Below the pieces are notes generated by a model, which saw nothing but the letters and a program-made list of their open reading frames with translations, was not told the DNA's origin and did no database searches. From assembly GCF_041821025.1 (NCBI RefSeq), contig NZ_JBGUAY010000004.1, positions 310,001 through 374,000 on the forward strand: a DNA stretch of 64,000 nt, given 5' to 3'. Positions within the stretch are counted from its first letter, which is position 1, and every line of letters starts with the position of its first letter. The position numbers were made by a program, and so were the translations under genes. This stretch comes from Egicoccus sp. AB-alg6-2 (GTDB lineage Bacteria > Actinomycetota > Nitriliruptoria > Nitriliruptorales > Nitriliruptoraceae). Positions 1 through 64,000 of this stretch are shown here, one piece after another.

Positions 1-1412
1 TTGGGCGTGCCGTGGAACCGGATCAGGGTGTCGCGCCCCGACGTGGTGTTCCAGTTGAGGGCGCGGGGACCGAGCGGGTTGTCCGGGCCGGGTCCGATGC
101 GCTCGGGCATGTCGGCCCCCCAACGGTCGGGGGCCGGGTTCACCCAGGTCGGCTCGAAGCGCTTGGCGCCGATGACGAACGTGCCGGTCGGCGTGGGACT
201 GTTGTTCGTGCCGACCGCGACGGGCCAGGTCCGTTGCCGGTCGGCGCCCCGGTACAGGTGCAGCTCGCGGGCGGACTGGTCGAGCAGGAGCACCGTCCCG
301 AAGCTGTCGGCCGTGACCGAAGGACGCGTCGTCACGAGCTCGAGCTGCACCTCGGCGGTCTCGCCCGCCAGGGCACGCGCCAGCTCGGCCCGGGCTTCCG
401 CGCGGTCGAGGGAGACGCCGGTGCGCTCGGGCCGCACGGTGAACGCGCCGTCGACGAACGTGATCTCGGCGTCGCGGCGCGCCACCACGTGGTCCGCGGC
501 CAGCTCGTCGACGACTGCGGCGACCTCGGCGTCGTCGATGTCGAGTTCGATCGGGCCGAGCTCGATCTGCCCGGTCGAGGCCGCACGGGCGAGGGCGCCG
601 TCGAGCACGGCCGCGGCGTTGCTGCCGGCACCGAGCTCGCGCGGCGTCACCGTCCGTTCGTCGTCGGCGAGGTGGACGGTGACGGCGTGGTCGTAGGCGC
701 TGCGCACCGCGGCCTCGACCGCGTCGGCGACCTCGCGCACGAGGTCGGTGTCGAGCTGCGGGGGAAGCTCGGCGACGGTCAGCTCGGCGTGGTCGTCCTC
801 GCCGGCCAGCAGGCCCCGGAGTGCTTCCTCGGCGCCTGCACGGTCGAGCTGACGACCGGTGACCGCGGCGTCGACGTGGGCCCCGTCGGCGTCCCAGGCC
901 GCATAGGCGTCGGTGGCCGGCCGGTCGATGTCGTCGGCCACCCCGGCGACGAAGGACTCGATGCCGGACTCCGGGACGTCGATCCCGACCTCGGCGGCGA
1001 AGCTGGCGGTGCCGTTGGCCCACCGCATGCGCGCGAGGTCGCCGAATCCTGCGGCGTCGGTGTGCGCTCGTGCCTCGGCGACGGCGGCCTCGACGTCGGC
1101 GACGCCACCGAGCCCGCGGGCCGTCGTGGTCCAGGTCTTCGACCCGTCGGTCAGCGTCAGCTCGCGGTCCAGGCGGGCCGCGAGGTGGTCGCGGACGGCC
1201 TCGGTCGCCTCGTCGGCGGTCTGACCGCCCACGGGCACCGAGGCGATCGTCGTCCCCGGCAGCAGGCGGCCCTCGTCGCGGAGCTGGTCCCCCCAGGCGA
1301 CGGTCGCGGCACTCATGGCCGTTCCGAGCGCCAGCAGGACCACCAGGAAGGCCCCGACGATGATCGTGCCCCGACTCGGCCGCGCCCGGGCGGCCGTACG
1401 CCTCGTCTGCAT
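1..1412 (-). CDS. L,D-transpeptidase (YkuD type) with PG-binding-like repeats, 3' end outside window
   Basis: Membrane-anchored cell-wall enzyme expected to form 3-3 peptidoglycan cross-links outside the membrane. The 470 codons visible start at ATG 1412, behind a weak GGGACG. Residues 1-15 are Arg-rich, and one hydrophobic segment (about 16-38) is followed by two extracellular repeats of the PG_binding_4/VanW-associated type. The C-terminal part has the YkuD-like stretch TVLLLDQSARELHLYRG, then a PTPTG turn, and breaks off at RFHGTP, just before the SHGC catalytic cysteine motif the family requires. The catalytic residue itself is therefore not seen. It lies downstream of dnaE on the same strand, about 140 nt away, so it probably has its own promoter. 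Family assignment is fairly secure; catalysis is inferred. Confidence 0.8.
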   Translation of the reverse strand, partial: MQTRRTAARARPSRGTIIVGAFLVVLLALGTAMSAATVAWGDQLRDEGRLLPGTTIASVPVGGQTADEATEAVRDHLAARLDRELTLTDGSKTWTTTARGLGGVADVEAAVAEARAHTDAAGFGDLARMRWANGTASFAAEVGIDVPESGIESFVAGVADDIDRPATDAYAAWDADGAHVDAAVTGRQLDRAGAEEALRGLLAGEDDHAELTVAELPPQLDTDLVREVADAVEAAVRSAYDHAVTVHLADDERTVTPRELGAGSNAAAVLDGALARAASTGQIELGPIELDIDDAEVAAVVDELAADHVVARRDAEITFVDGAFTVRPERTGVSLDRAEARAELARALAGETAEVQLELVTTRPSVTADSFGTVLLLDQSARELHLYRGADRQRTWPVAVGTNNSPTPTGTFVIGAKRFEPTWVNPAPDRWGADMPERIGPGPDNPLGPRALNWNTTSGRDTLIRFHGTP

Positions 1413-1438
1413 CTGTTGCGTCCCCGTATCAGATTGCC

Positions 1439-1462
1439 CTGCGCCCGCGACGCGGCGCGCAG
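1439..1462 (-). terminator. hairpin downstream of dnaE
   Basis: Imperfect inverted repeat in the 141-nt gap between dnaE and the L,D-transpeptidase gene. A 6-bp outer stem (CTGCGC with GCGCAG) and a 4-bp inner stem (CCGC with GCGG) are separated by one bulged base, with a 3-nt loop. There is no U-tract. It may end the dnaE transcript. Otherwise the gap shows no convincing promoter. Confidence 0.35.
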
Positions 1463-1553
1463 GTCGAGGATAACCAGGACACCCGTCCCTGCCGACGGCG
1501 TGCGCCTGCCGGGAAGGCCAGGATCCGATGCAACCGATGGAGGTCGTCGAGCG

Positions 1554-4500
1554 TCAGGTCAGGGCCGGTTCCCGCTCCCGTGAACGTCGCCACCGTGGCT
1601 CGTCGTCCTCGGCGCCGAAGGTCTTGTCGCCGGCGTCGTCGTCGACCGAGTCGGGGCCGAAGGCGGCCTTGATCTCGCCGAAGAGCCCGGGGCGCCGTTC
1701 GACGCGGAGATCGTCCCCGAGTCGGTAGGTCCGGCTGGCGCCGTCGGGCGTGCGCACCTGCAGGTGCACCGGGACGGCGCCCTGGTGGTGCACCAGGACG
1801 TCCTTGAGGCGGCGGACGGCATCGGCGGTGCACTGTTCGGCGGCGAAGCGCACGACGACCGGCGACCCGAGCGCCTCGGACAGGTCGGGGGCCGACACGC
1901 GGTTGGCCTGCAGCTTGATGGCCTCGTCGCGGATCTCGAGGCGCCCCGTCACGACCAGCACCGCGTCCTCGACCAGCACCTCGTGGGCGGCGCGGTAGGT
2001 GTTCGGCCAGAAGACGACCTCGACGTTACCGGTGAGGTCCTCGAGGGTCGCGACCAGGTAGGTGTCGCCCTTCTTCGTGAACTTCTTGGTCAGGCCGGTG
2101 AGCACGCCGCCGACGGTGACGTTGTCGGAGTCGTTCTTCTCGCGCAGGCCGGCGCAGCTGGTGTCCACGTGGCGTTCGATCACCCGCTCGGTGCCGAACA
2201 GCGGATGGTCCGAGACGTACAGGCCCAGCATCTCGCGCTCGAACTTGAGCAACTGCGACTTGTCGAACTCGTCGCCGGGGATCTCGGGCGCGTCGTCGAG
2301 GTCGACCGCGTCACCGCCGCCGTCGTCACCGAACAGCGACAGGAACCCGGCGGCCTCGTCCTTCTTCGCCTTCTGGGCCGTGTCGACCATCAGCTCGTAG
2401 ACCGCGAGCAACCCCTTGCGCGTGTGTCCGAGCGACGAGAAGGCCCCCGCGAGGATCAGGTTCTCGATCGTGCGCTTGTTCAGCACGCTGCCGTCGACCT
2501 TGGCACAGAAGTCGGCGAAGTCGGCGAAGACCCCCTTCTCGGCGCGGGCGCGCACGATCTGCTCGACGATGCCCTCGCCGACGCCGCGGACGGCGGACAG
2601 GCCGAACAGGATCTCGTCCCCACGGGGGGTGAAGTCGCTGCCCGAGGTGTTGATGTCGGGCGGGAGCACGTCGATGCCCATGCGCCGACACTCGTTGAGG
2701 TACAGCGGCTTGTTGTCCTTGTGGTTCTTCACGCTGGTCAGCAGCGCCGCCATGTACTCGACCGGGTAGTGGGCCTTGAGCCAGGCGGTCTGGTAGCTGA
2801 TGACGCCGTAGGCGACCGTGTGCGACTTGTTGAACCCGTACTCGGCGAACTTCTCGATCAGCCCCCACAGGTTGGACATCAGCGCGCGGTCGTAGCCGTT
2901 GGCGACGCCACCGGTGATGAACTGGTCCTTGAAGGACTCCATCAGGTCGCGCTTCTTCTTGCCGACCGCCTTGCGCAGACCGTCGGCGTCCGACATCGTG
3001 AAGCCCGCCAGGTCGGTGGCGATCTTCATGACCTGTTCCTGGTAGACCACGATCGCGTAGGTGTCGCCGAGGACCGGTTCGAGGTCGGGGTGGTCGAAGG
3101 TGACCGCTTCCTGACCGTTCTTGCGGTTGGCGTAGGCGATGTGCATGTCCATCGACAGCGGACCCGGCCGGTACAGCGCGAGCAGGGCCGAGATGTCGTC
3201 GAACCGCGTCGGTCGCAGCTTCCGCACCAGGGCCTGCATGCCGGTCGAGTCGAGCTGGAACACCCCGAGCGTGAACCCGGTGGAGAGCATCTCGTAGGTC
3301 GTGGGGTCGTCCATGTCGCCGAGCAGTTCGGCGTCGTCGAGGTCGACCTCGATGCCGCGGTTGGCCTTGATGTGCCGCTCGGCGTCGGAGATGACCGTGA
3401 GGTTGCGGATGCCGAGGAAGTCCATCTTCAGCAGACCGATGGCTTCGGCCGCGCCCATCTCGTACTGGGTGACGATTTCGCCGTTGTCGGTCTTGAGCAG
3501 CGGCACGATCTCGTCGAGCGGTGACGCCCCGATGATGACCGCGGCGGCGTGGATGCCGTGCTGGCGCTTGAGGCCCTCGAGCTTCTCGGCGGTCTCGAGC
3601 ACCTTGCGGTAGGTCGGGTCGTTGCGTGCCTCACGCAGCTCGGAGGACTTCTCGTACGCCTCGGCGAGCGGCGCCTCCTTGCCCTGCACCGGTGGCGGCA
3701 TCATCTTGCAGAGCGTGTCGCCGACGCTGAAGGGCTCGTCGAGCACCCGGGCGGCATCGCGGATGGCCGACTTGGCCTTGATCGTGCCGAAGGTGACCAC
3801 CTGTGCGACGTGGTCGTCGCCGTAGCGCGACGCGGCGTAGCGGATCATCTCGCCGCGACGGCGGTCGTCGAAGTCGATGTCGATGTCGGGCATCGAGATG
3901 CGGGCGGGGTTGAGGAACCGCTCGAAGATCAGGCCGTACTTGATCGGGTCGACCCGCGTGATGTCGGTGCAGTAGGCGACCACGGACCCGCCGGCGGAGC
4001 CGCGGCCCGGGCCGACGCGGATGCCCGCGCTGCGGGCGTACTCGCACAGGTCGGCGACGATGAGGAAGTAGGCCGGAAAGCCCATGTCGTTGATGACGCC
4101 GAGCTCGTACTCGATGCGCTGGGCGACGGCGTCGGGCACCGGGTCGCCGTAGCGGGCCTTGGCGCCCTCCCACACCTTGTGGGCGAGGAACGCCGCCTCG
4201 TCCATCCCCGGTGGGCAGGGGAACTTCGGCAGCAGGTCGAGGTCGAACTCGATCCTGGCGTCGCACATCTCGTTGATGTCGAGCGTGGCGTCGAGCGCGT
4301 CGCGGTACTGGTGGTACTGCTCGCGCATCTCGCGGGCGGTCTTGACGTAGAACTGGTCGCCGGAGAACCGGAACCGGTCGACGTCGGAGATCTTCGAGCC
4401 GGTCTGGATGCACAGCAGGACGTCGTGTGCCTCGGCATCCTCGGCGTTGGTGTAGTGCGAGTCGTTGGTGATGACGGTGCGGAGCCCGAGCTCCTTGGCC

Positions 4501-5102
4501 AGCTTCTCGAGCACCGGCCAGGTCCGCTTCTGCTCCTCGATGCCGTGGTCCTGCAGTTCGACGAAGAAGCGCTCGGCGGTGTAGATGTCCCTGAAATCGC
4601 TCAGGACCTGCCTCGCCTCGGCCTCGTCGCCCTTCAGCAGGGCCTGGTTGACCTCGGATCCGAGGCATCCCGACAGCGCGATGATGCCGTCGCTGTGCCG
4701 GGCGAGCAGTTCCTTGTCGACGCGCGGCTTGTACCAGTAGCCGTCGAGGTAGGCCTGCGTGGACAGCTTGACCAGGCTGCGGTAGCCGGCGTCGTTCTGG
4801 GCCAGCGTCGTGAGGTGGAAGTACCGCTGGCGGCCGTCGGACCCGCCCAGGCGCTGGTCGCGACGCGAACCGATGGCCTGGTACAGCTCCGAGCCGAGGA
4901 TCGGGTTGACGCCCCTGGCCGTGCCCTGCCGGTAGAAGTCGGCCAGCCCGAACAGCACGCCGTGGTCGGTGATCGCGACCCCCGGTTGCTCGTCGCCGGC
5001 GACCTTGTCGAACAGCTGGCCGAGCCGCGAGGCACCGTCCAGCATCGAGTACTCGGTGTGCACGTGCAGGTGGACGAAGCTGTCGCGGCTGCCACTACCC
5101 AC
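1554..5102 (-). CDS. dnaE: DNA polymerase III alpha subunit (replicative, DnaE1 type)
   Basis: Catalytic subunit of the replicative polymerase. With GTG 5102 as start the protein is 1182 aa, the usual DnaE1 size. This start has GGGGAG 9 nt upstream; the open frame runs on to 5432, but that would overlap map by about 100 nt and add sequence foreign to the family. The order is classical: an N-terminal PHP domain with an intact metal motif (H11, H13, H15 in HLHVHTEYS), the palm with the catalytic acidic cluster PDIDIDFDD (D406, D408), then thumb, fingers, helix-hairpin-helix and a C-terminal OB domain (around TVGGVLTGLTKKFTKKGD). The intact PHP histidines contrast with the degenerate PHP of dnaE2 in this window. 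It stands alone between map and the LDT gene. Confidence 0.96.
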   Translation of the reverse strand: MGSGSRDSFVHLHVHTEYSMLDGASRLGQLFDKVAGDEQPGVAITDHGVLFGLADFYRQGTARGVNPILGSELYQAIGSRRDQRLGGSDGRQRYFHLTTLAQNDAGYRSLVKLSTQAYLDGYWYKPRVDKELLARHSDGIIALSGCLGSEVNQALLKGDEAEARQVLSDFRDIYTAERFFVELQDHGIEEQKRTWPVLEKLAKELGLRTVITNDSHYTNAEDAEAHDVLLCIQTGSKISDVDRFRFSGDQFYVKTAREMREQYHQYRDALDATLDINEMCDARIEFDLDLLPKFPCPPGMDEAAFLAHKVWEGAKARYGDPVPDAVAQRIEYELGVINDMGFPAYFLIVADLCEYARSAGIRVGPGRGSAGGSVVAYCTDITRVDPIKYGLIFERFLNPARISMPDIDIDFDDRRRGEMIRYAASRYGDDHVAQVVTFGTIKAKSAIRDAARVLDEPFSVGDTLCKMMPPPVQGKEAPLAEAYEKSSELREARNDPTYRKVLETAEKLEGLKRQHGIHAAAVIIGASPLDEIVPLLKTDNGEIVTQYEMGAAEAIGLLKMDFLGIRNLTVISDAERHIKANRGIEVDLDDAELLGDMDDPTTYEMLSTGFTLGVFQLDSTGMQALVRKLRPTRFDDISALLALYRPGPLSMDMHIAYANRKNGQEAVTFDHPDLEPVLGDTYAIVVYQEQVMKIATDLAGFTMSDADGLRKAVGKKKRDLMESFKDQFITGGVANGYDRALMSNLWGLIEKFAEYGFNKSHTVAYGVISYQTAWLKAHYPVEYMAALLTSVKNHKDNKPLYLNECRRMGIDVLPPDINTSGSDFTPRGDEILFGLSAVRGVGEGIVEQIVRARAEKGVFADFADFCAKVDGSVLNKRTIENLILAGAFSSLGHTRKGLLAVYELMVDTAQKAKKDEAAGFLSLFGDDGGGDAVDLDDAPEIPGDEFDKSQLLKFEREMLGLYVSDHPLFGTERVIERHVDTSCAGLREKNDSDNVTVGGVLTGLTKKFTKKGDTYLVATLEDLTGNVEVVFWPNTYRAAHEVLVEDAVLVVTGRLEIRDEAIKLQANRVSAPDLSEALGSPVVVRFAAEQCTADAVRRLKDVLVHHQGAVPVHLQVRTPDGASRTYRLGDDLRVERRPGLFGEIKAAFGPDSVDDDAGDKTFGAEDDEPRWRRSREREPALT

Positions 5103-5221
5103 GGGTGCACGCTCCCCGGTCTCGTCGAGCACGTCGGACGCGACCCACACGGCAACCTGCGCCGTGCAGCGTCGATCACGGCGGGGGTTCTCGGGGAAGG
5201 GCCGGCACGACGCCGACGCCA

Positions 5222-5241
5222 GAACCACACGCCTGTGGTTC
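5222..5241. promoter_or_regulatory. perfect palindrome upstream of dnaE
   Basis: GAACCACA and TGTGGTTC form a perfect 8-bp inverted repeat around CGCC, 120 nt upstream of the dnaE start in the 233-nt map-dnaE gap. It is not a LexA box: the GAAC and GTTC halves are 12 nt apart instead of 4. It could be an operator for dnaE or a hairpin ending the map transcript. Nothing else stands out in the gap. Confidence 0.4.
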
Positions 5242-5335
5242 GCGACGCTACCAGTCGGCCCTCGCCGCACCCCCCAGGCGCCGCGTTCCCCACGGGTCAC
5301 GCGCAGGGAGCGCCCGGCGGTGTTCGTCGCGGGGA

Positions 5336-6103
5336 TCAGGGCTCGGTCAGGACCAGCGGGCCGTCGTCGGTGACGGCGATGGTGTGCTCGGCGTGCGAGG
5401 CCCGTGAGCCGTCGACGGTGCGGATCGTCCACCCGTCCTCGTCGAGGCGCACGTCGTCGTTGCCGCCGGCCATGAACATCGGCTCGATCGCGATCACCAG
5501 GCCGGGCCGCAGTCGCAGGCCCCGACCGGGCTCACCCTCGTTGGGCACGGAGGGGTCCTCGTGCATCTGGCGGCCCACGCCGTGACCACCCCAGCCCTGC
5601 GGGATGCCGAAGCCCAGGCCGCGGCCGATGGCGCCGATCGCCGCCCCGACGTCACCGAGTCGCGCGCCGGGCACCGCGGCCGCGATACCGGCCGCGAGTG
5701 CGTCCTCGGCGCCCTGCCGCAACCGCTCGTCGCCGTCGCGGGGGGTACCGATGCTGAAGGTGACGGCGGCATCGCCGACCCACCCGTCGAGGATCGCCCC
5801 GAAGTCGATGCTGAGCAGGTCGCCGTCCTCCAGCGGTTCGTCGGTGGGGATGCCGTGGACGACGACGTCATTCTTGGAAGCGCAGATGACGCCGGGGAAC
5901 GGGCGCGGCGCGAAGTGGGGGTGGTAGTCGAGGAACGCCGAGGTCGCGCCGTGCTCGCGCAGCACGTCGCGGGCGACCTCGTCGAGGTCGCGCAGCGTCA
6001 CGCCGACGTCGGCGGCGGCACGCATCGCCCGGTGCGCCCGGGCGACGACGCGCCCGGCCTCGCGCAGCGCGCCGATGTCCTTGCGCGACTTGCGGATGAT
6101 CAC
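5336..6103 (-). CDS. map: methionine aminopeptidase, type I
   Basis: Cytoplasmic dimetal enzyme that removes the N-terminal methionine from nascent proteins. The protein is 255 aa from GTG 6103, which overlaps the rluD stop in a GTGA; the reading frame continues upstream but only inside rluD. All family metal and proton-transfer residues are present: H83 (VVHGIP), D100 (SIDFG), D111 (GDAAV), H174 (GHGVGR), E207 (AIEPMF) and E239 (SHAEHT). There is no N-terminal SH3-binding or zinc-finger extension as in MapB-like forms. It is the last gene of the chain running from the DksA-like gene through lspA and rluD, all joined by 4-nt overlaps. Confidence 0.96.
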   Translation of the reverse strand: MIIRKSRKDIGALREAGRVVARAHRAMRAAADVGVTLRDLDEVARDVLREHGATSAFLDYHPHFAPRPFPGVICASKNDVVVHGIPTDEPLEDGDLLSIDFGAILDGWVGDAAVTFSIGTPRDGDERLRQGAEDALAAGIAAAVPGARLGDVGAAIGAIGRGLGFGIPQGWGGHGVGRQMHEDPSVPNEGEPGRGLRLRPGLVIAIEPMFMAGGNDDVRLDEDGWTIRTVDGSRASHAEHTIAVTDDGPLVLTEP

Positions 6104-7077
6104 GGTGTCGTCTCCTCCGGCCCGTCCAGTGGCTGCCACCAGGCCGCTGGCAGCGTCAGCCCTGCGGCAGTGAGGGTCCCCACCAGGTCGTCGGGCAACG
6201 GTTCGACGACGGCGACGTCGGCACCGGTCACCGGGTGGGCGAACGCGAGTCGGCCGGCATGGAGGGCGACCCGCTCGGCCCCGAGCCGCTCGGCCAGTCC
6301 GGCCGACCCGCGATAGGTGCCGTCGGCGACGATCGGGTGCCCGAGTGCGGACAGGTGCACACGGATCTGGTGGGTCCGGCCGGTCTCGAGTGCGCAGGCG
6401 AGCAACGAGACGGCCTGCCCCGAGGCGTTTCCGACGGCCTGGTCGAGCACCACGTACCTCGTGACCGAGGGCTTGCCGTCGTCACGCACGGCGAAGCGGG
6501 TCCGGTCGGAGGGGTCGCGTCCCAACGGCGCCTCGATGCGGCCGCGGCGGGCCCGCGGCGTACCCTGGACGACGGCGAGGTAGCGGCGCGAGATCTCGCG
6601 CCGCTGCAGCGCCCGGACCAGCTGTGCGTGTGCGGCATCGGTCTTGGCCACCACCAGCAGTCCCGAGGTGTCCCGGTCGAGGCGGTGGACGATCCCGGGC
6701 CGCTCCTGGCCGGCCGCCGCCGCCAGGGGCACGCCGGCGTCGAGCAGCGCGTCGACGAGCGTGCCGTCGGGCTGGCCGTGGCCGGGATGCACGACCAGGC
6801 CGGCCGGCTTGGCCAGGACGAGCAGGTGGTCGTCCTCGTAGCGGATGGGCGGCACCGGCGGTGGCGGGGACGGCACGACCGCCGCCGCCTCGTCGGTCAG
6901 GACCAGCTCCTGACCGGCCCGCACCCGCTGCTGCTTGCTGAGCGTGCGCCCGTCGGTGCGCACCTCCCCCGCGGCGACGCGGGCGGCCGCCCGCGAGCGG
7001 GAGACGTCGAGCAGGGCCGCCAGCGCCACGTCCAGGCGTTGGCCGTCCTGGTCCTCGGGGACGACGAAGCGGCTCAC
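6100..7077 (-). CDS. rluD: RluA/RluD-family pseudouridine synthase
   Basis: Modifies uridines in rRNA, in RluD proper the helix 69 positions of 23S rRNA. It is 325 aa from GTG 7077, overlapping the lspA stop by 4 nt. An N-terminal S4 RNA-binding domain (about residues 10-65, DVSRSRAAARVAAGEV) precedes the catalytic domain with HRLDRDTSG, where D134 is the nucleophile, and the RxHQIRVHL element near residue 240. Pairing with lspA is a conserved actinobacterial arrangement, which supports the RluD-like assignment. The exact target uridine cannot be read from sequence. Confidence 0.92.
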   Translation of the reverse strand: MSRFVVPEDQDGQRLDVALAALLDVSRSRAAARVAAGEVRTDGRTLSKQQRVRAGQELVLTDEAAAVVPSPPPPVPPIRYEDDHLLVLAKPAGLVVHPGHGQPDGTLVDALLDAGVPLAAAAGQERPGIVHRLDRDTSGLLVVAKTDAAHAQLVRALQRREISRRYLAVVQGTPRARRGRIEAPLGRDPSDRTRFAVRDDGKPSVTRYVVLDQAVGNASGQAVSLLACALETGRTHQIRVHLSALGHPIVADGTYRGSAGLAERLGAERVALHAGRLAFAHPVTGADVAVVEPLPDDLVGTLTAAGLTLPAAWWQPLDGPEETTP

Positions 7078-7661
7078 GGTGGGCCGGGGCGGTCGACGCT
7101 CGCCTCGTCGGACGCCGCGGCCTCGAGTTCGGCCCGGGCGACCCGCTCCTCGCGCCACAGCGCGGCGGTCAACAACACGAAGCCCACGGTGATGGCCGAA
7201 TCGGCGACGTTGAAGCGCGGAAAGGTGCCCCAGGCGACGAAGTCGACGACGTCGCCCTGGAAGAAGCCGCTGGTCTCGCCCACCATGTTGGGCCGCACGA
7301 GCCGGTCGATGGCGTTACCGAGTGCCCCGGCGAGCAGCAGCCCGTAGGCGCTCGCCTGCAACAGCGAGGTCGTCTGCGGCAGTGCCCGTGCGACGATCAC
7401 CGCGACGAGCACCGTCACGATCAGGAACAGCCACGTCGGCGCAGGGATGCCGAAGGCCGCGCCGGGGTTGTAGACCAGCTGCCAACCGACGGCGTCACCG
7501 AACAGCGGGGCGTACTCGCCCGGGTCGAGCCGCGTCTCGGCCAGTTCCTTCGTCGCCTGGTCGAGCACGACGACGGCGGCCGCGATCAGGACCGCCAACT
7601 GGACCGGAAGCCGCGACGCCGGCCGCGGCGCAGGGTCCGCGTCGGGTCGGGAGCTGGTCAC
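7074..7661 (-). CDS. lspA: lipoprotein signal peptidase (signal peptidase II)
   Basis: Integral membrane aspartyl protease that cuts prolipoproteins before the lipid-modified cysteine. It is 195 aa from GTG 7661, which overlaps the stop of the zinc-finger gene. There are four transmembrane segments (about 20-38, 75-93, 102-120 and 155-172). The conserved boxes NPGAAFG, GNAIDR and FPRFNVADS place the catalytic aspartates at D119 and D154. Its likely substrates include the lipobox proteins encoded elsewhere in this window (nuclease, OpuAC-like and thioredoxin-like lipoproteins). Confidence 0.95.
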   Translation of the reverse strand: MTSSRPDADPAPRPASRLPVQLAVLIAAAVVVLDQATKELAETRLDPGEYAPLFGDAVGWQLVYNPGAAFGIPAPTWLFLIVTVLVAVIVARALPQTTSLLQASAYGLLLAGALGNAIDRLVRPNMVGETSGFFQGDVVDFVAWGTFPRFNVADSAITVGFVLLTAALWREERVARAELEAAASDEASVDRPGPP

Positions 7662-8035
7662 CGGCCGGTCTCGTCCCGGCGCTTGCAGTCCATGCACAGC
7701 GTCGCATAGGGCAGCGCTTCGAGCCGGGCGGTCTCGATCGCGTTCCCGCACCGTTCGCAGGTGCCGTAGGCGCCGGCGTCCATCCGTCGGAGCGCGTCGT
7801 CGATCTGCGACAGCAGCCGTCGCGCGTGGTTGGACAGCGACTGGGCGGTCTCACGCTCGAAGCTGGCCGAGCCCGCGTCCGCCGGGTCGTCGTCGAACCC
7901 GCCCTCGCGCCAGTTGTTGACGTCCGCCTCGGCGTCGAGGTCCGCGACCTGGTTGGTCAGCGTGGCACGCTCGTCGAGCAACTCCTGACGGAGACCGTCG
8001 AGCTGCTTCTTGGAGAGGGTGTTCTTGCGTGCCAT
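7658..8035 (-). CDS. TraR/DksA-type zinc-finger protein
   Basis: Small (125 aa) predicted RNA-polymerase-binding regulator. An N-terminal helical region is followed by an acidic tip (DDDPAD, residues 48-53) resembling the DksA coiled-coil tip, and a C4 zinc finger made by C93, C96, C114 and C117. ATG 8035 is preferred: it begins the MARKNTLSKKQ sequence typical of the family, and the longer frame is not conserved-looking. It heads the operon with lspA, rluD and map, and is divergent from the ileS leader. Whether it answers ppGpp as E. coli DksA does is not shown. Confidence 0.88.
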   Translation of the reverse strand: MARKNTLSKKQLDGLRQELLDERATLTNQVADLDAEADVNNWREGGFDDDPADAGSASFERETAQSLSNHARRLLSQIDDALRRMDAGAYGTCERCGNAIETARLEALPYATLCMDCKRRDETGR

Positions 8036-8126
8036 GGCGGCGGACCGTACCAGACCGATCCGGCGCCGATGCCGCCACCGACCACCGGGTGGCCGTGCCG
8101 TGCTTCCGCCACGTGACCACGCGCCG

Positions 8127-8132
8127 TATGCT
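8127..8132 (+). promoter_or_regulatory. -10 element of the ileS leader
   Basis: TATGCT fits the TAnnnT -10 pattern seen repeatedly in this window and lies just before the T-box leader. The best -35 at 17-nt spacing is weak (TTCCGC, 8104-8109). Predicted transcription start is near 8139. Confidence 0.5.
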
Positions 8133-8138
8133 GGCACG

Positions 8139-8450
8139 AGCACCACGACGCTGTGACACGGACACGGCGGCGGGACCACACGCGCGACGAGCGAACCGGG
8201 ACGGTGAAAGCCGGTGGCGCGTGCCCGGCGTCATCACCGTCGAGCGGCCGTCACGAAGCCCGGGCCGCCCGGGTGCGTAGTGGCGGACGGTCCCCGCACG
8301 ACACGCGGGCCGACCCGGATCCTGTGGGCGGAAGCCAACGAAGCGGGCCCGCCGACCCCCCGGTCCGGCAGGTCAACGAGGGTGGTACCGCGGCGTCACG
8401 ACGTCGTCCCTCGGGAAGCGAGCCGGCATCCGCCCCGCCCCGAGGTCCCC
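8139..8450 (+). promoter_or_regulatory. translational T-box riboswitch of ileS
   Basis: Fills most of the 415-nt gap between the DksA-like gene and ileS. The T-box signature AGGGTGGTACCGCG is at 8379-8392. CGAGGG (8377-8382) pairs with CCCTCG (8408-8413) to make the antisequestrator. The same 3' strand, CCTCGG (8409-8414), can instead pair with CCGAGG (8440-8445), which contains the ileS Shine-Dalgarno GAGG. Binding of uncharged tRNA should therefore expose the ribosome site, so control is on translation, as known for actinobacterial ileS T-boxes. An ATC followed by A at 8233-8235 is the likely isoleucine specifier. No terminator with a U-tract is present. Confidence 0.88.
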
Positions 8451-11400
8451 ATGAGCACCTGGCCCACCGTCGCCGCCCAGCCCGATCTGCCTCGGCTCGA
8501 GGAAGCGGTCCTCGAACGCTGGCGCGAGCTGGACGTGTTCGCCCGGAGCCTGCGTCAGCGCGCGGACGGACCGGTGTGGACCTTCTACGAGGGCCCGCCG
8601 ACCGCCAACGGGCGGCCCGGCACCCACCACGTCGAAGCCCGCACGTTCAAGGACATCTTCCCGCGCTACCGCACCATGAAGGGCGACTTCGTGCGCCGCA
8701 AGGGCGGGTGGGACTGTCACGGCCTGCCGGTGGAGCTCGAGGTCGAGAAGGAACTCGGACTCAACTCGAAGGCCGACATCGAGGCCTACGGCATCGAGAA
8801 GTTCAACGCCCACTGCCGCGACTCGGTCCTGCGCTACGTCGACGTGTGGGAGCGGTTGACCGAGCGCATCGGCTTCTGGATCGACACCGACGACCCGTAC
8901 CGCACGATGGACGCCACCTACGTCGACTCGCTGTGGTGGGGTCTGAAGGAGTTGTGGGACCGAGAACTCATCTTCGAGGACTTCCGGGTCGCGCCCTACT
9001 GCGGGCGCTGCGGCACGGCACTGTCGGACGCCGAGGTCGCCCAGGGCTACCAGCAGATCGACGACCCCAGCGTCTACGTCCGCTTCCCCGTCCTCGACGG
9101 ACCGCTCGCCGACGAGGGCGCCGCGCTGGTGGTGTGGACCACGACGCCGTGGACCCTGCCGTCCAACACGGCGTGCGCGGTCGGCCCCGACGTGCGCTAC
9201 CAGCTCGTTCGCAGCAACGGTGAGCTGCTGGTGCTCGCGGCGGATCTGGTCGACGCCGTACTCGGCGCCGACGCGTCGGCCGACGGGGAGCAGGGACCCG
9301 GCCACGAGGTGGTGCGCGAGCTGACGGCCGACGACCTGGTCGGCCTGCACTACGAGGCGCCCTTCACCATCGTCGCGCCCGACGAGGGGCAGGACTGGCG
9401 GGTCGTCGTCGCCGCCGACTTCGTGACGACCACCGACGGGTCCGGCATCGTCCACCTCGCCCCCGCCTTCGGCGCCGACGACATGGAGATCGGCCGCGCC
9501 AACGGCCTGCCGGTACTCAACCCGGTCGACCGTGAAGGCAGGTTCACCGTCGGGCCGTGGGCCGGCACGTTCGTCAAGGACGCGGATCCGGCCATCATCG
9601 AGGCGTTGACGGCATCGGGCCGGCTGCTGCGCGCGGCCCGCTACACCCACGCCTATCCGCACTGCTGGCGGTGCAAGCGCCCGCTGATCTACTACGCGAA
9701 GCCGTCGTGGTACATCCGCACCACCGCGGTGCGCGACCAGCTGCTCGCGAACAACGCCGGTATCGACTGGCATCCCGAGCACATCCGCGACGGCCGGTTC
9801 GGCAACTGGCTCGAGAACAACGTCGACTGGGCCCTCTCGCGCGACCGGTACTGGGGCACGCCGCTGCCGTTCTGGCGCTGCGACACGGGCCACGTGACCG
9901 TCGTCGGCTCCCGTGCGGAGCTGTCGCGCCTGACCGGCGAGGACCACAGCGAGCTCGACCCGCACCGGCCCTACGTCGACGAGGTGGTGCTCGACTGTGG
10001 CGAGTGCGGGGAGCCGGCGCAGCGGGTGCCCGACGTCGCCGACGCCTGGTTCGACTCGGGGGCGATGCCCTACGCGCAGTGGGGCTACCCGCACCAGGGC
10101 CAGGAGGAGTTCGCGCGCCACTTCCCCGCCGACTACATCTGCGAGGCGATCGACCAGACCCGCGGCTGGTTCTACACCCTGCTGGCGGAGTCGACGCTGC
10201 TGTTCGGCGAGAGCTCGTACCGCACCTGCGTCTGCCTCGGTCACATCGTGGACGAGGACGGCCGCAAGATGTCCAAGTCCCTGGGCAACATCCTCGACCC
10301 GTGGGAGCTGATCGGCAGCCACGGCGCCGACGCGATGCGCTGGCTGATGCTGGCCGAGGGCAATCCGTGGGTGTCCCGGCGGGTCGGGCCACAGCTGCTC
10401 GAGGACGTCGTACGGCGGTTCCTGCTGACGATCTGGAACACGCACGTCTTCTTCACCACCTACGCCACCATCGACGGCTTCGACGTGCATGCGCCGGCGC
10501 CGGCGGTCGGCGACCGCCCCGCGTCCGACCGATGGGTCCTGGCCGAGCTGGCCGACCTGACCTCGACGGTGGACCGGGCCCTGCAGCACTACGACGTGTC
10601 CACCGCGACCCGCCGGCTCGAGCGCTTCGTCGACGACCTGTCCAACTGGTACGTGCGCCGCAACCGGCGCCGGTTCTGGAAGGCCGCCGCCGACGATCCC
10701 GCGGACAAGGCGGCCGCCTACCACACCCTCCACACGTGTCTGACGACGCTGTCGCAGCTCTTGGCACCGTTCACGCCCTTCTTCGCCGAGCGGCTCTGGC
10801 TCGACCTCGTGGTGTCCCAGGACCCCGAGGCGCCGGTGTCGGTGCACCTGACCGACTTCCCGGTCGCGGACCCCGACTGGGTCGACGACGACCTGCGGGC
10901 GGCGATGGTCACGGCACGGCGCGTGGTCGAGCTCGGACGCCAGGCACGCACGACCTCGGCGGTGAAGGTCCGCCAGCCGCTGGCGCGGGCGTTGGTCACC
11001 GTGCCCGAGTCGGAACGGGCGGGACTCGCCAGCCTCGTCGCCGACGTCGCCGAGGAACTCAACGTCAGACAGGTCGAACTCGGCGACGGCACCGGCGACC
11101 TGGTCGAGCGGTCGCTCAAACCCAACTTCCGCGCCCTCGGTCCGGCCTTCGGCAAGCAGTCCCCCCTCGTCGGCAACGCCCTGCGCGACGCCGGTCCCGA
11201 CGAGGCCGCCGACGTCGCGGCGAGCCTGGCACGCGAGGGACAGGCGCAGCTGGCCGTCGGGGACGGGACGGTCACGGTCACCACGGACATGGTCGAGGTG
11301 GTCGAGTCTCCACGGACCGGCTGGGCCGTCGCGTCCCAGGGCAGCACCTCGTTCGCGTTGGACACGGCACTCACCCGCGAACTCGAGGTCGAGGGTGCGG

Positions 11401-11648
11401 CGCGGGAACTGGTACGCGCGGTCAACGACCTCCGCAAGGGCGAAGGGCTCGCCCTCGACGACCGGATCGCACTGACGGTCGCGGTCTCCCCGCCAGACCT
11501 CGACGCCGAGTTGGCCGCCGCCGGCCTGTACGACCTCCTCGGGCGCGAGGTGTTGGCGACCCGGGTGGTCCGCGACGAGCCCGAACAGCCCCGGGAGGTC
11601 GACCTGGGTCCGGGCTCGGCACGGGTGGCGATCGAGGTCGCGACATGA
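8451..11648 (+). CDS. ileS: isoleucyl-tRNA synthetase
   Basis: Charges tRNA-Ile with isoleucine in the cytoplasm; class I synthetase of 1065 aa, the length of the longer, type 2-like IleS proteins. ATG 8451 follows GAGG by 5 nt, and upstream frame lies in the T-box. Motifs in order: HIGH-like region PTANGRPGTHH (residues 50-60), zinc-binding Cys pairs CGRCG (C184, C187) and CWRCK (C405, C408), the CP1 editing insertion between them, KMSKS at 606-610, then the anticodon-binding domain. The stop overlaps the next gene's ATG in an ATGA. Expression is probably set by the T-box leader. Confidence 0.97.
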   Translation: MSTWPTVAAQPDLPRLEEAVLERWRELDVFARSLRQRADGPVWTFYEGPPTANGRPGTHHVEARTFKDIFPRYRTMKGDFVRRKGGWDCHGLPVELEVEKELGLNSKADIEAYGIEKFNAHCRDSVLRYVDVWERLTERIGFWIDTDDPYRTMDATYVDSLWWGLKELWDRELIFEDFRVAPYCGRCGTALSDAEVAQGYQQIDDPSVYVRFPVLDGPLADEGAALVVWTTTPWTLPSNTACAVGPDVRYQLVRSNGELLVLAADLVDAVLGADASADGEQGPGHEVVRELTADDLVGLHYEAPFTIVAPDEGQDWRVVVAADFVTTTDGSGIVHLAPAFGADDMEIGRANGLPVLNPVDREGRFTVGPWAGTFVKDADPAIIEALTASGRLLRAARYTHAYPHCWRCKRPLIYYAKPSWYIRTTAVRDQLLANNAGIDWHPEHIRDGRFGNWLENNVDWALSRDRYWGTPLPFWRCDTGHVTVVGSRAELSRLTGEDHSELDPHRPYVDEVVLDCGECGEPAQRVPDVADAWFDSGAMPYAQWGYPHQGQEEFARHFPADYICEAIDQTRGWFYTLLAESTLLFGESSYRTCVCLGHIVDEDGRKMSKSLGNILDPWELIGSHGADAMRWLMLAEGNPWVSRRVGPQLLEDVVRRFLLTIWNTHVFFTTYATIDGFDVHAPAPAVGDRPASDRWVLAELADLTSTVDRALQHYDVSTATRRLERFVDDLSNWYVRRNRRRFWKAAADDPADKAAAYHTLHTCLTTLSQLLAPFTPFFAERLWLDLVVSQDPEAPVSVHLTDFPVADPDWVDDDLRAAMVTARRVVELGRQARTTSAVKVRQPLARALVTVPESERAGLASLVADVAEELNVRQVELGDGTGDLVERSLKPNFRALGPAFGKQSPLVGNALRDAGPDEAADVAASLAREGQAQLAVGDGTVTVTTDMVEVVESPRTGWAVASQGSTSFALDTALTRELEVEGAARELVRAVNDLRKGEGLALDDRIALTVAVSPPDLDAELAAAGLYDLLGREVLATRVVRDEPEQPREVDLGPGSARVAIEVAT

Positions 11649-12238
11649 TTCGGCGGCTGTCGTGGGCGCTGTTGTTCGCCACGCTGGGGGCCGGCGTCGT
11701 CGGCGCCGCCCGCCAGCGGCGCGAGATCGTCCACCCGGGCGGCGCGACCCGACCGCCCGCGACGCCGCCGCCGACGCCGGGACCGGTGGGTCGCGCGCTC
11801 GCCGGGTGGGTTCCTCCGCCGCCGAGAACGGCCACCGGCAGGGCCGCGGCGCTGGTCTGGGCCTCGCCCCTCACGGCCGTCGGACTGCTCGTGGCGTTCG
11901 TCTCCGGTGGCCGTCCCCGGTGGCACCCCGAGTACGGCTGCTTCGTCACCGAGGGTGTCCGCGGTCCCTCGGCGCTCGCCCTCCGGCTCGTCGGGGCCGA
12001 GGCGAACGCGATCGGGCACGTGGTGTTGTCGCGCCACGGGACCAACGCCGCGGCCCTGCTCGCCCACGAAGCGGTGCACGTGCGGCAGGCCGAACGGCTC
12101 GGCCCGCTGCTGTTCCCGCTCTACCTGTGGTTGTCCGCCCGGTACGGCTACCGCCACCATCCGATCGAGCAGGCAGCGCGGCTCGGCGCGCGACGTGCGG
12201 TCGAGGCGGCCGGTCCGACGGGGCGTCGCCCCGTCTGA
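11645..12238 (+). CDS. putative membrane protein with HExxH motif
   Basis: No confident family assignment. The protein is 197 aa, starting at ATG 11645, which overlaps the ileS stop by 4 nt. It has an N-terminal hydrophobic segment (about 5-20), a Pro/Thr-rich linker (about 31-62), a second hydrophobic stretch (about 67-88) and a C-terminal module with HEAVH at 141-145 and HHPIEQ at 171-176. HExxH is the zinc motif of many metallopeptidases, and E175 or H172 could be a third ligand, but the glutamate-zincin class is not proven. Coupling to ileS suggests co-translation rather than shared function. Confidence 0.7.
   Translation: MIRRLSWALLFATLGAGVVGAARQRREIVHPGGATRPPATPPPTPGPVGRALAGWVPPPPRTATGRAAALVWASPLTAVGLLVAFVSGGRPRWHPEYGCFVTEGVRGPSALALRLVGAEANAIGHVVLSRHGTNAAALLAHEAVHVRQAERLGPLLFPLYLWLSARYGYRHHPIEQAARLGARRAVEAAGPTGRRPV
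12217..12235. terminator. hairpin at a convergent gene end
   Basis: GACGGGGC and GCCCCGTC form a perfect 8-bp stem with a GTC loop, inside the last codons of the HExxH gene and directly before its stop. The oppositely oriented HhH gene ends 10 nt beyond that stop, so the hairpin can serve both strands. No U-tract. Confidence 0.5.
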
Positions 12239-12248
12239 CCGCGTGACC

Positions 12249-12743
12249 TCAGCGCAGCTGCTCCTGGACCGACTGCGCCAGCGCCGGGGTCATCCCCGCG
12301 ACCTCGCTCAGTTCCTCGACGGACGCCGCACGGATCGCCTCGACGGTGCCGAATCGCTCGAGCAGGGCTGCGCGCCGGCTCGGACCGAGCCCGCGGACCC
12401 CGGCGAGCGGATCCGGGGTGTCGGCGACCGGACTGGTGGCCGGTGCCGACCGCCGGACGACGGCGGCTCGTCGATCGGGACGGACCGCTTCGGGCGCGTC
12501 CGCGTCGTTGTCGGTCACGGGCCCGGTCGTGGCGGCAGACGCCGGCGCGGTGCCGCCGACGAGAGGCGCCGGGGTCCCCGTCGCATCACCGCGTCGGCGC
12601 AGCAGGACGCTGGCGCCGAGCAGCAGCATCGACAGCAGGCAGGCGGCGATCGAGAGGTAGATCAGCGTCAGGCCGTCCTGGAACCACCCGAGCACCAGGA
12701 GCACCGCCGCGGCCACGACCAGCACGAGGCTGAGCAGGATCAC
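12249..12743 (-). CDS. membrane protein with C-terminal helix-hairpin-helix domain
   Basis: 164-aa protein of unknown role. Two transmembrane helices (about 2-20 and 25-48) are followed by a basic RRR stop-transfer, a low-complexity Ala/Pro/Asp linker (about 52-112) and a helix-hairpin-helix pair at about 116-163 (VRGLGPSRRAALLERFG), resembling the UvrC/RuvA-type DNA-binding fold. Such a layout would hold a nucleic-acid-binding domain at the inner membrane face. GTG 12743 overlaps the divIVA stop by 4 nt, so the gene is the last one of the division cluster. A link between nucleoid and septum is tempting but unproven. Confidence 0.75.
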   Translation of the reverse strand: MILLSLVLVVAAAVLLVLGWFQDGLTLIYLSIAACLLSMLLLGASVLLRRRGDATGTPAPLVGGTAPASAATTGPVTDNDADAPEAVRPDRRAAVVRRSAPATSPVADTPDPLAGVRGLGPSRRAALLERFGTVEAIRAASVEELSEVAGMTPALAQSVQEQLR

Positions 12744-13393
12744 CGGTCACCTCCGGCTCCGTCACCGTCGGGAAGCGACACGTGCTCGTGTCCCGGTGGC
12801 AGGCTCGTCGGCGACGTGCCGCCTGCCTCCAGCACCAGCGGTGGGTCCACCGGCGGCACGAAGTCCAGGGCGACGCCCGGCGTGCCGTCGAGCACCCGCA
12901 ACTGGTCCAGTTGTCCCAGCAGGTGCTGCTCGTAGACCGCGCGGTTGCGATCGGCCAGGGCACGCAATCCGTCGATGCGGTCCTCGATGGCGGCGCGCTG
13001 CTCCCGGGCCGCGTCGAGTTCGGCGCGGGCGGCAGCCTCGGCAGCCTCGATGATCTGTGCCGCCCGCTCGGCAGCTGCGTCGAGCTGGCCACGGACCTCG
13101 CGCTCGCAGGCCTCGCGCAGTTCGTCCGCCTGCTCGCGCGCGTCCTCGAGCGCGCGCGAGGCGGCCCCCTCGGCGACGGCGGCGTTGCGACGCACCGCGC
13201 TCTCGCGCTCGAGTGCCTGCGCGAGGCGGGCCTCGGCGTCGCGCACGCGTCGCCGCAGTTCGTCGAGCTCGCGGTCGGTGCGCTCGATCTGGTCCGCGAT
13301 CTGGTCGAGCAGTTCGTCGACCTGGTCCCGTGCGTAACCGCGCGTCGCGCGTCTCAGCTGGTAGTTGGCCAGGTCCTCGGGGCGCAGGGCCAT
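12740..13393 (-). CDS. divIVA: DivIVA/Wag31-like coiled-coil protein
   Basis: Polar and septal scaffold of actinobacteria, recruited to curved membrane and directing peptidoglycan growth. It is 217 aa; ATG 13393 has GAGGAGGAG just upstream. The N-terminal motif LRPEDLANYQLRRATRGY followed by ARDQVDELL is the DivIVA membrane-binding and dimerisation region. A long Glu/Ala/Arg-rich coiled coil covers about residues 30-155, then comes a Pro/Gly tail. It is shorter than mycobacterial Wag31. Position after sepF and yggT is the standard actinobacterial order. Confidence 0.9.
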   Translation of the reverse strand: MALRPEDLANYQLRRATRGYARDQVDELLDQIADQIERTDRELDELRRRVRDAEARLAQALERESAVRRNAAVAEGAASRALEDAREQADELREACEREVRGQLDAAAERAAQIIEAAEAAARAELDAAREQRAAIEDRIDGLRALADRNRAVYEQHLLGQLDQLRVLDGTPGVALDFVPPVDPPLVLEAGGTSPTSLPPGHEHVSLPDGDGAGGDR

Positions 13394-13418
13394 CGGCTCC
13401 TCCTCGGGTCGCGGACGG

Positions 13419-13673
13419 CTACAGGCCGAGCCGGGACGTGACACCCATCAGGATGCGAACGGCGATGAACAGCACGATGATCGACAGGTCCAGCGCGACG
13501 CCGCCGAGCCGCAGCGGCGGGATGGCCCGGCGCAAGGGCGCGGCCACCGGCTCCACCACGCGGCGCACCCCGAGCACGAACGGCATCAGCGGCTCGGGCG
13601 GGCGCGGCACCCACGAGAAGATGACGTGGGCGAGCAGCACGATCAGGAAGATCTGCAGGAGCAGGGTGATCAC
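13419..13673 (-). CDS. YggT-family membrane protein
   Basis: 84-aa integral membrane protein with two hydrophobic segments (about 2-21 and 60-78). The intervening loop PPEPLMPFVLGVRRVVEPVAAPLRR carries the family's conserved Pro and Arg pattern. The start is GTG 13673, three nt after the sepF stop. YggT proteins are almost always found between sepF and divIVA and are thought to take part in division or osmotic adaptation; the molecular activity is unknown. Confidence 0.88.
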   Translation of the reverse strand: MITLLLQIFLIVLLAHVIFSWVPRPPEPLMPFVLGVRRVVEPVAAPLRRAIPPLRLGGVALDLSIIVLFIAVRILMGVTSRLGL

Positions 13674-13676
13674 GAC

Positions 13677-14252
13677 TCAGCCTTCGGCGCTGGCGTTGAT
13701 GCGGTAGCCGAGGTCGCTCAGCCGTCGCCGCTCCTCCGCGGGCAGGTGGACCCCCTCGGGGACCAGCAGGAAGGCGCGGGCGCCAACCTTGGTGAGCCGC
13801 CCGCGCAGGGCGTAGGTCAGCCCGGACACGAAGTCGACGATGCGGCGCGCATCGGCCGCACTGGCGCGGGAGAGGTCGAACAGCACCGCCTGGCCGGTGC
13901 GGTAGCGCGCCCCGACGGCCGGCACGTCGTCGAAACCAGACAGCTCGACGACCGCCGCCCGGGCGGACTGCACGCTCGGCACCGCGCGGACGTGGACGTC
14001 ACCGGTGGAGATCGGACCACGCAGGGGACGCACCGTGCCCTCGTCGGGCTCACGCACCCGCGCCGGGTGGGGCTGCGCGGAAGATCCCGCGGCCCCCGGC
14101 TCGGTGCGCGCGCGCGACGGGCGCGGCGTCGCGTGCTCGGCGTGGGGGTCGTCCTCGGGCACGAACTGCTCCGCGCCGCCGTCGTAGTCCTCGTCCGGCT
14201 CTTCCTTCAGCCCGAGGTAGATCAGCGTGCGGTTCCACATGCCGCTGCTCAC
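13677..14252 (-). CDS. sepF: cell division protein SepF
   Basis: Cytoplasmic membrane-bound partner that bundles FtsZ and anchors it to the membrane in Gram-positive bacteria that lack FtsA. It is 191 aa from GTG 14252, which overlaps the yggS stop and has AGGAGG 7 nt upstream. The later ATG at 14240 lacks that spacing, although it begins the typical MWNRTLIYLGL amphipathic membrane-targeting helix. An acidic, low-complexity linker follows (about 16-80), then the globular SepF domain (about 90-170), including VVELSGFDDV and FDLSRASAADARRIVDFVSG. No ftsA was found in the window, consistent with SepF being the anchor. Confidence 0.93.
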   Translation of the reverse strand: MSSGMWNRTLIYLGLKEEPDEDYDGGAEQFVPEDDPHAEHATPRPSRARTEPGAAGSSAQPHPARVREPDEGTVRPLRGPISTGDVHVRAVPSVQSARAAVVELSGFDDVPAVGARYRTGQAVLFDLSRASAADARRIVDFVSGLTYALRGRLTKVGARAFLLVPEGVHLPAEERRRLSDLGYRINASAEG

Positions 14253-14989
14253 GTACCAACCTCCTGTGGGCGCCACGGCCCCGCGGCGCGGGGACCGAAC
14301 AACGCCGTACCGATCCGGACCATCGTCGCGCCCTCGGCCACGGCCGCCTCGAGATCTGCGGACATGCCCATGGAGAGGTGGACGACCTCCGGAAAACGTG
14401 CTTTTGCGTCGTCGCGCAGGTGGCGCAACGCCGCGAAGTGCGGACGGGCGGCCTCGGCCGGTGGCGCTCCCGGCCCCGGCAGGGGCGGGATCGTCATCAG
14501 GCCTTCGACCGTGAGATGCGGGAGGTCGCGAGCGTAGGCGACCAGGTCCAGGGCCTCGTCCATTCCACACCCGTGCTTGGCCGGGTCCCCACCCACGTTG
14601 ACCTGCACCAGGACGCGCTGGACCACACCGAGCTCGGAGGCCTGGCGCGACAGCGTGTCGGCCAGCGACCGGCGGTCGAGGCTGTGCACCAGCACGGCGT
14701 GCCCGACGACCTGTTTGACCTTGTTGCGCTGCAGGTTGCCGACCAGGTGCCACCTCGCCCCGTCCACCAGCGGCATCTTCGCCGCCAGTTCCTGGACGCG
14801 GTTCTCGCCGAGTTCCTCGACGCCGGCCGCGACCGCCGCACGCGCGGTGGCCGGCGAATGGGTCTTGGTGACGCCGATCAGGCGGACGTCGGCGGGCTGG
14901 CGTCCCGCGGCCTCGGCAGCGCGGGCCAGGCGCTCGCGCACCTGCCGCACCCGGGTGGCGAGGTCCGGTCCCTTCGGCATGCCGGTCAC
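14249..14989 (-). CDS. yggS: YggS-family pyridoxal-phosphate homeostasis protein
   Basis: Single-domain PLP-binding protein with an alanine-racemase-like barrel, known from family members to balance vitamin B6 and amino-acid pools. The protein is 246 aa from GTG 14989; an in-frame ATG lies three codons later at 14980. The PLP lysine is K42 in GVTKTHSP. HLVGNLQRNKVK and the phosphate-binding SMGMSADLEAAVAEGATMVRIG segment are intact. It overlaps pgeF upstream and sepF downstream by 4 nt, the usual place in Gram-positive division clusters. Confidence 0.93.
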   Translation of the reverse strand: MTGMPKGPDLATRVRQVRERLARAAEAAGRQPADVRLIGVTKTHSPATARAAVAAGVEELGENRVQELAAKMPLVDGARWHLVGNLQRNKVKQVVGHAVLVHSLDRRSLADTLSRQASELGVVQRVLVQVNVGGDPAKHGCGMDEALDLVAYARDLPHLTVEGLMTIPPLPGPGAPPAEAARPHFAALRHLRDDAKARFPEVVHLSMGMSADLEAAVAEGATMVRIGTALFGPRAAGPWRPQEVGT

Positions 14990-15741
14990 GAGGTGGCCCC
15001 GGCACACACGACCAGGCCGAACTGCCGGCCGGTCCCGGGGTCGGACCGGTGACTGAACCAGCGCTGCTGCGGGTCGCAGCGGGTGCAGCCGTCCGTGCGG
15101 CGAACCGTGGGCACGCCGGCGGCGCGCAACTGCGCGTCGACGGCCGCCGGCAGGTCCAGGGCCGGCGTGCCCCAGGTGGTCGTGGCGTCCGCGGCCGGTT
15201 CGTTCGCCACCACCTCGGCGTGCATCGGCTCGGGCACCTCGTAGCAGCAGCCGCCGATCGCCGGACCGACGGCGGCGCGGACGGTCTCCGGTCCCGCGCC
15301 CAGTCCGGCCAGCGTGTCCAGCGCCGCCGCGACCACGCCGTCCTGGACGCCGCGTCGCCCGGCGTGGACGGCCGCGACGGCGCCCGCCCCGGCGAGCAGG
15401 ACGGGGACGCAGTCGGCGACCGCGACGGCGAGCGGACGCCCCGGCTGGGCGGTCACGAGCGCGTCGACACCCCGGAGTTCGGCACCGGCCGGGGTGTCGC
15501 CGTCGACGACCGCGACCTCGGCACCGTGCACCTGGTGCATGGTGACCCACGTGGCGGGCGCGAACCCGATCCGCCGTCCCACCTCGGCGCGCGTGTCGGC
15601 GAGCACGGCCGGCTGGTGCGGGCGACGGTGGGACAGGTTGCCGGCCACCCCGACCGGCGGCCGCGGACGATCGGGGTCGCGTCCGGTGAACCACGCGCCC
15701 ACGCGCTCGCCGAGATCGACGTCGAGGAGCAGCACGGACAC
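14986..15741 (-). CDS. pgeF: PgeF/YfiH-family (DUF152) peptidoglycan-editing or purine-nucleoside enzyme
   Basis: 251-aa protein of the YfiH/LACC1 family. Members have been described as multicopper oxidase-like, as purine nucleoside phosphorylases/adenosine deaminases, and as enzymes removing misincorporated L-serine from UDP-MurNAc precursors. The metal ligands are present: a His in MHQVHGAE, the Cys of VADCVPVLL and the His of AVHAGRRG. The start is GTG 15741, 11 nt after the ftsZ stop. Location directly after ftsZ fits a wall-editing role better than the other proposals, but the sequence alone cannot decide between them. Confidence 0.88.
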   Translation of the reverse strand: MSVLLLDVDLGERVGAWFTGRDPDRPRPPVGVAGNLSHRRPHQPAVLADTRAEVGRRIGFAPATWVTMHQVHGAEVAVVDGDTPAGAELRGVDALVTAQPGRPLAVAVADCVPVLLAGAGAVAAVHAGRRGVQDGVVAAALDTLAGLGAGPETVRAAVGPAIGGCCYEVPEPMHAEVVANEPAADATTTWGTPALDLPAAVDAQLRAAGVPTVRRTDGCTRCDPQQRWFSHRSDPGTGRQFGLVVCAGATS

Positions 15742-15752
15742 CTGGGGACCCG

Positions 15753-16913
15753 TCAGCGCAGGAAGGACGGGACGTCGAGGTCGTCGTCGCTGTCGTCGGT
15801 GTCGTCGATGACGAGCACGGGTGCGGGCTCGGGCCGGCTGGGCCGGAACACCTCGTCCTGCTCGTCATCGTCCTCGGCGGGGGTGGCTGCCGGGGCGGCG
15901 ACGGGCTCGGGCGTGCCGGCGACCGCGCCGGTGGCGCCAGCCGTGTCGGGCTCCTTGACGGCGTCGAACTTGTCGAAGCCGGCGGCGATGACGGTGACCT
16001 TGACCTCGTCACCCAGCGAGTCGTCGATGACGGCGCCGAAGATGATGTTGGCGTCCGGGTGGGCGGCCTTGGTGATGACGTCGGCAGCCTCGTTGACCTC
16101 GAACAGTCCGAGGTCGCTGCCGCCGGCCAGCATCAGCAGCACCCCGCGGGCGCCGTCGATGGAGGCCTCGAGCAGCGGCGAGCTGATGGCGAGCTGCGCC
16201 GCCTCCAGCGAACGCGAGTCACCACGGGCCTTGCCGATGCCCATCAACGCGCTGCCGGCGTCCTTCATCACGGTGCGCACGTCGGCGAAGTCGAGGTTGA
16301 TCAGCCCCGGCGTGGTGATCAAATCGGTGATGCCCTGCACCCCCTGCAGCAGCACCTCGTCCGCGAGCCCGAACGCCTGCACGACCGAGGTCTGACCGTC
16401 GGAGATCTGCAGGAGCCGGTCGTTGGGGATCACGATGAGGGTGTCGACCTCCTCCTTGAGGCTGGCGATCCCCTCCTCGGCCTGGGTCGAGCGCTTGCGC
16501 CCCTCGAAGGCGAAGGGCCGGGTCACGACGCCGATCGTGAGCGCCCCGATCTCCTTCGCCAGCTGGGCCACCATCGGTGCGGCGCCGGTACCGGTCCCGC
16601 CGCCCTCGCCGGCGGTGACGAACACCATGTCGGCGCCCTTGAGCACCTCGGTGATCTCGTCCTTGTGGTCCTCGGCCGCCTGGCGCCCCACCGAGGGGTC
16701 GGCGCCGGCACCGAGGCCGCGGGTGAGCTCACGCCCGATGTCGAGCTTGACGTCGGCGTCCGACATCAGCAGCGCCTGGGCGTCGGTGTTGATCGCGATG
16801 AACTCCACACCGCGTAGACCAGCGTCGATCATCCGGTTGACGGCATTGACGCCGCCGCCGCCGATACCGACGACCTTGATCACCGCGAGGTAGTTCGACG
16901 GGTTCGCCCCCAT
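15753..16913 (-). CDS. ftsZ: cell division GTPase FtsZ
   Basis: Tubulin homologue that forms the Z-ring. It is 386 aa from ATG 16913, with AGGAGG 5 nt upstream. The tubulin signature GGGTGTG is at 104-110, the T7 synergy loop NLDFADV near 205-211. After an Ala/Pro/Glu-rich variable linker (about 318-375) the protein ends in [10 protein letters not shown], the conserved C-terminal peptide that contacts SepF or FtsW in this phylum. The 516-nt upstream gap with promoter-like sequences suggests transcription independent of the upstream mur genes as well as read-through. Confidence 0.98.
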
Positions 16914-17429
16914 GGGCTCCTCCTGCGTTCTCGACCGGGCGGGCGGACCTGCCGCTCACGCCTGCGGGCACACCGGACCGGCGGTCCAGCGTCGGGGCGG
17001 GGCGAGATCCCGGGCCGCGTCGCCCACCAACGGTGCGGACAGCACGGTGGCGGAAGCGACGTGACGACGGACCAAGCCTCGACCTCAAGTAGAGGTGAAC
17101 ACTTATGTCAACCTCTGGTGGCGGGTGACCGTAACGTCCGCCGCGACGCCGGGCAAGCAACTACGACGTCCGAGGCGCCCGACCCGGCTCGCTCGCCGCA
17201 ACTGGTGCCGAAAACGCACGCCGGAAGCGCCACGGGAACTTCGCGGGCGGCCATCCCGCGCGCGGTGGCTGCGCTTCCCTCGTGCGGATTCCGCGGTCCG
17301 AGCGCCGCCCGGTGATGCCTCGGCGCGGTCGTGACGTCGCGACGGGGCTGACCTCTGGCCGCCATCACCGCCGCGCCACCGCACTACCGCGGCGCCACGG
17401 CCGCGCCACCGTCCCCGCACCGCGGGCGG
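16914..17429 (-). promoter_or_regulatory. ftsQ-ftsZ intergenic region with candidate ftsZ promoters
   Basis: 516 nt without a credible gene. On the ftsZ strand TTGCCC (17156-17151) and TACGGT (17133-17128) are spaced exactly 17 nt, a good promoter for this organism. Just downstream is the most AT-rich stretch of the region: a perfect TTGACA (17111-17106), but without a good -10, flanked by AGAGGT and ACCTCT arms and followed by CTTGAGGT. This looks like a regulator site or a second promoter. The predicted leader is over 200 nt. The ftsQ-proximal part is only GC-rich sequence without a recognised signal. Confidence 0.5.
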
Positions 17430-18179
17430 TCAGGGCGGGGTGAAGACCGGTGTGCTCGGGGCGCGGACGTCGATGGAGGCCACCTCGGTGCCGTCGAGGT
17501 CCTCGAGCACCGCGCCCAGCGCACGGACCTTCTCGTCGACCCGCTCGGCGCGGCCGAAGTGGACCAGGAGGCCGTCGGCGAGGTGCAGGTCGAGTTCGTC
17601 GGGGCCGTCGGCGTCGTAGCGGACCACCTCGGCGCGCAGGGGCCCGGACAACCGCCGCCAGGCCTGGTGGGCGTTGGCCAGGGCCGGTTCCTCGTCGACG
17701 TGCTCGCCCGGCTCGGGCAGTGCGTGCGCCGTCACGATCTCGGGCAGACCGTCGACCCGTCCCTCGGCGAGCACGACGCCGTCGCGGTCGAGCAGCACAC
17801 GGCGATCACCGTGCCGGGCGTTGAGCGCCGGGACGCGCTCGACGACCTCGATCTCGATCGACAGCGGATCGATCCGGCGTGCGGTGGCCTCCCGGACGAG
17901 CGGGAGTTCCTCCACGCGTTCTTCGGCGTCGCCGAGCCGCAGGCGCAGCGTCGAGGTCCCGATCGGCAGGTCCGCCGCCTCGATCACCGCCTGCGGGTCC
18001 AGCCGCGACGTGCCACGCACCTGCACCTCCTCGAGCGCGACCAGGTCGCTGCGCTCGACGACGAAGAGGGCGACGGCCAACAGTACGAGCAGGCACAGCA
18101 CGATGGTGCGGCGCAGTCGGTGCTGACGACGCTGTTCGCGGACCTGCCGCCGCCGTTCGGCGATCCGCTCGTCGATCAC
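17430..18179 (-). CDS. ftsQ: cell division protein FtsQ/DivIB
   Basis: Bitopic divisome protein linking early and late proteins. It is 249 aa from GTG 18179, overlapping the murB stop by 4 nt. A highly basic cytoplasmic tail (about 1-25, Arg-rich) is followed by one transmembrane helix (about 25-42), the POTRA domain (about 48-117, LEEVQVRGTSRLDPQAVIEAADL) and the beta domain. The Arg-rich tail is unusually dense but typical of this GC-rich group. The stop is followed by the long ftsZ upstream gap. Confidence 0.92.
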   Translation of the reverse strand: MIDERIAERRRQVREQRRQHRLRRTIVLCLLVLLAVALFVVERSDLVALEEVQVRGTSRLDPQAVIEAADLPIGTSTLRLRLGDAEERVEELPLVREATARRIDPLSIEIEVVERVPALNARHGDRRVLLDRDGVVLAEGRVDGLPEIVTAHALPEPGEHVDEEPALANAHQAWRRLSGPLRAEVVRYDADGPDELDLHLADGLLVHFGRAERVDEKVRALGAVLEDLDGTEVASIDVRAPSTPVFTPP

Positions 18180-19150
18180 GGGTCCAGTCCCCCGTCACGG
18201 AAGTCGCCCAGCATGGCGACCTCCGGCCGCAGGCGGATGCCGAACCGTTCCTCGACCCGGCCGCGGACCTCGCGGATGAGCGCCCGGACGTCGGTCGCGG
18301 TCGCGCCGGGCGAGGTCACGATGAAGTTGGCGTGGCGATCGCTGATCCGTGCGCCACCGACCGCCAGGGCCTTGCCCCCGACCGCCTCGACGAGGCGACC
18401 GGCGCTGTCGTCGGGCGGGTTGGTGAAGACCGAGCCGCAGTTGGGCTCGTTGAGTGGCTGGTGCTCGCGCCGCCAGCCGCGGATCTCGCGGATCTCCCGC
18501 TTGAGGTCGTCGGGCGAGCCGGGCTCGAGCCGCAACGTCGCGTCGACGACGACCGCGTCGTCGGGGAGCGCGGAGTGCCGGTAGGTCAGCCCCAGTGCCG
18601 CCGACGGCCACGTCTCGCGGGTGCCGCTGGAGAAGCGGACGACGTCGACCTCGACGAGGTGATCGGCCATCTGCCCGCCGTGGGCGCCGGCGTTCATGCG
18701 TACCGCTCCCCCGAGGGTGCCCGGCACCGCACACGCCCAGGCGAATCCCCCGTAGCCGGCCTCGGCGACGCGGACGGCCAGGGCGGGCAACGGCTCGGCG
18801 GCGCCGGCACGCACCCGCCCGTCGCCGCCGTCCTCCAGGCCGCGGAACCCGCGACCGAGCTGGACCGCGACCCCGGGCCAGCCGGCGTCGGCCACCAACA
18901 TGTTCGACCCTCGGCCGACGACCGTCCACGGCACGCCGTGGTGCCGGCAGGCGGTGCCGACGGCCGCCAGGTCGTCGTCGCGTTCGGCAACGACCAGCAC
19001 CCGCGCCGGCCCACCGACCCGCAGGGTGGTCAGCTCCGCGAGCGACGCCCCCGGGCGCACCTCGCCGACCACGCCGGCTCGCAGCGCCGACACGAGCGCG
19101 TCGTCGCTCGCCGTCGCTTCGGGGCCGGCCGCCGTTCCGGTGCCCATCAT
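18176..19150 (-). CDS. murB: UDP-N-acetylenolpyruvoylglucosamine reductase
   Basis: FAD enzyme reducing enolpyruvyl-UDP-GlcNAc to UDP-MurNAc with NADPH. It is 324 aa from ATG 19150, whose A is also the last base of the murC TGA (a TGATG junction). The FAD-binding domain contains GRGSNMLVADAGW, the substrate domain CAVPGTLGGAVRMNAGAHGG, and the catalytic serine sits in NCGSVFTNPP. The C-terminal half has the short type II layout without the extra Tyr loop of the E. coli enzyme. Confidence 0.95.
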   Translation of the reverse strand: MMGTGTAAGPEATASDDALVSALRAGVVGEVRPGASLAELTTLRVGGPARVLVVAERDDDLAAVGTACRHHGVPWTVVGRGSNMLVADAGWPGVAVQLGRGFRGLEDGGDGRVRAGAAEPLPALAVRVAEAGYGGFAWACAVPGTLGGAVRMNAGAHGGQMADHLVEVDVVRFSSGTRETWPSAALGLTYRHSALPDDAVVVDATLRLEPGSPDDLKREIREIRGWRREHQPLNEPNCGSVFTNPPDDSAGRLVEAVGGKALAVGGARISDRHANFIVTSPGATATDVRALIREVRGRVEERFGIRLRPEVAMLGDFRDGGLDP

Positions 19151-20514
19151 CAGTGACGTCCGAGCCGTGCCAGCAGCGCCGGGCCGACCTGGGTCACGTC
19201 CCCCGCGCCCGTGGTCAGCACCAGGTCGCCCGCGCGGACGTGCTCGACCAGTGCCTCGACCACGTCGCCGAGGTGCGGCTGGTAGACGACCTTCGCACCG
19301 GCGGACTCGGCCGCATCGGCGACCAACCGCCCGGTCACGCCCGGGACGGGCGCCTCGCTGGAGGCGTAGACGTCGGTCACGACCACGAGGTCCGCGGCCG
19401 CGGCCGCGCGTCCCAGTTCGGCCCCGAGCACCTGCGTCCGTGAGTAGCGGTGCGGCTGCACGACCACGACGATGCGGTCCGCCCCGGTGGAGCGCGCCGC
19501 CGCGAGGGTCGCCCGCAGTTCGGTCGGGTGGTGGGCGTAGTCGTCGACGACCTCCACGTCACCGGCCGTTCCCAGGCGCTGGAACCGCCGTGCCGCCCCG
19601 GTGAACCGGGTCAGCCCGTCGGCCGCCCGCTGCAGGTCGACGCCGAGGCTCGCACAGACGGCAAGCGCGGCCGCCGCGTTCAGCGCGTTGTGACGCCCCG
19701 GCACCCCCAGCTGCAGGGTGCAGGCCAGTTCACCTTCGCGACGCAACTCGTGCACGCCGTCGTCGCCGAGCAACAGGCGGAGGTCGGCGCGTGGGCTGGT
19801 CCCGTAGGTGAGGACGGGTCCACCGATGGTGTCGGCGAGCGCGAAGCTGCCGGGGTCGTCGGCGCACAGGATGGCCGGCGCGCCCTCGGTGCGGCGTGCC
19901 AGGAAATCCTCGAAGGCGGCGACGACGTCGGCCTCGTCGGTGAACTCGTCGGGGTGGTCGTGCTCGAGGTTGGTCACCACGGCCAGGTCGGGGCGGTAGA
20001 ACAGGAACGAGCGGTCCGACTCGTCGGCCTCGGCGACGAACACCCCGTCGCTGCCGCCGTGGGCGTTCGTGCCGCTCTCGTTGAGCGAGCCGCCGATGGC
20101 GAAGCTCGGGTCCTGGCCGGCGGCCTGCAGCGCCACGACCGTCATCGAGGTCGTGGTGGTCTTGCCGTGCGTGCCGGCGATGAGCACGGCCCGCTCGCCG
20201 GCCATGAGTGCCGCGAGCATCTCGGCGCGACGGAGCACGTGCAGGCCACCGTCTCGTGCGGCGACCAGCTCGGGGTTGTCGGCCGGGACCGCGGTCGAGA
20301 TGACCACGATCTCGGCGTCCCCGAGGTGGCTGGCGGCGTGCCCGATCTCGACCCGGGCCCCGAGCACGCGCAGCTCGGCCACCGAGCGGCCCTCCTGCAG
20401 GTCCGAACCGGACACCGTGTGCCCGCGCTGCAGCAGGATCCTGGCGATGCCGGACATCCCCGCCCCGCCGATGCCGATGAGATGGACCCGCCTGGCCGTG
20501 TCCAGCAACGTCAT
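19150..20514 (-). CDS. murC: UDP-N-acetylmuramate--L-alanine ligase
   Basis: Adds the first amino acid of the stem peptide using ATP. It is 454 aa from ATG 20514, sharing ATGA with the murG stop; longer upstream frame lies inside murG. HLIGIGGAGMSGIA is the N-terminal nucleotide-sugar site, GTHGKTTT (near residue 112) the ATP P-loop, NLEHDHPDEF the central ligand site and DDYAHHPTE the C-terminal domain motif specific to MurC. All expected residues are in place. Confidence 0.97.
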   Translation of the reverse strand: MTLLDTARRVHLIGIGGAGMSGIARILLQRGHTVSGSDLQEGRSVAELRVLGARVEIGHAASHLGDAEIVVISTAVPADNPELVAARDGGLHVLRRAEMLAALMAGERAVLIAGTHGKTTTTSMTVVALQAAGQDPSFAIGGSLNESGTNAHGGSDGVFVAEADESDRSFLFYRPDLAVVTNLEHDHPDEFTDEADVVAAFEDFLARRTEGAPAILCADDPGSFALADTIGGPVLTYGTSPRADLRLLLGDDGVHELRREGELACTLQLGVPGRHNALNAAAALAVCASLGVDLQRAADGLTRFTGAARRFQRLGTAGDVEVVDDYAHHPTELRATLAAARSTGADRIVVVVQPHRYSRTQVLGAELGRAAAAADLVVVTDVYASSEAPVPGVTGRLVADAAESAGAKVVYQPHLGDVVEALVEHVRAGDLVLTTGAGDVTQVGPALLARLGRH

Positions 20515-21647
20515 CGGTGCTTCTCCTTCGGCTCGAGTTGCTCGAGGACCAACCGCGCGACGTTGGCCGCGGCATCCGGCCGCCCGAACGCCCGTGAGGC
20601 GGTCGACATCGTGCGGTGGCGATCGGGGTCGGTCAGCAGCGGCTGCGCGGCAGCCACCAGGGCGGCCCCGTCGAGGTCCTGGTCGGCCACCGCAACGGCG
20701 CCGCCGGTCTGCTCGAGCGCCTGCGCGTTGAGGGTCTGGTGGTCGCCCGTGGCAGAAGGATAGGGAACCAGGACGGCCGGCAGACCGAGCACGGTCAGCT
20801 CGGCGATCGAGGTGGCGCCCGCCCGACACACCACGACGTCGGCGGCGGCGTAGGCGCGCGCCATGTCGTCGATGAAGTCGAGCACCCGCACGCGGATACC
20901 GGGCCGGGCGGCACGGACGGGTTCCCAGGCGGCAACGGCGTCGTCGTGAAGCGTGCGCCCGACCGCGTGCAGGATCTGCAGGCCGTCGACGTCCCAGCGG
21001 GGGTGGGCATCGAGGACGGCGTCGTTGAGCGAGCGGGCGCCCTGGCTGCCGCCGAAGACCAGCAGCGTGGGCACGTCGGGCTCGAGCCCGAACGCCGTTC
21101 GTGCCGCGGCGCGCTCGGCGTCGCGGTCGAGACGCAGCAGCTCCTCGCGGACCGGGTCTCCGGTCACGGCACACCGTTCCGGATGGGGGAAGCGGTCCGC
21201 CGATCCGGGGAAGGTCACGGCCACCCGGTCCGCCCAGCGCGACGCGATCCGGTTCGTGAGCCCGGGCACGGCGTTCTGCTCGTGGATGACGAGCGGCAGA
21301 CCCAGGCGCTTCGCCGCCCGGTCGAGCGGGAACGAGACGTAGCCGCCGAAGGTGACGACCGCGGCGGCCTGCTCCTCGCGGGCGATGCGCTCGCACGCCG
21401 CAACGGCACGACGCACGGCGAACGGCACCTTCAGCAGCGTCGGAGACGGCCGGCGCGGCACGGCCACGGCGTCGATCAGGTGCAACCGGAAGCCCGCGGC
21501 CGGTACCAGCCGCGCCTCGAGGCGGTCGGGCACACCGACGAAGACCGGCTCGACGTCGGCCTGACGCACCAGCTCGTGGGCCACGGCGATGGCGGGGAAC
21601 ACGTGGCCGGCCGTGCCACCTCCGGCGACGAGCAGCTTGGTGGTCAC
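20511..21647 (-). CDS. murG: undecaprenyldiphospho-muramoylpentapeptide beta-N-acetylglucosaminyltransferase
   Basis: Peripheral membrane glycosyltransferase that adds GlcNAc to lipid I to make lipid II. It is 378 aa from GTG 21647, overlapping the ftsW stop by 4 nt. GT-B fold signatures: the N-terminal glycine-rich loop GGGTAGHVFPAIA, the membrane/acceptor region VTFGGYVSFP, HEQNAVPG, the donor motif GGSQGARSLN and the C-terminal CRAGATSIAELTVLG with PSATGDHQTLNA. Length and motif set are standard. Confidence 0.97.
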   Translation of the reverse strand: MTTKLLVAGGGTAGHVFPAIAVAHELVRQADVEPVFVGVPDRLEARLVPAAGFRLHLIDAVAVPRRPSPTLLKVPFAVRRAVAACERIAREEQAAAVVTFGGYVSFPLDRAAKRLGLPLVIHEQNAVPGLTNRIASRWADRVAVTFPGSADRFPHPERCAVTGDPVREELLRLDRDAERAAARTAFGLEPDVPTLLVFGGSQGARSLNDAVLDAHPRWDVDGLQILHAVGRTLHDDAVAAWEPVRAARPGIRVRVLDFIDDMARAYAAADVVVCRAGATSIAELTVLGLPAVLVPYPSATGDHQTLNAQALEQTGGAVAVADQDLDGAALVAAAQPLLTDPDRHRTMSTASRAFGRPDAAANVARLVLEQLEPKEKHR

Positions 21648-22912
21648 GAGGCGTCTCCGGAGCGGTGGATCAGGCGCGGCGTGGTGGTGTGCGGCCGCAG
21701 ACGCGTGACGACGGGCGGCGTCGAGCGCGCGATGCTGACCAGGATCCCGAGCGCCACCAGCGTGGACACCAGCGACGAGCCACCGACCGACACCAGCGGC
21801 AGGGTGACGCCGGTGATGGGCAGCAGCCCGGTCACGGTGCCGATGTTGATCAGCGCCTGCCCGACGATCCATGCGGTGATGCCGAACGCGACGGTGCGCG
21901 CGAAGCCTTCCTCGGCGCCGTAGGCGGCCCGCAGGCCGAAGTACAGCAACGCCGCGAACAGGCCCAGCACGAGCGTCGCGCCGAGCAGACCCAGCTCCTC
22001 GCCGATGATGGCGAAGATGAAGTCGGTCTCGGGGTTGGGGACGAAGTTCCACTTGGAGCGTGACGAGCCGAGCCCCACGCCGAACCAGCCACCCTCGCCG
22101 AGGGCGAACAGCGACTGCATCAACTGGTAGCCGGTCCCCAGGGGGTCCGCCTCGGGATCGAGCCAGCCCGTGATTCGGCGGAGGCGGTAGGGCGCGACGA
22201 CCGCGAGCACGGCGATGGAGACGAGCCCCAGGAAGGCGCCGACCGCGACGTACTTGCCCGGCAGGCCCTCGACCCACAGGACGGCGCCGACGATGAGGCC
22301 GAGCAGGATCGTGGTCCCGAGGTCGGGTTGGAGGAGCACGAGGACGGCCAGCAGGACCAGCATCGGGATGGCCGGCACGTTGAGGTGGGCGGTGGTGTGC
22401 AGCGAGCCGTCGCGCGGTCGCTTGCGCTCGAGGACATCGGCGATCCACAGCAGGGCGGCGAGCTTGGCCACCTCGGAGGGCTGCACGACCATCGGGCCGA
22501 AGCCGAGCCAGCGGGTCGAGCCGAACCGCGTCACACCGACGCCGGGCACCAGCACCAGCAGCAGCCCGATCAGCGAGGCAGCCATGAGCGGCCAGGCCAG
22601 GCGCCGCCAGATGCGGTGGTCGAGGTTGGCGGTCACCACGAAGGCCGGCACGCCGAGCGCCGCCCACACCAGCTGCCGCCGGAACACCCCGAACGGGTCA
22701 CCGGCCTCCGCGGCGTCGACGATGCTGGCCGAATAGCTCATCACGAGCCCCGTCAGCAGCAGCACCACCGTCACCACCGTCAGCGCGGTCGCGTCACCGT
22801 TCCACGCGCCGGGACGCCAGCGTTCGCGGAGCCTGACGAGCCGCCCTCCGGTCGGCGGCTGCCGGTCGCGTGCCGTGGTCGGGGCACGACCGCTGTTCGT
22901 CGGTGCGCTCAT
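21644..22912 (-). CDS. ftsW: septal peptidoglycan glycosyltransferase FtsW (SEDS family)
   Basis: Polytopic SEDS polymerase that builds septal glycan from lipid II together with FtsI. It is 422 aa from ATG 22912, an ATGA overlap with murD. There is a cytoplasmic Arg-rich N-terminus (about 1-38), then about ten membrane helices. The catalytic aspartate motif QPDLGTT is intact, as are the extracellular-loop signature WFGVGLGSSRSKWNFVPNPE with TDFIFAIIGEELG, and LPLVSVGGSSL near the end. It is the only SEDS protein in the window and is separated from its partner ftsI by the mur genes. Confidence 0.95.
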   Translation of the reverse strand: MSAPTNSGRAPTTARDRQPPTGGRLVRLRERWRPGAWNGDATALTVVTVVLLLTGLVMSYSASIVDAAEAGDPFGVFRRQLVWAALGVPAFVVTANLDHRIWRRLAWPLMAASLIGLLLVLVPGVGVTRFGSTRWLGFGPMVVQPSEVAKLAALLWIADVLERKRPRDGSLHTTAHLNVPAIPMLVLLAVLVLLQPDLGTTILLGLIVGAVLWVEGLPGKYVAVGAFLGLVSIAVLAVVAPYRLRRITGWLDPEADPLGTGYQLMQSLFALGEGGWFGVGLGSSRSKWNFVPNPETDFIFAIIGEELGLLGATLVLGLFAALLYFGLRAAYGAEEGFARTVAFGITAWIVGQALINIGTVTGLLPITGVTLPLVSVGGSSLVSTLVALGILVSIARSTPPVVTRLRPHTTTPRLIHRSGDAS

Positions 22913-24315
22913 CGTGGTTCTCCTCGGCCGCTCGACGTCGGGTCGGTGTCCAAGGCTCGCACGGCGGCGGCGAATCTCTCGCCACGTTGCGCATAGCCGG
23001 AGAACTGGTCGAACGAAGCGCACGCCGGCGCGAGGAGCACGGTGTCCCCGGGCCGGGCGACCGCGACGGCGGCAGCGACCGCCTCCTCCATCGAGTCCGC
23101 GCCCTCCGCCGGCACCCCGACACCGGCGCACACCTCGGCCAGTTCGGACGCGGCGGTGCCGATCAGCACGGCATGGCGCACCGCCGTGAGCTCGCTGGCC
23201 AGGGCCGAGAGGTCGACGCCCTTCGCGAGGCCGCCGGCGATCCAGACGATGGACGGCGCCGAGCGCAGGGCGGCGGCGGCGGCATGCACGTTGGTCGCCT
23301 TGGAGTCGTCGACGAACCGCACGCCGTCGCGTTCGGCGACCAGCTCGAGGCGGTGGGCACCGGGGTGGAACGCGCGCGCGGCGTCGGCGACCGCTCCGGC
23401 GTCGACACCGGCCAGCAGGGCTGCGGCCGCGGCCGCCGCGACGTTTGCGACGTGGTGCGGCGCGTCCGAGGTGAGTTCGTCGACCCGCAGCAGCCGACCT
23501 CCGAACCCCGGCGTCGCGGCCACCAGCGCACCGCCGACCACGCCGACGCCGATGCCGGACACCGCACCCGTGCCGTCGAAGGTCGCGCGTCCGGCCGGGG
23601 CGAACCGGTCCGCGAGCGCGAGGGTGGTCGCGTCCGACGCGTTGGCGACGGCCCAGTCCCCCGGTTGCTGTGCGATCCAGATCCGGGCTTTCGCGGCCCC
23701 GTAGGCGGCCGCGTCGGCGTGCCAGTCCAGGTGGTCGTCGGCAAGGTTGAGCAGGACGCCGACCTCGGGCCGCAGCCGGTGCACGAAGCGCAGCTGGAAC
23801 GACGACAGCTCGGCGACCAGCACGGCGTCGTGGGGCGCCTCGGCGGCCGCCTCGGTGAACGGCGTGCCGATGTTGCCGCAGGTGCGGGCGTCCAACCCGG
23901 CGGTCCGCAGCATGGCGCCGAGCAGTTCGGTGACCGAGGTCTTGCCGTTGGTGCCGGTCACGGCCAGCAGCCGTCGAGGATGCAGGCGGCCGCCGAGTTC
24001 GGGTTCGGACCAGACGGGCAGGTCGCGCTCGGCCGCGGCGCGCAGCACCGGGGCGTGCTCGGGCACGCCTGGCGAGGGCACCACCAGGTCGACGTCGTCG
24101 AGGCGGTCCACCGCGACGGCGCCCAGGGCCACCTCGGCACCGAGATCGGCGAGGACGGCGGCGCCCGGATGGTCGTCCCGGTCGTCGACCACGAGCACCG
24201 AGATCCCGGCGGCCCGCAACGCGCTGGCCGCAGCCATGCCGGATGCGCCGAGCCCGACGACCAGGGCGCGGTCGATGCCCTCCAGCGGCGCGGGCCCGTC
24301 GGCGGTACGGCTCAT
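22909..24315 (-). CDS. murD: UDP-N-acetylmuramoylalanine--D-glutamate ligase
   Basis: Second stem-peptide ligase, adding D-glutamate. It is 468 aa from ATG 24315, sharing ATGA with the mraY stop. The N-terminal Rossmann-like domain has GLGASGMAAA, the P-loop is GTNGKTSV, the central site ELSSFQL and NLADDHLDWH, and the C-terminal domain carries DDSKATN and CASFDQF. All are diagnostic of MurD rather than MurC, MurE or MurF. Confidence 0.96.
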   Translation of the reverse strand: MSRTADGPAPLEGIDRALVVGLGASGMAAASALRAAGISVLVVDDRDDHPGAAVLADLGAEVALGAVAVDRLDDVDLVVPSPGVPEHAPVLRAAAERDLPVWSEPELGGRLHPRRLLAVTGTNGKTSVTELLGAMLRTAGLDARTCGNIGTPFTEAAAEAPHDAVLVAELSSFQLRFVHRLRPEVGVLLNLADDHLDWHADAAAYGAAKARIWIAQQPGDWAVANASDATTLALADRFAPAGRATFDGTGAVSGIGVGVVGGALVAATPGFGGRLLRVDELTSDAPHHVANVAAAAAAALLAGVDAGAVADAARAFHPGAHRLELVAERDGVRFVDDSKATNVHAAAAALRSAPSIVWIAGGLAKGVDLSALASELTAVRHAVLIGTAASELAEVCAGVGVPAEGADSMEEAVAAAVAVARPGDTVLLAPACASFDQFSGYAQRGERFAAAVRALDTDPTSSGRGEPR

Positions 24316-25346
24316 CCCAGCGGACCGAAGCGGGACAGGTACTCGGCGTAGAACGACCCGAGGCCCAGCGCGACCCCGATGCCGGCGATGATCCAGAAGC
24401 GCACGATGATCGTGGTCTCCTGCCAGCCGAGCAGCTCGAAGTGGTGGTGGATCGGCGCCATCCGGAACACGCGCTTGCCGGCGGTCCGGAACACCGCCAC
24501 CTGGATGATCACGGACAGGGTCTCGAGGACGTACAGGCCGCCGAGCAGGACCAGCAGGACCTGCGTGTTGGTGAACACCGCCACGGCCGCCAGGAGGCCA
24601 CCCAGCGCGAGGGATCCCGTGTCCCCCATGAAGATGCTGGCCGGCGGCGCGTTGTGCCACAGGAAGCCGGCGCAGGCCGCCATCACGGCCGCGACGATGA
24701 TCGCGACGTCGAGCGCCTCGCCCGGGAGCATCGGGTAGGCGAACGGGTTGCGGAACTGCCAGAAGGCGATCAGGGTGTACGCGCCGAACACCAGGGCGCC
24801 GGATCCGGCCGCCAGTCCGTCGAGCCCGTCGGTCAGGTTCACCGCGTTCGACGCCCCGGCGAGCAGGAGGAAGATCCAGAGGAAGAACGCCCAGCCGGGC
24901 AGCTGCAGCTCGATGCCACCGACCACGGACACGTTCTGCGGCAGGTTGGTGAATGCCGGTCCGGCGAAGGCGAACACCGCCGCGATGATGGCCTGGCCCA
25001 GGAACTTCGCGGTCTTGCTCAGGCCCAGGTTGCGCCGCATGCGCAGCTTGATGAAGTCGTCGGCGAAGCCGACGACCGCCATGCCGACGAACACGAACAT
25101 CACCAGCCAGCCGGCCCGCGTGAACGACGCCGAGGTCAGGTGGGCCACCAGGAAGCCCGCGAGGGCCGCCAGCACGATCGCCGCGCCCCCCATCGTGGGC
25201 GTCCCGGCCTTTGCGTGGTGGGCCTCGGGACCCTCCTCGCGGATGAACTGGCCGAACCCGCGCTCACGGAAGTAGGTGATGACCAGCGGCGTGCCGGCCA
25301 GGGCGGCGATCAGCGCGATCGTGCCCGAGATGAGGATGGCGATCAC
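24312..25346 (-). CDS. mraY: phospho-N-acetylmuramoyl-pentapeptide transferase
   Basis: Integral membrane enzyme transferring phospho-MurNAc-pentapeptide to undecaprenyl phosphate, forming lipid I. It is 344 aa from GTG 25346, overlapping the murF stop by 4 nt. About ten membrane helices. Family landmarks include the cytoplasmic GTPTMGG region, the DDFIKL aspartates, the NLTDGLDGLA Mg-binding segment and the MAPIHHHFEL loop. Everything expected is intact. Confidence 0.97.
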   Translation of the reverse strand: MIAILISGTIALIAALAGTPLVITYFRERGFGQFIREEGPEAHHAKAGTPTMGGAAIVLAALAGFLVAHLTSASFTRAGWLVMFVFVGMAVVGFADDFIKLRMRRNLGLSKTAKFLGQAIIAAVFAFAGPAFTNLPQNVSVVGGIELQLPGWAFFLWIFLLLAGASNAVNLTDGLDGLAAGSGALVFGAYTLIAFWQFRNPFAYPMLPGEALDVAIIVAAVMAACAGFLWHNAPPASIFMGDTGSLALGGLLAAVAVFTNTQVLLVLLGGLYVLETLSVIIQVAVFRTAGKRVFRMAPIHHHFELLGWQETTIIVRFWIIAGIGVALGLGSFYAEYLSRFGPLG

Positions 25347-26757
25347 GTCAGCGTTGCCTCCGTGTCCGGTCCGTCCCCCGGTTCGGTTCGTGCTGCGACG
25401 AGACCGTCCGCCACGCGTTCGAGGCCGCCGACGCGCGACGCCTTGACGAGCACCACGTCGCCGTCGGCCGTGCGCTCGAGCAGGTGGGCCAGCGCCGCCT
25501 CCGCGTCGGCGACCTCGACGACCCGGTCCGCTGGCAGGCCGGCGTCACGGGCGCCGCGGGCGATCGCTGCGGCTTCGGCGCCGACGACCAGGACCTCGTC
25601 GACGTCCAGTTCCTCGCATCGGCGTCCGACCGCGAGATGCTCGGCGTCGTGGTCGGCGCCGATCTCGGCCATCACCCCGAGCACGGCGTGGGTGCGGCCG
25701 GTGCGCTCGACGGCGACCAGGGTCTGCAGGGCCGCCGCGACCGAGGTGGGGTTGGCGTTGTAGGCGTCGTTGACCACGACCACGCCACCGGCCTCGACCA
25801 CCTCGCCACGCCAGCGGCTGACCGGCGCGTGGCCCAGCGCGGCCGCGGCGTCGTCGAGGTCGACACCGAGGTGCCCGGCGACGGCCAGGGCGAGCAGCGC
25901 GTTGCCGACGTGGTGGCGACCGGCGATCGGCAGGGAGACGTGTGTCCGGCCCCAGGGCGTGACGACGGTGGCGCTGGGGCGTGCGTGGCGGTCGAGCACG
26001 ATGTCGGTGGCGTACACGTCGGCGTCGGGATCCTCGAGGGCCACCCGGATGACGGCCGGCGCGTGGTCGGCCATGGCGGCCACGCGCGGGTCCGCGACGT
26101 TGAGCACCGCGGTGCCGTCCGGCCCCAGCGACTCGACGAGCTCACGCTTGGCGACGGCGATGTCGTCGATGGTGCCGAAGATCTCGAGGTGGACCCCGGC
26201 GACCGCGGTCACGACCGCGAGGTCGGGCGCCACGATCGGAGCCAGCGCGGCGATGTCGCCGACGTGACGGGCACCGATCTCGGTCACCAGCGCCTGGGTG
26301 TCCGCGGTCAACTCGAGCAGCGTGAGCGGCACCCCGAGCTCGTTGTTGAACGAGCCACGCGCCGCGACCGTGCGCTGCCCGGCGCCGACCGCCGCGGCCG
26401 TGAAGTCCTTGACCGTGGTCTTGCCGACGGATCCGGTGATGGCCACGGCGACCGGATCGACACGCCGACGGACCTCGGCCGCGAGGTCGCGCAGTGCCCG
26501 CCAGGTGTCGTCGACCACGACCTGTGCCACCGCAGACGGCACGTCGAGCCGGCGCGAGACCAGCAGGGCGCCGGCCCCGTTGGTCACCGCGTCCGGCGCG
26601 TGGTCGTGACCGTCGGCCCGCTCGCCCGGAAGCGCCACGAAGAGGGCCCCCTGCGGCAGCGTGCGCGAGTCGGTGCCGACCGCCTCGACCGGGGTCAGGG
26701 GGTCGCCGTGCAAGGTGCCGCCGACCGCGTCGGCGATCTCGTCGAGCGTCATCACGA

Positions 26758-26761
<4 letters not shown>
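25343..26761 (-). CDS. murF: UDP-N-acetylmuramoyl-tripeptide--D-alanyl-D-alanine ligase
   Basis: Adds the D-Ala-D-Ala dipeptide to complete the pentapeptide precursor. It is 472 aa from ATG 26761, an ATGA overlap with murE. The N-terminal domain binds the tripeptide substrate (DSRTLPQGALFVALPGE), the P-loop is GSVGKTTVK, FNNELGVPLTLL follows, and the C-terminal domain has NDAYNANPTS, typical of MurF. Confidence 0.96.
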
Positions 26762-28230
<1,469 letters not shown>

Positions 28231-28368
28231 GTTCTTCCTCGGGCGTCGGGTACGGGGTTGGTGACGCCTGCAGCGGCTGGCCACGCGTCGCGGGAGCCTA
28301 ACGCCGCCGCCGGGCGCATCCGCGCACCCCGGGGCGTCCGGTCGACCGTGCGGTCACCGCCTGCAGGC

Positions 28369-30285
28369 TTACTCGTCGACCGGGTCGCCGACGGGCGGAG
28401 AACCCGGGTCGTCCGCGGGCAGGGCTGGGTGCTCGGCGGCGGCAGCGGCCTCGGCCGCGGCGAGTCGCGCGGCGTCCATCGCGTCGTCGAGGCTGCGCGA
28501 GCCGCCGTCGGGTACGACCCGCCGGGCGGACAGCGCGGCGCGCATCACCTCGCTGAACACCGGGGCGGCGACCACGCCGCCGTAGAACGCCGGCGTGGGC
28601 TCGTCGACCATGACCGCGACCACGATCTCGGGTGACTCGACGGGGGCGAACCCGACGAAGGTCGCGATGTACTCCCCGGAGTAGCCACGTGCGTCCGCGC
28701 TGGGCTTGCGCGCCGTCCCGGTCTTGCCGGCCGCGCTGTAGCCGGGCACCGCTGCGCGTGCGCCCGTGCCGGATTCGCCGGTCACGACCCGCTCCAGCAT
28801 CTCGCGTACCTGCGCCGCCGTCTCGGTCGAGACGACGCGCCGTTCGTTGCCGGTGGCGGTGGGCGTCAGACGACCGTCCTCGCCGACCGTGCCGCGCACG
28901 ATCCTCGGGGTCATCGACACCCCGTCGTTGGCGAGCGTCGCGTAGGAGGTCGCCAACTGCATCAGGGTGACGGCGACCCCCTGACCGATCGAGATCGTGG
29001 GCAGCGAGGTCCCCCACCACTTGTCGGTCGGCATGAGCAGGCCGCCGGACTCGCCGGGGAAGCCGACGCCGGTGGGTTGCCCGTACCCGAACTCGCGCAG
29101 GTAGTCGTACAGACGGTCGGCGCCCAGCTCCTTGGCGATCTCGATCGTCCCCACGTTGCTGGAACGTTCGACGATGTCGCCGAGGGTCCACCGCTCGCCC
29201 GGGAACGGGTGCTGGTCGCGGAAGACCTTGCCGCCGGACTCCACGGCGTTGTTGCTCGGTAGCGAGGTGTCGGCCGTGATCAGCCCCTCCTCGATGGCCG
29301 CGGCGACCGTGAGGGCCTTCTGCGTCGAGCCCGGCTCGAAGACGTCGGTGACGGCACGGTTGCGCCACGTCTCGGGCTCGCTGTTGCCGCGTTCGTTGGG
29401 GTCGAAGGTCGGCGCGCTGGCCATGCCGAGCACCTCGAAGCTCTTGACGTCGAGGACCAGCACGGTGGCCGACTTGGCGCTGTTGGCCTCGACGGCGTCC
29501 GCGGCCGCCTGCTGCGCGGCGTACTGGATGTCGCGGTCGAGGGTGAGGACGAGGTCGGTGCCGGGCTCGGAGGGCTGCAGCTCGCGCGTGCCGGAGGCGA
29601 TGCCGAGGCCACCGGGCGCCTGCTCGAAGGCGAGCATGCCGGGGCTGCCCTGCAGGATGCCGTCGAACTGCGCCTCGAGTCCCTGCAGGCCCTCGCCGTC
29701 GATGCCCGTGAAGCCGACCACCTGGCCGGCGAGTCCTCCCGCCGGGTAGACCCGACGGGGTTCGCTGATCAGTCCGATGCCCGGCAGGCCGAGTTCACGG
29801 ATGCGCTGACCGACCTCCCAGTCCAGTTGGCGGGCCAGGTAGACGAAGTGGGCGTCGCGCTCGAGGCGGTCACGGACGTCGTCGACGGAGCGTCCCAGGA
29901 GCGGGGCCAGCGCAGCGGCGGCGGCGCGGCTGTCGCCGGCGGCGGGCACGGGCTGACCGTCCGGCGTCTGGGAGGGCCGGTACGCGCGCGGGTCGGCGTA
30001 GATCGTGGCCGCCTGGATCGAGGTGGCCAGGACGTCGCCCTCGCGGTCGTAGATGCGTCCACGCGTGGCCGCGAGGTCCACGGTGCGTGCGCGCTGACGG
30101 ACGCTGCGGTCCGCGTAGTCGGGTCCGCGCACGATCTGGATGTGGACGAGCTGGCCGAAGACCATCATGAACACCAGCCCGTACGCCAGCAGCAGCCACC
30201 GGATCCGTCGGGTACCGGTCTCGCGGCCCGAGCGTCGGACGCGGGGCGCGACGAGCTCGCGGAGGCGGCGCGGCTGCTGGGTCAT
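28369..30285 (-). CDS. ftsI: septal transpeptidase FtsI (class B PBP)
   Basis: Monofunctional D,D-transpeptidase that cross-links septal peptidoglycan, partner of FtsW. It is 638 aa from ATG 30285, directly after the ftsL stop. An Arg-rich cytoplasmic tail and one membrane helix (about 30-50) precede the dimerisation/pedestal domain (TRGRIYDREGDVLATS, about 74-90). Catalytic motifs are S320-T-Q-K323, SSN at 375-377 and KTGT at 521-524. STQK is an allowed SxxK variant, although STMK or STVK is commoner in FtsI. The C-terminus is an Ala/Asp/Pro-rich tail with no PASTA domain. Confidence 0.95.
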   Translation of the reverse strand: MTQQPRRLRELVAPRVRRSGRETGTRRIRWLLLAYGLVFMMVFGQLVHIQIVRGPDYADRSVRQRARTVDLAATRGRIYDREGDVLATSIQAATIYADPRAYRPSQTPDGQPVPAAGDSRAAAAALAPLLGRSVDDVRDRLERDAHFVYLARQLDWEVGQRIRELGLPGIGLISEPRRVYPAGGLAGQVVGFTGIDGEGLQGLEAQFDGILQGSPGMLAFEQAPGGLGIASGTRELQPSEPGTDLVLTLDRDIQYAAQQAAADAVEANSAKSATVLVLDVKSFEVLGMASAPTFDPNERGNSEPETWRNRAVTDVFEPGSTQKALTVAAAIEEGLITADTSLPSNNAVESGGKVFRDQHPFPGERWTLGDIVERSSNVGTIEIAKELGADRLYDYLREFGYGQPTGVGFPGESGGLLMPTDKWWGTSLPTISIGQGVAVTLMQLATSYATLANDGVSMTPRIVRGTVGEDGRLTPTATGNERRVVSTETAAQVREMLERVVTGESGTGARAAVPGYSAAGKTGTARKPSADARGYSGEYIATFVGFAPVESPEIVVAVMVDEPTPAFYGGVVAAPVFSEVMRAALSARRVVPDGGSRSLDDAMDAARLAAAEAAAAAEHPALPADDPGSPPVGDPVDE

Positions 30286-30723
30286 CTAGCGCTCCACGGA
30301 CAGGACGGGCTTGAGGGGGTCGGCGGCGCGGCGGCCGTTGTCCAGTTCGGTCACGGCGCCGTCGGCCGGCAGGTTGCGCGTGAGCTGGACGTGACGGCCG
30401 GGTTCGCCGGGCACCAGGCCGAGCTCGAGGGCCGCCTGCCGGATCCGGGCGGGGTCCTCCAGCGCGGCGACGTCGGCCACCAGTTGCGCGTACACGCGCT
30501 CGGACTCCGCGACCTGGGCGTCGAGCGCCCGTGCCTGCACCGCGTCGGCGGCGGCCAACGCGTTGAGGGTCACCGTTCCGAACACCGCGCCGCCAAGGAC
30601 GGCGATGACCAGCAGGGCGAACAGCAGCGTGTGACGCTTCTGCGGCTCGCCGACCACCTCGAGGTGGCGTTGCTGCTGCTCGTCGGTGACGAAACGCTTG
30701 CGGGGGGCGGTGATGGCGCTCAA
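30286..30723 (-). CDS. ftsL: FtsL-like septum formation initiator
   Basis: Small bitopic divisome protein expected to form a complex with FtsQ and a DivIC-type partner. It is 145 aa. The start is TTG 30723, with GGAG 9 nt upstream and 3 nt after the rsmH stop. One transmembrane helix (about 32-54) is followed by an extracellular coiled coil (about 58-105, ADAVQARALDAQVAESERVYAQLV). FtsL proteins are poorly conserved, so the call rests on topology plus position between rsmH and ftsI. Confidence 0.85.
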   Translation of the reverse strand: MSAITAPRKRFVTDEQQQRHLEVVGEPQKRHTLLFALLVIAVLGGAVFGTVTLNALAAADAVQARALDAQVAESERVYAQLVADVAALEDPARIRQAALELGLVPGEPGRHVQLTRNLPADGAVTELDNGRRAADPLKPVLSVER

Positions 30724-30726
30724 CGT

Positions 30727-31725
30727 CTACGACTCCAGGCGGCGGACCGCGCGCAGGCGGGCCGCGGTGGCGCGGGGATTGGCGGCGGCCTCGTCGGTGC
30801 CGGGGCGTTCCGGACGGCGGATGACGTGCTCCACCTTCGGCGAGCGCCCGCAGGCACAGACAGGGAAGTTGGGAGGGCAGACGCACCCGGTGGCGGCCTC
30901 GGCGAACGCACGCTTGACCGCGCGGTCCTCGAGCGAGTGGTAGCTGAGGACGGCGAAGATCCCGCCGACGGCCAGGCGCTCGACCGCGACCGGCAGGACG
31001 GACTCGAGCGCCTCGATCTCGGCGTTCACCGCGATCCGCAGGGCCTGGAACGTCCGCGTCGCCGGGTGCCCGCCGGTGCGGCGCGCCGCCGCGGGAATGG
31101 CGTCGCGGACCACCTCGGCGAGTTCGGTGGTGCGGGAGAACGGTCGGGCGGCCACGACGGCCCGCGCGATGCGGTCCGCGAACTTCTCGTCGCCGTAGCG
31201 GCGCAGGATGCGGGACAGCTCGCGCGCGTCCAGATCGTTGACGAGGTCGGCGGCCGACGTCGGCAGGTCCGGATCCATCCGCATGTCCAGCGGGCCGTCC
31301 TGGCGGTAGCTGAAGCCCCGCTCCGCCTGGTCGACGTGCATCGACGAGATGCCGAGGTCGAGGAAGATCGCCGCCACCCGGTCGAGGCCGAGGTCGTCGA
31401 GCACGGCGCCCATGGCGTCGAACCGGGTGCGCACCAGGTGGGTCGAGACCGGCGCGTCGATGCCCCCCAGTCGCGCCTGCGCCAGTTCGAGCGCGTGCGG
31501 GTCGCGGTCGAGACCGACCAGCGTCGCCGACCCGTAGCGCGAGGCGCGGGCGGCGAGCACCGCGGCGGCGTGACCGGCGGCTCCGAGGGTGCCGTCGACG
31601 TAGACGCCGTCCGGTGCGTCGCCGAGGAGGTCCACCACCCGCCCGAGCATCACCGGCACGTGCGCCGCTCCCCCGTTGCCGGGGGCGACGCGTTCGGGCG
31701 GCTGGGTCATCAGGGTCACGATCAT
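30727..31725 (-). CDS. rsmH: 16S rRNA (cytosine(1402)-N(4))-methyltransferase
   Basis: SAM-dependent methyltransferase (MraW) acting on C1402 of 16S rRNA. It is 332 aa from ATG 31725, an ATGA overlap with mraZ; a second in-frame ATG is five codons later. VDGTLGAAGHA is the SAM-binding motif I, LDLGISSMHVDQAERGFSYRQDGPLDMRM the family signature, and FQALRIAVNAEIEAL with VLSYHSLEDRAVK the C-terminal catalytic region. CPPNFPVCACG near the end is a typical Cys-rich segment. Confidence 0.96.
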   Translation of the reverse strand: MIVTLMTQPPERVAPGNGGAAHVPVMLGRVVDLLGDAPDGVYVDGTLGAAGHAAAVLAARASRYGSATLVGLDRDPHALELAQARLGGIDAPVSTHLVRTRFDAMGAVLDDLGLDRVAAIFLDLGISSMHVDQAERGFSYRQDGPLDMRMDPDLPTSAADLVNDLDARELSRILRRYGDEKFADRIARAVVAARPFSRTTELAEVVRDAIPAAARRTGGHPATRTFQALRIAVNAEIEALESVLPVAVERLAVGGIFAVLSYHSLEDRAVKRAFAEAATGCVCPPNFPVCACGRSPKVEHVIRRPERPGTDEAAANPRATAARLRAVRRLES

Positions 31726-32147
31726 CCGAAGGCGAAGGGGCCGTCGAGGGTGGCGAAGGCCTCCTCGGCGGTGTCGCGGTACTGCTCCCACGTGGCGCGG
31801 TCCCAGATCTCGACCTTCTCGTCCGCACCGTTGACGGTGAGGTCCTTGTCGAGGCCGGCGTAGGCGCGCAGCCGTGGCGGCACCGTGACGCGGCCCTGGG
31901 CGTCGGGGGTCTCCTGGTGCGCGCCGGCGAGGAACACCCGCAGGTAGGCGCGAGCGCGCTGGTCCTCGCGCGGCACCGCCCGCAGTTCCTCGACGCGGCG
32001 TTCGAAGGCGGTCAGCGGGTAGACGTCGATGCAGCGGTCCTGGGACGGGGCGAACACCAGTCCGCTGGAGAGCCGCTCCCGGAAGCGGGCAGGCAGGATC
32101 ACCCGACCCTTCGCGTCCAGCGTGTGCTGGTGCTCTCCGAGGAACAA
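31722..32147 (-). CDS. mraZ: transcriptional regulator MraZ
   Basis: Ring-forming AbrB/SpoVT-like DNA-binding protein that controls the division cluster. It is 141 aa, with two tandem domains (about 5-47, HTLDAKGRVILPARFRERL; about 76-120, TPDAQGRVTVPPRLRAYAGL). The start is TTG 32147, chosen because MFLGEHQHTLDAKGR is the canonical MraZ N-terminus. No better in-frame codon exists. First gene of the cluster. GTGG repeats with 10-nt period at the promoter and further upstream look like its own binding sites. Confidence 0.95.
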   Translation of the reverse strand: MFLGEHQHTLDAKGRVILPARFRERLSSGLVFAPSQDRCIDVYPLTAFERRVEELRAVPREDQRARAYLRVFLAGAHQETPDAQGRVTVPPRLRAYAGLDKDLTVNGADEKVEIWDRATWEQYRDTAEEAFATLDGPFAFG

Positions 32148-32198
32148 CCCGGTCCCGCCATCTGTCGCCGCGCGCTCTCCCCCGTTCGGGAAAGCCCT

Positions 32199-32240
32199 CC
32201 ACTTCGCACCACTCTACGGCACTCGAGCACCTGTCGGCAA
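32199..32240 (-). promoter_or_regulatory. division-cluster promoter with MraZ-like box
   Basis: On the mraZ strand TTGCCG (32240-32235) and TAGAGT (32216-32211) are spaced 18 nt, putting the transcript start near 32204 and giving a leader of about 57 nt. The -10 runs straight into GTGGTGCGAAGTGG (32212-32199): two GTGG units 10 nt apart, the arrangement MraZ proteins recognise. A protein bound there would block initiation of the whole cluster. Confidence 0.55.
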
Positions 32241-32366
32241 CGACCCCGGACACGAAAGCGCAGGTCAACGCCGACTTCGGTCGTCAGCGGCCCGCGCCGG
32301 GGATCTCCGACCCCGAACGCGGCGGTACCCGGCAAAGCGGGCAGAACGCCGCGCCATGGCAGCGCG

Positions 32367-32402
32367 GTGGCGCGAAGTGGTGGAACCGGTGGGGCGAAGT
32401 GG
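32367..32402 (+). repeat. two direct copies of the MraZ-like box
   Basis: GTGGCGCGAAGTGG (32367-32380) and GTGGGGCGAAGTGG (32389-32402) repeat with a 22-nt period, both in the orientation opposite to the promoter-proximal copy. They lie in the 314-nt gap between mraZ and the tetR gene, about 220-255 nt upstream of mraZ. The rest of that gap (32241-32366, 32403-32461) shows no gene or other clear signal. Confidence 0.5.
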
Positions 32403-32461
32403 TGCGGCGGCGCGACCGCGTGCGGCGAGGTGCGGCGCGCGACGCCGTGAAGCCCGGGGCC

Positions 32462-33070
32462 CTAGGTCGTCGGGTCCATCAGGCGCAGCAGTCCCCCGAA
32501 CCAGATCGAGGACAGCGTGCGGACCACCGACGCGCGCTGTTGCTCGTCGTCGGTGGCCATGCCCTGGGTCGCGTAGCCCTCGACCATCGCGACGAGGGCG
32601 GCCGCGGCGACGCCGGCGTCGTGCGGGGTCGCCGCCAGTGCCGGCTCGAGGTTCTCGGCGACCCGTTCGACGTAGCCGCGACGCACGTCACGCAGGCGGT
32701 CGCGGAAGTGCTTGTCGTGGGCCGCGGCCTCGAACCAGGCGCGAACGACGTCGGCGTGCTGCGAGAACACGTCGACGAAGCGGTCGATGACGGCCGCGAT
32801 CGTGGCGAGGACGTCGGAGCCCTCCCACGGTTCGTCCACCACGGCCTGCAACTGTCGGGCCGTCTCGTCGATGAGCGCGTCGAGCGCCGAGCCCTTGTTC
32901 TCGAAGTAGGTGTAGAAGGTGCCGTGGCTGACCCCGGCCATGGCGACGATGTCCTCGACCCGCGCGGCGGCGTACCCGCGCTCGGCGAACACCGCCCGGG
33001 CGGCCTCACGCAGGCGCGCCGCGGTGCGTTCGCCCCGCGTGGTCCGGGGTGCGACGGAGTCGCCGGTCAC
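32462..33070 (-). CDS. TetR-family transcriptional regulator
   Basis: 202-aa one-component repressor. The N-terminal TetR helix-turn-helix spans about residues 16-62 (AARAVFAERGYAAARVEDI and VSHGTFYTYFENK). The C-terminal ligand and dimerisation half is helical and unremarkable. GTG 33070 has AGGAG 5 nt upstream. An imperfect palindrome lies 18 nt above the start, between this gene and the divergent zinc-ribbon gene, and could be its operator. The natural ligand and target genes are not evident. Confidence 0.9.
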   Translation of the reverse strand: MTGDSVAPRTTRGERTAARLREAARAVFAERGYAAARVEDIVAMAGVSHGTFYTYFENKGSALDALIDETARQLQAVVDEPWEGSDVLATIAAVIDRFVDVFSQHADVVRAWFEAAAHDKHFRDRLRDVRRGYVERVAENLEPALAATPHDAGVAAAALVAMVEGYATQGMATDDEQQRASVVRTLSSIWFGGLLRLMDPTT

Positions 33071-33088
33071 GTCCGCTCCTGTTGGTCA

Positions 33089-33116
33089 TCCGTGGCCGCA
33101 CCGTAGTGGCCGCGGA
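33089..33116. promoter_or_regulatory. candidate TetR operator
   Basis: TCCGTGGCC (33089-33097) and GGCCGCGGA (33108-33116) are inverted with 8 of 9 positions matching and 10 nt between. The 28-bp length and the place in the divergent tetR/zinc-ribbon gap fit autoregulation. Confidence 0.4.
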
Positions 33117-33200
33117 CGCCGACCCGCGAGACGAGGGCACGATCTTTGACACCGACGTCGACGTCGGGCACGGTGACCGGACCGAGCCAGGAGGTGGGTC

Positions 33201-33440
33201 GTGTCCTTCGTCTGTGACGGGTGCCGGCAGCAGTACGAGGGCCGCCGCGTGGTGTTCAGCACCGACGCCACCGATGCCCACGGCGTCGACGTCGAGGTGA
33301 CGAAGCGCTGGGTGACCTGCCCCGCCTGCGCCGACGACGTGTTCGAGCGCATCGGGCTGCCCTCCCCCTGGGACGCCGCTGACGGGCGGACGCTGACCTT
33401 TCCCGACGAGGCGTTCGCCGACACGGCGCCCGGCTCCTGA
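33201..33440 (+). CDS. small zinc-ribbon-like protein
   Basis: 79-aa protein with two CxxC pairs (C5, C8 and C40, C43) that would bind one zinc ion, and an acidic C-terminus. No catalytic motif is visible. GTG 33201 is chosen because AGGAGG lies 7 nt upstream. Function unknown. It is divergent from the TetR gene, so the regulator may control it. Confidence 0.7.
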   Translation: MSFVCDGCRQQYEGRRVVFSTDATDAHGVDVEVTKRWVTCPACADDVFERIGLPSPWDAADGRTLTFPDEAFADTAPGS

Positions 33441-33450
33441 CGGGCATCGG

Positions 33451-33456
33451 TACCAT
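33451..33456 (+). promoter_or_regulatory. -10 candidate for the moxR operon
   Basis: TACCAT in the 126-nt gap before the MoxR gene, identical to the -10 found in front of pknB. No good -35 is seen. Predicted leader is about 100 nt. Confidence 0.35.
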
Positions 33457-33566
33457 CGGCCGCGGTCCCGTTCGGGAGGGGCCTCGGGGCGTTCCCGGGT
33501 CGCGGATCCCGCCGTGGGGCGTCCGGCCGGAGCCTCGGACGGAGCGAGTCGGACGGGGAGGACCGT

Positions 33567-34544
33567 GTGACCACCACCGACGGCGCGACGCGCCGGCGTC
33601 CGGACCTCTCGGCCGTCGCCGAGACGTTGCACGCCATCGAGCGCAACGTCACCGAGGTCGTGCGTGGGAAGCCGCAGGAGGTCCGCCTCGCCCTGATCAC
33701 CCTGCTCGCCGAGGGCCACCTGCTCGTCGAGGACGTCCCGGGGGTCGGCAAGACCCTGCTGGCCAAGGCACTGGCCCGTTCGATCGACTGCTCGGTCTCA
33801 CGCGTGCAGTTCACCCCGGACCTGCTGCCCTCGGACATCACCGGCGTCACGGTGTACTCGCCGGACACCGGCGAGTTCGAGTTCCGACCCGGACCGGTGT
33901 TCGCGAACCTGGTCCTCGGCGACGAGATCAACCGTGCCGGCCCGAAGACCCAGTCGGCGCTGCTCGAGTCCATGGAGGAGCGCACCGTCACGATCGACGG
34001 CACGACCCACGAACTGGCCCGGCCGTTCATGGTGATCGCGACCCAGAACCCGATCGAACTCGAGGGCACCTATCCCCTGCCCGAGGCGCAACGCGACCGC
34101 TTCCTGATGCGGATCTCGATCGGCTACCCCCACCAGGACGACGAACTGGCGATCCTGCGCACGCACGGTCGCGAGGATCTGGTCCGCACCATGCAACCGG
34201 TCGCCGACGCCGCGGCCGTCGCCGAGGCCATCGTCGCCATCCGCGACGTCCACGTCAGCGACGCGGTCGCGCGCTACCTCGTCGCCCTGTGCCGGGCGAC
34301 CCGTGCGCACGGCGAGGTCGAGCTCGGCGCGTCCCCTCGCGCCTCGCTCGCACTGATGCGCGCCTGCCGGGCCGCCGCCGCCGTGGACGGGCGCGACTTC
34401 GTCACTCCCGACGACGCAAAGGCGCTCGCGCCGCACGTGCTGCCCCACCGCCTGATCCTGCGACCCGAGGCGCAGCTCGCCGGACACGCACCGCACGACG
34501 TCGTCGCCGACGTGGTCGACGGTGTGCCCGCACCCACGGAGTGA
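33567..34544 (+). CDS. MoxR-family AAA+ ATPase
   Basis: 325-aa chaperone-like ATPase of the MoxR family. Walker A PGVGKT is at 58-63, Walker B LVLGDE at 115-120, sensor 1 in VIATQNPIE and the arginine-finger region in LPEAQRDRF. GTG 33567 follows GGGGAGGA. Members work with VWA or DUF58 proteins to activate or assemble partner complexes. The GTGA overlap with the DUF58 gene, and the transglutaminase after it, make a classic three-gene set. Confidence 0.93.
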   Translation: MTTTDGATRRRPDLSAVAETLHAIERNVTEVVRGKPQEVRLALITLLAEGHLLVEDVPGVGKTLLAKALARSIDCSVSRVQFTPDLLPSDITGVTVYSPDTGEFEFRPGPVFANLVLGDEINRAGPKTQSALLESMEERTVTIDGTTHELARPFMVIATQNPIELEGTYPLPEAQRDRFLMRISIGYPHQDDELAILRTHGREDLVRTMQPVADAAAVAEAIVAIRDVHVSDAVARYLVALCRATRAHGEVELGASPRASLALMRACRAAAAVDGRDFVTPDDAKALAPHVLPHRLILRPEAQLAGHAPHDVVADVVDGVPAPTE

Positions 34545-35818
34545 CGCCGGTGCCCGACCGTTCGAGACGCGGGCCGCTCGGGCTCCTGACCGAACGCGGC
34601 CAGGGACTGCTCGTGGCGATCGTGCTGCTGTGGGCCGCCGCCCGCAGCTTCGGCATCCCCGAACTGCAGATGGCGGCCGTCGGGGTGCTCGCCCTCCTGG
34701 TGCTGGCCGTCGTGTTCGTGCTCGTGAGCTCGGCACGTCTGCGCGTCGAGCGACTCGTGCGGCCGGGCCGGCTGTTCCACGACGGTCAGGGCGAGGTCGT
34801 GCTGACACTGCGCAACGTCGGTCGACTGCCGACGGCGACTCTGGAACTTCGCGACGACGTCCCGGCCATCCTCACCGCGCGCGGGACGGCCGTCATGGCA
34901 CCGTTGCGACCCGGGGCACGGGCGACGGCGCGCTACCCGATCCGTGGCCTGCAGCGCGGCCGCTTCGACGTCGGCCCCCTGGTGGTGTCGATGCGCGACC
35001 CGTTCGGCGTCGTCGTCCGCGCGAGGACCATGGGCGACACCGCGCCGCTCGTCGTGTACCCCCCGATCTGGCGGCTGCCGGACGGCGTCCCGCTCGGTGG
35101 AACCACCACGATGGGCGGGGAGGGCCGCCCCCGTCCCCAGCCGAGCGGCGAGGACCTGTCCAACGTCCGCGAGTACGTGCGCGGTGACGACCTGCGCACC
35201 GTCCACTGGGCCAGCACCGCGCACCGCGGCAAGCTGATGGTCCGCCAGTCCGAGGCGCCCCAGGACCCGCGCGTCGTGCTCCTCCTCGACGTCCGTGCGA
35301 GCCGCCACCTCGGACGCGGTCCGTCCTCCAGCTTCGAGACGGCCGTCTCGGCCGCGGCCAGCATCACCTACCACGTCTCGGCCAAGGGTCGGCAGGTCGC
35401 GCTGGTCGACCGTCCGCTGCGCGCGGCGCCCCTCGCCCTGTCGTGGCAGGAGTGGCTGGAGCGGCTCGCCGACGCCGAACCCGAGGACGTCGACCTCGCC
35501 ACGTTGGTGCACCAGGTGGGACAGGGCACCGCCGGTGACGGGACCCTGATCGTGGTGACCACCGTCCCCGACGCGGCCGAGCTGCGTGCCCTGGTGCGCG
35601 CGGGGCGCGGGTTTTCCACCCGCGTCGCCGTCGTGGTGGACGCGTCGAGCCATGCCGGCCGCCCCGACGACGAGGAGGCCGCACGGACGGGGTCGACGGC
35701 TGCCGCGATGCAGGCGGCCGGCTGGCGCGTGACCGTCGTCGGCGCCGGTGACCGGTTCGACACCAAGTGGCAGGACCTGATGCGGCGGCCCCGACTGAGC
35801 GCGGGGGCCCAGCCGTGA
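34541..35818 (+). CDS. DUF58-domain membrane protein
   Basis: 425-aa protein with two adjacent N-terminal membrane helices (about 18-58), an extracellular or cytoplasmic beta-rich region, and the DUF58 signature GDDLRTVHWASTAHRGKLMVR (split here as residues about 206-226), followed by a VWA-like fold (VVLLLDVRASRHLG) that retains only part of a MIDAS-like pattern. GTG 34541 overlaps moxR, with a second possible GTG at 34550. It is the presumed client or adaptor of the MoxR ATPase. Confidence 0.88.
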   Translation: MTPVPDRSRRGPLGLLTERGQGLLVAIVLLWAAARSFGIPELQMAAVGVLALLVLAVVFVLVSSARLRVERLVRPGRLFHDGQGEVVLTLRNVGRLPTATLELRDDVPAILTARGTAVMAPLRPGARATARYPIRGLQRGRFDVGPLVVSMRDPFGVVVRARTMGDTAPLVVYPPIWRLPDGVPLGGTTTMGGEGRPRPQPSGEDLSNVREYVRGDDLRTVHWASTAHRGKLMVRQSEAPQDPRVVLLLDVRASRHLGRGPSSSFETAVSAAASITYHVSAKGRQVALVDRPLRAAPLALSWQEWLERLADAEPEDVDLATLVHQVGQGTAGDGTLIVVTTVPDAAELRALVRAGRGFSTRVAVVVDASSHAGRPDDEEAARTGSTAAAMQAAGWRVTVVGAGDRFDTKWQDLMRRPRLSAGAQP

Positions 35819-38133
35819 GCGGGCGCGGCACCGTCCTCGCGACGGCCGTTCTGCTGCTGGTCCTGAGCACGCTGCCCGCCTACGCCCGGGTCTTCGAAGA
35901 CGGCGCGTGGCGGGGCCCCGTGGTGTTCGCGAGCCTGCTGGCCCTGGCGTCCGCCGTGGCACTGCGGGCGCTGCGCGTGCCGTGGTGGGGTGCGCTGCTG
36001 GTGTCGGCCGCCGGGCTGACGATGCTGACCTACGTGTTGCACCTGCCGCCCGGCCCCCTGGTGCCCGGCAGCGAGCAACTCGACCAGGCGCAGGCCCTGT
36101 TCGCGTCGGCCGTGGTCGAGTTGCGCGACACGCCGAGCCCGGCACCGGTCCTTCCGGGCCTGCTGCTGCTGCTCACGTCGGGCTTCTGGGTCGTGACGCA
36201 CGTCGCCCACGAGGTCGTCGTCCGTTGGCGGCGCACCGGCCTGGGCATCGTCCCCGTGCTCACGCTGTGGGCCGTGCCACTGGCGATCACGTCGGGAGCG
36301 GGACGCACGTGGGCCGTAGCGGCGCCCTTCCTGGCCGCCGCCGCCTTGCTGCTGCTGCTGTCGGCACCCGATGCCCTCCCGGCCGCCGCCGACCGGCTGC
36401 CGCGTGCCTCCAGCAGCGGGGTGGCGGTGGGTGCGACGGCCGTGGCCGCCGCGCTCGTGCTCCCCGGCATCCTGCCGGGATACGGCGCCGAAGCCTGGGT
36501 CGACATCGCCGGCGGCTCCGATCCCCGCGGATACCAGCCCATCGTCGACGTGGCCGAACGGCTGAAGCTGCCCGACGACCGCGACGTGCTACGGGTGCGC
36601 AGCGAGCGGCGCACCTACCTGCGGCTGGCCGGACTCGACAGCTTCGACGGCTTCACCTGGCGGCTGGGACCGGCCGGCGAGGGGTCCTACCAGCCCGACC
36701 CGAGCGCGTTGTTCTCCGCGCGCGACGTGCTCCCGCCCGAGGCCGAGGCGGCCCGCTCCGAGCCGCTGTTCGTCGACGTCGAGGTCCTCGAGCTCGAGAA
36801 CATCTACGTGCCGGTCCCCTACCAGCCCGTGCAGGTGCTCGGACCCCAGCGAAACGAGATGGTGTGGTCCACCGAGGGCGGGTTCCTCGCCACGTGGGAC
36901 ACCGTCGACGGCGAATTGGCGGGCGAACCGCGCGTCGGGGTCCGCGAGGGGGTCAGCTACCGCGTCCAGGCCTCCCGCCCGTCGCCGAGCTACGAGGAGC
37001 TGTCGCAGGTCACCGTCGACGACGCGCAACGCCAGCGCCTGACGCAACTGCCCCGGGAGTACGAGCGACTGCGGAGCCAGGCCGAGCAGGTGTACGAGGC
37101 GGCGGGCGCCGAGACGATGGTCGACCGCGCCCTCGCGCTGCAGGAGTGGTTCATCGGCGAGGACGGCGGGTTCACCTACGACCTCGACGTGCCCGCGTTG
37201 CGCGGCGACCAGGCCCTGGAGCGGTTCGTGCTCGAGGACAAGGTCGGCTACTGCGAGTACTTCGCGACGGCGATGGCGGTCATGCTGCGCGAGACCGGCA
37301 TCCCGGCGCGGGTCGCCGTCGGTTTCCTGCCGGGACGCCTGTCCCAACCGGCCGACCCGGAGCGCGGCCGCGAGGTGGACGAGTACACGGTCTCCACCCG
37401 CGACGCGCACGCCTGGGTCGAGGTGCTCTTCCCCGGTTACGGCTGGATCACCTTCGAACCGACCCCGCGGGACGACCGCACGCAGATGGTGCCGCGCGAG
37501 GAGGACCTGCTCCCCCTCGAGAACGAGCGCGAGCGCGCGGCCCGCGAGCGCGCCGAAGCCGGGCAGGACAACCCCGACCGCAACCCCGTACAACCCGACG
37601 GGCTGCCGCTTCCGGAAGCGGACACCAACCCGCAGGCGCAGGCGCCCTCGGGCGGGACCCAGCCGGACCGCGCACCGCTCTGGCCACTGGCGCTGCTGGC
37701 GCTGGGACTGGTGGCGGTCGCGGGCGTGACGGTGCGGTCCCAGCGGGCACGGGCACCGGCGCACGACGCCGCGCCCGAGCAGCGGGTACTGGCCGCCCAA
37801 CGGCAGGTCCTGGCCACCGCGGCGTCGTTCGGGCTGGTCCGTCGCCCGTCCGAGACGACCCCGGAGCTGATCCGGCGCTGGCAGGCCGAGGTCCGCATCG
37901 GGAACGAGGGCACCCGCTTCGCCGCACTCGCCCAGCGGGCGGCGTTCGGTGGCGAGATCGCTCCCGAGGACGCCGAGGATGCCGAAACGCTCGCGGCGCG
38001 ACTCTCCGAGGACCTCCGTACGTCGGTCGACACCCGGGGGCGCGTACTGGCGCCGCTTCGGGTGCCGTTCGTGGAGGGCATGAGCCGGACCCGCGAGCTG
38101 GTGGGCGCCGCCCGGGACCGCTTGGGCGGCTGA
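35815..38133 (+). CDS. membrane transglutaminase-like protein (DUF3488/TgpA type)
   Basis: 772-aa protein. About six N-terminal membrane helices (residues 1-215, DUF3488-like), an extracytoplasmic region with a papain-like transglutaminase core, one further helix (about 620-640) and a cytoplasmic DUF4129-like tail. The catalytic Cys is C480 (GYCEYFATAMA), the His H532 (RDAHAWVEV). The third position is E548 in FEPTP, where classical transglutaminases have Asp; Glu is common in this bacterial subfamily. GTG 35815 overlaps the DUF58 gene by 4 nt. Protein modification at the cell surface or protease-like activity is inferred only. Confidence 0.9.
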   Translation: MSGRGTVLATAVLLLVLSTLPAYARVFEDGAWRGPVVFASLLALASAVALRALRVPWWGALLVSAAGLTMLTYVLHLPPGPLVPGSEQLDQAQALFASAVVELRDTPSPAPVLPGLLLLLTSGFWVVTHVAHEVVVRWRRTGLGIVPVLTLWAVPLAITSGAGRTWAVAAPFLAAAALLLLLSAPDALPAAADRLPRASSSGVAVGATAVAAALVLPGILPGYGAEAWVDIAGGSDPRGYQPIVDVAERLKLPDDRDVLRVRSERRTYLRLAGLDSFDGFTWRLGPAGEGSYQPDPSALFSARDVLPPEAEAARSEPLFVDVEVLELENIYVPVPYQPVQVLGPQRNEMVWSTEGGFLATWDTVDGELAGEPRVGVREGVSYRVQASRPSPSYEELSQVTVDDAQRQRLTQLPREYERLRSQAEQVYEAAGAETMVDRALALQEWFIGEDGGFTYDLDVPALRGDQALERFVLEDKVGYCEYFATAMAVMLRETGIPARVAVGFLPGRLSQPADPERGREVDEYTVSTRDAHAWVEVLFPGYGWITFEPTPRDDRTQMVPREEDLLPLENERERAARERAEAGQDNPDRNPVQPDGLPLPEADTNPQAQAPSGGTQPDRAPLWPLALLALGLVAVAGVTVRSQRARAPAHDAAPEQRVLAAQRQVLATAASFGLVRRPSETTPELIRRWQAEVRIGNEGTRFAALAQRAAFGGEIAPEDAEDAETLAARLSEDLRTSVDTRGRVLAPLRVPFVEGMSRTRELVGAARDRLGG

Positions 38134-38154
38134 GCGAGCCGCCTCGACGGCTGG

Positions 38155-38191
38155 TGACCACGGCGCGGGCCGCGCGGGTGCGGCGTGGTCA
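38155..38191. terminator. convergent-end hairpin
   Basis: TGACCAC (38155-38161) pairs perfectly with GTGGTCA (38185-38191) around a GC-rich loop, between the transglutaminase gene and the convergent DUF3040 gene, whose stop codon lies in the right arm. A second small hairpin (AGCCG with CGGCT, 38137-38152) precedes it. No U-tract. Confidence 0.4.
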
Positions 38192-38497
38192 GCCGGCCTC
38201 GTCCGGCGGAACCGGTGCCGGCGTCGGCGTCTCGGGTCGCTCGCGAATGGCCGTCGCGCCGAGAAGAATCGCACCGAGCAACAGGGCCATGCCGACTGCG
38301 CCGAAAGCGATGTTGAACGTCAGCCCGATCAGGGAGAGCACGCCGACGACAGCCATCGCGACGGCGAGTCGCAGCCGGAGGGTCCGCGACGGCCCGGTGC
38401 GACGACGTCGCGCCCGGGCAACGAAACGAGGATCCTCGGCGGCGAGCTGGCGCTCGATCTCCGCGAGGATCCGCTCCTCGTGCTCCGACAACGGCAT
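38189..38497 (-). CDS. DUF3040 membrane protein
   Basis: 102-aa actinobacterial protein of unknown function. The conserved N-terminus MPLSEHEERILAEIERQL with EDPRF identifies DUF3040 and fixes the start at ATG 38497. Two transmembrane helices (about 44-62 and 65-82) follow an Arg-rich stretch. A short Pro/Glu tail ends the protein. In other actinobacteria these genes often sit near dinB or division genes, and a dinB gene lies about 1 kb away here. Confidence 0.88.
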   Translation of the reverse strand: MPLSEHEERILAEIERQLAAEDPRFVARARRRRTGPSRTLRLRLAVAMAVVGVLSLIGLTFNIAFGAVGMALLLGAILLGATAIRERPETPTPAPVPPDEAG

Positions 38498-38676
38498 GTG
38501 GGTTCCACGTGACCGACAGTGGGGAGAATGTACCGACGGCCCGCAGGCGGTGCACCCCGACGAGTGGCCGATGCGCGCCCATCCCCCGTGCCGGTCTCCG
38601 CCATCGCGCGCGGACCATCCGGCCGCCGCTCGACTCCGGCGGTCGGCGCCCCCCAGGCGCCGCACCCGCAGCGGCG

Positions 38677-39453
38677 TCAGGCGCCGACGAACACGGCCGG
38701 CCGCCTCTGGAGCCGAGCGGTCACGGCCTCGGTGAAGTCGGGTCCCGTGATGCAGGCGACCTGCGCCTGTGCCTCGGCGGCGAGCGCCTCGTCGCGCCCC
38801 CGTCCGAGGTTCTCCCGCAGCAGGCGTGGCGCACGCCGCAGCGCGCCGGGACCAGCGGCGAGCCGGGCCGCGAACTCGTGCGCCTGCCCGCGCGGGTCGT
38901 CGTTACCGAGGGCGACCTCGGCCAGCCCGATGGCCAGCGCCTCCTCGGCCGCCACCGTGCGGGCGGTGAGCGTCAGCTCCGTGGCGCGCCCGAGGCCGAG
39001 CAATCGCGGCAGACGCCAGGTTCCGCCGAGGTCGGGCACCAGGCCCCAGTCGGCCTCCTTGACCGCCAGCTGCGCCGAGGGCGCCACCGCACGCAGGTGG
39101 CACGCGATGGCGAGCTGGATCCCGGCGCCGTAGCAGTACCCCTCGATGGCGGCCACCGTCGGCTTGTCGAGGTCCTCGTAGGCGGTGAACGCGGCCTGCA
39201 GCCGGGCGATGAACGCCGACTCGACGCCGTCGCCGATCTGGTCGCCGAACACGCCGACGTCGATGCCGGCCGAGAAGACCCCGCCGTCCCCCGCGACCAG
39301 CACCGCGCCGACAGCCGGGTCCGCCGCGGCCTGCTCGGCGTGCTCGTGCAGCTGGTCGAACACGGCCACGCTCATGGCGTTGCGCTTGTCGGGGCGCCGG
39401 ATGGTCACGTGCGCCACCGCCTCGTGCACCTCGTACGTCACGACCTCGCCCAC
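38677..39453 (-). CDS. enoyl-CoA hydratase/isomerase family protein (crotonase fold)
   Basis: 258-aa crotonase-fold enzyme of acyl-CoA metabolism. The oxyanion-hole segments (FSAGIDVGVFGD, IEGYCYGAGIQLAIAC) are intact. The active-site stretch VKEADWGLVPDLGGTWRLP has Glu in KEAD and Asp in VPD, the spacing seen in delta(3,5),delta(2,4)-dienoyl-CoA isomerases rather than in a two-glutamate hydratase. Isomerase activity is thus the better guess. GTG 39453 has GGGAGG 6 nt upstream, and TACGCT (39507-39502) is a likely -10. Confidence 0.85.
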   Translation of the reverse strand: MGEVVTYEVHEAVAHVTIRRPDKRNAMSVAVFDQLHEHAEQAAADPAVGAVLVAGDGGVFSAGIDVGVFGDQIGDGVESAFIARLQAAFTAYEDLDKPTVAAIEGYCYGAGIQLAIACHLRAVAPSAQLAVKEADWGLVPDLGGTWRLPRLLGLGRATELTLTARTVAAEEALAIGLAEVALGNDDPRGQAHEFAARLAAGPGALRRAPRLLRENLGRGRDEALAAEAQAQVACITGPDFTEAVTARLQRRPAVFVGA

Positions 39454-39537
39454 AAGACGCCTCCCGTTCTCGCCTACCCGCCCGCACGTCGCGGGGCCGT
39501 CAGCGTAGGAGCCGGCTGCTGCGGCGCCCCGCCACGC

Positions 39538-40806
39538 TCACGCGTCGTCGAGGCGGCGGTCCTCCGCGGTCGGTGCGGCCTCGGGTTCCTCCTCGTCGAG
39601 CAGTGCGGCGTAGGACACGCCGATGCCACGGAAGCGTTCGGCGACGCTGTCGGCCACACGTTCGACGTCCTCCCAGCGGCGGTCGCCCCACGCCGCCGAC
39701 TCCTCGCCGGCGTCCAGGGGGAACAACTCCGTCGGGGCGTCGAGCGCGAGTTGGCGGGCCGCGTCGCCGTCCCCGAGGTTGGAGACGCCGACCCCGAGCA
39801 ACCGGACCCGTGCGCGCTCGAGGCGCAGGCCGTCGAGGAGGCCGCCGGCCACGGTGACCAGGTCGTGGGTCCGATCGGTCGGCGCCCGCAGCGTGGACGA
39901 GCGCGTCACGGTCTCGAAGGAACCGAACCTCACCTTCAGCGTGATCGTGCGTCCCGAGAGTCCGGCCTTGCGCAGGCGCCGGCCCACCTTCTCGCACAGC
40001 CGCAGCAGCTGCCGGCGCAGGACGTCGGGGTCGTCGATGTCCTCGTCGTAGGTCTGTTCGGCGGACACCGAGCGGGTCGGGTTGACGGGGGTGACCGACC
40101 GCGGGTCCTCACCCCTCGCCAGGCGGTGCAGGTGGGTTCCCGTCACGTCGCCCACGACCCGCTGCAGCGTCCGCAGGTCGGCGTCGGCGACCTGGCCCAC
40201 CGTCGTGAACCCGTAGTCGGCCAGCCGCTCGACGGTCTTCGGTCCGGCCCCCCACAGCTCCGCGACGGGCAGGGGCCGCAGGCGGTCACCGACCTCGGCG
40301 GCGGGCCAGTGCAACAGCCCGTCCGGTTTCGCCCTGGCCGAGAGCAGCTTCGCGACCGACTTCGTCGGGCCGATCCCGACGGAGCACGGCAGCGCCAACT
40401 GTTCGCGGACGTCGGCGCGGATCCGCTGTCCGATCTCGGTCGGCGAGCCGAACAGGCGGACCGCGCCGGCGACGTCGAGGAAGGCCTCGTCCAGCGAGAG
40501 CGGCTCCACCAGCGGGGTGTAGTCCCGCAGGATCGACATCACCTGTCGCGAGACCTGGCGGTAGACCTCGAACCGATGTCGGGCGACGACCAGGTCCGGG
40601 CACAGCCGCCGGGCGCGGACCATGGGCATGGCGCTGCGGACGCCGAACCGGCGTGCCTCGTAGGAGGCGGCGGCGACGACGCCGCGGTTGCCCGCTCCAC
40701 CGACCACGACCGGGCGACCGCGCAACGACGGGTCGTCCCGCTGCTCCACCGAGGCGAAGAAGGCGTCCATGTCGACGTGCAGGATCGGTTCGGTGACGAC
40801 CGACAC
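39538..40806 (-). CDS. dinB: DNA polymerase IV (Y family)
   Basis: Translesion polymerase of 422 aa. The catalytic carboxylates are D12 in HVDMDAFFASVE and D106-E107 in SLDEAFLDV. The thumb helix-hairpin-helix (LWGAGPKTVERLADYGF) and little-finger domain are complete. A C-terminal acidic tail without a clear clamp-binding QLxLF sequence follows. GTG 40806 has GGAGG 6 nt upstream. The frame continues above it, through the LexA box, but is non-coding there. The upstream LexA box makes it an SOS gene, in line with the dnaE2 locus 6 kb away. Confidence 0.94.
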   Translation of the reverse strand: MSVVTEPILHVDMDAFFASVEQRDDPSLRGRPVVVGGAGNRGVVAAASYEARRFGVRSAMPMVRARRLCPDLVVARHRFEVYRQVSRQVMSILRDYTPLVEPLSLDEAFLDVAGAVRLFGSPTEIGQRIRADVREQLALPCSVGIGPTKSVAKLLSARAKPDGLLHWPAAEVGDRLRPLPVAELWGAGPKTVERLADYGFTTVGQVADADLRTLQRVVGDVTGTHLHRLARGEDPRSVTPVNPTRSVSAEQTYDEDIDDPDVLRRQLLRLCEKVGRRLRKAGLSGRTITLKVRFGSFETVTRSSTLRAPTDRTHDLVTVAGGLLDGLRLERARVRLLGVGVSNLGDGDAARQLALDAPTELFPLDAGEESAAWGDRRWEDVERVADSVAERFRGIGVSYAALLDEEEPEAAPTAEDRRLDDA

Positions 40807-40842
40807 CTCACACCTCCGGCCCAGCGGCCCGTGACCACACGA

Positions 40843-40858
40843 TCGAACGGACGTTCGC
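40843..40858. promoter_or_regulatory. LexA (SOS) box of dinB
   Basis: TCGAACGGACGTTCGC matches the Gram-positive LexA operator TCGAAC-N4-GTTCGA at 11 of 12 fixed positions. It covers the predicted dinB transcript start: TACGCT (40870-40865) is the -10 just upstream on the dinB strand. It lies 36 nt above the GTG start. Confidence 0.85.
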
Positions 40859-40943
40859 TGCCGCAGCGTAGCCTCCCGGCGACCCGTGCCCGAGGCGACC
40901 CGCAACGGGATCGGTGGCGTGACCTGCCATCGTGAACGATCAC

Positions 40944-40949
40944 TAACAT
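40944..40949 (+). promoter_or_regulatory. -10 candidate for the VOC gene
   Basis: TAACAT, with a predicted transcript start near 40956 and a leader of under 20 nt. Lies in the dinB/VOC divergent gap. Confidence 0.35.
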
Positions 40950-40973
40950 GCCGTCGTCGTCGTCTCCGAGGTC

Positions 40974-41729
40974 GTGCCCGCCGTGCCCATCGCCACCGTC
41001 CCCGACCACGTCGCGGTCGCCGTCCCCGACATCGAGGCTGCCGCGGAGCGCTGGCACGACCAGCTCGGCGGGGGCTGGGTCGGTCCCCGCTTCCCGGTGG
41101 CCCACGCCGGCTTTGCGACCCGTCAGTTGCGGTACGCCGGTGGAGCGAAGCTCGAACTGCTCGAACCGACGACCCCGGACGGCTTCGCGGCCCACTTCCT
41201 CGCCCGCTTCGGGGCCCGGATCCACCACGTCACCCTGAAGGTCGCGGCGCTGCTGCCGGCGGTCGAGCGTCTGCGGGCCGAGGGGCTCGACGTCGTGGAC
41301 GTCTTCGCGGAGGGCGACGTCTGGCACGAGGGCTTCCTGCGCCCCTCGCAGGTCGGCGGGCTGATCGTGCAGGTCGCGTGGAGCGGCCGCAGCGACACCG
41401 AATGGGCCCAACTGGCCGGGCTCGAACCCGAGCCGCCGGCCCAGGGTGCCGCCCGGCTGCTGGGTCCCACGCTCATGCATCCCTCACCGACCACGGCCGC
41501 CGACGTCTGGCGGCGACTGGGTGCCGAGGTCGACGGCGACGACGACGGGGTGCGCGTGCGCTGGCCAGACGCGCCGCTGGACGTCGAGATCGTGCCGGGT
41601 GCGACCGCCGGCCCGGTGGGCCTGAGATTCCAGAGCGTGCCGATGTCGGCGGACGCGGCGGGCGACCACCCGCCGGGCGAGGACGCCGTCGCCGGTCCCC
41701 CGGTCCTCGTCCCGGCCGGTCGCGGCTGA
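40974..41729 (+). CDS. VOC (glyoxalase/dioxygenase fold) family protein
   Basis: 251-aa protein with two VOC-type beta-alpha-beta modules. The first (about 8-110) contains DHVAVAVPDIEAAAERWHDQLGG and IHHVTLKV, much like methylmalonyl-CoA epimerase and glyoxalase I; the second (about 150-230) is more divergent. Metal ligands are likely H12 and H85, but which reaction is catalysed cannot be told. The start is uncertain: GTG 40974 or GTG 40983, neither with a strong ribosome site. The C-terminal tail is Pro/Ala/Gly-rich. Confidence 0.78.
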   Translation: MPAVPIATVPDHVAVAVPDIEAAAERWHDQLGGGWVGPRFPVAHAGFATRQLRYAGGAKLELLEPTTPDGFAAHFLARFGARIHHVTLKVAALLPAVERLRAEGLDVVDVFAEGDVWHEGFLRPSQVGGLIVQVAWSGRSDTEWAQLAGLEPEPPAQGAARLLGPTLMHPSPTTAADVWRRLGAEVDGDDDGVRVRWPDAPLDVEIVPGATAGPVGLRFQSVPMSADAAGDHPPGEDAVAGPPVLVPAGRG

Positions 41730-41777
41730 CCGCCCCGTCGCCGCCCGCCCGCCGTCCGTCCACGTCGCTCGAGGTGG

Positions 41778-42452
41778 TCAGGCGGCCGAGCTGTCGAGCC
41801 CCGCGACCTCGAGGGCCTCCGTGAGGGTGTCGACCACCGGGACTCCCACCGCCTCGAGTTCGGCCCGGGGATGCGAGCCGCCGTCGTAGAGGATGCAGCG
41901 CGCCCCCACGTGGTCGGCGGCCAGCGCATCGTCGATGGCATCGCCGACGACCAGGATCTGGTGGGGGGCGGCGCCGGTCACGGGCAGGACATGACGCAGG
42001 TGGGCTTCGAGGTGCGGCGCCTTCGGTCCACCGCCGGGGCCCCGCAGGCCGTCGATGCGCAGGAAGCGGTCGTCGATGCCCAGCCGCTCCACGAGCGGCA
42101 CGAGCTCACGGTGGCGATACATCGACAGCAGGGACTGCGACCGACCCAGCCGCGCCACCCGGTCGAGCGCCACCTCGGCGTCCACGGCCAGGCGCGCCCG
42201 CTCGAGTGCCGTCGCGTAGCCGTGGTGGTAGACGTCGTCGAGGCGGTCCCACTCGTCGTCGGAGATCGCCCGCTCGAACAGCCGCTCGTAGAAGGTCTTG
42301 ACCGGGCGGGTGTACAGCCGCTGGTAGGTCGCCAGGTCCGTCGGTGGCAGACCGCGGTCGGCGAGGACGGCGTTGAGCGCCTCGACGACCAGCAACTGGT
42401 CGTCGAGCAGCGTGCCGTTCCAGTCCCAGACCAGATGTCGGATGTCGGTCAT
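41778..42452 (-). CDS. HAD-superfamily hydrolase
   Basis: 224-aa HAD hydrolase with an alpha-helical cap. Motif I reads DWNGT (D10, W11, N12), so the usual second aspartate that acts as acid/base is Asn. Motif II lies around LLSMYRHRE, and motif IV is VVGDAIDDALAA with acidic metal ligands. A phosphatase or phosphonatase-like role on a small molecule is expected, and the Asn may alter it. ATG 42452 lacks a ribosome site but has TAGCCT eight nt above it, suggesting a leaderless transcript. Confidence 0.85.
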   Translation of the reverse strand: MTDIRHLVWDWNGTLLDDQLLVVEALNAVLADRGLPPTDLATYQRLYTRPVKTFYERLFERAISDDEWDRLDDVYHHGYATALERARLAVDAEVALDRVARLGRSQSLLSMYRHRELVPLVERLGIDDRFLRIDGLRGPGGGPKAPHLEAHLRHVLPVTGAAPHQILVVGDAIDDALAADHVGARCILYDGGSHPRAELEAVGVPVVDTLTEALEVAGLDSSAA

Positions 42453-42463
42453 GACGGGGCAGG

Positions 42464-42949
42464 CTACTGGTTGCAGGGCACGGGCCCGTCGACGCGGTCG
42501 GCGGCGACGTAGGCGTCCTCGCGGTCATGGCGGCCGTGCCCGTCCCGCGAGTCGTAGCGGGCGATGGCGAGCCCGCGCTCGATCAGCCGGAGACCGGCGT
42601 CCGTGCCGTCCACGTCGAGGTAGCGCAGCAGACGGTCGTAGCGGTCGCGGTCGTCGCGGGCTCCCGCGACCAGGTCCACCTGCCGTCCGTCGACGAGGTC
42701 GGCCATGGCGGCGGCAGCCTCGACGTAGCCGCACTCGCCTCGTTCGGGCGTGTCGATCCCGATCACCCGGATGCGCTCCTCGGTGCCGTCCGCGGCCCGC
42801 ACGTCGACCGTGTCGCCGTCGACCACGTGCACCACCGTCCAGCCAGGTTCGGTCACCGTGGCGTCCCGACCGGCCGGGGGCAGGCAGGCGCTCAGCAGCA
42901 CGCCCATCACGGCCAGGAACGCCAGCACGGCGCTCAGCGTGTCGCGCAT
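42464..42949 (-). CDS. thermonuclease-like (SNase) lipoprotein
   Basis: 161-aa secreted nuclease of the staphylococcal-nuclease fold. The signal peptide ends in the lipobox LLSAC with C22 the lipidated residue, so it should be anchored outside the membrane. VVDGDTVDVRAADG and RVIGIDTPERGECG are the SNase core, and YDRLLRYLDVDGTD-like sequence carries the catalytic Arg. ATG 42949 follows GAGGA by 6 nt. The HAD gene begins 11 nt after its stop. Confidence 0.88.
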   Translation of the reverse strand: MRDTLSAVLAFLAVMGVLLSACLPPAGRDATVTEPGWTVVHVVDGDTVDVRAADGTEERIRVIGIDTPERGECGYVEAAAAMADLVDGRQVDLVAGARDDRDRYDRLLRYLDVDGTDAGLRLIERGLAIARYDSRDGHGRHDREDAYVAADRVDGPVPCNQ

Positions 42950-43065
42950 CCGGCGTCCTCGTCCTCGTCGATCCCCGTCCGGCCCGCCGCAGTGTGCCCG
43001 CCACCCGTGACCCGGACGGGCGCCGCTCCGGCCGCGGGGACGTCGGCGGACAGCGCCCTACGCGG

Positions 43066-46000
43066 TCAGCGGCTGCCGCGACCGAACTCGGAGGCGTACA
43101 GGCCGGCGGGACGGCTGACCGGGCGTTCGTGCGGGGCGGGCGTGCCACGTTCGGCCAGCGCCGCCTCCAACCAGCCCTCCTGCCAGGCCCGCCACAACCG
43201 CGACAGGTCCCAGGCGCGGGTGCCCGTCACGGTCGCACCCATGCGTCCGCGGCGTGACACCCGTCCCTCGGCGACCAGCAGCCAGGCGTGCAGGACGGTC
43301 CAGGCACAGTCGTCGAGGTGACGCTCGAAATAGGTGGTCTGGGTCGTGCCGGTGCGGTCGTCCAACGACAGGAACAGCACCCGCTGTCCGGAGCGCTGCG
43401 CCGGCGACTGCACCGCGACCTTGACCCCGGCGACCCGGACCGTGGACTGGGTCGGCAGCCCCTGCAGGTCGCACGCGCGCACCACCCCCAACGCCTCGAG
43501 CAGCGGCTCGTAGAAGCTGATCACGTGCCGGCTGACGTCCATGCCCGAGACCGCGAGCTCGGCCCGGACCCGGTCGGCCGCCCGGTCCTCGGGCAACTGC
43601 GGGGTGTGATCGGCGTCGAGGTCCATCGCGGTCTGCTCGACCCGGTGGGCGCCGACGGTCGCCGCGGCCCGGCGGCGTCGCCCCGCTCCCGCCCACAGTT
43701 CCTCGACGGCCAGTCGCAGGGCCCGGCGGCCGTTCGGACCACCCCGACGCCCGACCCCGGCGACCTGGTCGAGCGCGCCGACCTCGGCCAGGGCCTCGGT
43801 GGTCGGGCGGGACAGGCCGCCCCGCTCGCGCAGGTCGGCCAGCGAGGTGAAGGGGCGGCCGCCCAGCAGCGCCTCGACCTCGGCGTCGGTGATGCCTCGG
43901 ATGTCCTGCAGGCCGATGCGCACGGCGTAGCGGTAGCCGTTGCCGGCCTCGCCGCTGTCGAACCCGGTCGGCGGCACCGGGCGCGGCACCCGGACGGCCT
44001 TCGGTGCCTTGCCGGACTTGGGGCGTGGCACCTTGCCGGCGGTCACCTCCTCCGGCCAGGTCCAGCCCGGTGGCAGGTGCGGCGCCGGGTCTTCGCCGCG
44101 CTGGACCGCGCGGACGGCGGCGGTCAACCCGAGCAGGTGGTCGGCCAGGCCGCGGTCGACCACCTCGACGGTGTACGGCCCGATCGAGCGGTTGACGTCG
44201 GCGGGCAGCACCGCCACCCCGAACAGGCGGCACTCGTCGAGGATCATCCGGCGCGGGTACATGCCGGGATCGTGGGTGAGCAGGCCCGCGGCGAACTCGG
44301 GGAACACGTGCGCCTTGAGGAACGCCGAGCGGTAGGTCGGCACCGCGAACGCGGCCGCATGTGCCTTGCAGAACCCGAACGAGGCGAACGACGCGACCTG
44401 GTTCCAGATCCGCTCGGCGTCCTCGCGGGTCAGCCCCCGGTCCAGCGCACGGGCCACCACCCAGCCACGGATCGCGGCCAGCTTCCTCGGGTCGGACAAC
44501 TGCCGCCGCAGCAGGTCGGCGTAGGCGAGGTCGCAGCCGGTGATCGCCGCCAGCACCCCCATGACCTGCTCGTGGTAGACGATCACGCCGTGGGTCTCGC
44601 CGAGGACCGGCTCCAGGCACGGGTGCAGGTAGGTGGTTTCCTCCTCGCCGTGCCGGCGGGCGACGTAGGGGGTGACCATGTCGGCCTTGACCGGGCCGGG
44701 ACGGAACAGCGAGATCTCGGTGACGAGGTCGCCGAACCGGTCGGGCTGCAGGCGGCCGAGCAGCTCGCGCTGGCCGGGTGACTCGATCTGGAACATCCCG
44801 ACCGAGTGGGTCGAGCGGATCAGCGCGTAGGTGTCCGCGTCACCGCCCGGGATCGCGTCCATCGACAGCCGGCCCCGGCCGTCCCGTCCCGGCAGCGCCG
44901 GGTCCGCGTCGCGGGTGGCGGGCAGCCCCGCGGTCCCGTCCCCGTTGACCAGGCCGAGGGCGTGGGACATGGCCGACAGCATCCGTACCCCCAGGACGTC
45001 GAGCTTGAGCAGGCCGAGCGCAGCCACGTCGTCCTTGTCGAACTGGCTCATCGAGTAGCCGTGGGCCGAGCGCTCCAACGGCGTGCGCGAGGTCAGGTCG
45101 CGATCGCCGAGCAGGATCCCGCACGGGTGCATCGCGAGGTGGCGTGGGAACCCGTCGATGCGCTCGACCAGGTCGAACAGCCGGGTCAGCTGCCCGGCGT
45201 CGAGACGGCTGTTCTTCAGCTCGGGCAGCCGGTCGACGGCGGTACGCGCGTCGCGGGCACGGGTGTGGTGGAAGCCCTTGGCGACCAGGTCGATCTCCTC
45301 GGGCGGCAGGCCGAGCACCTTGCCGACCTCGCGCACGGCCATGCGGGCCTGGAAGGTCTCGACCATGGCGACGCACGCGGTGCGCTCTTCGCCGTACCGG
45401 GCCATCACCAGGTCGTAGACGTCCTCGCGCCGGTGTGACTCGACGTCGAGGTCGATGTCGGGCAACTCGTCGCGGTAGGGGTTCATGAACCGTTCGAACG
45501 CGAGGTCGTTCGCGATCGGGTCGACGTCGCTGATGCGCAGCGCGTAACAGACCAGGCTGCCGGCGGCCGAGCCGCGACAGGCGATCAGCACGCCGAGTTC
45601 GCGCACGTCGGCGACGATGTCCGACACCGCCAGGAACAGGTCGTGCAGGCCGAGCTGGTCGATCATCGCCAGTTCGTGCTCGAGGCGTTCGCGCACCGCC
45701 GGGGTGATCCGGGTGTAGCGCTGTGCCGCGCCGGACCAGCAGCGCTGGTGCAACTCCCCCGCCGCCACCTCGGCCGACAGTCCCGACAGCCGCGGTACGT
45801 GCAGGCCGCCGAGCCCGAGGTCGACGTCGCAGCCTGTCGCGAGCTCGTGGGCGGCCACCAGCAGGTCGGGGCGTTCCCGGAACCGTTCGTGCTGGTCGGC
45901 GGCGCTGGTGAACCACGCCTCGGCGGTGGCACGACCGAGATGGTGACGACCCAACGGCACCTGCTGGCGCACACAACGCAGCACGTCGGCGACCGCGGCG

Positions 46001-46890
46001 TCGTCGGGGGTGAGGTAGCGCACGTCGTTGACCGCGGCCGCCCGCACCCCGAGGCGGCCGGCGATCTCGAGCGTCCGCCGGATACGGGTGTCGTCGCCGG
46101 GTTCGGCCAGGTCGTGGCCGCCGGCACCGCTGGCCAGCGACCGCCGCCCGCCCGGCGCGACCCGGTGGTTGCGCACGCCCAGCACCACGTCGTCACGGCC
46201 GAACACCTCGAGCCAGTGGCGCAGTTCGACCTCGGCCGCGTCGAGGTGGCCGCGCGCGACCAGGCGCCCGAACGGCGAGTCGACCCCGAGCACCGCCACC
46301 ACCCCACCCGAGGCCGCCACGTCACCGAGCGCGTCGGCGGGCAGGTGCGGGTCGCTGCGCGCGTCGGCATGCGCCGCGCTGACCGCCCGGCACACCCCGC
46401 CGTACCCCTCCCCGTCGCGCGCCAGCAACGTCACCCGCGCGGCGTCGTCCTCGAGCCAGCCACCACCCCTGCCCGGACGCGCCTCACCGGGATCGCGGAC
46501 GCGGCCGCCACGGGTGCGCTCCCAGCCGGCGCGCGCATCGGGGGCGAGGGCAAGGTCCGTGCCGAACACGGGGGTCACCCCTTCGGCGGCGCAAGCCTGG
46601 GCGAACCGGACCGCGCCGTAGAGCCCGTCGCGGTCGGTGATCGCCACGTGGGTCATGCCGGCGGCGGCCGCGGCGGCCGCCAACTCGCGCGGACGGATCG
46701 CCCCGTCACGCATCGAGTACGAGGTGCGGGCGCTCAGGTGCGCGAACGGTGGCGTTCCGGGTGGCGCGGGCCTGGCCCTGCCGGCCCGGTACAGCGCCTC
46801 GGCGGCTTCGGCCGCCCGGTGCACGTCGACCTCGTGGTCCTCGACCGACGCCTCGTGCTCCTGGGGCGACCAGCGACGGGTGGCCGCCAT
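43066..46890 (-). CDS. dnaE2: error-prone DNA polymerase III alpha (DnaE2/ImuC)
   Basis: SOS-induced C-family polymerase used in damage tolerance and mutagenesis. It is 1274 aa from ATG 46890, which overlaps the DUF6504 stop in a TGATG. The palm has LPDIDLDVESHRRED, with catalytic D478 and D480, and the C-terminal OB domain has VRVAGVKVAVQS. The PHP domain is degenerate: the HxH motif that is HLHVH in DnaE1 reads HLSAR here (H51 kept, the next two His lost), so no exonuclease is expected. It is longer than typical DnaE2 because of a Gly/Arg-rich region near 130-160 and a longer C-terminal part. imuA and imuB were not found next to it. Confidence 0.94.
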   Translation of the reverse strand: MAATRRWSPQEHEASVEDHEVDVHRAAEAAEALYRAGRARPAPPGTPPFAHLSARTSYSMRDGAIRPRELAAAAAAAGMTHVAITDRDGLYGAVRFAQACAAEGVTPVFGTDLALAPDARAGWERTRGGRVRDPGEARPGRGGGWLEDDAARVTLLARDGEGYGGVCRAVSAAHADARSDPHLPADALGDVAASGGVVAVLGVDSPFGRLVARGHLDAAEVELRHWLEVFGRDDVVLGVRNHRVAPGGRRSLASGAGGHDLAEPGDDTRIRRTLEIAGRLGVRAAAVNDVRYLTPDDAAVADVLRCVRQQVPLGRHHLGRATAEAWFTSAADQHERFRERPDLLVAAHELATGCDVDLGLGGLHVPRLSGLSAEVAAGELHQRCWSGAAQRYTRITPAVRERLEHELAMIDQLGLHDLFLAVSDIVADVRELGVLIACRGSAAGSLVCYALRISDVDPIANDLAFERFMNPYRDELPDIDLDVESHRREDVYDLVMARYGEERTACVAMVETFQARMAVREVGKVLGLPPEEIDLVAKGFHHTRARDARTAVDRLPELKNSRLDAGQLTRLFDLVERIDGFPRHLAMHPCGILLGDRDLTSRTPLERSAHGYSMSQFDKDDVAALGLLKLDVLGVRMLSAMSHALGLVNGDGTAGLPATRDADPALPGRDGRGRLSMDAIPGGDADTYALIRSTHSVGMFQIESPGQRELLGRLQPDRFGDLVTEISLFRPGPVKADMVTPYVARRHGEEETTYLHPCLEPVLGETHGVIVYHEQVMGVLAAITGCDLAYADLLRRQLSDPRKLAAIRGWVVARALDRGLTREDAERIWNQVASFASFGFCKAHAAAFAVPTYRSAFLKAHVFPEFAAGLLTHDPGMYPRRMILDECRLFGVAVLPADVNRSIGPYTVEVVDRGLADHLLGLTAAVRAVQRGEDPAPHLPPGWTWPEEVTAGKVPRPKSGKAPKAVRVPRPVPPTGFDSGEAGNGYRYAVRIGLQDIRGITDAEVEALLGGRPFTSLADLRERGGLSRPTTEALAEVGALDQVAGVGRRGGPNGRRALRLAVEELWAGAGRRRRAAATVGAHRVEQTAMDLDADHTPQLPEDRAADRVRAELAVSGMDVSRHVISFYEPLLEALGVVRACDLQGLPTQSTVRVAGVKVAVQSPAQRSGQRVLFLSLDDRTGTTQTTYFERHLDDCAWTVLHAWLLVAEGRVSRRGRMGATVTGTRAWDLSRLWRAWQEGWLEAALAERGTPAPHERPVSRPAGLYASEFGRGSR

Positions 46891-47180
46891 CAGTCCCAGA
46901 CGCGGTCGAGACGCCAGGTCTCGCCGCGCCGGACCAGCTCGTACACCCCACGTGCCGGTTTGCCGTTGGCGGCTTCCACCCGCCACAGGTCGGTCTGCTC
47001 GATCTGGACCGGCTCGCCGTCCGGGCGTCGCCACCAGCCCGGGTCCTCGCGCCAGTGGCCGAGCACCTGCAGCACCTGGTAGCGGTTGCCCCGCCAGGTG
47101 AAGGCGCTCGGTGCCGTGCCGTCGGTGCCGGTCGTGGGAAGTTCGACCTCCTCGATGGTCTCGCGGTATCGCTTGCTCAT
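46890..47180 (-). CDS. DUF6504 family protein
   Basis: 96-aa protein of the DUF6504 family, which in actinobacteria accompanies dnaE2 and imuB genes. MSKRYRETIEEVEL near the N-terminus and WRVEAANGKPARGVYELVR with TWRLDRVWD at the end are typical. ATG 47180 is preferred because the family starts at MSKRY, although in-frame ATGs at 47192 and 47213 are possible. It overlaps dnaE2 by 1 nt and sits directly behind a perfect LexA box, so its product is probably part of the mutasome. Activity unknown. Confidence 0.85.
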   Translation of the reverse strand: MSKRYRETIEEVELPTTGTDGTAPSAFTWRGNRYQVLQVLGHWREDPGWWRRPDGEPVQIEQTDLWRVEAANGKPARGVYELVRRGETWRLDRVWD

Positions 47181-47223
47181 GGTGTCCGCCATCCGGTTTC
47201 CGCCGCCCGTCATGGGCGTGTCA

Positions 47224-47239
47224 TCGAACGTGTGTTCGA
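47224..47239. promoter_or_regulatory. perfect LexA (SOS) box of the DUF6504-dnaE2 operon
   Basis: TCGAACGTGTGTTCGA is a perfect TCGAAC-N4-GTTCGA palindrome. On the operon strand TACGGT (47256-47251) upstream is the likely -10, so LexA bound here would cover the transcript start and leader. It lies 43 nt above the preferred DUF6504 start. Confidence 0.93.
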
Positions 47240-47320
47240 GTGAAGCCGGCACCGTACGACGCGGCTGGGACACCCGCCAGCGAACGACCCCCGCCGCCCG
47301 CGCGGCGCGCAACCCCGCGC

Positions 47321-47490
47321 ACCACCTCGACTTTCGTGTCCCCAGCCGAAAGTTGGGCTCCCCGGCCGGCCCGGCCCCCAACACCACCTCGACATTCGTG
47401 TCCCCAGCCGAACGTGGAACCGCCCGGCCAGGCCCGGACACCTGCAGGCCGCCCGGTTTCGTGCCCCCAGCCGAACGTTGGAACCGCCCG
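47321..47490. repeat. three tandem 62-63 bp hairpin repeats
   Basis: Three copies whose cores start at 47331, 47393 and 47456. Each core has TTTCG or ATTCG, then TGTCCCCAGC (TGCCCCCAGC in the third), then CGAAAG or CGAACG, forming a short inverted repeat with a C-rich loop. Copies 1 and 2 share ACCACCTCGAC upstream; copies 2 and 3 share GGAACCGCCCGGCC downstream. They fill most of the 318-nt gap between the LexA box and the end of the OpuAC-like gene. Not coding. Confidence 0.8.
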
Positions 47491-47498
47491 GCCGACGG

Positions 47499-48476
47499 TC
47501 AGGCGGGTGGGGGGTCCTCGGGGAGGGTGCGGCGGGCGCGGACGAACAGTTCCCGAGCCGCCTCCTCGGCGACCTCCTCGACCGGCTCGCCGGCCAGGAC
47601 CCTGGCGTTCCAGCTCCCGAGCAGCGCCGTCGTCAGCTGCGCCGCCATCGGCCCGAGCGCGACCCGCACCGCCGGCTGGTCCTCGATCACCTCGGCCCGC
47701 ACCTGCGGCAGCGGCACGAACGCGGGGAAGACCCGCAGGTCGTCGATCAACGGGCGCAGACCCGCCCGCCACGCGGCGCCGTCGGTCGCCGTGGTGAGCC
47801 CGGCGAGGCAGTCCCCGGCGGCGACCCCGCGCACCGCCTCCTCGGGGTCGGCGGCGAGGAACTCGCGGTCGCTGCGCACGCTGTAGGCCTCGAGGACCGC
47901 CCGCAGCCCGTCCACGCGGGTGCCGAACTCCTGGTCGACGCACACCCGGGCGTCGGGCTGCTCGGACAACCGCCGGGCGAGGTCGGACAACGTGCGCAGG
48001 TCGGCGCCCGCGGCCGGGGGGCCGAGCACCACGAACGCGAACGTGGCGTTGGCGGGTGGCGCGTCCAGGCTGCCGTCCCGGAACTGCGGCCGGAGCCAGA
48101 TCAGGCCCTCGTCCTCGTCGTGGTCGCGCACGGCCATGAAGCTCGCCCGCGGATCGCCCGGCGGGTCGGCTCGTCCCAGGGTCTCGAGCCATGCCTCGCC
48201 GGTGTAGCCCGTCCGCACGTCGACATCGCCGAGCTCGAGGGCCTGACGGGCGTCGCGCGCGTCGCTGAAGGTCACGAGCTCCCCCGCCAGTCCCGACAGC
48301 TCCAGCAGCGCCAGCATGGTGTGGGCGAGCACCTCCGTCTCGGGCTCGGCCCCGCTGGCGATCCGGAGGGGCGTGGGAGGCGGCTGGTCGGGATCCTCGG
48401 TGGCGGCGGGCACGCCGGGGCCGGCCTGCGAGGTGCAGGCGACGAGAAGCACCAGGAGACACAGCCAGCGACGCAC
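47499..48476 (-). CDS. OpuAC-type glycine betaine/choline-binding lipoprotein
   Basis: Solute-binding protein of the quaternary-amine ABC family, 325 aa. The signal peptide has the lipobox LVAC near residue 14, so it should be a membrane-anchored extracytoplasmic receptor. ATLGRADPP-like sequence and DEDEGLIWLRPQ resemble the OpuAC domain 2. GTG 48476 gives a compact MRRW start, but GTG 48494 and ATG 48521 are in frame and cannot be excluded. No permease or ATPase gene lies nearby, so it is an orphan, perhaps serving a transporter elsewhere or acting as a ligand sensor. Confidence 0.82.
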   Translation of the reverse strand: MRRWLCLLVLLVACTSQAGPGVPAATEDPDQPPPTPLRIASGAEPETEVLAHTMLALLELSGLAGELVTFSDARDARQALELGDVDVRTGYTGEAWLETLGRADPPGDPRASFMAVRDHDEDEGLIWLRPQFRDGSLDAPPANATFAFVVLGPPAAGADLRTLSDLARRLSEQPDARVCVDQEFGTRVDGLRAVLEAYSVRSDREFLAADPEEAVRGVAAGDCLAGLTTATDGAAWRAGLRPLIDDLRVFPAFVPLPQVRAEVIEDQPAVRVALGPMAAQLTTALLGSWNARVLAGEPVEEVAEEAARELFVRARRTLPEDPPPA

Positions 48477-48554
48477 CCTCCCAGGCTGCCACACCTCCCT
48501 CGTTGCCGCCCGCGTTGCCATCGGTGGGCGTGCGGTGGCACCGCGTGGCGGTCG

Positions 48555-48560
48555 TACACT
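48555..48560 (+). promoter_or_regulatory. -10 of the thioredoxin-like lipoprotein gene (leaderless)
   Basis: TACACT, six nt before the ATG at 48567. The predicted start falls on or beside the start codon, so the mRNA would be leaderless; no ribosome site is visible. Confidence 0.5.
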
Positions 48561-48566
48561 CGCGGC

Positions 48567-49586
48567 ATGCGTAGACGCCCCGCTCCCCTCGCCGCGCTCC
48601 TGGCCGTGCTCCTGCTGGCGGCCGCCTGTTCCGGCTCCCCCGATGCCGCTCCGACGCCCACCGCGGACGAGACCGAACGTGAACTGGCGATCGCCGTGGC
48701 CAGCTTCGACCTCGCGGTCGGCGAAGATCAGCGCCTGCTGGCCGGGATCTACACCTCCGAACGCCAGCTGCTGGGCTTCGGCGAGGTCACCTTCGACCTG
48801 GGCTTCCTGGGCGAGGAGCCGGGTGGCGAGGCCGAGCTGACCGAGCGGGTGCAGGCCGGCTTCCTGCCCGTTCCGGGCGCCGAACCCGGGGGTGGGGGCA
48901 CCCAACCGACCGTGCTGATGGGGCAGGAAGGGGCCGGGGTCTACGCCGCGCAGGTCCCGCTCGACGAAGCCGGTTTCTGGGGTCTGCGGGTGACGGCCGA
49001 GCTCGACGACGGCACGGTCCGCCAGGGCCAGACCACCTTCGAGGTGTTGCCCGAACCGCTCGTTCCGGCCGTCGGCGACGAGGCGCCCGTGACCCGCAAC
49101 CTGACGCTCGCCGACGTCGAGGCCGGCACGGCCGCACCGGCGTCACTCGACTCCCGGGCGCTCGACGGTGGCGAGGTGCCCGCCCACCGCCTGCACCAGA
49201 CCACCATCGCCGACGCCATCGAACAGGGACGACCGGTCGTGGCAGTGTTCGCCACCCCGGTCTTCTGCGTCAGTCGGTTCTGTGGCCCGCTCGCCGAGAC
49301 CATCGAGGAGCTCGCGACCCGGTACGACAACCGCGCCGACTTCGTGATGGTGGAGGTGTGGGAGGACTTCGAGGACCAGCAGCTCAACGCCGCGGCCGCG
49401 GAATGGATCCAGACCGAGACCGGCGGGAACGAACCGTGGGTGTTCCTGGTGGGCGAGGACGGCCGGATCGCCGCGCGGTGGGACAACGTCCTCGACGTCG
49501 CCGAACTCGAGGCCGAGCTCGAAGCACTTCCGGCCATCCCCCCGCGGGCCGAGGGCAGTCCGGCCGAGGAGCTCTCCGAGGACTGA
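48567..49586 (+). CDS. thioredoxin-fold lipoprotein
   Basis: 339-aa exported protein with lipobox LAAAC (C21). Residues about 30-160 form an Ig-like or beta-rich region, and the C-terminal part (about 205-330) looks like a thioredoxin fold with FATPVFCVSRFCGPLAETIEELA, where C234 and C239 are separated by four residues (CxxxxC) instead of the usual CxxC. The TP before the first Cys and the following helix fit a TlpA/peroxiredoxin-like redox site. A divergent pair with the OpuAC-like gene. Substrate unknown. Confidence 0.82.
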   Translation: MRRRPAPLAALLAVLLLAAACSGSPDAAPTPTADETERELAIAVASFDLAVGEDQRLLAGIYTSERQLLGFGEVTFDLGFLGEEPGGEAELTERVQAGFLPVPGAEPGGGGTQPTVLMGQEGAGVYAAQVPLDEAGFWGLRVTAELDDGTVRQGQTTFEVLPEPLVPAVGDEAPVTRNLTLADVEAGTAAPASLDSRALDGGEVPAHRLHQTTIADAIEQGRPVVAVFATPVFCVSRFCGPLAETIEELATRYDNRADFVMVEVWEDFEDQQLNAAAAEWIQTETGGNEPWVFLVGEDGRIAARWDNVLDVAELEAELEALPAIPPRAEGSPAEELSED

Positions 49587-49587
49587 T

Positions 49588-49615
49588 CGCCGGCGCCCGT
49601 TCAGCGGCGCCGGCG
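49588..49615. terminator. 10-bp convergent-end hairpin
   Basis: CGCCGGCGCC (49588-49597) and GGCGCCGGCG (49606-49615) pair perfectly around an 8-nt loop that holds the stop codon of the leftward gene. It lies two nt after the stop of the thioredoxin-like gene. No U-tract; probably a bidirectional terminator. Confidence 0.6.
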
Positions 49616-50044
49616 CAGCTGTGGCGGTAGCAGCGCCACGTCGCTGCCCGCGAGCCGGTCACCACGTTCGCCGGCGGCGAGCAGGCCACGGACGGCCGAT
49701 CCCCCGACGACCACGACCTCGGCGACGAACGCCAGGAGCACACCGAGTCCGCTGAGTTCTGCGAGCAGGCGGACCCCGAGTCGGTCGGTCGCGAGACCGA
49801 TGACCAACCAGGCGAGCACGACGAGCGCGCCGATGACCACGAGCTGCCGCCGCAGCCGGCGGGCCGTCCGCCCCCAGTCCACGATGGGAGCCGCCACCTC
49901 GGGTGCCGCCGCCGCCTCGGGTGCGGCCGCCGCCTCGGGTGCGGCCGCCACGCCCGGCACGCCGGTGGCGATCTGGGATGCAGCCGCGGGCACGTCGGTC
50001 GACGGCGGTGCGGGATCGGGTGCGGTCACGAGGGCCTCGGGCAC
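49601..50044 (-). CDS. hypothetical membrane protein with AAAPE repeats
   Basis: 147 aa, not recognised. N-terminal Ala/Pro/Glu low-complexity segment with three AAAPE-type repeats (about 33-52, encoded by 18-nt direct repeats), then two hydrophobic stretches (about 67-85 and 92-118) and a basic tail ending in RRRR. GTG 50044 is the longest start; GTG 50029 is an alternative. It faces the thioredoxin-like gene tail to tail. The reading frame has normal codon use, so it is probably real. Confidence 0.6.
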   Translation of the reverse strand: MPEALVTAPDPAPPSTDVPAAASQIATGVPGVAAAPEAAAAPEAAAAPEVAAPIVDWGRTARRLRRQLVVIGALVVLAWLVIGLATDRLGVRLLAELSGLGVLLAFVAEVVVVGGSAVRGLLAAGERGDRLAGSDVALLPPQLRRRR

Positions 50045-50046
50045 GG

Positions 50047-50079
50047 GATGCGGCGGCCGAGGGTATCGGCCGCCGCATC
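50047..50079. terminator. perfect 14-bp hairpin after the PfpI gene
   Basis: GATGCGGCGGCCGA and TCGGCCGCCGCATC are perfect inverted repeats around GGGTA, in the 55-nt gap between the PfpI gene and the next leftward gene. On the transcribed strand no U-tract follows. The most stable simple hairpin noticed in the window. Confidence 0.65.
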
Positions 50080-50099
50080 GTCGTAACGGTCAGTGGGCC

Positions 50100-50660
50100 T
50101 CAGGCGAGCTGCTTCTCGATCAGGGCGATGGTCTCGCGGTCGAACGCCTCGAGGTCGTCGGGCTTGCGGCTGGTGATCAGCGGTCCGGCGCCGTTGTCGT
50201 CGACCACGACCTCCTGGTCGACCCAGGTTCCGCCGGCGTTGCGAATGTCGGTCTGCAGGCTCGGCCACGACGTGAGGGTGCGGCCCTCGACGCAGCCCGC
50301 CTCGACCAGCGACCATGGCGCGTGGCAGATCGCGGCGACGGGCTTGCCGGAGGCGACGAAGTCGCGCACGAACGCGACCGCGCCCTCGTGCATCCGCAGC
50401 TGGTCGGGGTTGGCCACGCCGCCGGGCAGCACCAATGCGTCGAAGTCGTCGACCGAGACGTTGTCGACCGCTTCGTCCACCTCGAAGGTGTCTGCCTTGT
50501 CGAGGTGGTCGAAGCCCTGCACCTCCCCCGGCTCGGTCGCGAGCAGGATCGGCACGCCACCGGCCTGCTTGATGTCGGCCCAGGGCTGGGTGAGTTCGAT
50601 CTGTTCGACGCCTTCGGTGGCGACGAGGAACGCGACGCGTGCGCCGTCGATGCTGGCCAT
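50100..50660 (-). CDS. PfpI/DJ-1 family protein (type 1 glutamine amidotransferase fold)
   Basis: 186-aa cytoplasmic protein of the PfpI protease/deglycase family. The nucleophile elbow is AAICHAPW, with C112 and H113; E18 in TEGVEQIE matches the family's acidic partner. Proposed roles are stress chaperone, protease or deglycase; the sequence cannot separate them. ATG 50660 has AAGGAG 6 nt upstream, one of the best ribosome sites in the window, suggesting strong translation. Confidence 0.93.
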   Translation of the reverse strand: MASIDGARVAFLVATEGVEQIELTQPWADIKQAGGVPILLATEPGEVQGFDHLDKADTFEVDEAVDNVSVDDFDALVLPGGVANPDQLRMHEGAVAFVRDFVASGKPVAAICHAPWSLVEAGCVEGRTLTSWPSLQTDIRNAGGTWVDQEVVVDDNGAGPLITSRKPDDLEAFDRETIALIEKQLA

Positions 50661-50863
50661 GTGGGACTCCTTGCGTGGGACGGGTCAGAGCGGGATCCCC
50701 ATGGTCGGGGCCGCCGCAGCGGCGCGTACTCCAACGGCTGCACGAACGGTCCCGACAGGCGGGCCACCCCGCGACCGGCAGGGGTCGACCACGCCCGGGT
50801 CACCACCGGCGGCGGTCCCGCAGCGGTGCGTGCCGCACCGGTGAGATCCCCGCGCCGGCGACG

Positions 50864-51214
50864 TCACAACGCCGGGTCGCCCAGGTCGAGCCGCAGGGTG
50901 GCCAGCACCCGCGTGATCTCGCCGTGCAGCGCGGCGACGTCCAGCGGCAGGCGCACGTCGTGCTGCGGGTACAGCTCGGTGGCGGAGGTGTCGGTGGTGC
51001 TGACCTGCCAGCCGCGGGCGAGCAGATAGTCCCCGAGCTGGAACGCCCACGTCAGCACGACGTGGTCCTCGTAGTCGTGCAGCATGAAGGTCAGGTAGCG
51101 GTTGAACGGCAGGGTCCACATCCGGCCGCCCCGACGCGACACGCCCTGCGCCCGGAAGCCCAGCGCCTCGAGTTCGTCGTCGAAGGTCTCGGCCGTCGCC
51201 CCGTCGCCGTTCAC
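50864..51214 (-). CDS. hypothetical protein
   Basis: 116 aa, not recognised. A compact alpha/beta protein with an aromatic, partly hydrophobic centre (MWTLPFNRYLTFMLHDYEDH, about 32-51, and VLTWAFQLGDYLLARGW) and no membrane anchor or signal. GTG 51214 is favoured by GGGAG 7 nt upstream; a longer frame begins at 51244. Divergent from the coiled-coil lipoprotein gene. The 203-nt gap to pfpI holds no clear signal beyond the pfpI ribosome site. Confidence 0.65.
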   Translation of the reverse strand: MNGDGATAETFDDELEALGFRAQGVSRRGGRMWTLPFNRYLTFMLHDYEDHVVLTWAFQLGDYLLARGWQVSTTDTSATELYPQHDVRLPLDVAALHGEITRVLATLRLDLGDPAL

Positions 51215-51288
51215 CGGCCAGCTCCCTGGTCGCCTGCGCGGCACACGCTACTCGGATCCGCCGGCCCGACTCCGTACGCTGTCGCGCC

Positions 51289-51753
51289 ATGTACGCCCTG
51301 CGATCCTCCGTCCTCGCCCTGGCCCTCGTGCTGGGAGCCGCCGCGTGCTCGAGCCCGGACGACGACGAGCAGCAGGACGCGGTCGTCGAGGAACTGCGTG
51401 CCGAACTGGCGGCCCGGGCGGACGCCGAGGGCGCGCTGGCGCAACGCGTCGAGGAACTCGAGGCCCAGCTCGAGCGACTGAGCAGCGACCGGTCCACCAG
51501 CCAACGACTCGGCGAGGTGGACGAGCAGCTCACGGCACTGAGCGAGAGCATCACCAGCCTGGGCGAGCGGGTGGACACCGAAGCCCAGGAACGCGTCAGC
51601 GTCGGCGAGGAGGCGGCGAACGCGGCTGCCGACCTGCGCAACAGCCTCGCCGACATGCGCGGGCGCATCGACCAGCTGCAGGGCGAGACCGACGAGCTGC
51701 GCACGCTGTACCAGACCCTGCGCGAACGGGTCGACCGCATGCAGCAGGGCTGA
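51289..51753 (+). CDS. coiled-coil lipoprotein
   Basis: 154-aa exported protein: a short signal peptide with lipobox GAAAC (C20), then an almost continuous Glu/Gln/Arg-rich coiled coil (about 27-150). No catalytic domain. It could be a structural or adaptor protein at the outer face of the membrane. TACGCT (51275-51280) eight nt above the ATG suggests a leaderless transcript. It is followed 35 nt later by pknB, which has its own -10. Confidence 0.75.
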   Translation: MYALRSSVLALALVLGAAACSSPDDDEQQDAVVEELRAELAARADAEGALAQRVEELEAQLERLSSDRSTSQRLGEVDEQLTALSESITSLGERVDTEAQERVSVGEEAANAAADLRNSLADMRGRIDQLQGETDELRTLYQTLRERVDRMQQG

Positions 51754-51776
51754 CGGGTCGAGCGGTCACGCTGCCC

Positions 51777-51782
51777 TACCAT
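51777..51782 (+). promoter_or_regulatory. -10 of pknB (leaderless)
   Basis: TACCAT six nt before the GTG at 51789. No ribosome site is present, so the mRNA is probably leaderless. No clear -35. Confidence 0.45.
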
Positions 51783-51788
51783 CGAGCC

Positions 51789-53747
51789 GTGCCGAACTCC
51801 CCCGCCTCGCGTGACGCGACGCCCACCCGCGTCGGTGGGCGCTACGCGCTGCGCGGTGAGATCGGTCGCGGGGGCATGGCGACGGTCCACCGGGCGGTCG
51901 ACGAGGTGCTGGAGCGCGAGGTCGCCGTCAAGCTGCTGCATGCGCACCTGGCCACCGATCCGGCCTTCCTCGACCGCTTCCGCCGCGAGGCCCGCGCCGC
52001 GGCGGCGCTGGCACACCCCAACGTGGTGGCCGTGCACGACTGGGGCGAGACCGACGAGGGCGCGTACCTGGTCCTGCAGCTCATCGAGGGCCCGTCGCTG
52101 CGCGCGGTGCTGCGCCGGCACGGCCGGCTGACGCCACCGCAGGCACTCGGGGTGCTCGCGCCGGCGGCGGCGGGGCTCGGATCGGCGCACCGGGCGGGCC
52201 TCGTCCACCGCGACGTCAAGCCCGAGAACCTGTTGCTGGGCGCCGACGGGCAGGTCCACGTGACCGACTTCGGGCTCGCCCGTGCCGCGGCGAGCGCCAC
52301 CTCGACGTTCGGCGCGGACGTGCTGGTCGGCTCGCCCCACTACCTCTCCCCCGAGGCGGTCCGCGGCCAGCCGCTGGATCCCCGCGCGGACGTGTACGCG
52401 TTGGGCGTCACGTTGTTCGAGTGCCTGACCGGCCGTCCGCCGCACGAGGGCGAGTCCCCGTTCGCGACGGCGGTCGCCCACACCTCACGTCGCGTCCCGC
52501 CCCCGTCGTCGCTCGTCGACGACATCCCGGCGGAGCTCGACGAACTGGTGCTGGCCGCCACCTCGCACGACCCCGACGAGCGGCCCGAGGACGGCTCGGT
52601 GTTCGCGCGCGAGCTGTCGCTGGCGGTGCCGGCGGGAATCGCCCCGCTGGACCTGCACGACCTGGCCGGCGACACGGTGCTGACCGCACGCCCCCAGCCG
52701 TCCGGCGGCACGATGACCTTCGAACCTGCCGATCACACCACGCTGGTGGGCCGGGGTGGACCTCCGCCTCCGCCCGGCGCCACCGCCGTCGAGGAGGACC
52801 TCGCCGGGGAAACGCTCGACGACGACGTGGTCGAGCGCCGCCGGGGACGGGGCTGGCTGGTGGCACTGCTCGTCCTCGGGCTCCTGGCGGCGTCCGCGGC
52901 CGCCGGCTACCTGGTGTGGGACCGGGTACTGGCGCCGGTGACGAGCATTCCCAGCGTGGTCGAGGCACCGCAGGACGACGCGGTGGCCGAGCTCGAGACG
53001 GCCGGGTTCGTGGTGGCCCTCGCCGACGAGCGCCCGCACGACCTCGACGTTCCGGCCGGGCACGTCCTCGCCCAGGAACCGCTGGGCACCGCGCGGCGCG
53101 GCGCGCGCGTCCTGCTGACGCTGTCCGCCGGCCCGCGACAGGTGACCGTGCCCGACGTGGTCGGCGACGCCGGCGACGTCGCCGCACAACGGCTGCGGGA
53201 CGCCGGACTGACGCCGACCGTCATCGAACGCCATGACGACGACGTCGCCGAGGGCCTGGTGATCAGCACCGAACCCGGTGCCGCCGAGGTGGTCGACGAG
53301 TCCAGCCCGGTCGACGTGGTCGTCAGCCTTGGGCCGCAACCGATCGACATCCCCGACGTCGTCGGACGTACCGAGGCCGACGCCGAAGCCACGCTGGTGG
53401 GGGCCGGACTGCGCATGCGCGTGGTCGACCGGCCCTACGACGGCGCGGCGGCGGGGACCGTCATCCGCCAGAACCCCAATGCGCAGAGCGGTCCCGTGCT
53501 GCCCGGCGAGACCATCGACGTGGCCGTGTCGCGCGGCCCCCAACCGGTCGAGGTCCCGCAGGTACGCAACATGCTCGTCGAGGAGGCGGTCGCGACGCTG
53601 CAGGAACTCGGGTTGGAGGTCGCCGTCGAGCGGCGCGGCGGCTTCGGCGCGTTCCTGCGCCCCAACCGCGTGTTCGAACAGGACCCGGGCCCGGGCGCCA
53701 CGCTGCTGCCCGGACAGACCGTCACGGTGTACGCCTACGAGGAGTGA
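51789..53747 (+). CDS. pknB: PASTA-domain serine/threonine protein kinase
   Basis: Membrane receptor kinase of 652 aa, sensing cell-wall fragments or lipid II in relatives. The cytoplasmic kinase domain (about 18-275) has the glycine loop GRGGMA (26-31), ATP lysine K48, catalytic H140-R141-D142 and D160-F161-G162. A juxtamembrane linker is rich in Pro and Gly (TTLVGRGGPPPPPG). One transmembrane helix (about 355-377) is followed by four extracellular PASTA repeats (about 382-652). All kinase residues are intact, so activity is expected. The usual neighbours rodA, pbpA and pstP are absent here. Confidence 0.95.
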   Translation: MPNSPASRDATPTRVGGRYALRGEIGRGGMATVHRAVDEVLEREVAVKLLHAHLATDPAFLDRFRREARAAAALAHPNVVAVHDWGETDEGAYLVLQLIEGPSLRAVLRRHGRLTPPQALGVLAPAAAGLGSAHRAGLVHRDVKPENLLLGADGQVHVTDFGLARAAASATSTFGADVLVGSPHYLSPEAVRGQPLDPRADVYALGVTLFECLTGRPPHEGESPFATAVAHTSRRVPPPSSLVDDIPAELDELVLAATSHDPDERPEDGSVFARELSLAVPAGIAPLDLHDLAGDTVLTARPQPSGGTMTFEPADHTTLVGRGGPPPPPGATAVEEDLAGETLDDDVVERRRGRGWLVALLVLGLLAASAAAGYLVWDRVLAPVTSIPSVVEAPQDDAVAELETAGFVVALADERPHDLDVPAGHVLAQEPLGTARRGARVLLTLSAGPRQVTVPDVVGDAGDVAAQRLRDAGLTPTVIERHDDDVAEGLVISTEPGAAEVVDESSPVDVVVSLGPQPIDIPDVVGRTEADAEATLVGAGLRMRVVDRPYDGAAAGTVIRQNPNAQSGPVLPGETIDVAVSRGPQPVEVPQVRNMLVEEAVATLQELGLEVAVERRGGFGAFLRPNRVFEQDPGPGATLLPGQTVTVYAYEE

Positions 53748-53763
53748 CGCGACAGGCGTGACG

Positions 53764-54804
53764 TCAGTTGGTGGCGGGCCGCGCCTGGGCCCGCTGCCGG
53801 GCGAGCTCGACGTCGTCCCCCTCGGCGACCCACCCCTGCAGTTCCAGGTCGGAGACGGCGAGGTCGGGATGGGTGTCACCGTTGAAGGTGTCGAGGATCT
53901 CGATGCTGACACCGGTGGTCAGTACCGGTTCGGTCAACTCGATGGCCTGGGGGGTCAGCCCCTCGTCGAGCAGGTTGATCAGCAGGACGATGCCGCCGTC
54001 CATCGTGACCTGCGCCCGCTGGATCCGTGCATTCGCGGCATAGGTGTCCGCGTCGCGGTGGTCGCCGTTGCGGAGCACGAGACGGTCGACCCAGGCCGGT
54101 TGCTCCAGCAGCAGTTCGATGCGCTCGCCGACGCCGTGCTCGACCTCGTCGACCGACCCGTCGGAGTTCCAGGCCGTCGCGGCGTCGTCGTCGACCATCT
54201 GCGACGCCTCGTAGGACTGCCCGCCCTGGGACGGCAGCGTCGTGCGGGTGGCGATCTCCGCGACGGGCAAGCGGGTCGGCGCGTCGTCGTAGGCGGCCAC
54301 GTCGAAGTCGGCGCCGGGCAGCGCGAGTTCCCCGCTCCCGAACGGTCCGATGCCGGCGAAGGCGAGGCCGGCGATCGTCAGGCCGAGCACGACCAGCACA
54401 CCGAAGGCGGCCCACAGGCGCGAACGGGGTTCATCGTCGTGGCGGGGACCGTGGAGGTCCCCGCCGGCGCGCCCGTTCGCCCGTGGGGGCACGCTGCCGG
54501 TGTCGAGGTCGGCGCCGCAGCGACCGCACAGTTCGCGGTGCGGGCTGTTGGGACCGCCGCAGTTTGGACAGTTCCGCAGCGCCAGCGGTCCGGACGGCGG
54601 CGACACGTCCGCGCCGATCCGGGTGACCCGGTCGAGCTCGCCGGTCGTCTCGCTGTCCTCCGGATGCGCGCCACGCAACTGCGCGCGGACGGGGGCGACC
54701 AGCGCGATGCCGCAGGCACGGCAGAACCGCGCACCCGGCGTCGAGGGAGTTCCGCAGTCGGGGCACGTCGAGGTGCCCGTGCTGCTGTCGCCGGCGCTGG
54801 TCAC
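53764..54804 (-). CDS. double zinc-ribbon membrane protein with discoidin-like C-terminal domain
   Basis: 346-aa protein. Two cytoplasmic zinc ribbons (C14, C17, C28, C31 and C79, C82, C93, C96), one transmembrane helix (about 131-152) and an extracellular beta-rich domain (about 187-325) whose SQMVDDDAATAWNSDG motif matches discoidin-type (NADase-associated) glycan-binding modules. The layout suggests a sensor that reads surface glycan outside and contacts a protein or nucleic-acid partner inside. GTG 54804 has GGGAG upstream; the frame extends to 54900 but without a conserved look. It is convergent with pknB, and the two share no operon. Confidence 0.82.
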   Translation of the reverse strand: MTSAGDSSTGTSTCPDCGTPSTPGARFCRACGIALVAPVRAQLRGAHPEDSETTGELDRVTRIGADVSPPSGPLALRNCPNCGGPNSPHRELCGRCGADLDTGSVPPRANGRAGGDLHGPRHDDEPRSRLWAAFGVLVVLGLTIAGLAFAGIGPFGSGELALPGADFDVAAYDDAPTRLPVAEIATRTTLPSQGGQSYEASQMVDDDAATAWNSDGSVDEVEHGVGERIELLLEQPAWVDRLVLRNGDHRDADTYAANARIQRAQVTMDGGIVLLINLLDEGLTPQAIELTEPVLTTGVSIEILDTFNGDTHPDLAVSDLELQGWVAEGDDVELARQRAQARPATN

Positions 54805-54990
54805 ACGTGCTCCCGCGAAGAGGTCGGGGTGGCTGACGTCGGTCCGACTCCTGCGGGCCGCGGGCGCAGCGTAGGCGTCCGCCCGAGACCTTCGGGACAC
54901 GTCGGTGCGCGACAGGCGTTCGTCGGCCGGTCACGGCGCGCGCTGCCGCGGCCACGGCGGGACGCGTCATGGCCCCTGCCGGCGCACTGC

Positions 54991-54996
54991 TACGCT
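54991..54996 (+). promoter_or_regulatory. -10 of the aroF leader
   Basis: TACGCT, with the leader-peptide ATG seven nt downstream, so the transcript is predicted to begin at or next to the start codon (leaderless). Confidence 0.5.
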
Positions 54997-55003
54997 GCCC
55001 GCC

Positions 55004-55087
55004 ATGTTCACCGTCACGTATGTCGCCTGGTTTTCGGGCCGGTTCTTTACCGGGCCCGGGACCGAGCGCGCTGCGGACACGATCTAG
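55004..55087 (+). CDS. aromatic-rich leader peptide of aroF attenuator
   Basis: A 27-codon open frame with no ribosome site, seven nt behind a -10. Six of its first 15 residues are aromatic: F2, Y6, W9, F10, F14, F15. All three aromatic amino acids, the end products of the pathway the downstream gene starts, are represented. The codons F14-F15 lie in the loop of a hairpin (GGGCCGG 55036-55042 with CCGGGCCC 55050-55057), as expected if ribosome pausing is to disrupt it. A regulatory, not enzymatic, peptide. An aroF leader with Phe codons is known from Corynebacterium; this one is of the same kind. Confidence 0.85.
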   Translation: MFTVTYVAWFSGRFFTGPGTERAADTI

Positions 55088-55112
55088 CACCACCACCGCA
55101 CCGACGACGCGA

Positions 55113-55147
55113 AGCCCCGGGGTCCAGCCTCCGGGGCTCAGACGTTT
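55113..55147 (+). terminator. attenuator terminator before aroF
   Basis: AGCCCCGG (55113-55120) pairs with CCGGGGCT (55131-55138), followed five nt later by TTTT (55144-55147): a Rho-independent terminator between the leader peptide and aroF. The left arm's CCCGGG (55116-55121) is also complementary to CCCGGG 55055-55060, inside the leader, so pairing of those segments would abolish the terminator. Ribosome stalling on aromatic codons could cause this. Confidence 0.75.
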
Positions 55148-55177
55148 TCGGGGGCGGACGACGCGGGGAGCGGGTCA

Positions 55178-56266
55178 ATGACCAGAGAGGACACGACGAT
55201 GGTCGTGGTCATGCGCTCAGGCGCCACCGATACGGATGTCGACAAGGTCGTCAAGGCGATCGGCGAAGTCGGCGGCGACGCCTTCGTGTCGCGCGGCAAG
55301 CACCAGACGATCATCGGGCTCGTCGGCGACCTGACGCAGTTCACCGAGCTGCCCCTGCACGCCTTCCCCGGCGTCGAGGACGTCATCCGGGTCAGCAAGC
55401 CCTACAAGCTCGTCAGCGTCGAGACCCATCCACGGCCGTCGACCGTCTGGGTCGGTGACACGCCGATCGGCCGCGACACGGTCACGCTCATCGCGGGCCC
55501 GTGTGCCGTCGAGAGCGAGGAGCAGACCGAAGCGGGCTGCAAGATGGCCAAGGAGGCCGGCGCCTCGATCCTGCGCGGTGGCGCCTACAAGCCACGCACC
55601 TCGCCCTACGCGTTCCAGGGGCTCGGGGAAGCCGGGCTCGACATCCTGCACGGCGTCGCACGCGACCTCGGTCTGCCCTTCGTCACCGAGGTGGTCACCC
55701 CCGCCGACGTCGAGACCGTCGCCGCGAAGGCGGACATGCTGCAGGTCGGTGCCCGCAACATGCAGAACTTCCAGCTGCTCAAGGAAGTGGGGATGGCCGG
55801 CAAGCCGGTCCTGCTCAAACGCGGACTGACCGCCACCATCGACGAATGGATCATGGCGGCGGAGTACATCGCGCACACCGGCAACCTGCAGGTGGTGCTG
55901 TGCGAGCGCGGCATCCGCACCTACGAGCCCATGACCCGCAACACGCTCGACGTCTCCGCCGTGCCGGTGGCGCAGTCGCTGACGCACCTGCCGGTCATCG
56001 TCGACCCGTCGCACTCGGGCGGCAAGCGCGACCTGGTCCTCCCGCTGACCCGCGCCGCCATCGCCGCGGGCGCCGACGGCGTCATCGTCGACGTCCACCC
56101 ACGCCCCGAGACCGCGCTGTGCGACGGCCCCCAGGCCCTGGTCCGCGACGACCTGCTGCCCCTGCGCGAGTCGGTGGCGCGCTTCGCGGGCGCCATGGGC
56201 CGCGAGGTCGCCGCCCCGACCGTCGACCACCGCGCCGGTGCGTGGGGTCGTTCGGCCTCCGCCTGA
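55178..56266 (+). CDS. aroF: 3-deoxy-7-phosphoheptulonate synthase (DAHP synthase, type I-beta)
   Basis: First enzyme of the shikimate pathway, joining phosphoenolpyruvate and erythrose 4-phosphate. It is 362 aa from ATG 55178, with GGGGAG 7 nt upstream. A ferredoxin-like regulatory domain (about 8-75, [17 protein letters not shown]) precedes the TIM-barrel, as in the Thermotoga type, and is expected to bind Phe or Tyr for feedback. Catalytic motifs are GPCAVES (C109 binds metal), [11 protein letters not shown] (138-148) and HSGGKR. It is expressed behind the leader peptide and attenuator, so it is controlled both by attenuation and by allostery. Confidence 0.96.
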
Positions 56267-56281
56267 TCCGGCTTGCCGCGT

Positions 56282-56300
56282 CCCGACCGTCGCGGTCGGG
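56282..56300. terminator. convergent-end hairpin after aroF
   Basis: CCCGACCG (56282-56289) pairs with CGGTCGGG (56293-56300) around TCG. It lies between aroF and the convergent epimerase-like gene; no U-tract. Likely bidirectional. Confidence 0.5.
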
Positions 56301-56311
56301 GCGCGACGCCG

Positions 56312-57217
56312 TCAGGAGGGCGAGGACAACGCCGCCCGCACGGCGGCACGGAGCGGCGTGGTCAACAGGTGGCCGTACCAGTCCTGCGCCAGTCCGTCCC
56401 GCACGATCGTGTCCTCCTGCACCGACTGGAGCAGACCGAGCGTGAGCATCGGGTCGACGCCGGCACGGGCGGCGGCCGCCAGGGCCGTCGCCTCGGGTGG
56501 CAGGTAGGGCGCCCGCACCCGCCGCACGGCCTGCCGGCCGAGTTCGTCGCGCACCACCTCGACGAGGTCGGCGTAGGTGAGCACGTCCGGGCCGCCGATC
56601 TCGAGCACCTCTCCCTCCGTCCGCGGGTCGTGCAGCGACGCGGCCAGGACGGCCAGGAGGTCGTCGAGGGCGACCGGTTGCACCAGCGAACGGTTCCAGG
56701 CCGCGTCGAGAGCGAAGGGTGCCGTGGCCGCGGCGACCAGCAGGTCGAACGACGCGCTGCCCGCGCCGACGACGATGCCGGCACGCAGTTCGGTGGCCGG
56801 GACCGGGCCGGCGCGCAACTCCTCACCGACCTGGTGGCGGGCATAGAGATGGTCGGAGACGAACGCGAGGCGGTCCTCGTCCACCAGGCCGCCGAGATAG
56901 ACGATGCGCCGCATGCCGGCGGCCTCGGCGCCGGTGGCGAAGGCGGCCGCCGTCGCCCGCTCGCGCTCGACGAGGCCGCGCAGACGCCCGGCCATGCCGT
57001 GCACGAGGAAGAAGGCGGCATCACAGCCGTCGCCGGCGCGCCACACCGCCTGGCGGTCCTCGGCGCGTCCCTGCACCACCTCGACCCGGTCGCGCCACGG
57101 CGCGGTGAGCCGCGCCGGGTCGCGGACGAGACAGCGGACGCGGTGCCCGTCGGCGAGCAGAGCCGGGACCAGCGCCGCACCGACGAAGCCGGTCGCACCT
57201 GTCACGAGCAGTTCCAT
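56312..57217 (-). CDS. NAD(P)H-binding epimerase/NmrA-like protein
   Basis: 301-aa Rossmann-fold protein of the extended SDR/NmrA group. The N-terminal [21 protein letters not shown] binds NAD(P), and a VYLGGLVDE stretch follows where an SDR has its substrate loop; the YxxxK motif occurs as YARHQ-like sequence and is not clearly intact, so it may be an atypical or non-catalytic member. ATG 57217 follows GAGGAC. It is downstream of the P-type ATPase gene on the same strand with about 57 nt between. Confidence 0.82.
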
Positions 57218-57273
57218 GTCGTGTCCTCGTCGGGCCGGGGCGGCGGGCGGGGAGGCCGGACGCCCCGACGTCG

Positions 57274-60200
57274 TCACGCCGCCCGCTCCACGATGCGCGA
57301 GGCCAGTTGGGAACCGGCGGTGGCGACCGTCGCGGCCGTCGCGGCCTGCGCCCAGCCGAGCGGCCCGAGCGGACGACATCCGAAGAACTGGCTCACGCCC
57401 GGCGTCTGCACGACGGCGGCCAGTCCGGCCGCGGAACCGATGCCCGTCAACAACGTCGTCGGGCGCTTCCAGCCGCCGGCGGCGACGGTCTGCCCCAGCT
57501 GGGTCCCGACCAGGGCCACCAGCCCCACCGTGCTGGCACGACGGCGCGTGCCCGTCAGACGGGCGGCGGTCCAGGCGGCACTGGCCCCGAGCGCCGTGGC
57601 GGTGCCGCGGATGGCGACGTCGCGCGCCAGCGCCGAGCCGAGCGACGCCTCGGGACCTTCGCGCAGAAGGGTCTCGGTGGAGACGTCCTCGGGCGGACGG
57701 ACGGCGATGGCGACGGCCGGGGCCAGGTCGGTGAACAGGTTCACCAGCAGGAACTGCCGCGGATCCAGCGGGGCCGACCGGCTGAACAGGGATGCGATGG
57801 AGGTGAATCCGATCTCGCCGAGGTTGCCGCCGACGAGGACCGCGAGCGCCTCGCGGACCGAGCCCCACATCGCCCGGCCCTCGGCGATCGCATCGATGAG
57901 GGTCTCGATCCGGTCGTCGGTGACGACGATGTCGGCCGCGTCGCGGGCCGCAGGTGAGGAACGCTCGCCCAGTGCGACGCCGACTTCGGCGGTACGGATC
58001 GCGGCGGCGTCGTTGGCGCCGTCGCCGGTCATCGCCACGACGTGACCACGCTCCTGCAGGGCCGTGACCACCCGCAGCTTGTGCGCCGGCGTGACCCGCG
58101 CGACGACCGCGGTGGCCTCGAGGGCGTCGGCGAGGGCGTCGTCGTCGAGCGTGTCGAGGTCCGCGCCGGTCAGCGCCTCGCTGCCGGGCAGTCCGAGCTC
58201 GGCGGCGATGTGCAACGCGGTCTCGGGGTGGTCCCCCGTCACCATGATGGTCCGCACGCCCGCCGCGGCGATGCCGCGCACCGCCGCGGCCGCCGTGGCG
58301 CGGACCGGGTCCGCCAACGCGATCAGGCCGACCAGGCACAGCCGCTCGAGGCGGTCCTCCTCGAGTTCGGGGCGCGACGACGCCGCGCGCTGGGCCACGG
58401 CGAGCAGCCGGTGTCCGCGTCCGGCGAGCTCGTCGACCTGCGCCAGCACCTCCGCGCGGGCCTCGGCGTCGAGCGCGACCTCCTCGTCGTCGCGGCGCCA
58501 GGAGGTGCAGACGTCGAGGACGACCTCGGGGGCGCCCTTGACGACGAGGTGGTGGCGCTGCGCGCTCCGACCGAGGACGGCGTGGATGCCGCGGCTGGAG
58601 TCGAACGGCAGGTCGGCCACGACCTCCCACCCCGGCAGCCCGTCCCCGGCGGCGACCTCGAGGTCGTCGGCCGCGGCGTGCAGCGCTTCGTCGGTCTCGT
58701 CGAGTCCGTTGCCGTTGCCGTCGCCGTCGGCGGGGCCGCTGGCGCGCAGGCTGACGGCGAGCAGGTCGCGGAGCAGCGCGTCGTCGGTGTCGCGGCGGTG
58801 CACGCTGCGTCGCCCGTCGGACACACCGGTGAACCGCACCCGGCCCTCGGTGAGGGTCCCGGTCTTGTCGACGCAGAGCACGTCGACCCGGCCGAGCGCC
58901 TCGACGGTGCGCGGGTTGCGGACGACGGCGTTGCTGGCGGCCAGTCGGCGGGCGCCGGCCAACTGCCCGGCCGTCGCGACGAACGGCAGACCCTCGGGGA
59001 CCGACGCGATGGCCAGCCCGACCGCGGTGCTGGCGACGTCGCGCATCGGCCAGCGGCGCAGCAGCCCGACACCCGCCGTACCGGCGGCGGTCGCGAGTGC
59101 GGCCGGCAGCAGGCGCCTGGTGACCTCCTCGAGCCGCAGCTCGACACCGGTCGGCGGCGGTGGTCCGGCCAGCGCCAGGCTGCGGGCCACCTCGGTGTGC
59201 TCGCCGGTGGCCACCACGACGGCGCGCACCGAGCCGTTGGAGACGACGGTGTCCTCGTACAGCATGCAGGTGCGGTCGCCGAGCGCCTGCTCGGTCGAGG
59301 GGTCGGCGGTCTTGGCGACCGGCAGCGACTCACCCGTCAGACTCGACTCGTCCACCTCGCAGCCGTCGGTGGCCAGCACACGCGCATCGGCGGGAACGGC
59401 GTCGCCCGCCGCGAGCACGATGACGTCGCCGCGGACCAACCGGTCCTCGCGCACGCGACGTTCACGGCCGTCCCGGACGACGGTGACCTCCTCGACGTCG
59501 CGGTCCAGCAGGCCGCGGACGGTGCGGTCGGCCCGGAGCCGCTGCACCCCACCGACGAGGCTGTTCACGCCGATCAGCCCCAGCACCAGGCCGGCGTCGG
59601 TCATGGAACCGATCGCGGCCGACAGCCCGGCACCGACCCCCAGGATGGGGTTGAGCGGGTTGGCCAGTTCGGCGAGGAACGGCTCGCCGGGTGACACCTC
59701 GCTCCCGGCGGCGCCCGTCACGGTCCGGCGCTGTCGGGCCTCCTGCTCGCTGAGCCCCTGGTCGGCGTCGGTCCCGAGCAGTTCGGTGGCCCGATCGGCG
59801 GTGATGGCGTGCCAGCGAACCGGGTCCGGGACGTAGGGTCGCGGCCGGTGGGCGAGCCGTACGGCCGCCCAGGTGCCCGACGCCAGCGCCGCGCCGGCGG
59901 CACCGTTGACCATCGCCAGGCCACGGCTGCCGGCGGCGGCACGCGGACCCGTGCCCGCGACCAGCGCACCCAGCGCGGAACCGGCCACGGCGAAACGCGC
60001 CGCTTGGGCGGAGACCTCCCGGGCGGCCGTGGTGGCCTCGATGATCGTGGCGGCGTCGGCCAGCTCGCGGCCGAGGATCAGGTCCGCGCCCCACGACGGG
60101 CGACCGGTCGGGGCCACGACCCCGAGCCCGACGTCCGCGGCCGCCAGTCCGCGGTGACCCTGACGGCCGACCACCATGACCACCGCCCCGTCGGCCTGCA

Positions 60201-62010
60201 GTGCGCGGACGGCCGTCCCCAGGGCGCGCCCCGCGGGCAGCGCGTCGTCCGCGCCGATGCGTTCGGCGACGCGACCGGTGCGGCCCGCGACCAGCAGCCG
60301 ATGGCCGGCCGCGCGAATGGCGGCGACGACCGTGTCCAGACCCGGGTCGAGTTGCTCGACGACGTCGACGATCGCGACCACCTCGCCGCCCTCGACGAGC
60401 GCGAGGGGACGCCCGCCGTCTGCGGCGATCTCGCGGGCACGGCTGGCCGTCCCTCGCGGCAGCGTGGCGCCGCCGTCGTCGGCCACGACGGCCATGGGCG
60501 CCAACCGCCACCGCCCGCGCGTGTGGTCGCCCTCGATGTCGTCGCGGTCGAGGAGCCACTCGGCCCGCTCGGTGAGGTCCGCCGCGGGGGCCTCACCGCG
60601 GGGTGTCACCACGCCGCGGATCTCCCAGCGGCCCGTGCGTACGACGTCGGCGTCGAGGACGACCGTGTCGACCCGGTCGAGGCGCCGGAGCGCCGACGCG
60701 TCCAGCGGCACGACGCCCCGGTAGGCGAGCGTGCGTCCGAGGTGGGCGGCGAACCCCTCGCGGCCGAGCCGGGCGGCCTTCGGCGTACCGACCAGGAACG
60801 CGTCGGTGGCCCGGCGCGGGTCACGGCTGGCGAGCAGGGTCGCACCGAAGCCGGCGAACGACAGCTGCCCAAGGCGCTTCGCCACCGACTCGACGGGTCC
60901 GTCGGGCAGCGGACGCGGGCGCGGCTCGAGGTCGGGAGGCTCGATCGGCTCGTCGCTGTGCAGGGCGTAGAACTCGGGCTCGCGCTGGCACCACACGTGC
61001 CGGCGGGCACGGACCTCCCCGAGCACCGTCGCCTGGTGCGCCAGGTCGAGCATCGCCCCCAGGGGACCCTGCGCCAGCCCGCCGGCTGCGGCGCTGCCCA
61101 GCGGGAGCACCAGCGCGGCGACGCGCCGCCCGAGGATCCGTTCGGCCTGGGCACGCAGCCACGGGTTGTTGTCCACCACCGTGACCAGCCCGCCGACCTC
61201 GATCGGCAGCCGCGGAAGTCGTGCCATCCGGGCGCCCACCGACCACGCGATCGCCAGCGCGTCCCCGGCCATGATCGCCAGGACCCGGTGGACGGGTTCG
61301 TCGTCGGCGGGGTGCTCGGCCCGGTCGCTGCAGTCCCAGCCGGGCCGGACCTGCTCGCCGCGACGCATGCCGTGGGCGTCCTCGAGCGACTCGATGAGGT
61401 CGAGCAGCGCACCGAGGGTCGACTCGCCCCCGTCGAAGGCGACCGCCACACGCCCGGTGATCGCGTTGACCTCGGCCCAGCGGACCGTCTCGAGGCGCCC
61501 GATCGCCTGGGCGAGCCGACGCCGGAACCCGACCGCCGCCGGATCCTCGAGGCCGTGCACCTCGATCTGGGCGTGCCCGTGGTCGTCGTCCTCCCAGACC
61601 CGCCGGTGGGTGCCGAAGGCGTCGCCGACGAGCTCGGCCCCCTCCTCCACGACGTCGCCGAACCGTTCGGCGCCGCCCTCGATCCGGGTGCGGAACTCCT
61701 CGCGTACCTCGTCGAGGTGCAGGTCGCCCAGCGGTGACGACTCGACCAGCGCGGCGAAGTCGAGGTCGAAGTCCAGGTCGAACAGGGCGGCCAGGTCGGT
61801 CGCCCGGTGCCCGTTGCCGTTGCCGTTCCCGTTGCCCGTGGGGCGGCCGTTCGCCGCGCCGCTGTCCGCGGGACCGGGTGCGGCGGTGGCCGCGTCGGCC
61901 ACGCTCCCGTCCCCGGTGGCAGGGGCCAGTGCGGCGCCGGCGATACGGGCGGGCATGGTCGTCACCGACCACGTCAGCGCGGCGGCCTGCCTCAGCGGCC
62001 CGAGGACCAT
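57274..62010 (-). CDS. ctpI: CtpI-like giant cation-transporting P-type ATPase
   Basis: 1578-aa P-type ATPase, similar in size and build to mycobacterial CtpI. The C-terminal half is a complete ATPase: TGES actuator (SSLTGESLP), membrane helix with SVPEGLP, phosphorylation site D1048-KTGT, and hinge TGDGAND (1328-1334). The N-terminal half is unusual: a signal-like start, Asn-Gly repeats (GNGNGNGNG, about 59-67), a heavy-metal-associated-like domain lacking its CxxC, and a degenerate ATPase-like region. PEGL in the membrane helix is closer to Ca2+/Na+ pumps than to CPx metal pumps. Ion specificity unknown. ATG 62010 has GGAG 8 nt upstream. Confidence 0.88.
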   Translation of the reverse strand: MVLGPLRQAAALTWSVTTMPARIAGAALAPATGDGSVADAATAAPGPADSGAANGRPTGNGNGNGNGHRATDLAALFDLDFDLDFAALVESSPLGDLHLDEVREEFRTRIEGGAERFGDVVEEGAELVGDAFGTHRRVWEDDDHGHAQIEVHGLEDPAAVGFRRRLAQAIGRLETVRWAEVNAITGRVAVAFDGGESTLGALLDLIESLEDAHGMRRGEQVRPGWDCSDRAEHPADDEPVHRVLAIMAGDALAIAWSVGARMARLPRLPIEVGGLVTVVDNNPWLRAQAERILGRRVAALVLPLGSAAAGGLAQGPLGAMLDLAHQATVLGEVRARRHVWCQREPEFYALHSDEPIEPPDLEPRPRPLPDGPVESVAKRLGQLSFAGFGATLLASRDPRRATDAFLVGTPKAARLGREGFAAHLGRTLAYRGVVPLDASALRRLDRVDTVVLDADVVRTGRWEIRGVVTPRGEAPAADLTERAEWLLDRDDIEGDHTRGRWRLAPMAVVADDGGATLPRGTASRAREIAADGGRPLALVEGGEVVAIVDVVEQLDPGLDTVVAAIRAAGHRLLVAGRTGRVAERIGADDALPAGRALGTAVRALQADGAVVMVVGRQGHRGLAAADVGLGVVAPTGRPSWGADLILGRELADAATIIEATTAAREVSAQAARFAVAGSALGALVAGTGPRAAAGSRGLAMVNGAAGAALASGTWAAVRLAHRPRPYVPDPVRWHAITADRATELLGTDADQGLSEQEARQRRTVTGAAGSEVSPGEPFLAELANPLNPILGVGAGLSAAIGSMTDAGLVLGLIGVNSLVGGVQRLRADRTVRGLLDRDVEEVTVVRDGRERRVREDRLVRGDVIVLAAGDAVPADARVLATDGCEVDESSLTGESLPVAKTADPSTEQALGDRTCMLYEDTVVSNGSVRAVVVATGEHTEVARSLALAGPPPPTGVELRLEEVTRRLLPAALATAAGTAGVGLLRRWPMRDVASTAVGLAIASVPEGLPFVATAGQLAGARRLAASNAVVRNPRTVEALGRVDVLCVDKTGTLTEGRVRFTGVSDGRRSVHRRDTDDALLRDLLAVSLRASGPADGDGNGNGLDETDEALHAAADDLEVAAGDGLPGWEVVADLPFDSSRGIHAVLGRSAQRHHLVVKGAPEVVLDVCTSWRRDDEEVALDAEARAEVLAQVDELAGRGHRLLAVAQRAASSRPELEEDRLERLCLVGLIALADPVRATAAAAVRGIAAAGVRTIMVTGDHPETALHIAAELGLPGSEALTGADLDTLDDDALADALEATAVVARVTPAHKLRVVTALQERGHVVAMTGDGANDAAAIRTAEVGVALGERSSPAARDAADIVVTDDRIETLIDAIAEGRAMWGSVREALAVLVGGNLGEIGFTSIASLFSRSAPLDPRQFLLVNLFTDLAPAVAIAVRPPEDVSTETLLREGPEASLGSALARDVAIRGTATALGASAAWTAARLTGTRRRASTVGLVALVGTQLGQTVAAGGWKRPTTLLTGIGSAAGLAAVVQTPGVSQFFGCRPLGPLGWAQAATAATVATAGSQLASRIVERAA

Positions 62011-62110
62011 GGAACGACTCCGAACGGGGCCGCGGACCGGGTGCCACAGCCGAACCGGGAGTGTCCGAGGCGGACCCCCGGTCGGGCAAGCGCCCACCGG
62101 GGTCGACCGG

Positions 62111-63136
62111 TCACCCGTCGGTGAGCGCCCGGGCGATCACGTCGGCGGCGCGGGTGCATCCCTCGGTGTCGACGTCGAGGTGGGTCACGAGCCGGACGAG
62201 GTGCTCGCCCATCGCGCCCGCGAGCACGTCGTGCTCGCGCAGCCGGTCCAGCACCGCGCTGGCGGGGGTGGCGCCCGTGTCGACGTAGACGATGTTGGTC
62301 TCGACCTCGGCCGGGTCGCAGCTGCCGGGAACGGCGTCGGCCACCCGTTCGGCGATGGCGCGGGCGTTGGCCTGGTCCTCGGCGAGTCGTTCGACGTGGT
62401 GCGCCAGCACGTAGCGGCCCGCGGCGGCGAGCACCCCGACCTGGCGCATCGCGCCGCCGAAGCGACGCCGCCACTCGCGCGCGCTCGCGATGACGTCGGC
62501 GTCACCGACCACCATCGAGCCGATCGGGGCGCCGAGCCCCTTCGACAGGCAGAAGCTGAACCCGGTGAAGACCTCGCCGTACACGCGCGGATCGACACCG
62601 GTCGCGACGATGGCGTTGAACAGGCGCGCGCCGTCACCGTGGAGCGGTACGCCCCGCTCGTCGGCGAGGGCGCGCAAGGCCCGTAGGCGGTCGAGTCCGT
62701 GGATCGCGCCGCCGCCCCGGTTGGTGGTCTCCTCGACGCTGATGGCACCGACCGAGGTGTACGGGAAGGTCGGTGGGCGCAGCCGGGGCCGGACCAGGTC
62801 GACATCGAGCCGTCCGCGTTCGCCGTCGATGGTGCGGAACTGCACGCCGGCGTTGAGCGCGCCGGCGCCGGCCTCGTAGGCAACGAGGTGGGCGTCGGAC
62901 TCGCACACGACCTCGGTGCCGGGCGGGACCAGGGCCCGCAGCAGGACGAGCGTGCCCATCACGCCCGTCGGCACGAACAGGGCGGCGTCCCGGCCGAACT
63001 GGTCGGCGACCTCCTCCTGCAGCGCCTCGACCTCGGGATCCTCGCGGTAGACGTCGTCGCCCACGTCGGCGGCGGCCATCGCCCGGCGAACGCCCTCGGT
63101 CGGGCGCGTGACGGTGTCGGAACGCAGGTCGATCAC
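62111..63136 (-). CDS. ltaE: low-specificity L-threonine aldolase
   Basis: PLP enzyme that splits threonine or allo-threonine into glycine and acetaldehyde. It is 341 aa from GTG 63136, overlapping the inositol-phosphatase-like gene by 4 nt. The fold-type I signatures are LRSDTVTRP, VPTGVMGT, HGDGARLFN and the lysine motif FSFCLSKGLGAPIGS with K199 binding PLP. All residues known for the family are in place. The CtpI-like gene lies 100 nt downstream on the same strand. Confidence 0.94.
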   Translation of the reverse strand: MIDLRSDTVTRPTEGVRRAMAAADVGDDVYREDPEVEALQEEVADQFGRDAALFVPTGVMGTLVLLRALVPPGTEVVCESDAHLVAYEAGAGALNAGVQFRTIDGERGRLDVDLVRPRLRPPTFPYTSVGAISVEETTNRGGGAIHGLDRLRALRALADERGVPLHGDGARLFNAIVATGVDPRVYGEVFTGFSFCLSKGLGAPIGSMVVGDADVIASAREWRRRFGGAMRQVGVLAAAGRYVLAHHVERLAEDQANARAIAERVADAVPGSCDPAEVETNIVYVDTGATPASAVLDRLREHDVLAGAMGEHLVRLVTHLDVDTEGCTRAADVIARALTDG

Positions 63137-64000
63137 GGGACGTCCTGGTGGTCGGCGGTCGGGTCGGCGGTCCGGGTGGCCGTCGCGTCGGCGGTCCGGG
63201 CGGCGTCCTGGTGGTCGGCGGCGTGGTCGTTGGGCCGGGCGTCGAGCCAGGCCGCGACGGCGTCGTGGGCGGCGCGGCCGCCCGCCAGGACCCCCGGTCG
63301 GGTCTCGCCGCCCAGCCGCCGGGTCGGCGTGGACACGTGGCCTCCCGCTTCGGTGACCAGCAGCCGTCCGGCGGCCCAGTCCCAGGACGAGAGCCCGAAT
63401 TCGAGGTAGGCGTCGAACCGTCCGGCGGCGGTCCAGGCGAGATCGAGCGCGGCCGCGCCGCCACGCCGCAGGTCGCGGACGTGCGTCAGCAGGTCGGCCA
63501 CGTCGACAGCCCAGTCCCGGCGGGTGTTTCGTGCGTACGCGAAGCCCGTCGCGACCAGCGTCCGGTCGAGCGCCGGCGCGTCCGACACGTGCAGGCTGGC
63601 GCCGTTCACGTGCGCGCCGCCGCCCCGGACGGCGGCGAAGGTCTCGTCCCGGCTGGGGTCGTGCACCACGCCGACGAGCGAACCTCGCCCGTCCTCGCAG
63701 GCGATCGAGACGCACCATGCGGGGATCCCGTAGAGAAAGTTGACGGTGCCGTCGAGGGGGTCGACGACCCAGCGCAGGCCGGTCGTGCCGCGGCGCTCGG
63801 CCTGGCCCTCCTCCCCCAGCAGGCCGTCGTCGGGACGGACGGCGGCGAGCCGGTCGGCGATCAGCCGCTCACTGGCGCGGTCCGCCTCGGACACGGGATC
63901 GGTGACGGTGCTCTTGGTCGAGAATCCGAGGTCGTCACCGGCGGCGTGGCCGCGGGCGAAGGCCGTCAGGGCGTCGCCCGCCGCCCGTGCGGTGTCGACC
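63133..64000 (-). CDS. inositol monophosphatase-family protein, 5' end outside window
   Basis: 289 codons are visible; the open frame continues past the window end, with TKSTVTDPVSEADRASE showing that the true N-terminus is further upstream. GTG 63894 is internal and is not the start. Metal and substrate motifs of the family are intact: EEGQA (EE), VDPLDGTVNFLYG and SWDWAAGRLLVTEAGG. Possible functions include inositol-1-phosphatase, histidinol phosphatase or 3'(2'),5'-bisphosphate nucleotidase. The C-terminus carries an Ala/Asp/Thr/His-rich repetitive tail (ADHQD twice), not part of the fold. Translationally coupled to the threonine aldolase gene. Confidence 0.9.
   Translation of the reverse strand, partial: VDTARAAGDALTAFARGHAAGDDLGFSTKSTVTDPVSEADRASERLIADRLAAVRPDDGLLGEEGQAERRGTTGLRWVVDPLDGTVNFLYGIPAWCVSIACEDGRGSLVGVVHDPSRDETFAAVRGGGAHVNGASLHVSDAPALDRTLVATGFAYARNTRRDWAVDVADLLTHVRDLRRGGAAALDLAWTAAGRFDAYLEFGLSSWDWAAGRLLVTEAGGHVSTPTRRLGGETRPGVLAGGRAAHDAVAAWLDARPNDHAADHQDAARTADATATRTADPTADHQDVP
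63142..63221. repeat. 63-bp-period direct repeat in a coding tail
   Basis: GTCCTGGTGGTCGGCGG occurs at 63142-63158 and 63205-63221, encoding the two ADHQD units at the end of the inositol-phosphatase-like protein. Probably slippage within low-complexity coding DNA. Confidence 0.6.

Follow-up and report, generated by a model that had tools for sequence, protein, structure and literature searches.

A standalone ImuB-C (DUF6504) gene joined to dnaE2 behind a LexA-type box in Nitriliruptorales

Introduction

ImuB has several jobs at once, with the clamp, with ImuA and with DnaE2, and DnaE2 systems are the driving force of damage-induced mutation in a number of bacteria. In mycobacteria, the C-terminal region of ImuB binds ImuA and DnaE2 (PMC6511836), and AlphaFold models of the M. 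tuberculosis complex put ImuB-C on the PHP domain of DnaE2 (PMC12926913). Mycobacterial DnaE2 reportedly has no clamp motif and relies on the one in ImuB, 352-QLPLW-356, which falls outside ImuB-C (residues 422-525; PMC11791113). The locus described here resembles the ImuA-ImuB-DnaE2 mutasome in having DnaE2 and an ImuB-C domain under a LexA-type box but differs from it in that ImuB-C is a separate protein and that searches detected no ImuB body and no ImuA.

The domain has carried the name ImuB-C since 2013, when a function was proposed for it and its standalone form was reported (PMC3765255); its operons followed in print in 2019 and 2021 (PMC6511836, PMC8072749). As described in 2013 (prototype Geobacter GSU0042), it spans about 80-100 residues, is beta-rich, has a conserved C-terminal tryptophan and positive residues, and can be encoded by a standalone gene beside an error-prone polymerase gene (PMC3765255), all of which the present protein shares. 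Damage induces the Geobacter lexA-imuB-C-polY operon, whose genes share a single transcript (PMC6511836); the partners are lexA and a Y-family polymerase in that prototype, whereas here the partner is DnaE2.

Closer still are the DnaE2-[ImuB-C] complexes predicted in 2026 and reported there to be found only in Actinobacteria (Timinskas et al. 2026, PMC12926913). The present actinobacterial locus agrees with the predicted DnaE2B-[ImuB-C] and DnaE2B-[ImuB-C]-PolY-RecA complexes in its dnaE2 with a standalone ImuB-C, in that no ImuA or ImuB was found, and in a nearby Y-family gene whose product has intact catalytic motifs and a tail judged RecA-NT-like by eye. It differs in that this Y-family gene, dinB, is 2.3 kb from dnaE2 and has a LexA-like box of its own, and Arthrobacter alpinus and Tessaracoccus lapidicaptus, examples named in that paper, are not Nitriliruptorales. 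In both Deinococcus plasmids examined, lexA, a gene for an IMS protein (411-417 aa) that lacks DUF6504, a gene for an 80-aa DUF6504 protein and dnaE2 follow one another in that order, and UV mutagenesis in D. deserti is reported to need ImuY and DnaE2. Deinococcus shares with the present locus LexA control, predicted here, and a separate ImuB-C gene just before dnaE2, but it has a gene for an ImuB-like inactive polymerase, of which none was found in the present genome, and its DnaE2s fall elsewhere in the tree. Two features of our data, a class-wide break-up of the operon with separate boxes and a clamp-like motif in ImuB-C-linked DnaE2s, were not found in the cited literature, supplements excepted, and we do not claim newness for either of them; the Nitriliruptorales case is otherwise expected from the published predictions.

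Results

Within the window, that is, the whole 64-kb stretch of DNA analysed, the DUF6504 gene lies at 46890-47180 on the minus strand (96 aa by ORF translation) and is followed on the same strand by dnaE2 (43066-46890), which encodes a C-family polymerase of the DnaE2 kind of 1274 aa. The two genes meet in a TGATG junction (46888-46892, minus strand), in which the DUF6504 stop codon TGA (46892-46890) and the dnaE2 start codon ATG (46890-46888) have one base in common. A LexA-type box, TCGAACgtgtGTTCGA, occupies 47224-47239, with 43 bp between it and the DUF6504 start codon downstream. A preliminary description of this DNA had given the 96-aa gene, the junction with dnaE2 and the position first behind the LexA box, and the sequence bears out all three. 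The two genes may be translationally coupled; the TGATG overlap is rare, occurring at 6 of the 62 places in a phylum sample that have dnaE2 within 6 kb. No sigma-70-type promoter was recognised in 46700-47600, and an Rfam scan of 46800-47700 returned no structured RNA.

Downstream, dinB (39538-40806, minus strand) encodes a Y-family polymerase with intact catalytic motifs, and residues 382-403 of its product, ERVADSVAERFRGIGVSYAALL (39598-39663, minus strand), form a C-terminal stretch judged RecA-NT-like by eye from the motif in PMC6511836. Its LexA-like box, with one mismatch, lies at 40843-40858, 36 bp upstream of the gene. The interval between dnaE2 and dinB holds a SNase-family nuclease gene (42464-42949) and a HAD hydrolase gene (41778-42452), both on the minus strand, as well as a glyoxalase-family gene on the opposite strand. 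Elsewhere in the window, about 38 kb off, a second DnaE polymerase (1926-5141, minus strand), 33% identical to DnaE2, is probably the replicative DnaE1. Three copies of TTCGTGTCCCCAGCCGAAMGT, one with a single mismatch, were observed in the interval from the end of an OpuAC-type gene to the DUF6504 promoter region (47333-47353, 47395-47415 and 47458-47478, plus strand, 62-63 bp apart), and the first of them extends to an inverted repeat with perfect 7-bp arms. The 18-bp core of the three copies does not recur elsewhere in the genome at up to one mismatch, the other 245 loci contain no exact copy, and relatives gave only three scattered two-mismatch matches to a 16-bp core.

The 96-aa protein matched Pfam PF20114 (DUF6504) at 47 bits, the curated cut-off being 24.2. 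When eight plasmid ImuBs were searched, DUF6504 was found at the C-terminus of two above the cut-off (Sphingomonas and Methylocapsa, both called 'DUF6504 family protein' in the NCBI annotation), of two more below it (Gluconobacter and Agrobacterium) and of none of the other four. An hhalign comparison of 32 standalone proteins with the eight ImuB tails gave 96.4% probability (E 1.1e-9), against 1.6% for reversed tails and at most 0.3% for ten column shuffles. Because of these C-terminal matches and the alignment to ImuB tails, DUF6504 is, by sequence comparison, the domain described as ImuB-C by Aravind et al. 2013; they reached the link to ImuB by other searches (PMC3765255). The label of unknown function in the preliminary description is partly outdated, the domain having been named in 2013, and is correct insofar as its function is still a proposed one (PMC3765255). 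Literature under the name DUF6504 was not found. Among 14 control genomes searched for DUF6504, Caulobacter alone matched, presumably within its ImuB, and the named relatives closest in DUF6504 are metagenome-assembled genomes labelled Actinomycetota, Nitriliruptoraceae and Nitriliruptorales.

In an alignment of DUF6504 proteins (A1), W89 is invariant and R30 and R67 are conserved at 90% or more. AlphaFold2, run with 33 sequences, gave an all-beta model (pLDDT 90.9, pTM 0.80). A PDB sequence search with the protein returned no match to E 10 and Foldseek with the model nothing at E 0.001 or better; the best structural candidate from VIA-align, an affimer (Z 5.8, rmsd 3.4 over 72 residues), was within the chance range and was rejected. 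The fold is therefore left without an assignment and is not put forward as new. These results accord with the statement that ImuB-C has no closely related PDB structure (PMC12926913), an absent match showing nothing by itself.

The dnaE2 product is a DnaE-type polymerase whose PHP domain (Pfam; residues 51-241, 46168-46740, minus strand) corresponds to the ImuB-C binding surface predicted in PMC12926913, and its top NCBIfam model is 'error-prone DNA polymerase', at 674.5 bits under a cut-off of 939 bits. In a tree of 34 proteins, none of them a reference labelled DnaE2B, it groups with ImuB-C-linked actinobacterial DnaE2s and with those of Streptomyces and Embleya. Eight ImuB-linked DnaE2s form a separate clade with 100/100 support, and the Deinococcus DnaE2s lie on that clade's side. 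A motif scan and alignment revealed a clamp-like motif, QTAMDL, at residues 1086-1091 (43618-43635, minus strand). At one aligned site, Qxx[LMFI] is present in 45 of 50 assessed DUF6504-linked DnaE2s (4 rows gapped), compared with 9.3% of random stretches of the same lengths. A scan of the 96 residues of the DUF6504 protein found no clamp motif of the QxxLxL or QLxLF kind. The motif in DnaE2, taken with the dependence of mycobacterial DnaE2 on ImuB, suggests that clamp docking may rest with DnaE2 itself in the ImuB-C-linked system.

The box at 47224-47239 is the sole exact match to TCGAACN4GTTCGA both in the window and in the 3.74-Mb genome. A control pattern likewise has one exact match genome-wide, so the perfect box, taken by itself, could be a chance match. 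At one mismatch, the genome has 62 matches to the LexA pattern and 11 to the control. Across the phylum sample, a box with at most one mismatch was found within 300 bp upstream of DUF6504 at 66 of 100 assessed places (of 104, one was too short and three were fetched after the assessment), compared with 0.8% of 4452 random stretches from the same loci. Conservation of the box upstream of DUF6504 is beyond chance. The box was also present in 30 of 38 assessed named loci, whose genomes overlap with the 100-place set; one of these (L159) was scored negative though another locus on the same contig (L105) shows a box, the L159 match starting later, and the count was left unchanged. By its conserved SOS box, DUF6504 would belong to the LexA regulon, and the DUF6504-dnaE2 operon is predicted to be SOS-induced.

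The preliminary description had proposed genome-context statistics for DUF6504 across actinobacteria. The phylum sample comprises 296 genomes, 102 of which have DUF6504; it occurs in them at 104 places (the window and 103 others), and the neighbourhoods of all 104 were examined. On the same strand, dnaE2 lay within 1 kb at 54 of the 104 places and within 6 kb at 62, and it was never on the opposite strand (0/104). A further 14 places have a Y-family gene within 1 kb, with lexA upstream in 11. The other 28 showed no dnaE2 and no Y-family gene close by in the stretch examined. Of these 28, 13 are from the class (dnaE2 being more distant or on a separate contig), 3 are at contig ends and 12 are left unexplained; ten of these 12 are matches below 32 bits, and the two in G213 (56 bits) and G275 (44 bits) are stronger. 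Because of these 12 places without a polymerase neighbour, DUF6504 is not tied to DnaE2 everywhere. Conversely, among 70 random genomes without DUF6504 and from outside the class, five, all of one family and 7.9-9.9 Mb in size, have a similar DnaE2 (at least 569 bits; next best 427), and therefore this type of DnaE2 can do without DUF6504. These five are consistent with the Streptomyces-type DnaE2B without ImuB-C described in PMC12926913.

Two groups of outlying DUF6504 matches were also observed. A Thermaerobacter plasmid (L034:5950-6201) carries a strong match (58 bits) with no polymerase gene among its annotated neighbours within 6 kb, near P-loop NTPase and toxin-antitoxin-type genes. In the central stretches of four loci (L116, L120, L122 and L124), divergent DUF6504-like proteins of about 105 aa have a longer N-terminus, and their loci lack a LexA-type box as well as any dnaE2 or Y-family gene within 6 kb; the proteins are perhaps a separate DUF6504 branch with another role.

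Of the 27 genomes sampled from the class, 23 carry DUF6504. The DnaE2 search took in 24 of the 27, the three left out having dnaE2 directly behind DUF6504, and a DnaE2 at least 53% identical to that of the window was found in all 20 DUF6504-bearing genomes searched. In 14 of the 20 the two genes share a contig and a strand, always with DUF6504 first and dnaE2 0 to 17 kb after it, and in 6 they are on different contigs; such counts of gene order and boxes across relatives are not independent observations. An earlier assignment of 13 class DUF6504 genes as unlinked was dropped, dnaE2 lying 6.5-17 kb downstream on the same strand (7) or on another contig (6). Two class genomes (G024 and G289) have DnaE2 and no DUF6504 match.

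Boxes also precede dnaE2 in the class. Of 17 dnaE2 starts, mostly from genomes where DUF6504 and dnaE2 stand apart, 16 had a box with up to two mismatches in the roughly 140 bp before the first matched codon (12 had one with up to one mismatch), compared with 5.2% of random 320-bp stretches holding a box with up to two mismatches. The one start without a box is that of G289; the dnaE2 of G024 has one. In the window, no site with up to three mismatches lies between the dnaE2 start and the box shared with DUF6504. The separated genes of the class are each boxed, and this pattern is what selection for joint damage control would be expected to leave, with the reservation that the relatives are not independent.

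The only IMS-family match in the genome is dinB, and no ImuB was found in this 98% complete assembly; the same IMS model scored all eight tested plasmid ImuBs over the cut-off. An Agrobacterium ImuB query gave no match in the genome at E 10, an empty result that alone shows nothing, and an ImuA query only one at E 0.087. By these searches the genome is without ImuA and ImuB, a gap being possible at 98% completeness. Of the 22 class genomes with this DnaE2, 18 have a Y-family gene downstream of dnaE2, no more than about 8 kb away and on the same contig and strand; in 3 it is on another contig, and in 1 none was found. Catalytic motifs are retained in the class DinBs, nearly all of which have a RecA-NT-like stretch at their end (alignment, by eye), and DinB is a probable third member of the module. 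In the phylum sample, dnaE2 and a Y-family gene occur together in 37 of 62 places, in 34 of them on the DUF6504 strand.

Several ImuB candidates were inspected in the relatives. G075 and G194, which have no DUF6504 match, encode DinB and, in frames of 549-552 aa, a weak IMS match that is ImuB-like in size; these proteins gave no match to the DUF6504 or ImuB-tail HMMs at E 0.1, and the G075 tail is ImuB-C-like by eye despite the negative HMM searches. A strict rule of either ImuB or free ImuB-C is opposed by these two HMM-negative proteins and was not retained. The ORFs downstream of dnaE2 that had been labelled imuB by weak match proved DinB-like, with catalytic motifs, in the 11 inspected, and a weak IMS match in G151 (21.9 bits) was rejected as ImuB on inspection. 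One further protein, in L137, looks like an ImuB body.

Discussion

Family membership, homology to the ImuB tail, gene order, boxes and the failure to find ImuB are computed results. On their analysis, we hold with considerable confidence that the DUF6504 protein is a standalone ImuB-C acting as a damage-induced accessory subunit of DnaE2 under LexA; a role as polymerase helper is proposed because the gene encodes a free ImuB tail in an operon with an error-prone polymerase. The suggestion in the preliminary description of an ImuB-like adapter gains support from the same homology and from the linkage to dnaE2. In the mechanism that we propose, ImuB-C and DnaE2 would be made from one LexA-controlled transcript, and DNA damage would release the operon through RecA-driven cleavage of LexA, the same cleavage releasing dinB via its separate, weaker box. 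ImuB-C would contact DnaE2 physically, docking most likely on the PHP domain, and would stabilise or license the polymerase for translesion synthesis, with an effect on mutagenesis. For access to the clamp, DnaE2 would use the motif that it carries itself, and DinB, with its RecA-NT-like tail, would be a likely third partner.

Other roles can be considered for the DUF6504 protein. The preliminary description also offered clamp binding, which would make it an adapter between DnaE2 and the beta clamp, the part that full ImuB plays, and full ImuB does supply the motif for the motif-less DnaE2 of mycobacteria (PMC11791113). Here that idea fares badly and seems very improbable: the 96 residues are devoid of such a motif, that of mycobacterial ImuB lies outside ImuB-C (PMC11791113), and the linked DnaE2s carry Qxx[LMFI] far above the random rate. 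Aravind et al. 2013 proposed that ImuB-C binds DNA, recognising damage and guiding various repair enzymes to it. The conserved arginines R30 and R67 fit such a sensor, as does the range of its neighbours, which include unrelated SOS polymerases (dnaE2, a Y-family polymerase with lexA, and ImuB fusions) and Ku/ligase and photolyase genes (PMC3765255). Against it, the protein of the window has a net charge of -1 and a pI of 5.9, unusual for a general DNA binder, the 61 members near dnaE2 average a charge of +0.3 (27 negative, 22 positive, 12 neutral), and published models use ImuB-C for protein contacts (PMC12926913). Because of this near-neutral charge, the DNA-binding role is not favoured here, and we think it unlikely.

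ImuB-C may instead bridge DnaE2 and a RecA-loaded DinB, the unit being DnaE2, ImuB-C, DinB and RecA as in the Tessaracoccus-type prediction. This is compatible with the DnaE2-accessory role and extends it. The frequent Y-family gene after dnaE2 in the class and the phylum sample, the catalytic motifs and RecA-NT-like tails of the class DinBs, and the LexA-like box of the window dinB all speak for a bridge; the nuclease and hydrolase genes that separate dnaE2 from dinB in the window speak against it, as do the 25 of 62 places at which no Y-family gene was seen, many of those stretches ending early. Such a bridge seems to us only a little short of an even call.

Returning to the accessory role, a wider proposal can be made for the Nitriliruptoria, which we put forward tentatively and would not ourselves expect to hold in full. 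Their mutasome, without ImuA and ImuB, may consist of three proteins, a DnaE2 equipped with a clamp motif of its own, a separate ImuB-C whose only part is to activate or license that DnaE2, and a DinB that is catalytically active and brings in RecA, with selection keeping gene order and LexA control after the break-up of the operon so that each part has its box. If true, this three-protein mutasome would separate the clamp-docking and polymerase-licensing roles that are combined in ImuB. An operon that keeps only the last domain of ImuB beside a DnaE2 with a clamp-like motif would be a natural dissection of ImuB, in which the contribution of ImuB-C by itself to an error-prone polymerase can be studied.

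Follow-up and report, generated by a model that had tools for sequence, protein, structure and literature searches.

The principle of attenuation has long been known. The trpL and pheL leaders of E. coli sense one amino acid each, start from a Shine–Dalgarno sequence and are followed by strong U-tracts. In Corynebacterium glutamicum the AroR leader attenuates aroF (PMC4046766; Neshat 2014 as cited in PMC11802643); AroR acts by ribosome stalling, expression rises under Phe limitation and its single Phe-Tyr-Phe run responds to Phe, not to Tyr (PMC11802643). Attenuation has also been proposed for the uORFC-13-1 motif before Acholeplasma aroF (PMC8632094), which combines an upstream ORF, with at least one Phe codon, and a terminator. 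The attenuators listed for Streptomyces lividans sense Trp, Leu, Ile/Val and others and do not include an aroF leader (PMC8079986). A 2005 survey of Actinobacteria (PMC1262725) reported structures for the operons of Trp, Cys and Leu as well as ileS T-boxes, and nothing for the remaining amino acid pathways. A search of open papers yielded no Nitriliruptor attenuator paper, and an aroF leader in Nitriliruptorales is not described in the literature searched.

The locus described here lies in a stretch of 64 000 nt (the window) from a Nitriliruptoraceae genome (Actinomycetota), the nearest named relatives of which are likewise Nitriliruptoraceae. It is read as a classical ribosome-mediated transcription attenuator of aroF that would raise the first enzyme of the aromatic pathway under shortage, with a probability of roughly 0.9. 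The following features were re-read in the sequence 54991–55180 and its downstream gene; regions 1 to 4 are numbered as in other attenuators.

54991–54996, forward strand: −10 box TACGCT of the leader promoter (24 of 25 loci have a TAnnnT box 6–10 nt ahead of the leader)
55004–55087, forward strand: leader peptide gene, 27 codons, MFTVTYVAWFSGRFFTGPGTERAADTI, stop TAG (aromatic-rich frame kept in 25 distinct leaders)
55028–55048, forward strand: probable control codons W9 F10 (55028–55033) and F14 F15 (55043–55048), from codon placement and the stall model
55029–55063, forward strand: 1:2 hairpin, arms 55029–55043 and 55049–55063, loop UCUUU with F14 F15 (fold, synonymous-codon null)
55055–55076, forward strand: region 2, 5′ antiterminator strand, beginning with CCCGGG 55055–55060 (duplex prediction, nulls and swap test over 25 loci)
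55099–55122, forward strand: region 3, 3′ antiterminator strand, made up of 14 nt upstream plus the left terminator arm AGCCCCGGGG (55113–55122)
55113–55138, forward strand: terminator-type hairpin 3:4, AGCCCCGGGG/CTCCGGGGCT, arms 55113–55122 and 55129–55138, loop 55123–55128 (25 of 25 leaders)
55139–55150, forward strand: weak U-rich tail with TTTT at 55145–55148 (seven and eight nt past the stem, T in 64% and 56% of loci)
55165–55170, forward strand: GGGGAG, likely Shine–Dalgarno sequence of aroF (from sequence; GGGAG-type motifs precede the gene in most relatives)
55178–56266, forward strand: aroF, the gene under control, encoding a type I DAHP synthase (scores above cut-off for NF006421 and TIGR01361)

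A preliminary description made from the letters alone had placed a leader and a hairpin ahead of aroF, and both the coordinates and the two profile matches bear this out; 90 bp separate the leader ORF from the gene. A profile search of the window genome gave a single match to PF00793 and none to PF01474, and aroF is therefore its only recognisable DAHP synthase. Most genomes in other families of the class carry a PF01474-type DAHP synthase instead.

With trpL and pheL of E. coli the locus shares the four-region logic in which a ribosome held up at the control codons tips the balance from 3:4 to 2:3, whereas the downstream gene, the single sensed amino acid, the Shine–Dalgarno start and the strong U-tract set the E. 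coli leaders apart. It resembles AroR in that a short aromatic leader directly precedes a DAHP synthase gene in an actinobacterial host, and the same stalling logic is proposed; the window leader, from another order of the phylum, has six aromatic codons of three kinds. DAHP synthase attenuation would thus be extended to Nitriliruptorales. The uORFC-13-1 motif belongs to another phylum, has a ribosome binding site and follows a different RNA consensus. The trpL, leuL and ilvL leaders of S. lividans are similar in their leaderless peptides, their TAnnnT promoters and, in some cases, hairpins without a U-tract (PMC8079986).

The 27-codon frame with F2, Y6, W9, F10, F14 and F15 was found at 55004–55087 as first described. 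The TACGCT box sits seven nt before ATG 55004, a spacing that predicts a transcription start on the leader ATG or beside it, i.e. a leaderless mRNA; in Streptomyces lividans an average of 6.3 nt separates the −10 box from the transcription start (PMC8079986). Of the 25 loci of the order, 22 have a TAnnnT box 6–8 nt ahead of the start (chance in shuffled DNA 0.6% per locus) and two more have one at 9–10 nt; in L015, read by eye, TAGGAT lies at 7 nt if an internal ATG (MQTRAPWW...) is the start. A sigma-70 consensus scan of the window locus called no promoter. The leaderless start suggested earlier is supported by this common spacing. The accompanying doubt, that such a start would be unusual for an attenuator, falls away because the attenuator leader peptides of S. 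lividans are mostly leaderless (PMC8079986), and the title of a reference in PMC4046766 describes synthesis of the C. glutamicum ilvBNC leader in the absence of a ribosome binding site. Among Actinobacteria, leader peptides of the leaderless kind are normal.

aroF and its upstream DNA were gathered from the order Nitriliruptorales and duplicates were removed. A short aromatic-rich ORF occupies the same place before aroF in 25 distinct loci, the window included, and these share a layout (aromatic-rich ORF, −10 box at leaderless spacing, stop, hairpin) on diverged sequence; an aromatic-rich frame plus a terminator is what the preliminary description had proposed to look for in related genomes. 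Examples are MPHATYYFWFQGRFFAGPGTERAADRT, MTRATFLWGSAGYRFFFGHPGVAHVS, MRSRNRYGFWFTGFRPRGQLDRR and MRDHYGFFWFGDGFRRPRGRAGRAR. The leaders range in length from 22 to 31, their distance to the gene is about 64–120 nt and, beyond the aromatic cluster, their sequence is hardly conserved except between close relatives. Phe, Tyr and Trp account for 126 of 632 leader codons after the start (19.9%) versus 4.1% in AroF; F is present in 25 leaders, W in 24 and Y in 20, with all three in 19. The aromatic codons cluster 12 to 2 codons ahead of region 2; beyond that region there are hardly any. These 25 diverged natural versions form a good data set for the evolution of an attenuator in which codons and pairings are kept. 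The element occurs in one copy per genome, strong covariance-model matches being confined to aroF; elsewhere in these genomes the model gave weak matches only, of which the best four were inspected and rejected (three gene ends with ordinary hairpins, the fourth inside coding-like sequence). No Trp-rich leader was found before trpE in the same genomes, and Rfam covariance models (E up to 1) matched no leader family at positions 50000–60000.

A GC-rich hairpin follows the stop codon in 25 of 25 loci (placed by hand in L004 and L006), and four of its eight consensus pairs are changed on both sides. The alternative pairings were compared with randomized controls. Summed over the 25 loci, the energy of the 1:2 hairpin is −487 versus −380 ± 14 after synonymous recoding; this hairpin holds F14 F15 in its loop, as had been noted, and would block the antiterminator when the ribosome is not stalled. 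The antiterminator, formed by region 2 with region 3 and its 14 upstream bases, sums to −772 kcal mol−1; synonymous recodings reach −641 ± 18 and upstream-base shuffles −686 ± 12, with 0 of 200 as good in both cases. When leaders and regions 3 were exchanged between loci, the pairing of own partners was equalled in 0 of 20 000 permutations (25 loci) and in 9 of 20 000 (14 representatives); since the loci are related, the null and permutation figures overstate independence, and the exchange among the 14 representatives is the most cautious of these tests. Pairing examples are ACGUCUCG with CGAGACGU in L005 and GCGAGCGC with GCGCUCGC in L008, and in L024 regions 2, 3 and 4 differ jointly from the other loci (CUCCGGGGUC / GACCCCGGAG / CUCCGGGGUC). 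The mutually exclusive structures claimed at the outset therefore hold up against synonymous, shuffled and swapped controls. The pairing first proposed, of CCCGGG 55055–55060 with the left terminator arm, which contains a second CCCGGG at 55116–55121, is retained; its partners were drawn too narrowly, the leader strand starting near codon 17 and ending shortly before the stop, and region 2 pairing also with bases just upstream of the terminator. Because the partner extends beyond CCCGGG, a stall at any of W9, F10 and F14 can release the terminator, F15 being borderline.

For the window locus alone the 2:3 pairing does not exceed that of synonymous recodings, 54 of 200 being as good, so the single sequence proves little; taken together, the 25 loci lie far outside what chance would give. 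That GC-rich intergenic palindromes happen to accompany a random short ORF would agree with the window result; this is hardly credible given that all comparative tests over the 25 loci contradict it and that other upstream regions of the same genomes give no aromatic leader. The synonymous controls also bear on a leader with a constitutive terminator whose small protein acts in trans, like peTrpL, with no attenuation of aroF. The leader frame is conserved and trans-acting leader peptides exist (PMC7298713), but the peptides vary in length and are hardly conserved outside the aromatic cluster, and the RNA pairings beat shuffles that preserve the peptide, which makes such a role very improbable.

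For each of the 25 loci, folding of the nascent RNA as far as region 3 was modelled with the ribosome placed on one codon after another. With the A site on the aromatic cluster, the pairing probability between region 3 and the leader was mostly 0.6–1.0; in nearly all loci it fell below about 0.5 at, or within about three codons past, the final aromatic codon of the cluster (in L023 about five codons later; L031 partly recovers before dropping), and was near zero before the stop in 25 of 25. The values for the window are 0.7 at W9, 0.7 at F10, 0.6 at F14, 0.3 at F15 and zero from codon 17. When the terminator was included at equilibrium, the effect of the stall was clear in about half of the loci and weak in the window, where the terminator stays likely at every stall position (0.68–0.86). 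Equilibrium folding was dropped as the sole test, as the terminator wins at all stall positions in many loci. For the window the switch is seen only when folding stops at region 3, and the mechanism therefore needs kinetic trapping: the 2:3 pairing would have to form before region 4 is made, which is assumed here and is standard for attenuators.

In the proposed mechanism, transcription would start at the leader ATG and a ribosome would translate the leaderless ORF behind RNA polymerase. With ample charged Phe-, Trp- and Tyr-tRNA the ribosome would pass codon 15, cover or pass region 2 and reach the stop, whereupon region 3 would pair with region 4 and transcription would end before aroF. If aromatic aminoacyl-tRNA were short, the ribosome would wait at W9/F10 or F14 and the 1:2 hairpin would not form; region 2 would then pair with region 3, no terminator would arise and aroF would be transcribed. 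Ribosome-mediated attenuation of aroF, the central proposal of the preliminary description, is thus strongly supported by the comparative anatomy (25 loci, nulls and stall model). It is plausible that the leader senses Phe, Tyr and Trp together, all three codons being present in 19 of 25 leaders; one switch could then watch three amino acids where a single DAHP synthase gene exists.

An action on aroF translation instead of transcription, by masking of the Shine–Dalgarno sequence or by reinitiation, was also considered. The leader lies close to the gene, and the GGGAG motif could be hidden by self-complementary repeats rich in GC. This reading is nevertheless improbable: the conserved hairpin includes the Shine–Dalgarno sequence in 0 of 25 loci, the distance from hairpin to gene varies widely, and the starved state would leave region 4 free to mask the motif, which is the wrong direction.

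The tail of the hairpin fits a canonical terminator poorly. No canonical U-tract follows the hairpin in the 25 loci, only a weak U enrichment that peaks seven and eight nt beyond the stem (64% and 56%; background 5%), and a plain terminator scan did not call the window hairpin. The terminator first described stands as to its hairpin at 55113–55138; its TTTT does not adjoin the stem and begins six nt after it. Because the hairpin lacks a proper U-tract, termination there is something we infer, as we do tRNA sensing and the choice of control codons. The poor U-tract also raises the alternative that the leader controls a hairpin-stabilised pause followed by Rho-dependent or otherwise factor-assisted termination; this is a variant of the attenuator with the same leader logic. 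The late U residues, followed by CCGGGG in a form common across loci, are consistent with it, as are the S. lividans trpL2 and thrL hairpins, also without a U-rich stretch (PMC8079986). Similar U-poor GCCCCGG hairpins end ordinary genes of these genomes, however, for instance after a thioredoxin-looking gene, which supports termination at the leader hairpin, short of proof, and the distant aroF leaders L039 and L067 have hairpins with long U-tracts. Factor-assisted release is judged unlikely, though likelier than the other alternatives. A GUU(C/U)CCGGGG-like motif recurs 7–15 nt after the stem, in the window (55145–55155) and in relatives; it is a possible pause or release site.

By eye, leader and AGCCCCGGGG-type hairpin are both absent from seven loci (L007, L018, L019, L029, L032, L107 and L116), all of which still show the upstream TAnnnT box. 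Loss of the frame with the terminator kept, named earlier as an observation that would count against attenuation, was seen in one relative only (L017 of genome G004), where, about 200 nt upstream of aroF, a TACGCT box is directly followed by what seems to be a hairpin and then by tandem repeats; the leader appears to have been deleted. The repeats, of about 40 bp and with promoter-like boxes, lie before the gene. A second DAHP synthase gene (L211–L224) is present in about a third of the order, and an aromatic leader was found in 0 of 14 of the respective upstream regions. In genus g11 all five sampled genomes have no aroF leader and all have the second gene. An explanation of leader loss by the second gene was rejected, the association not being significant (the leader is lacking in 5 of 12 genomes that have a second gene versus 3 of 21 that have none; Fisher p = 0.11).

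Outside the order, 66 aroF loci were scanned for leader-like ORFs; 14 have one with 5 or more aromatics per 10 residues, versus 3 expected from shuffles, and 6 have one with 7 or more, versus 0.05. Examples are MNGYFGFWFFYGGDSPA, MDRKLNATNNFYGYWFYYYFALVCPSRED and MENGRHTETGLFFYYYYYWYFGRVCPQLDRRIF, and several are followed by hairpins with long U-tracts. These sequences suggest that control of aroF by a leader is more widespread than the few described cases, reaching Deltaproteobacteria, Acidobacteria and other Actinobacteria. The wider reading, that a single leaderless peptide, its Phe, Trp and Tyr codons spread over one switch window, integrates the charging of all three tRNAs and makes the sole DAHP synthase respond when any one of these end products is short, and that aroF attenuators of this kind arose or were retained in several phyla, is put forward tentatively, at somewhat less than even odds.

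Strongly aromatic leaders (e.g. FFYYYYYWYF) precede aroF in the deltaproteobacterial loci L067, L082, L091 and L094; they end in a conserved VCP with GTCTGCCCA and are followed by U-tract hairpins, and may represent an uncurated attenuator family. L039–L043 and L046, from MAGs labelled Actinobacteria, Acidobacteria or unclassified, have leaders like MRDYFWFYGTSGSPEADAR followed by clear terminator hairpins. Of thirty other actinobacterial aroF loci 28 were scanned, and two had at least 5 aromatics in ten residues, L180 alone being leader-like. The short ORFs before aroF in L180 and L181 (Actinomycetota) have AGGAG upstream and contain GRCWLYY(Y/R), and are possibly another type of leader.
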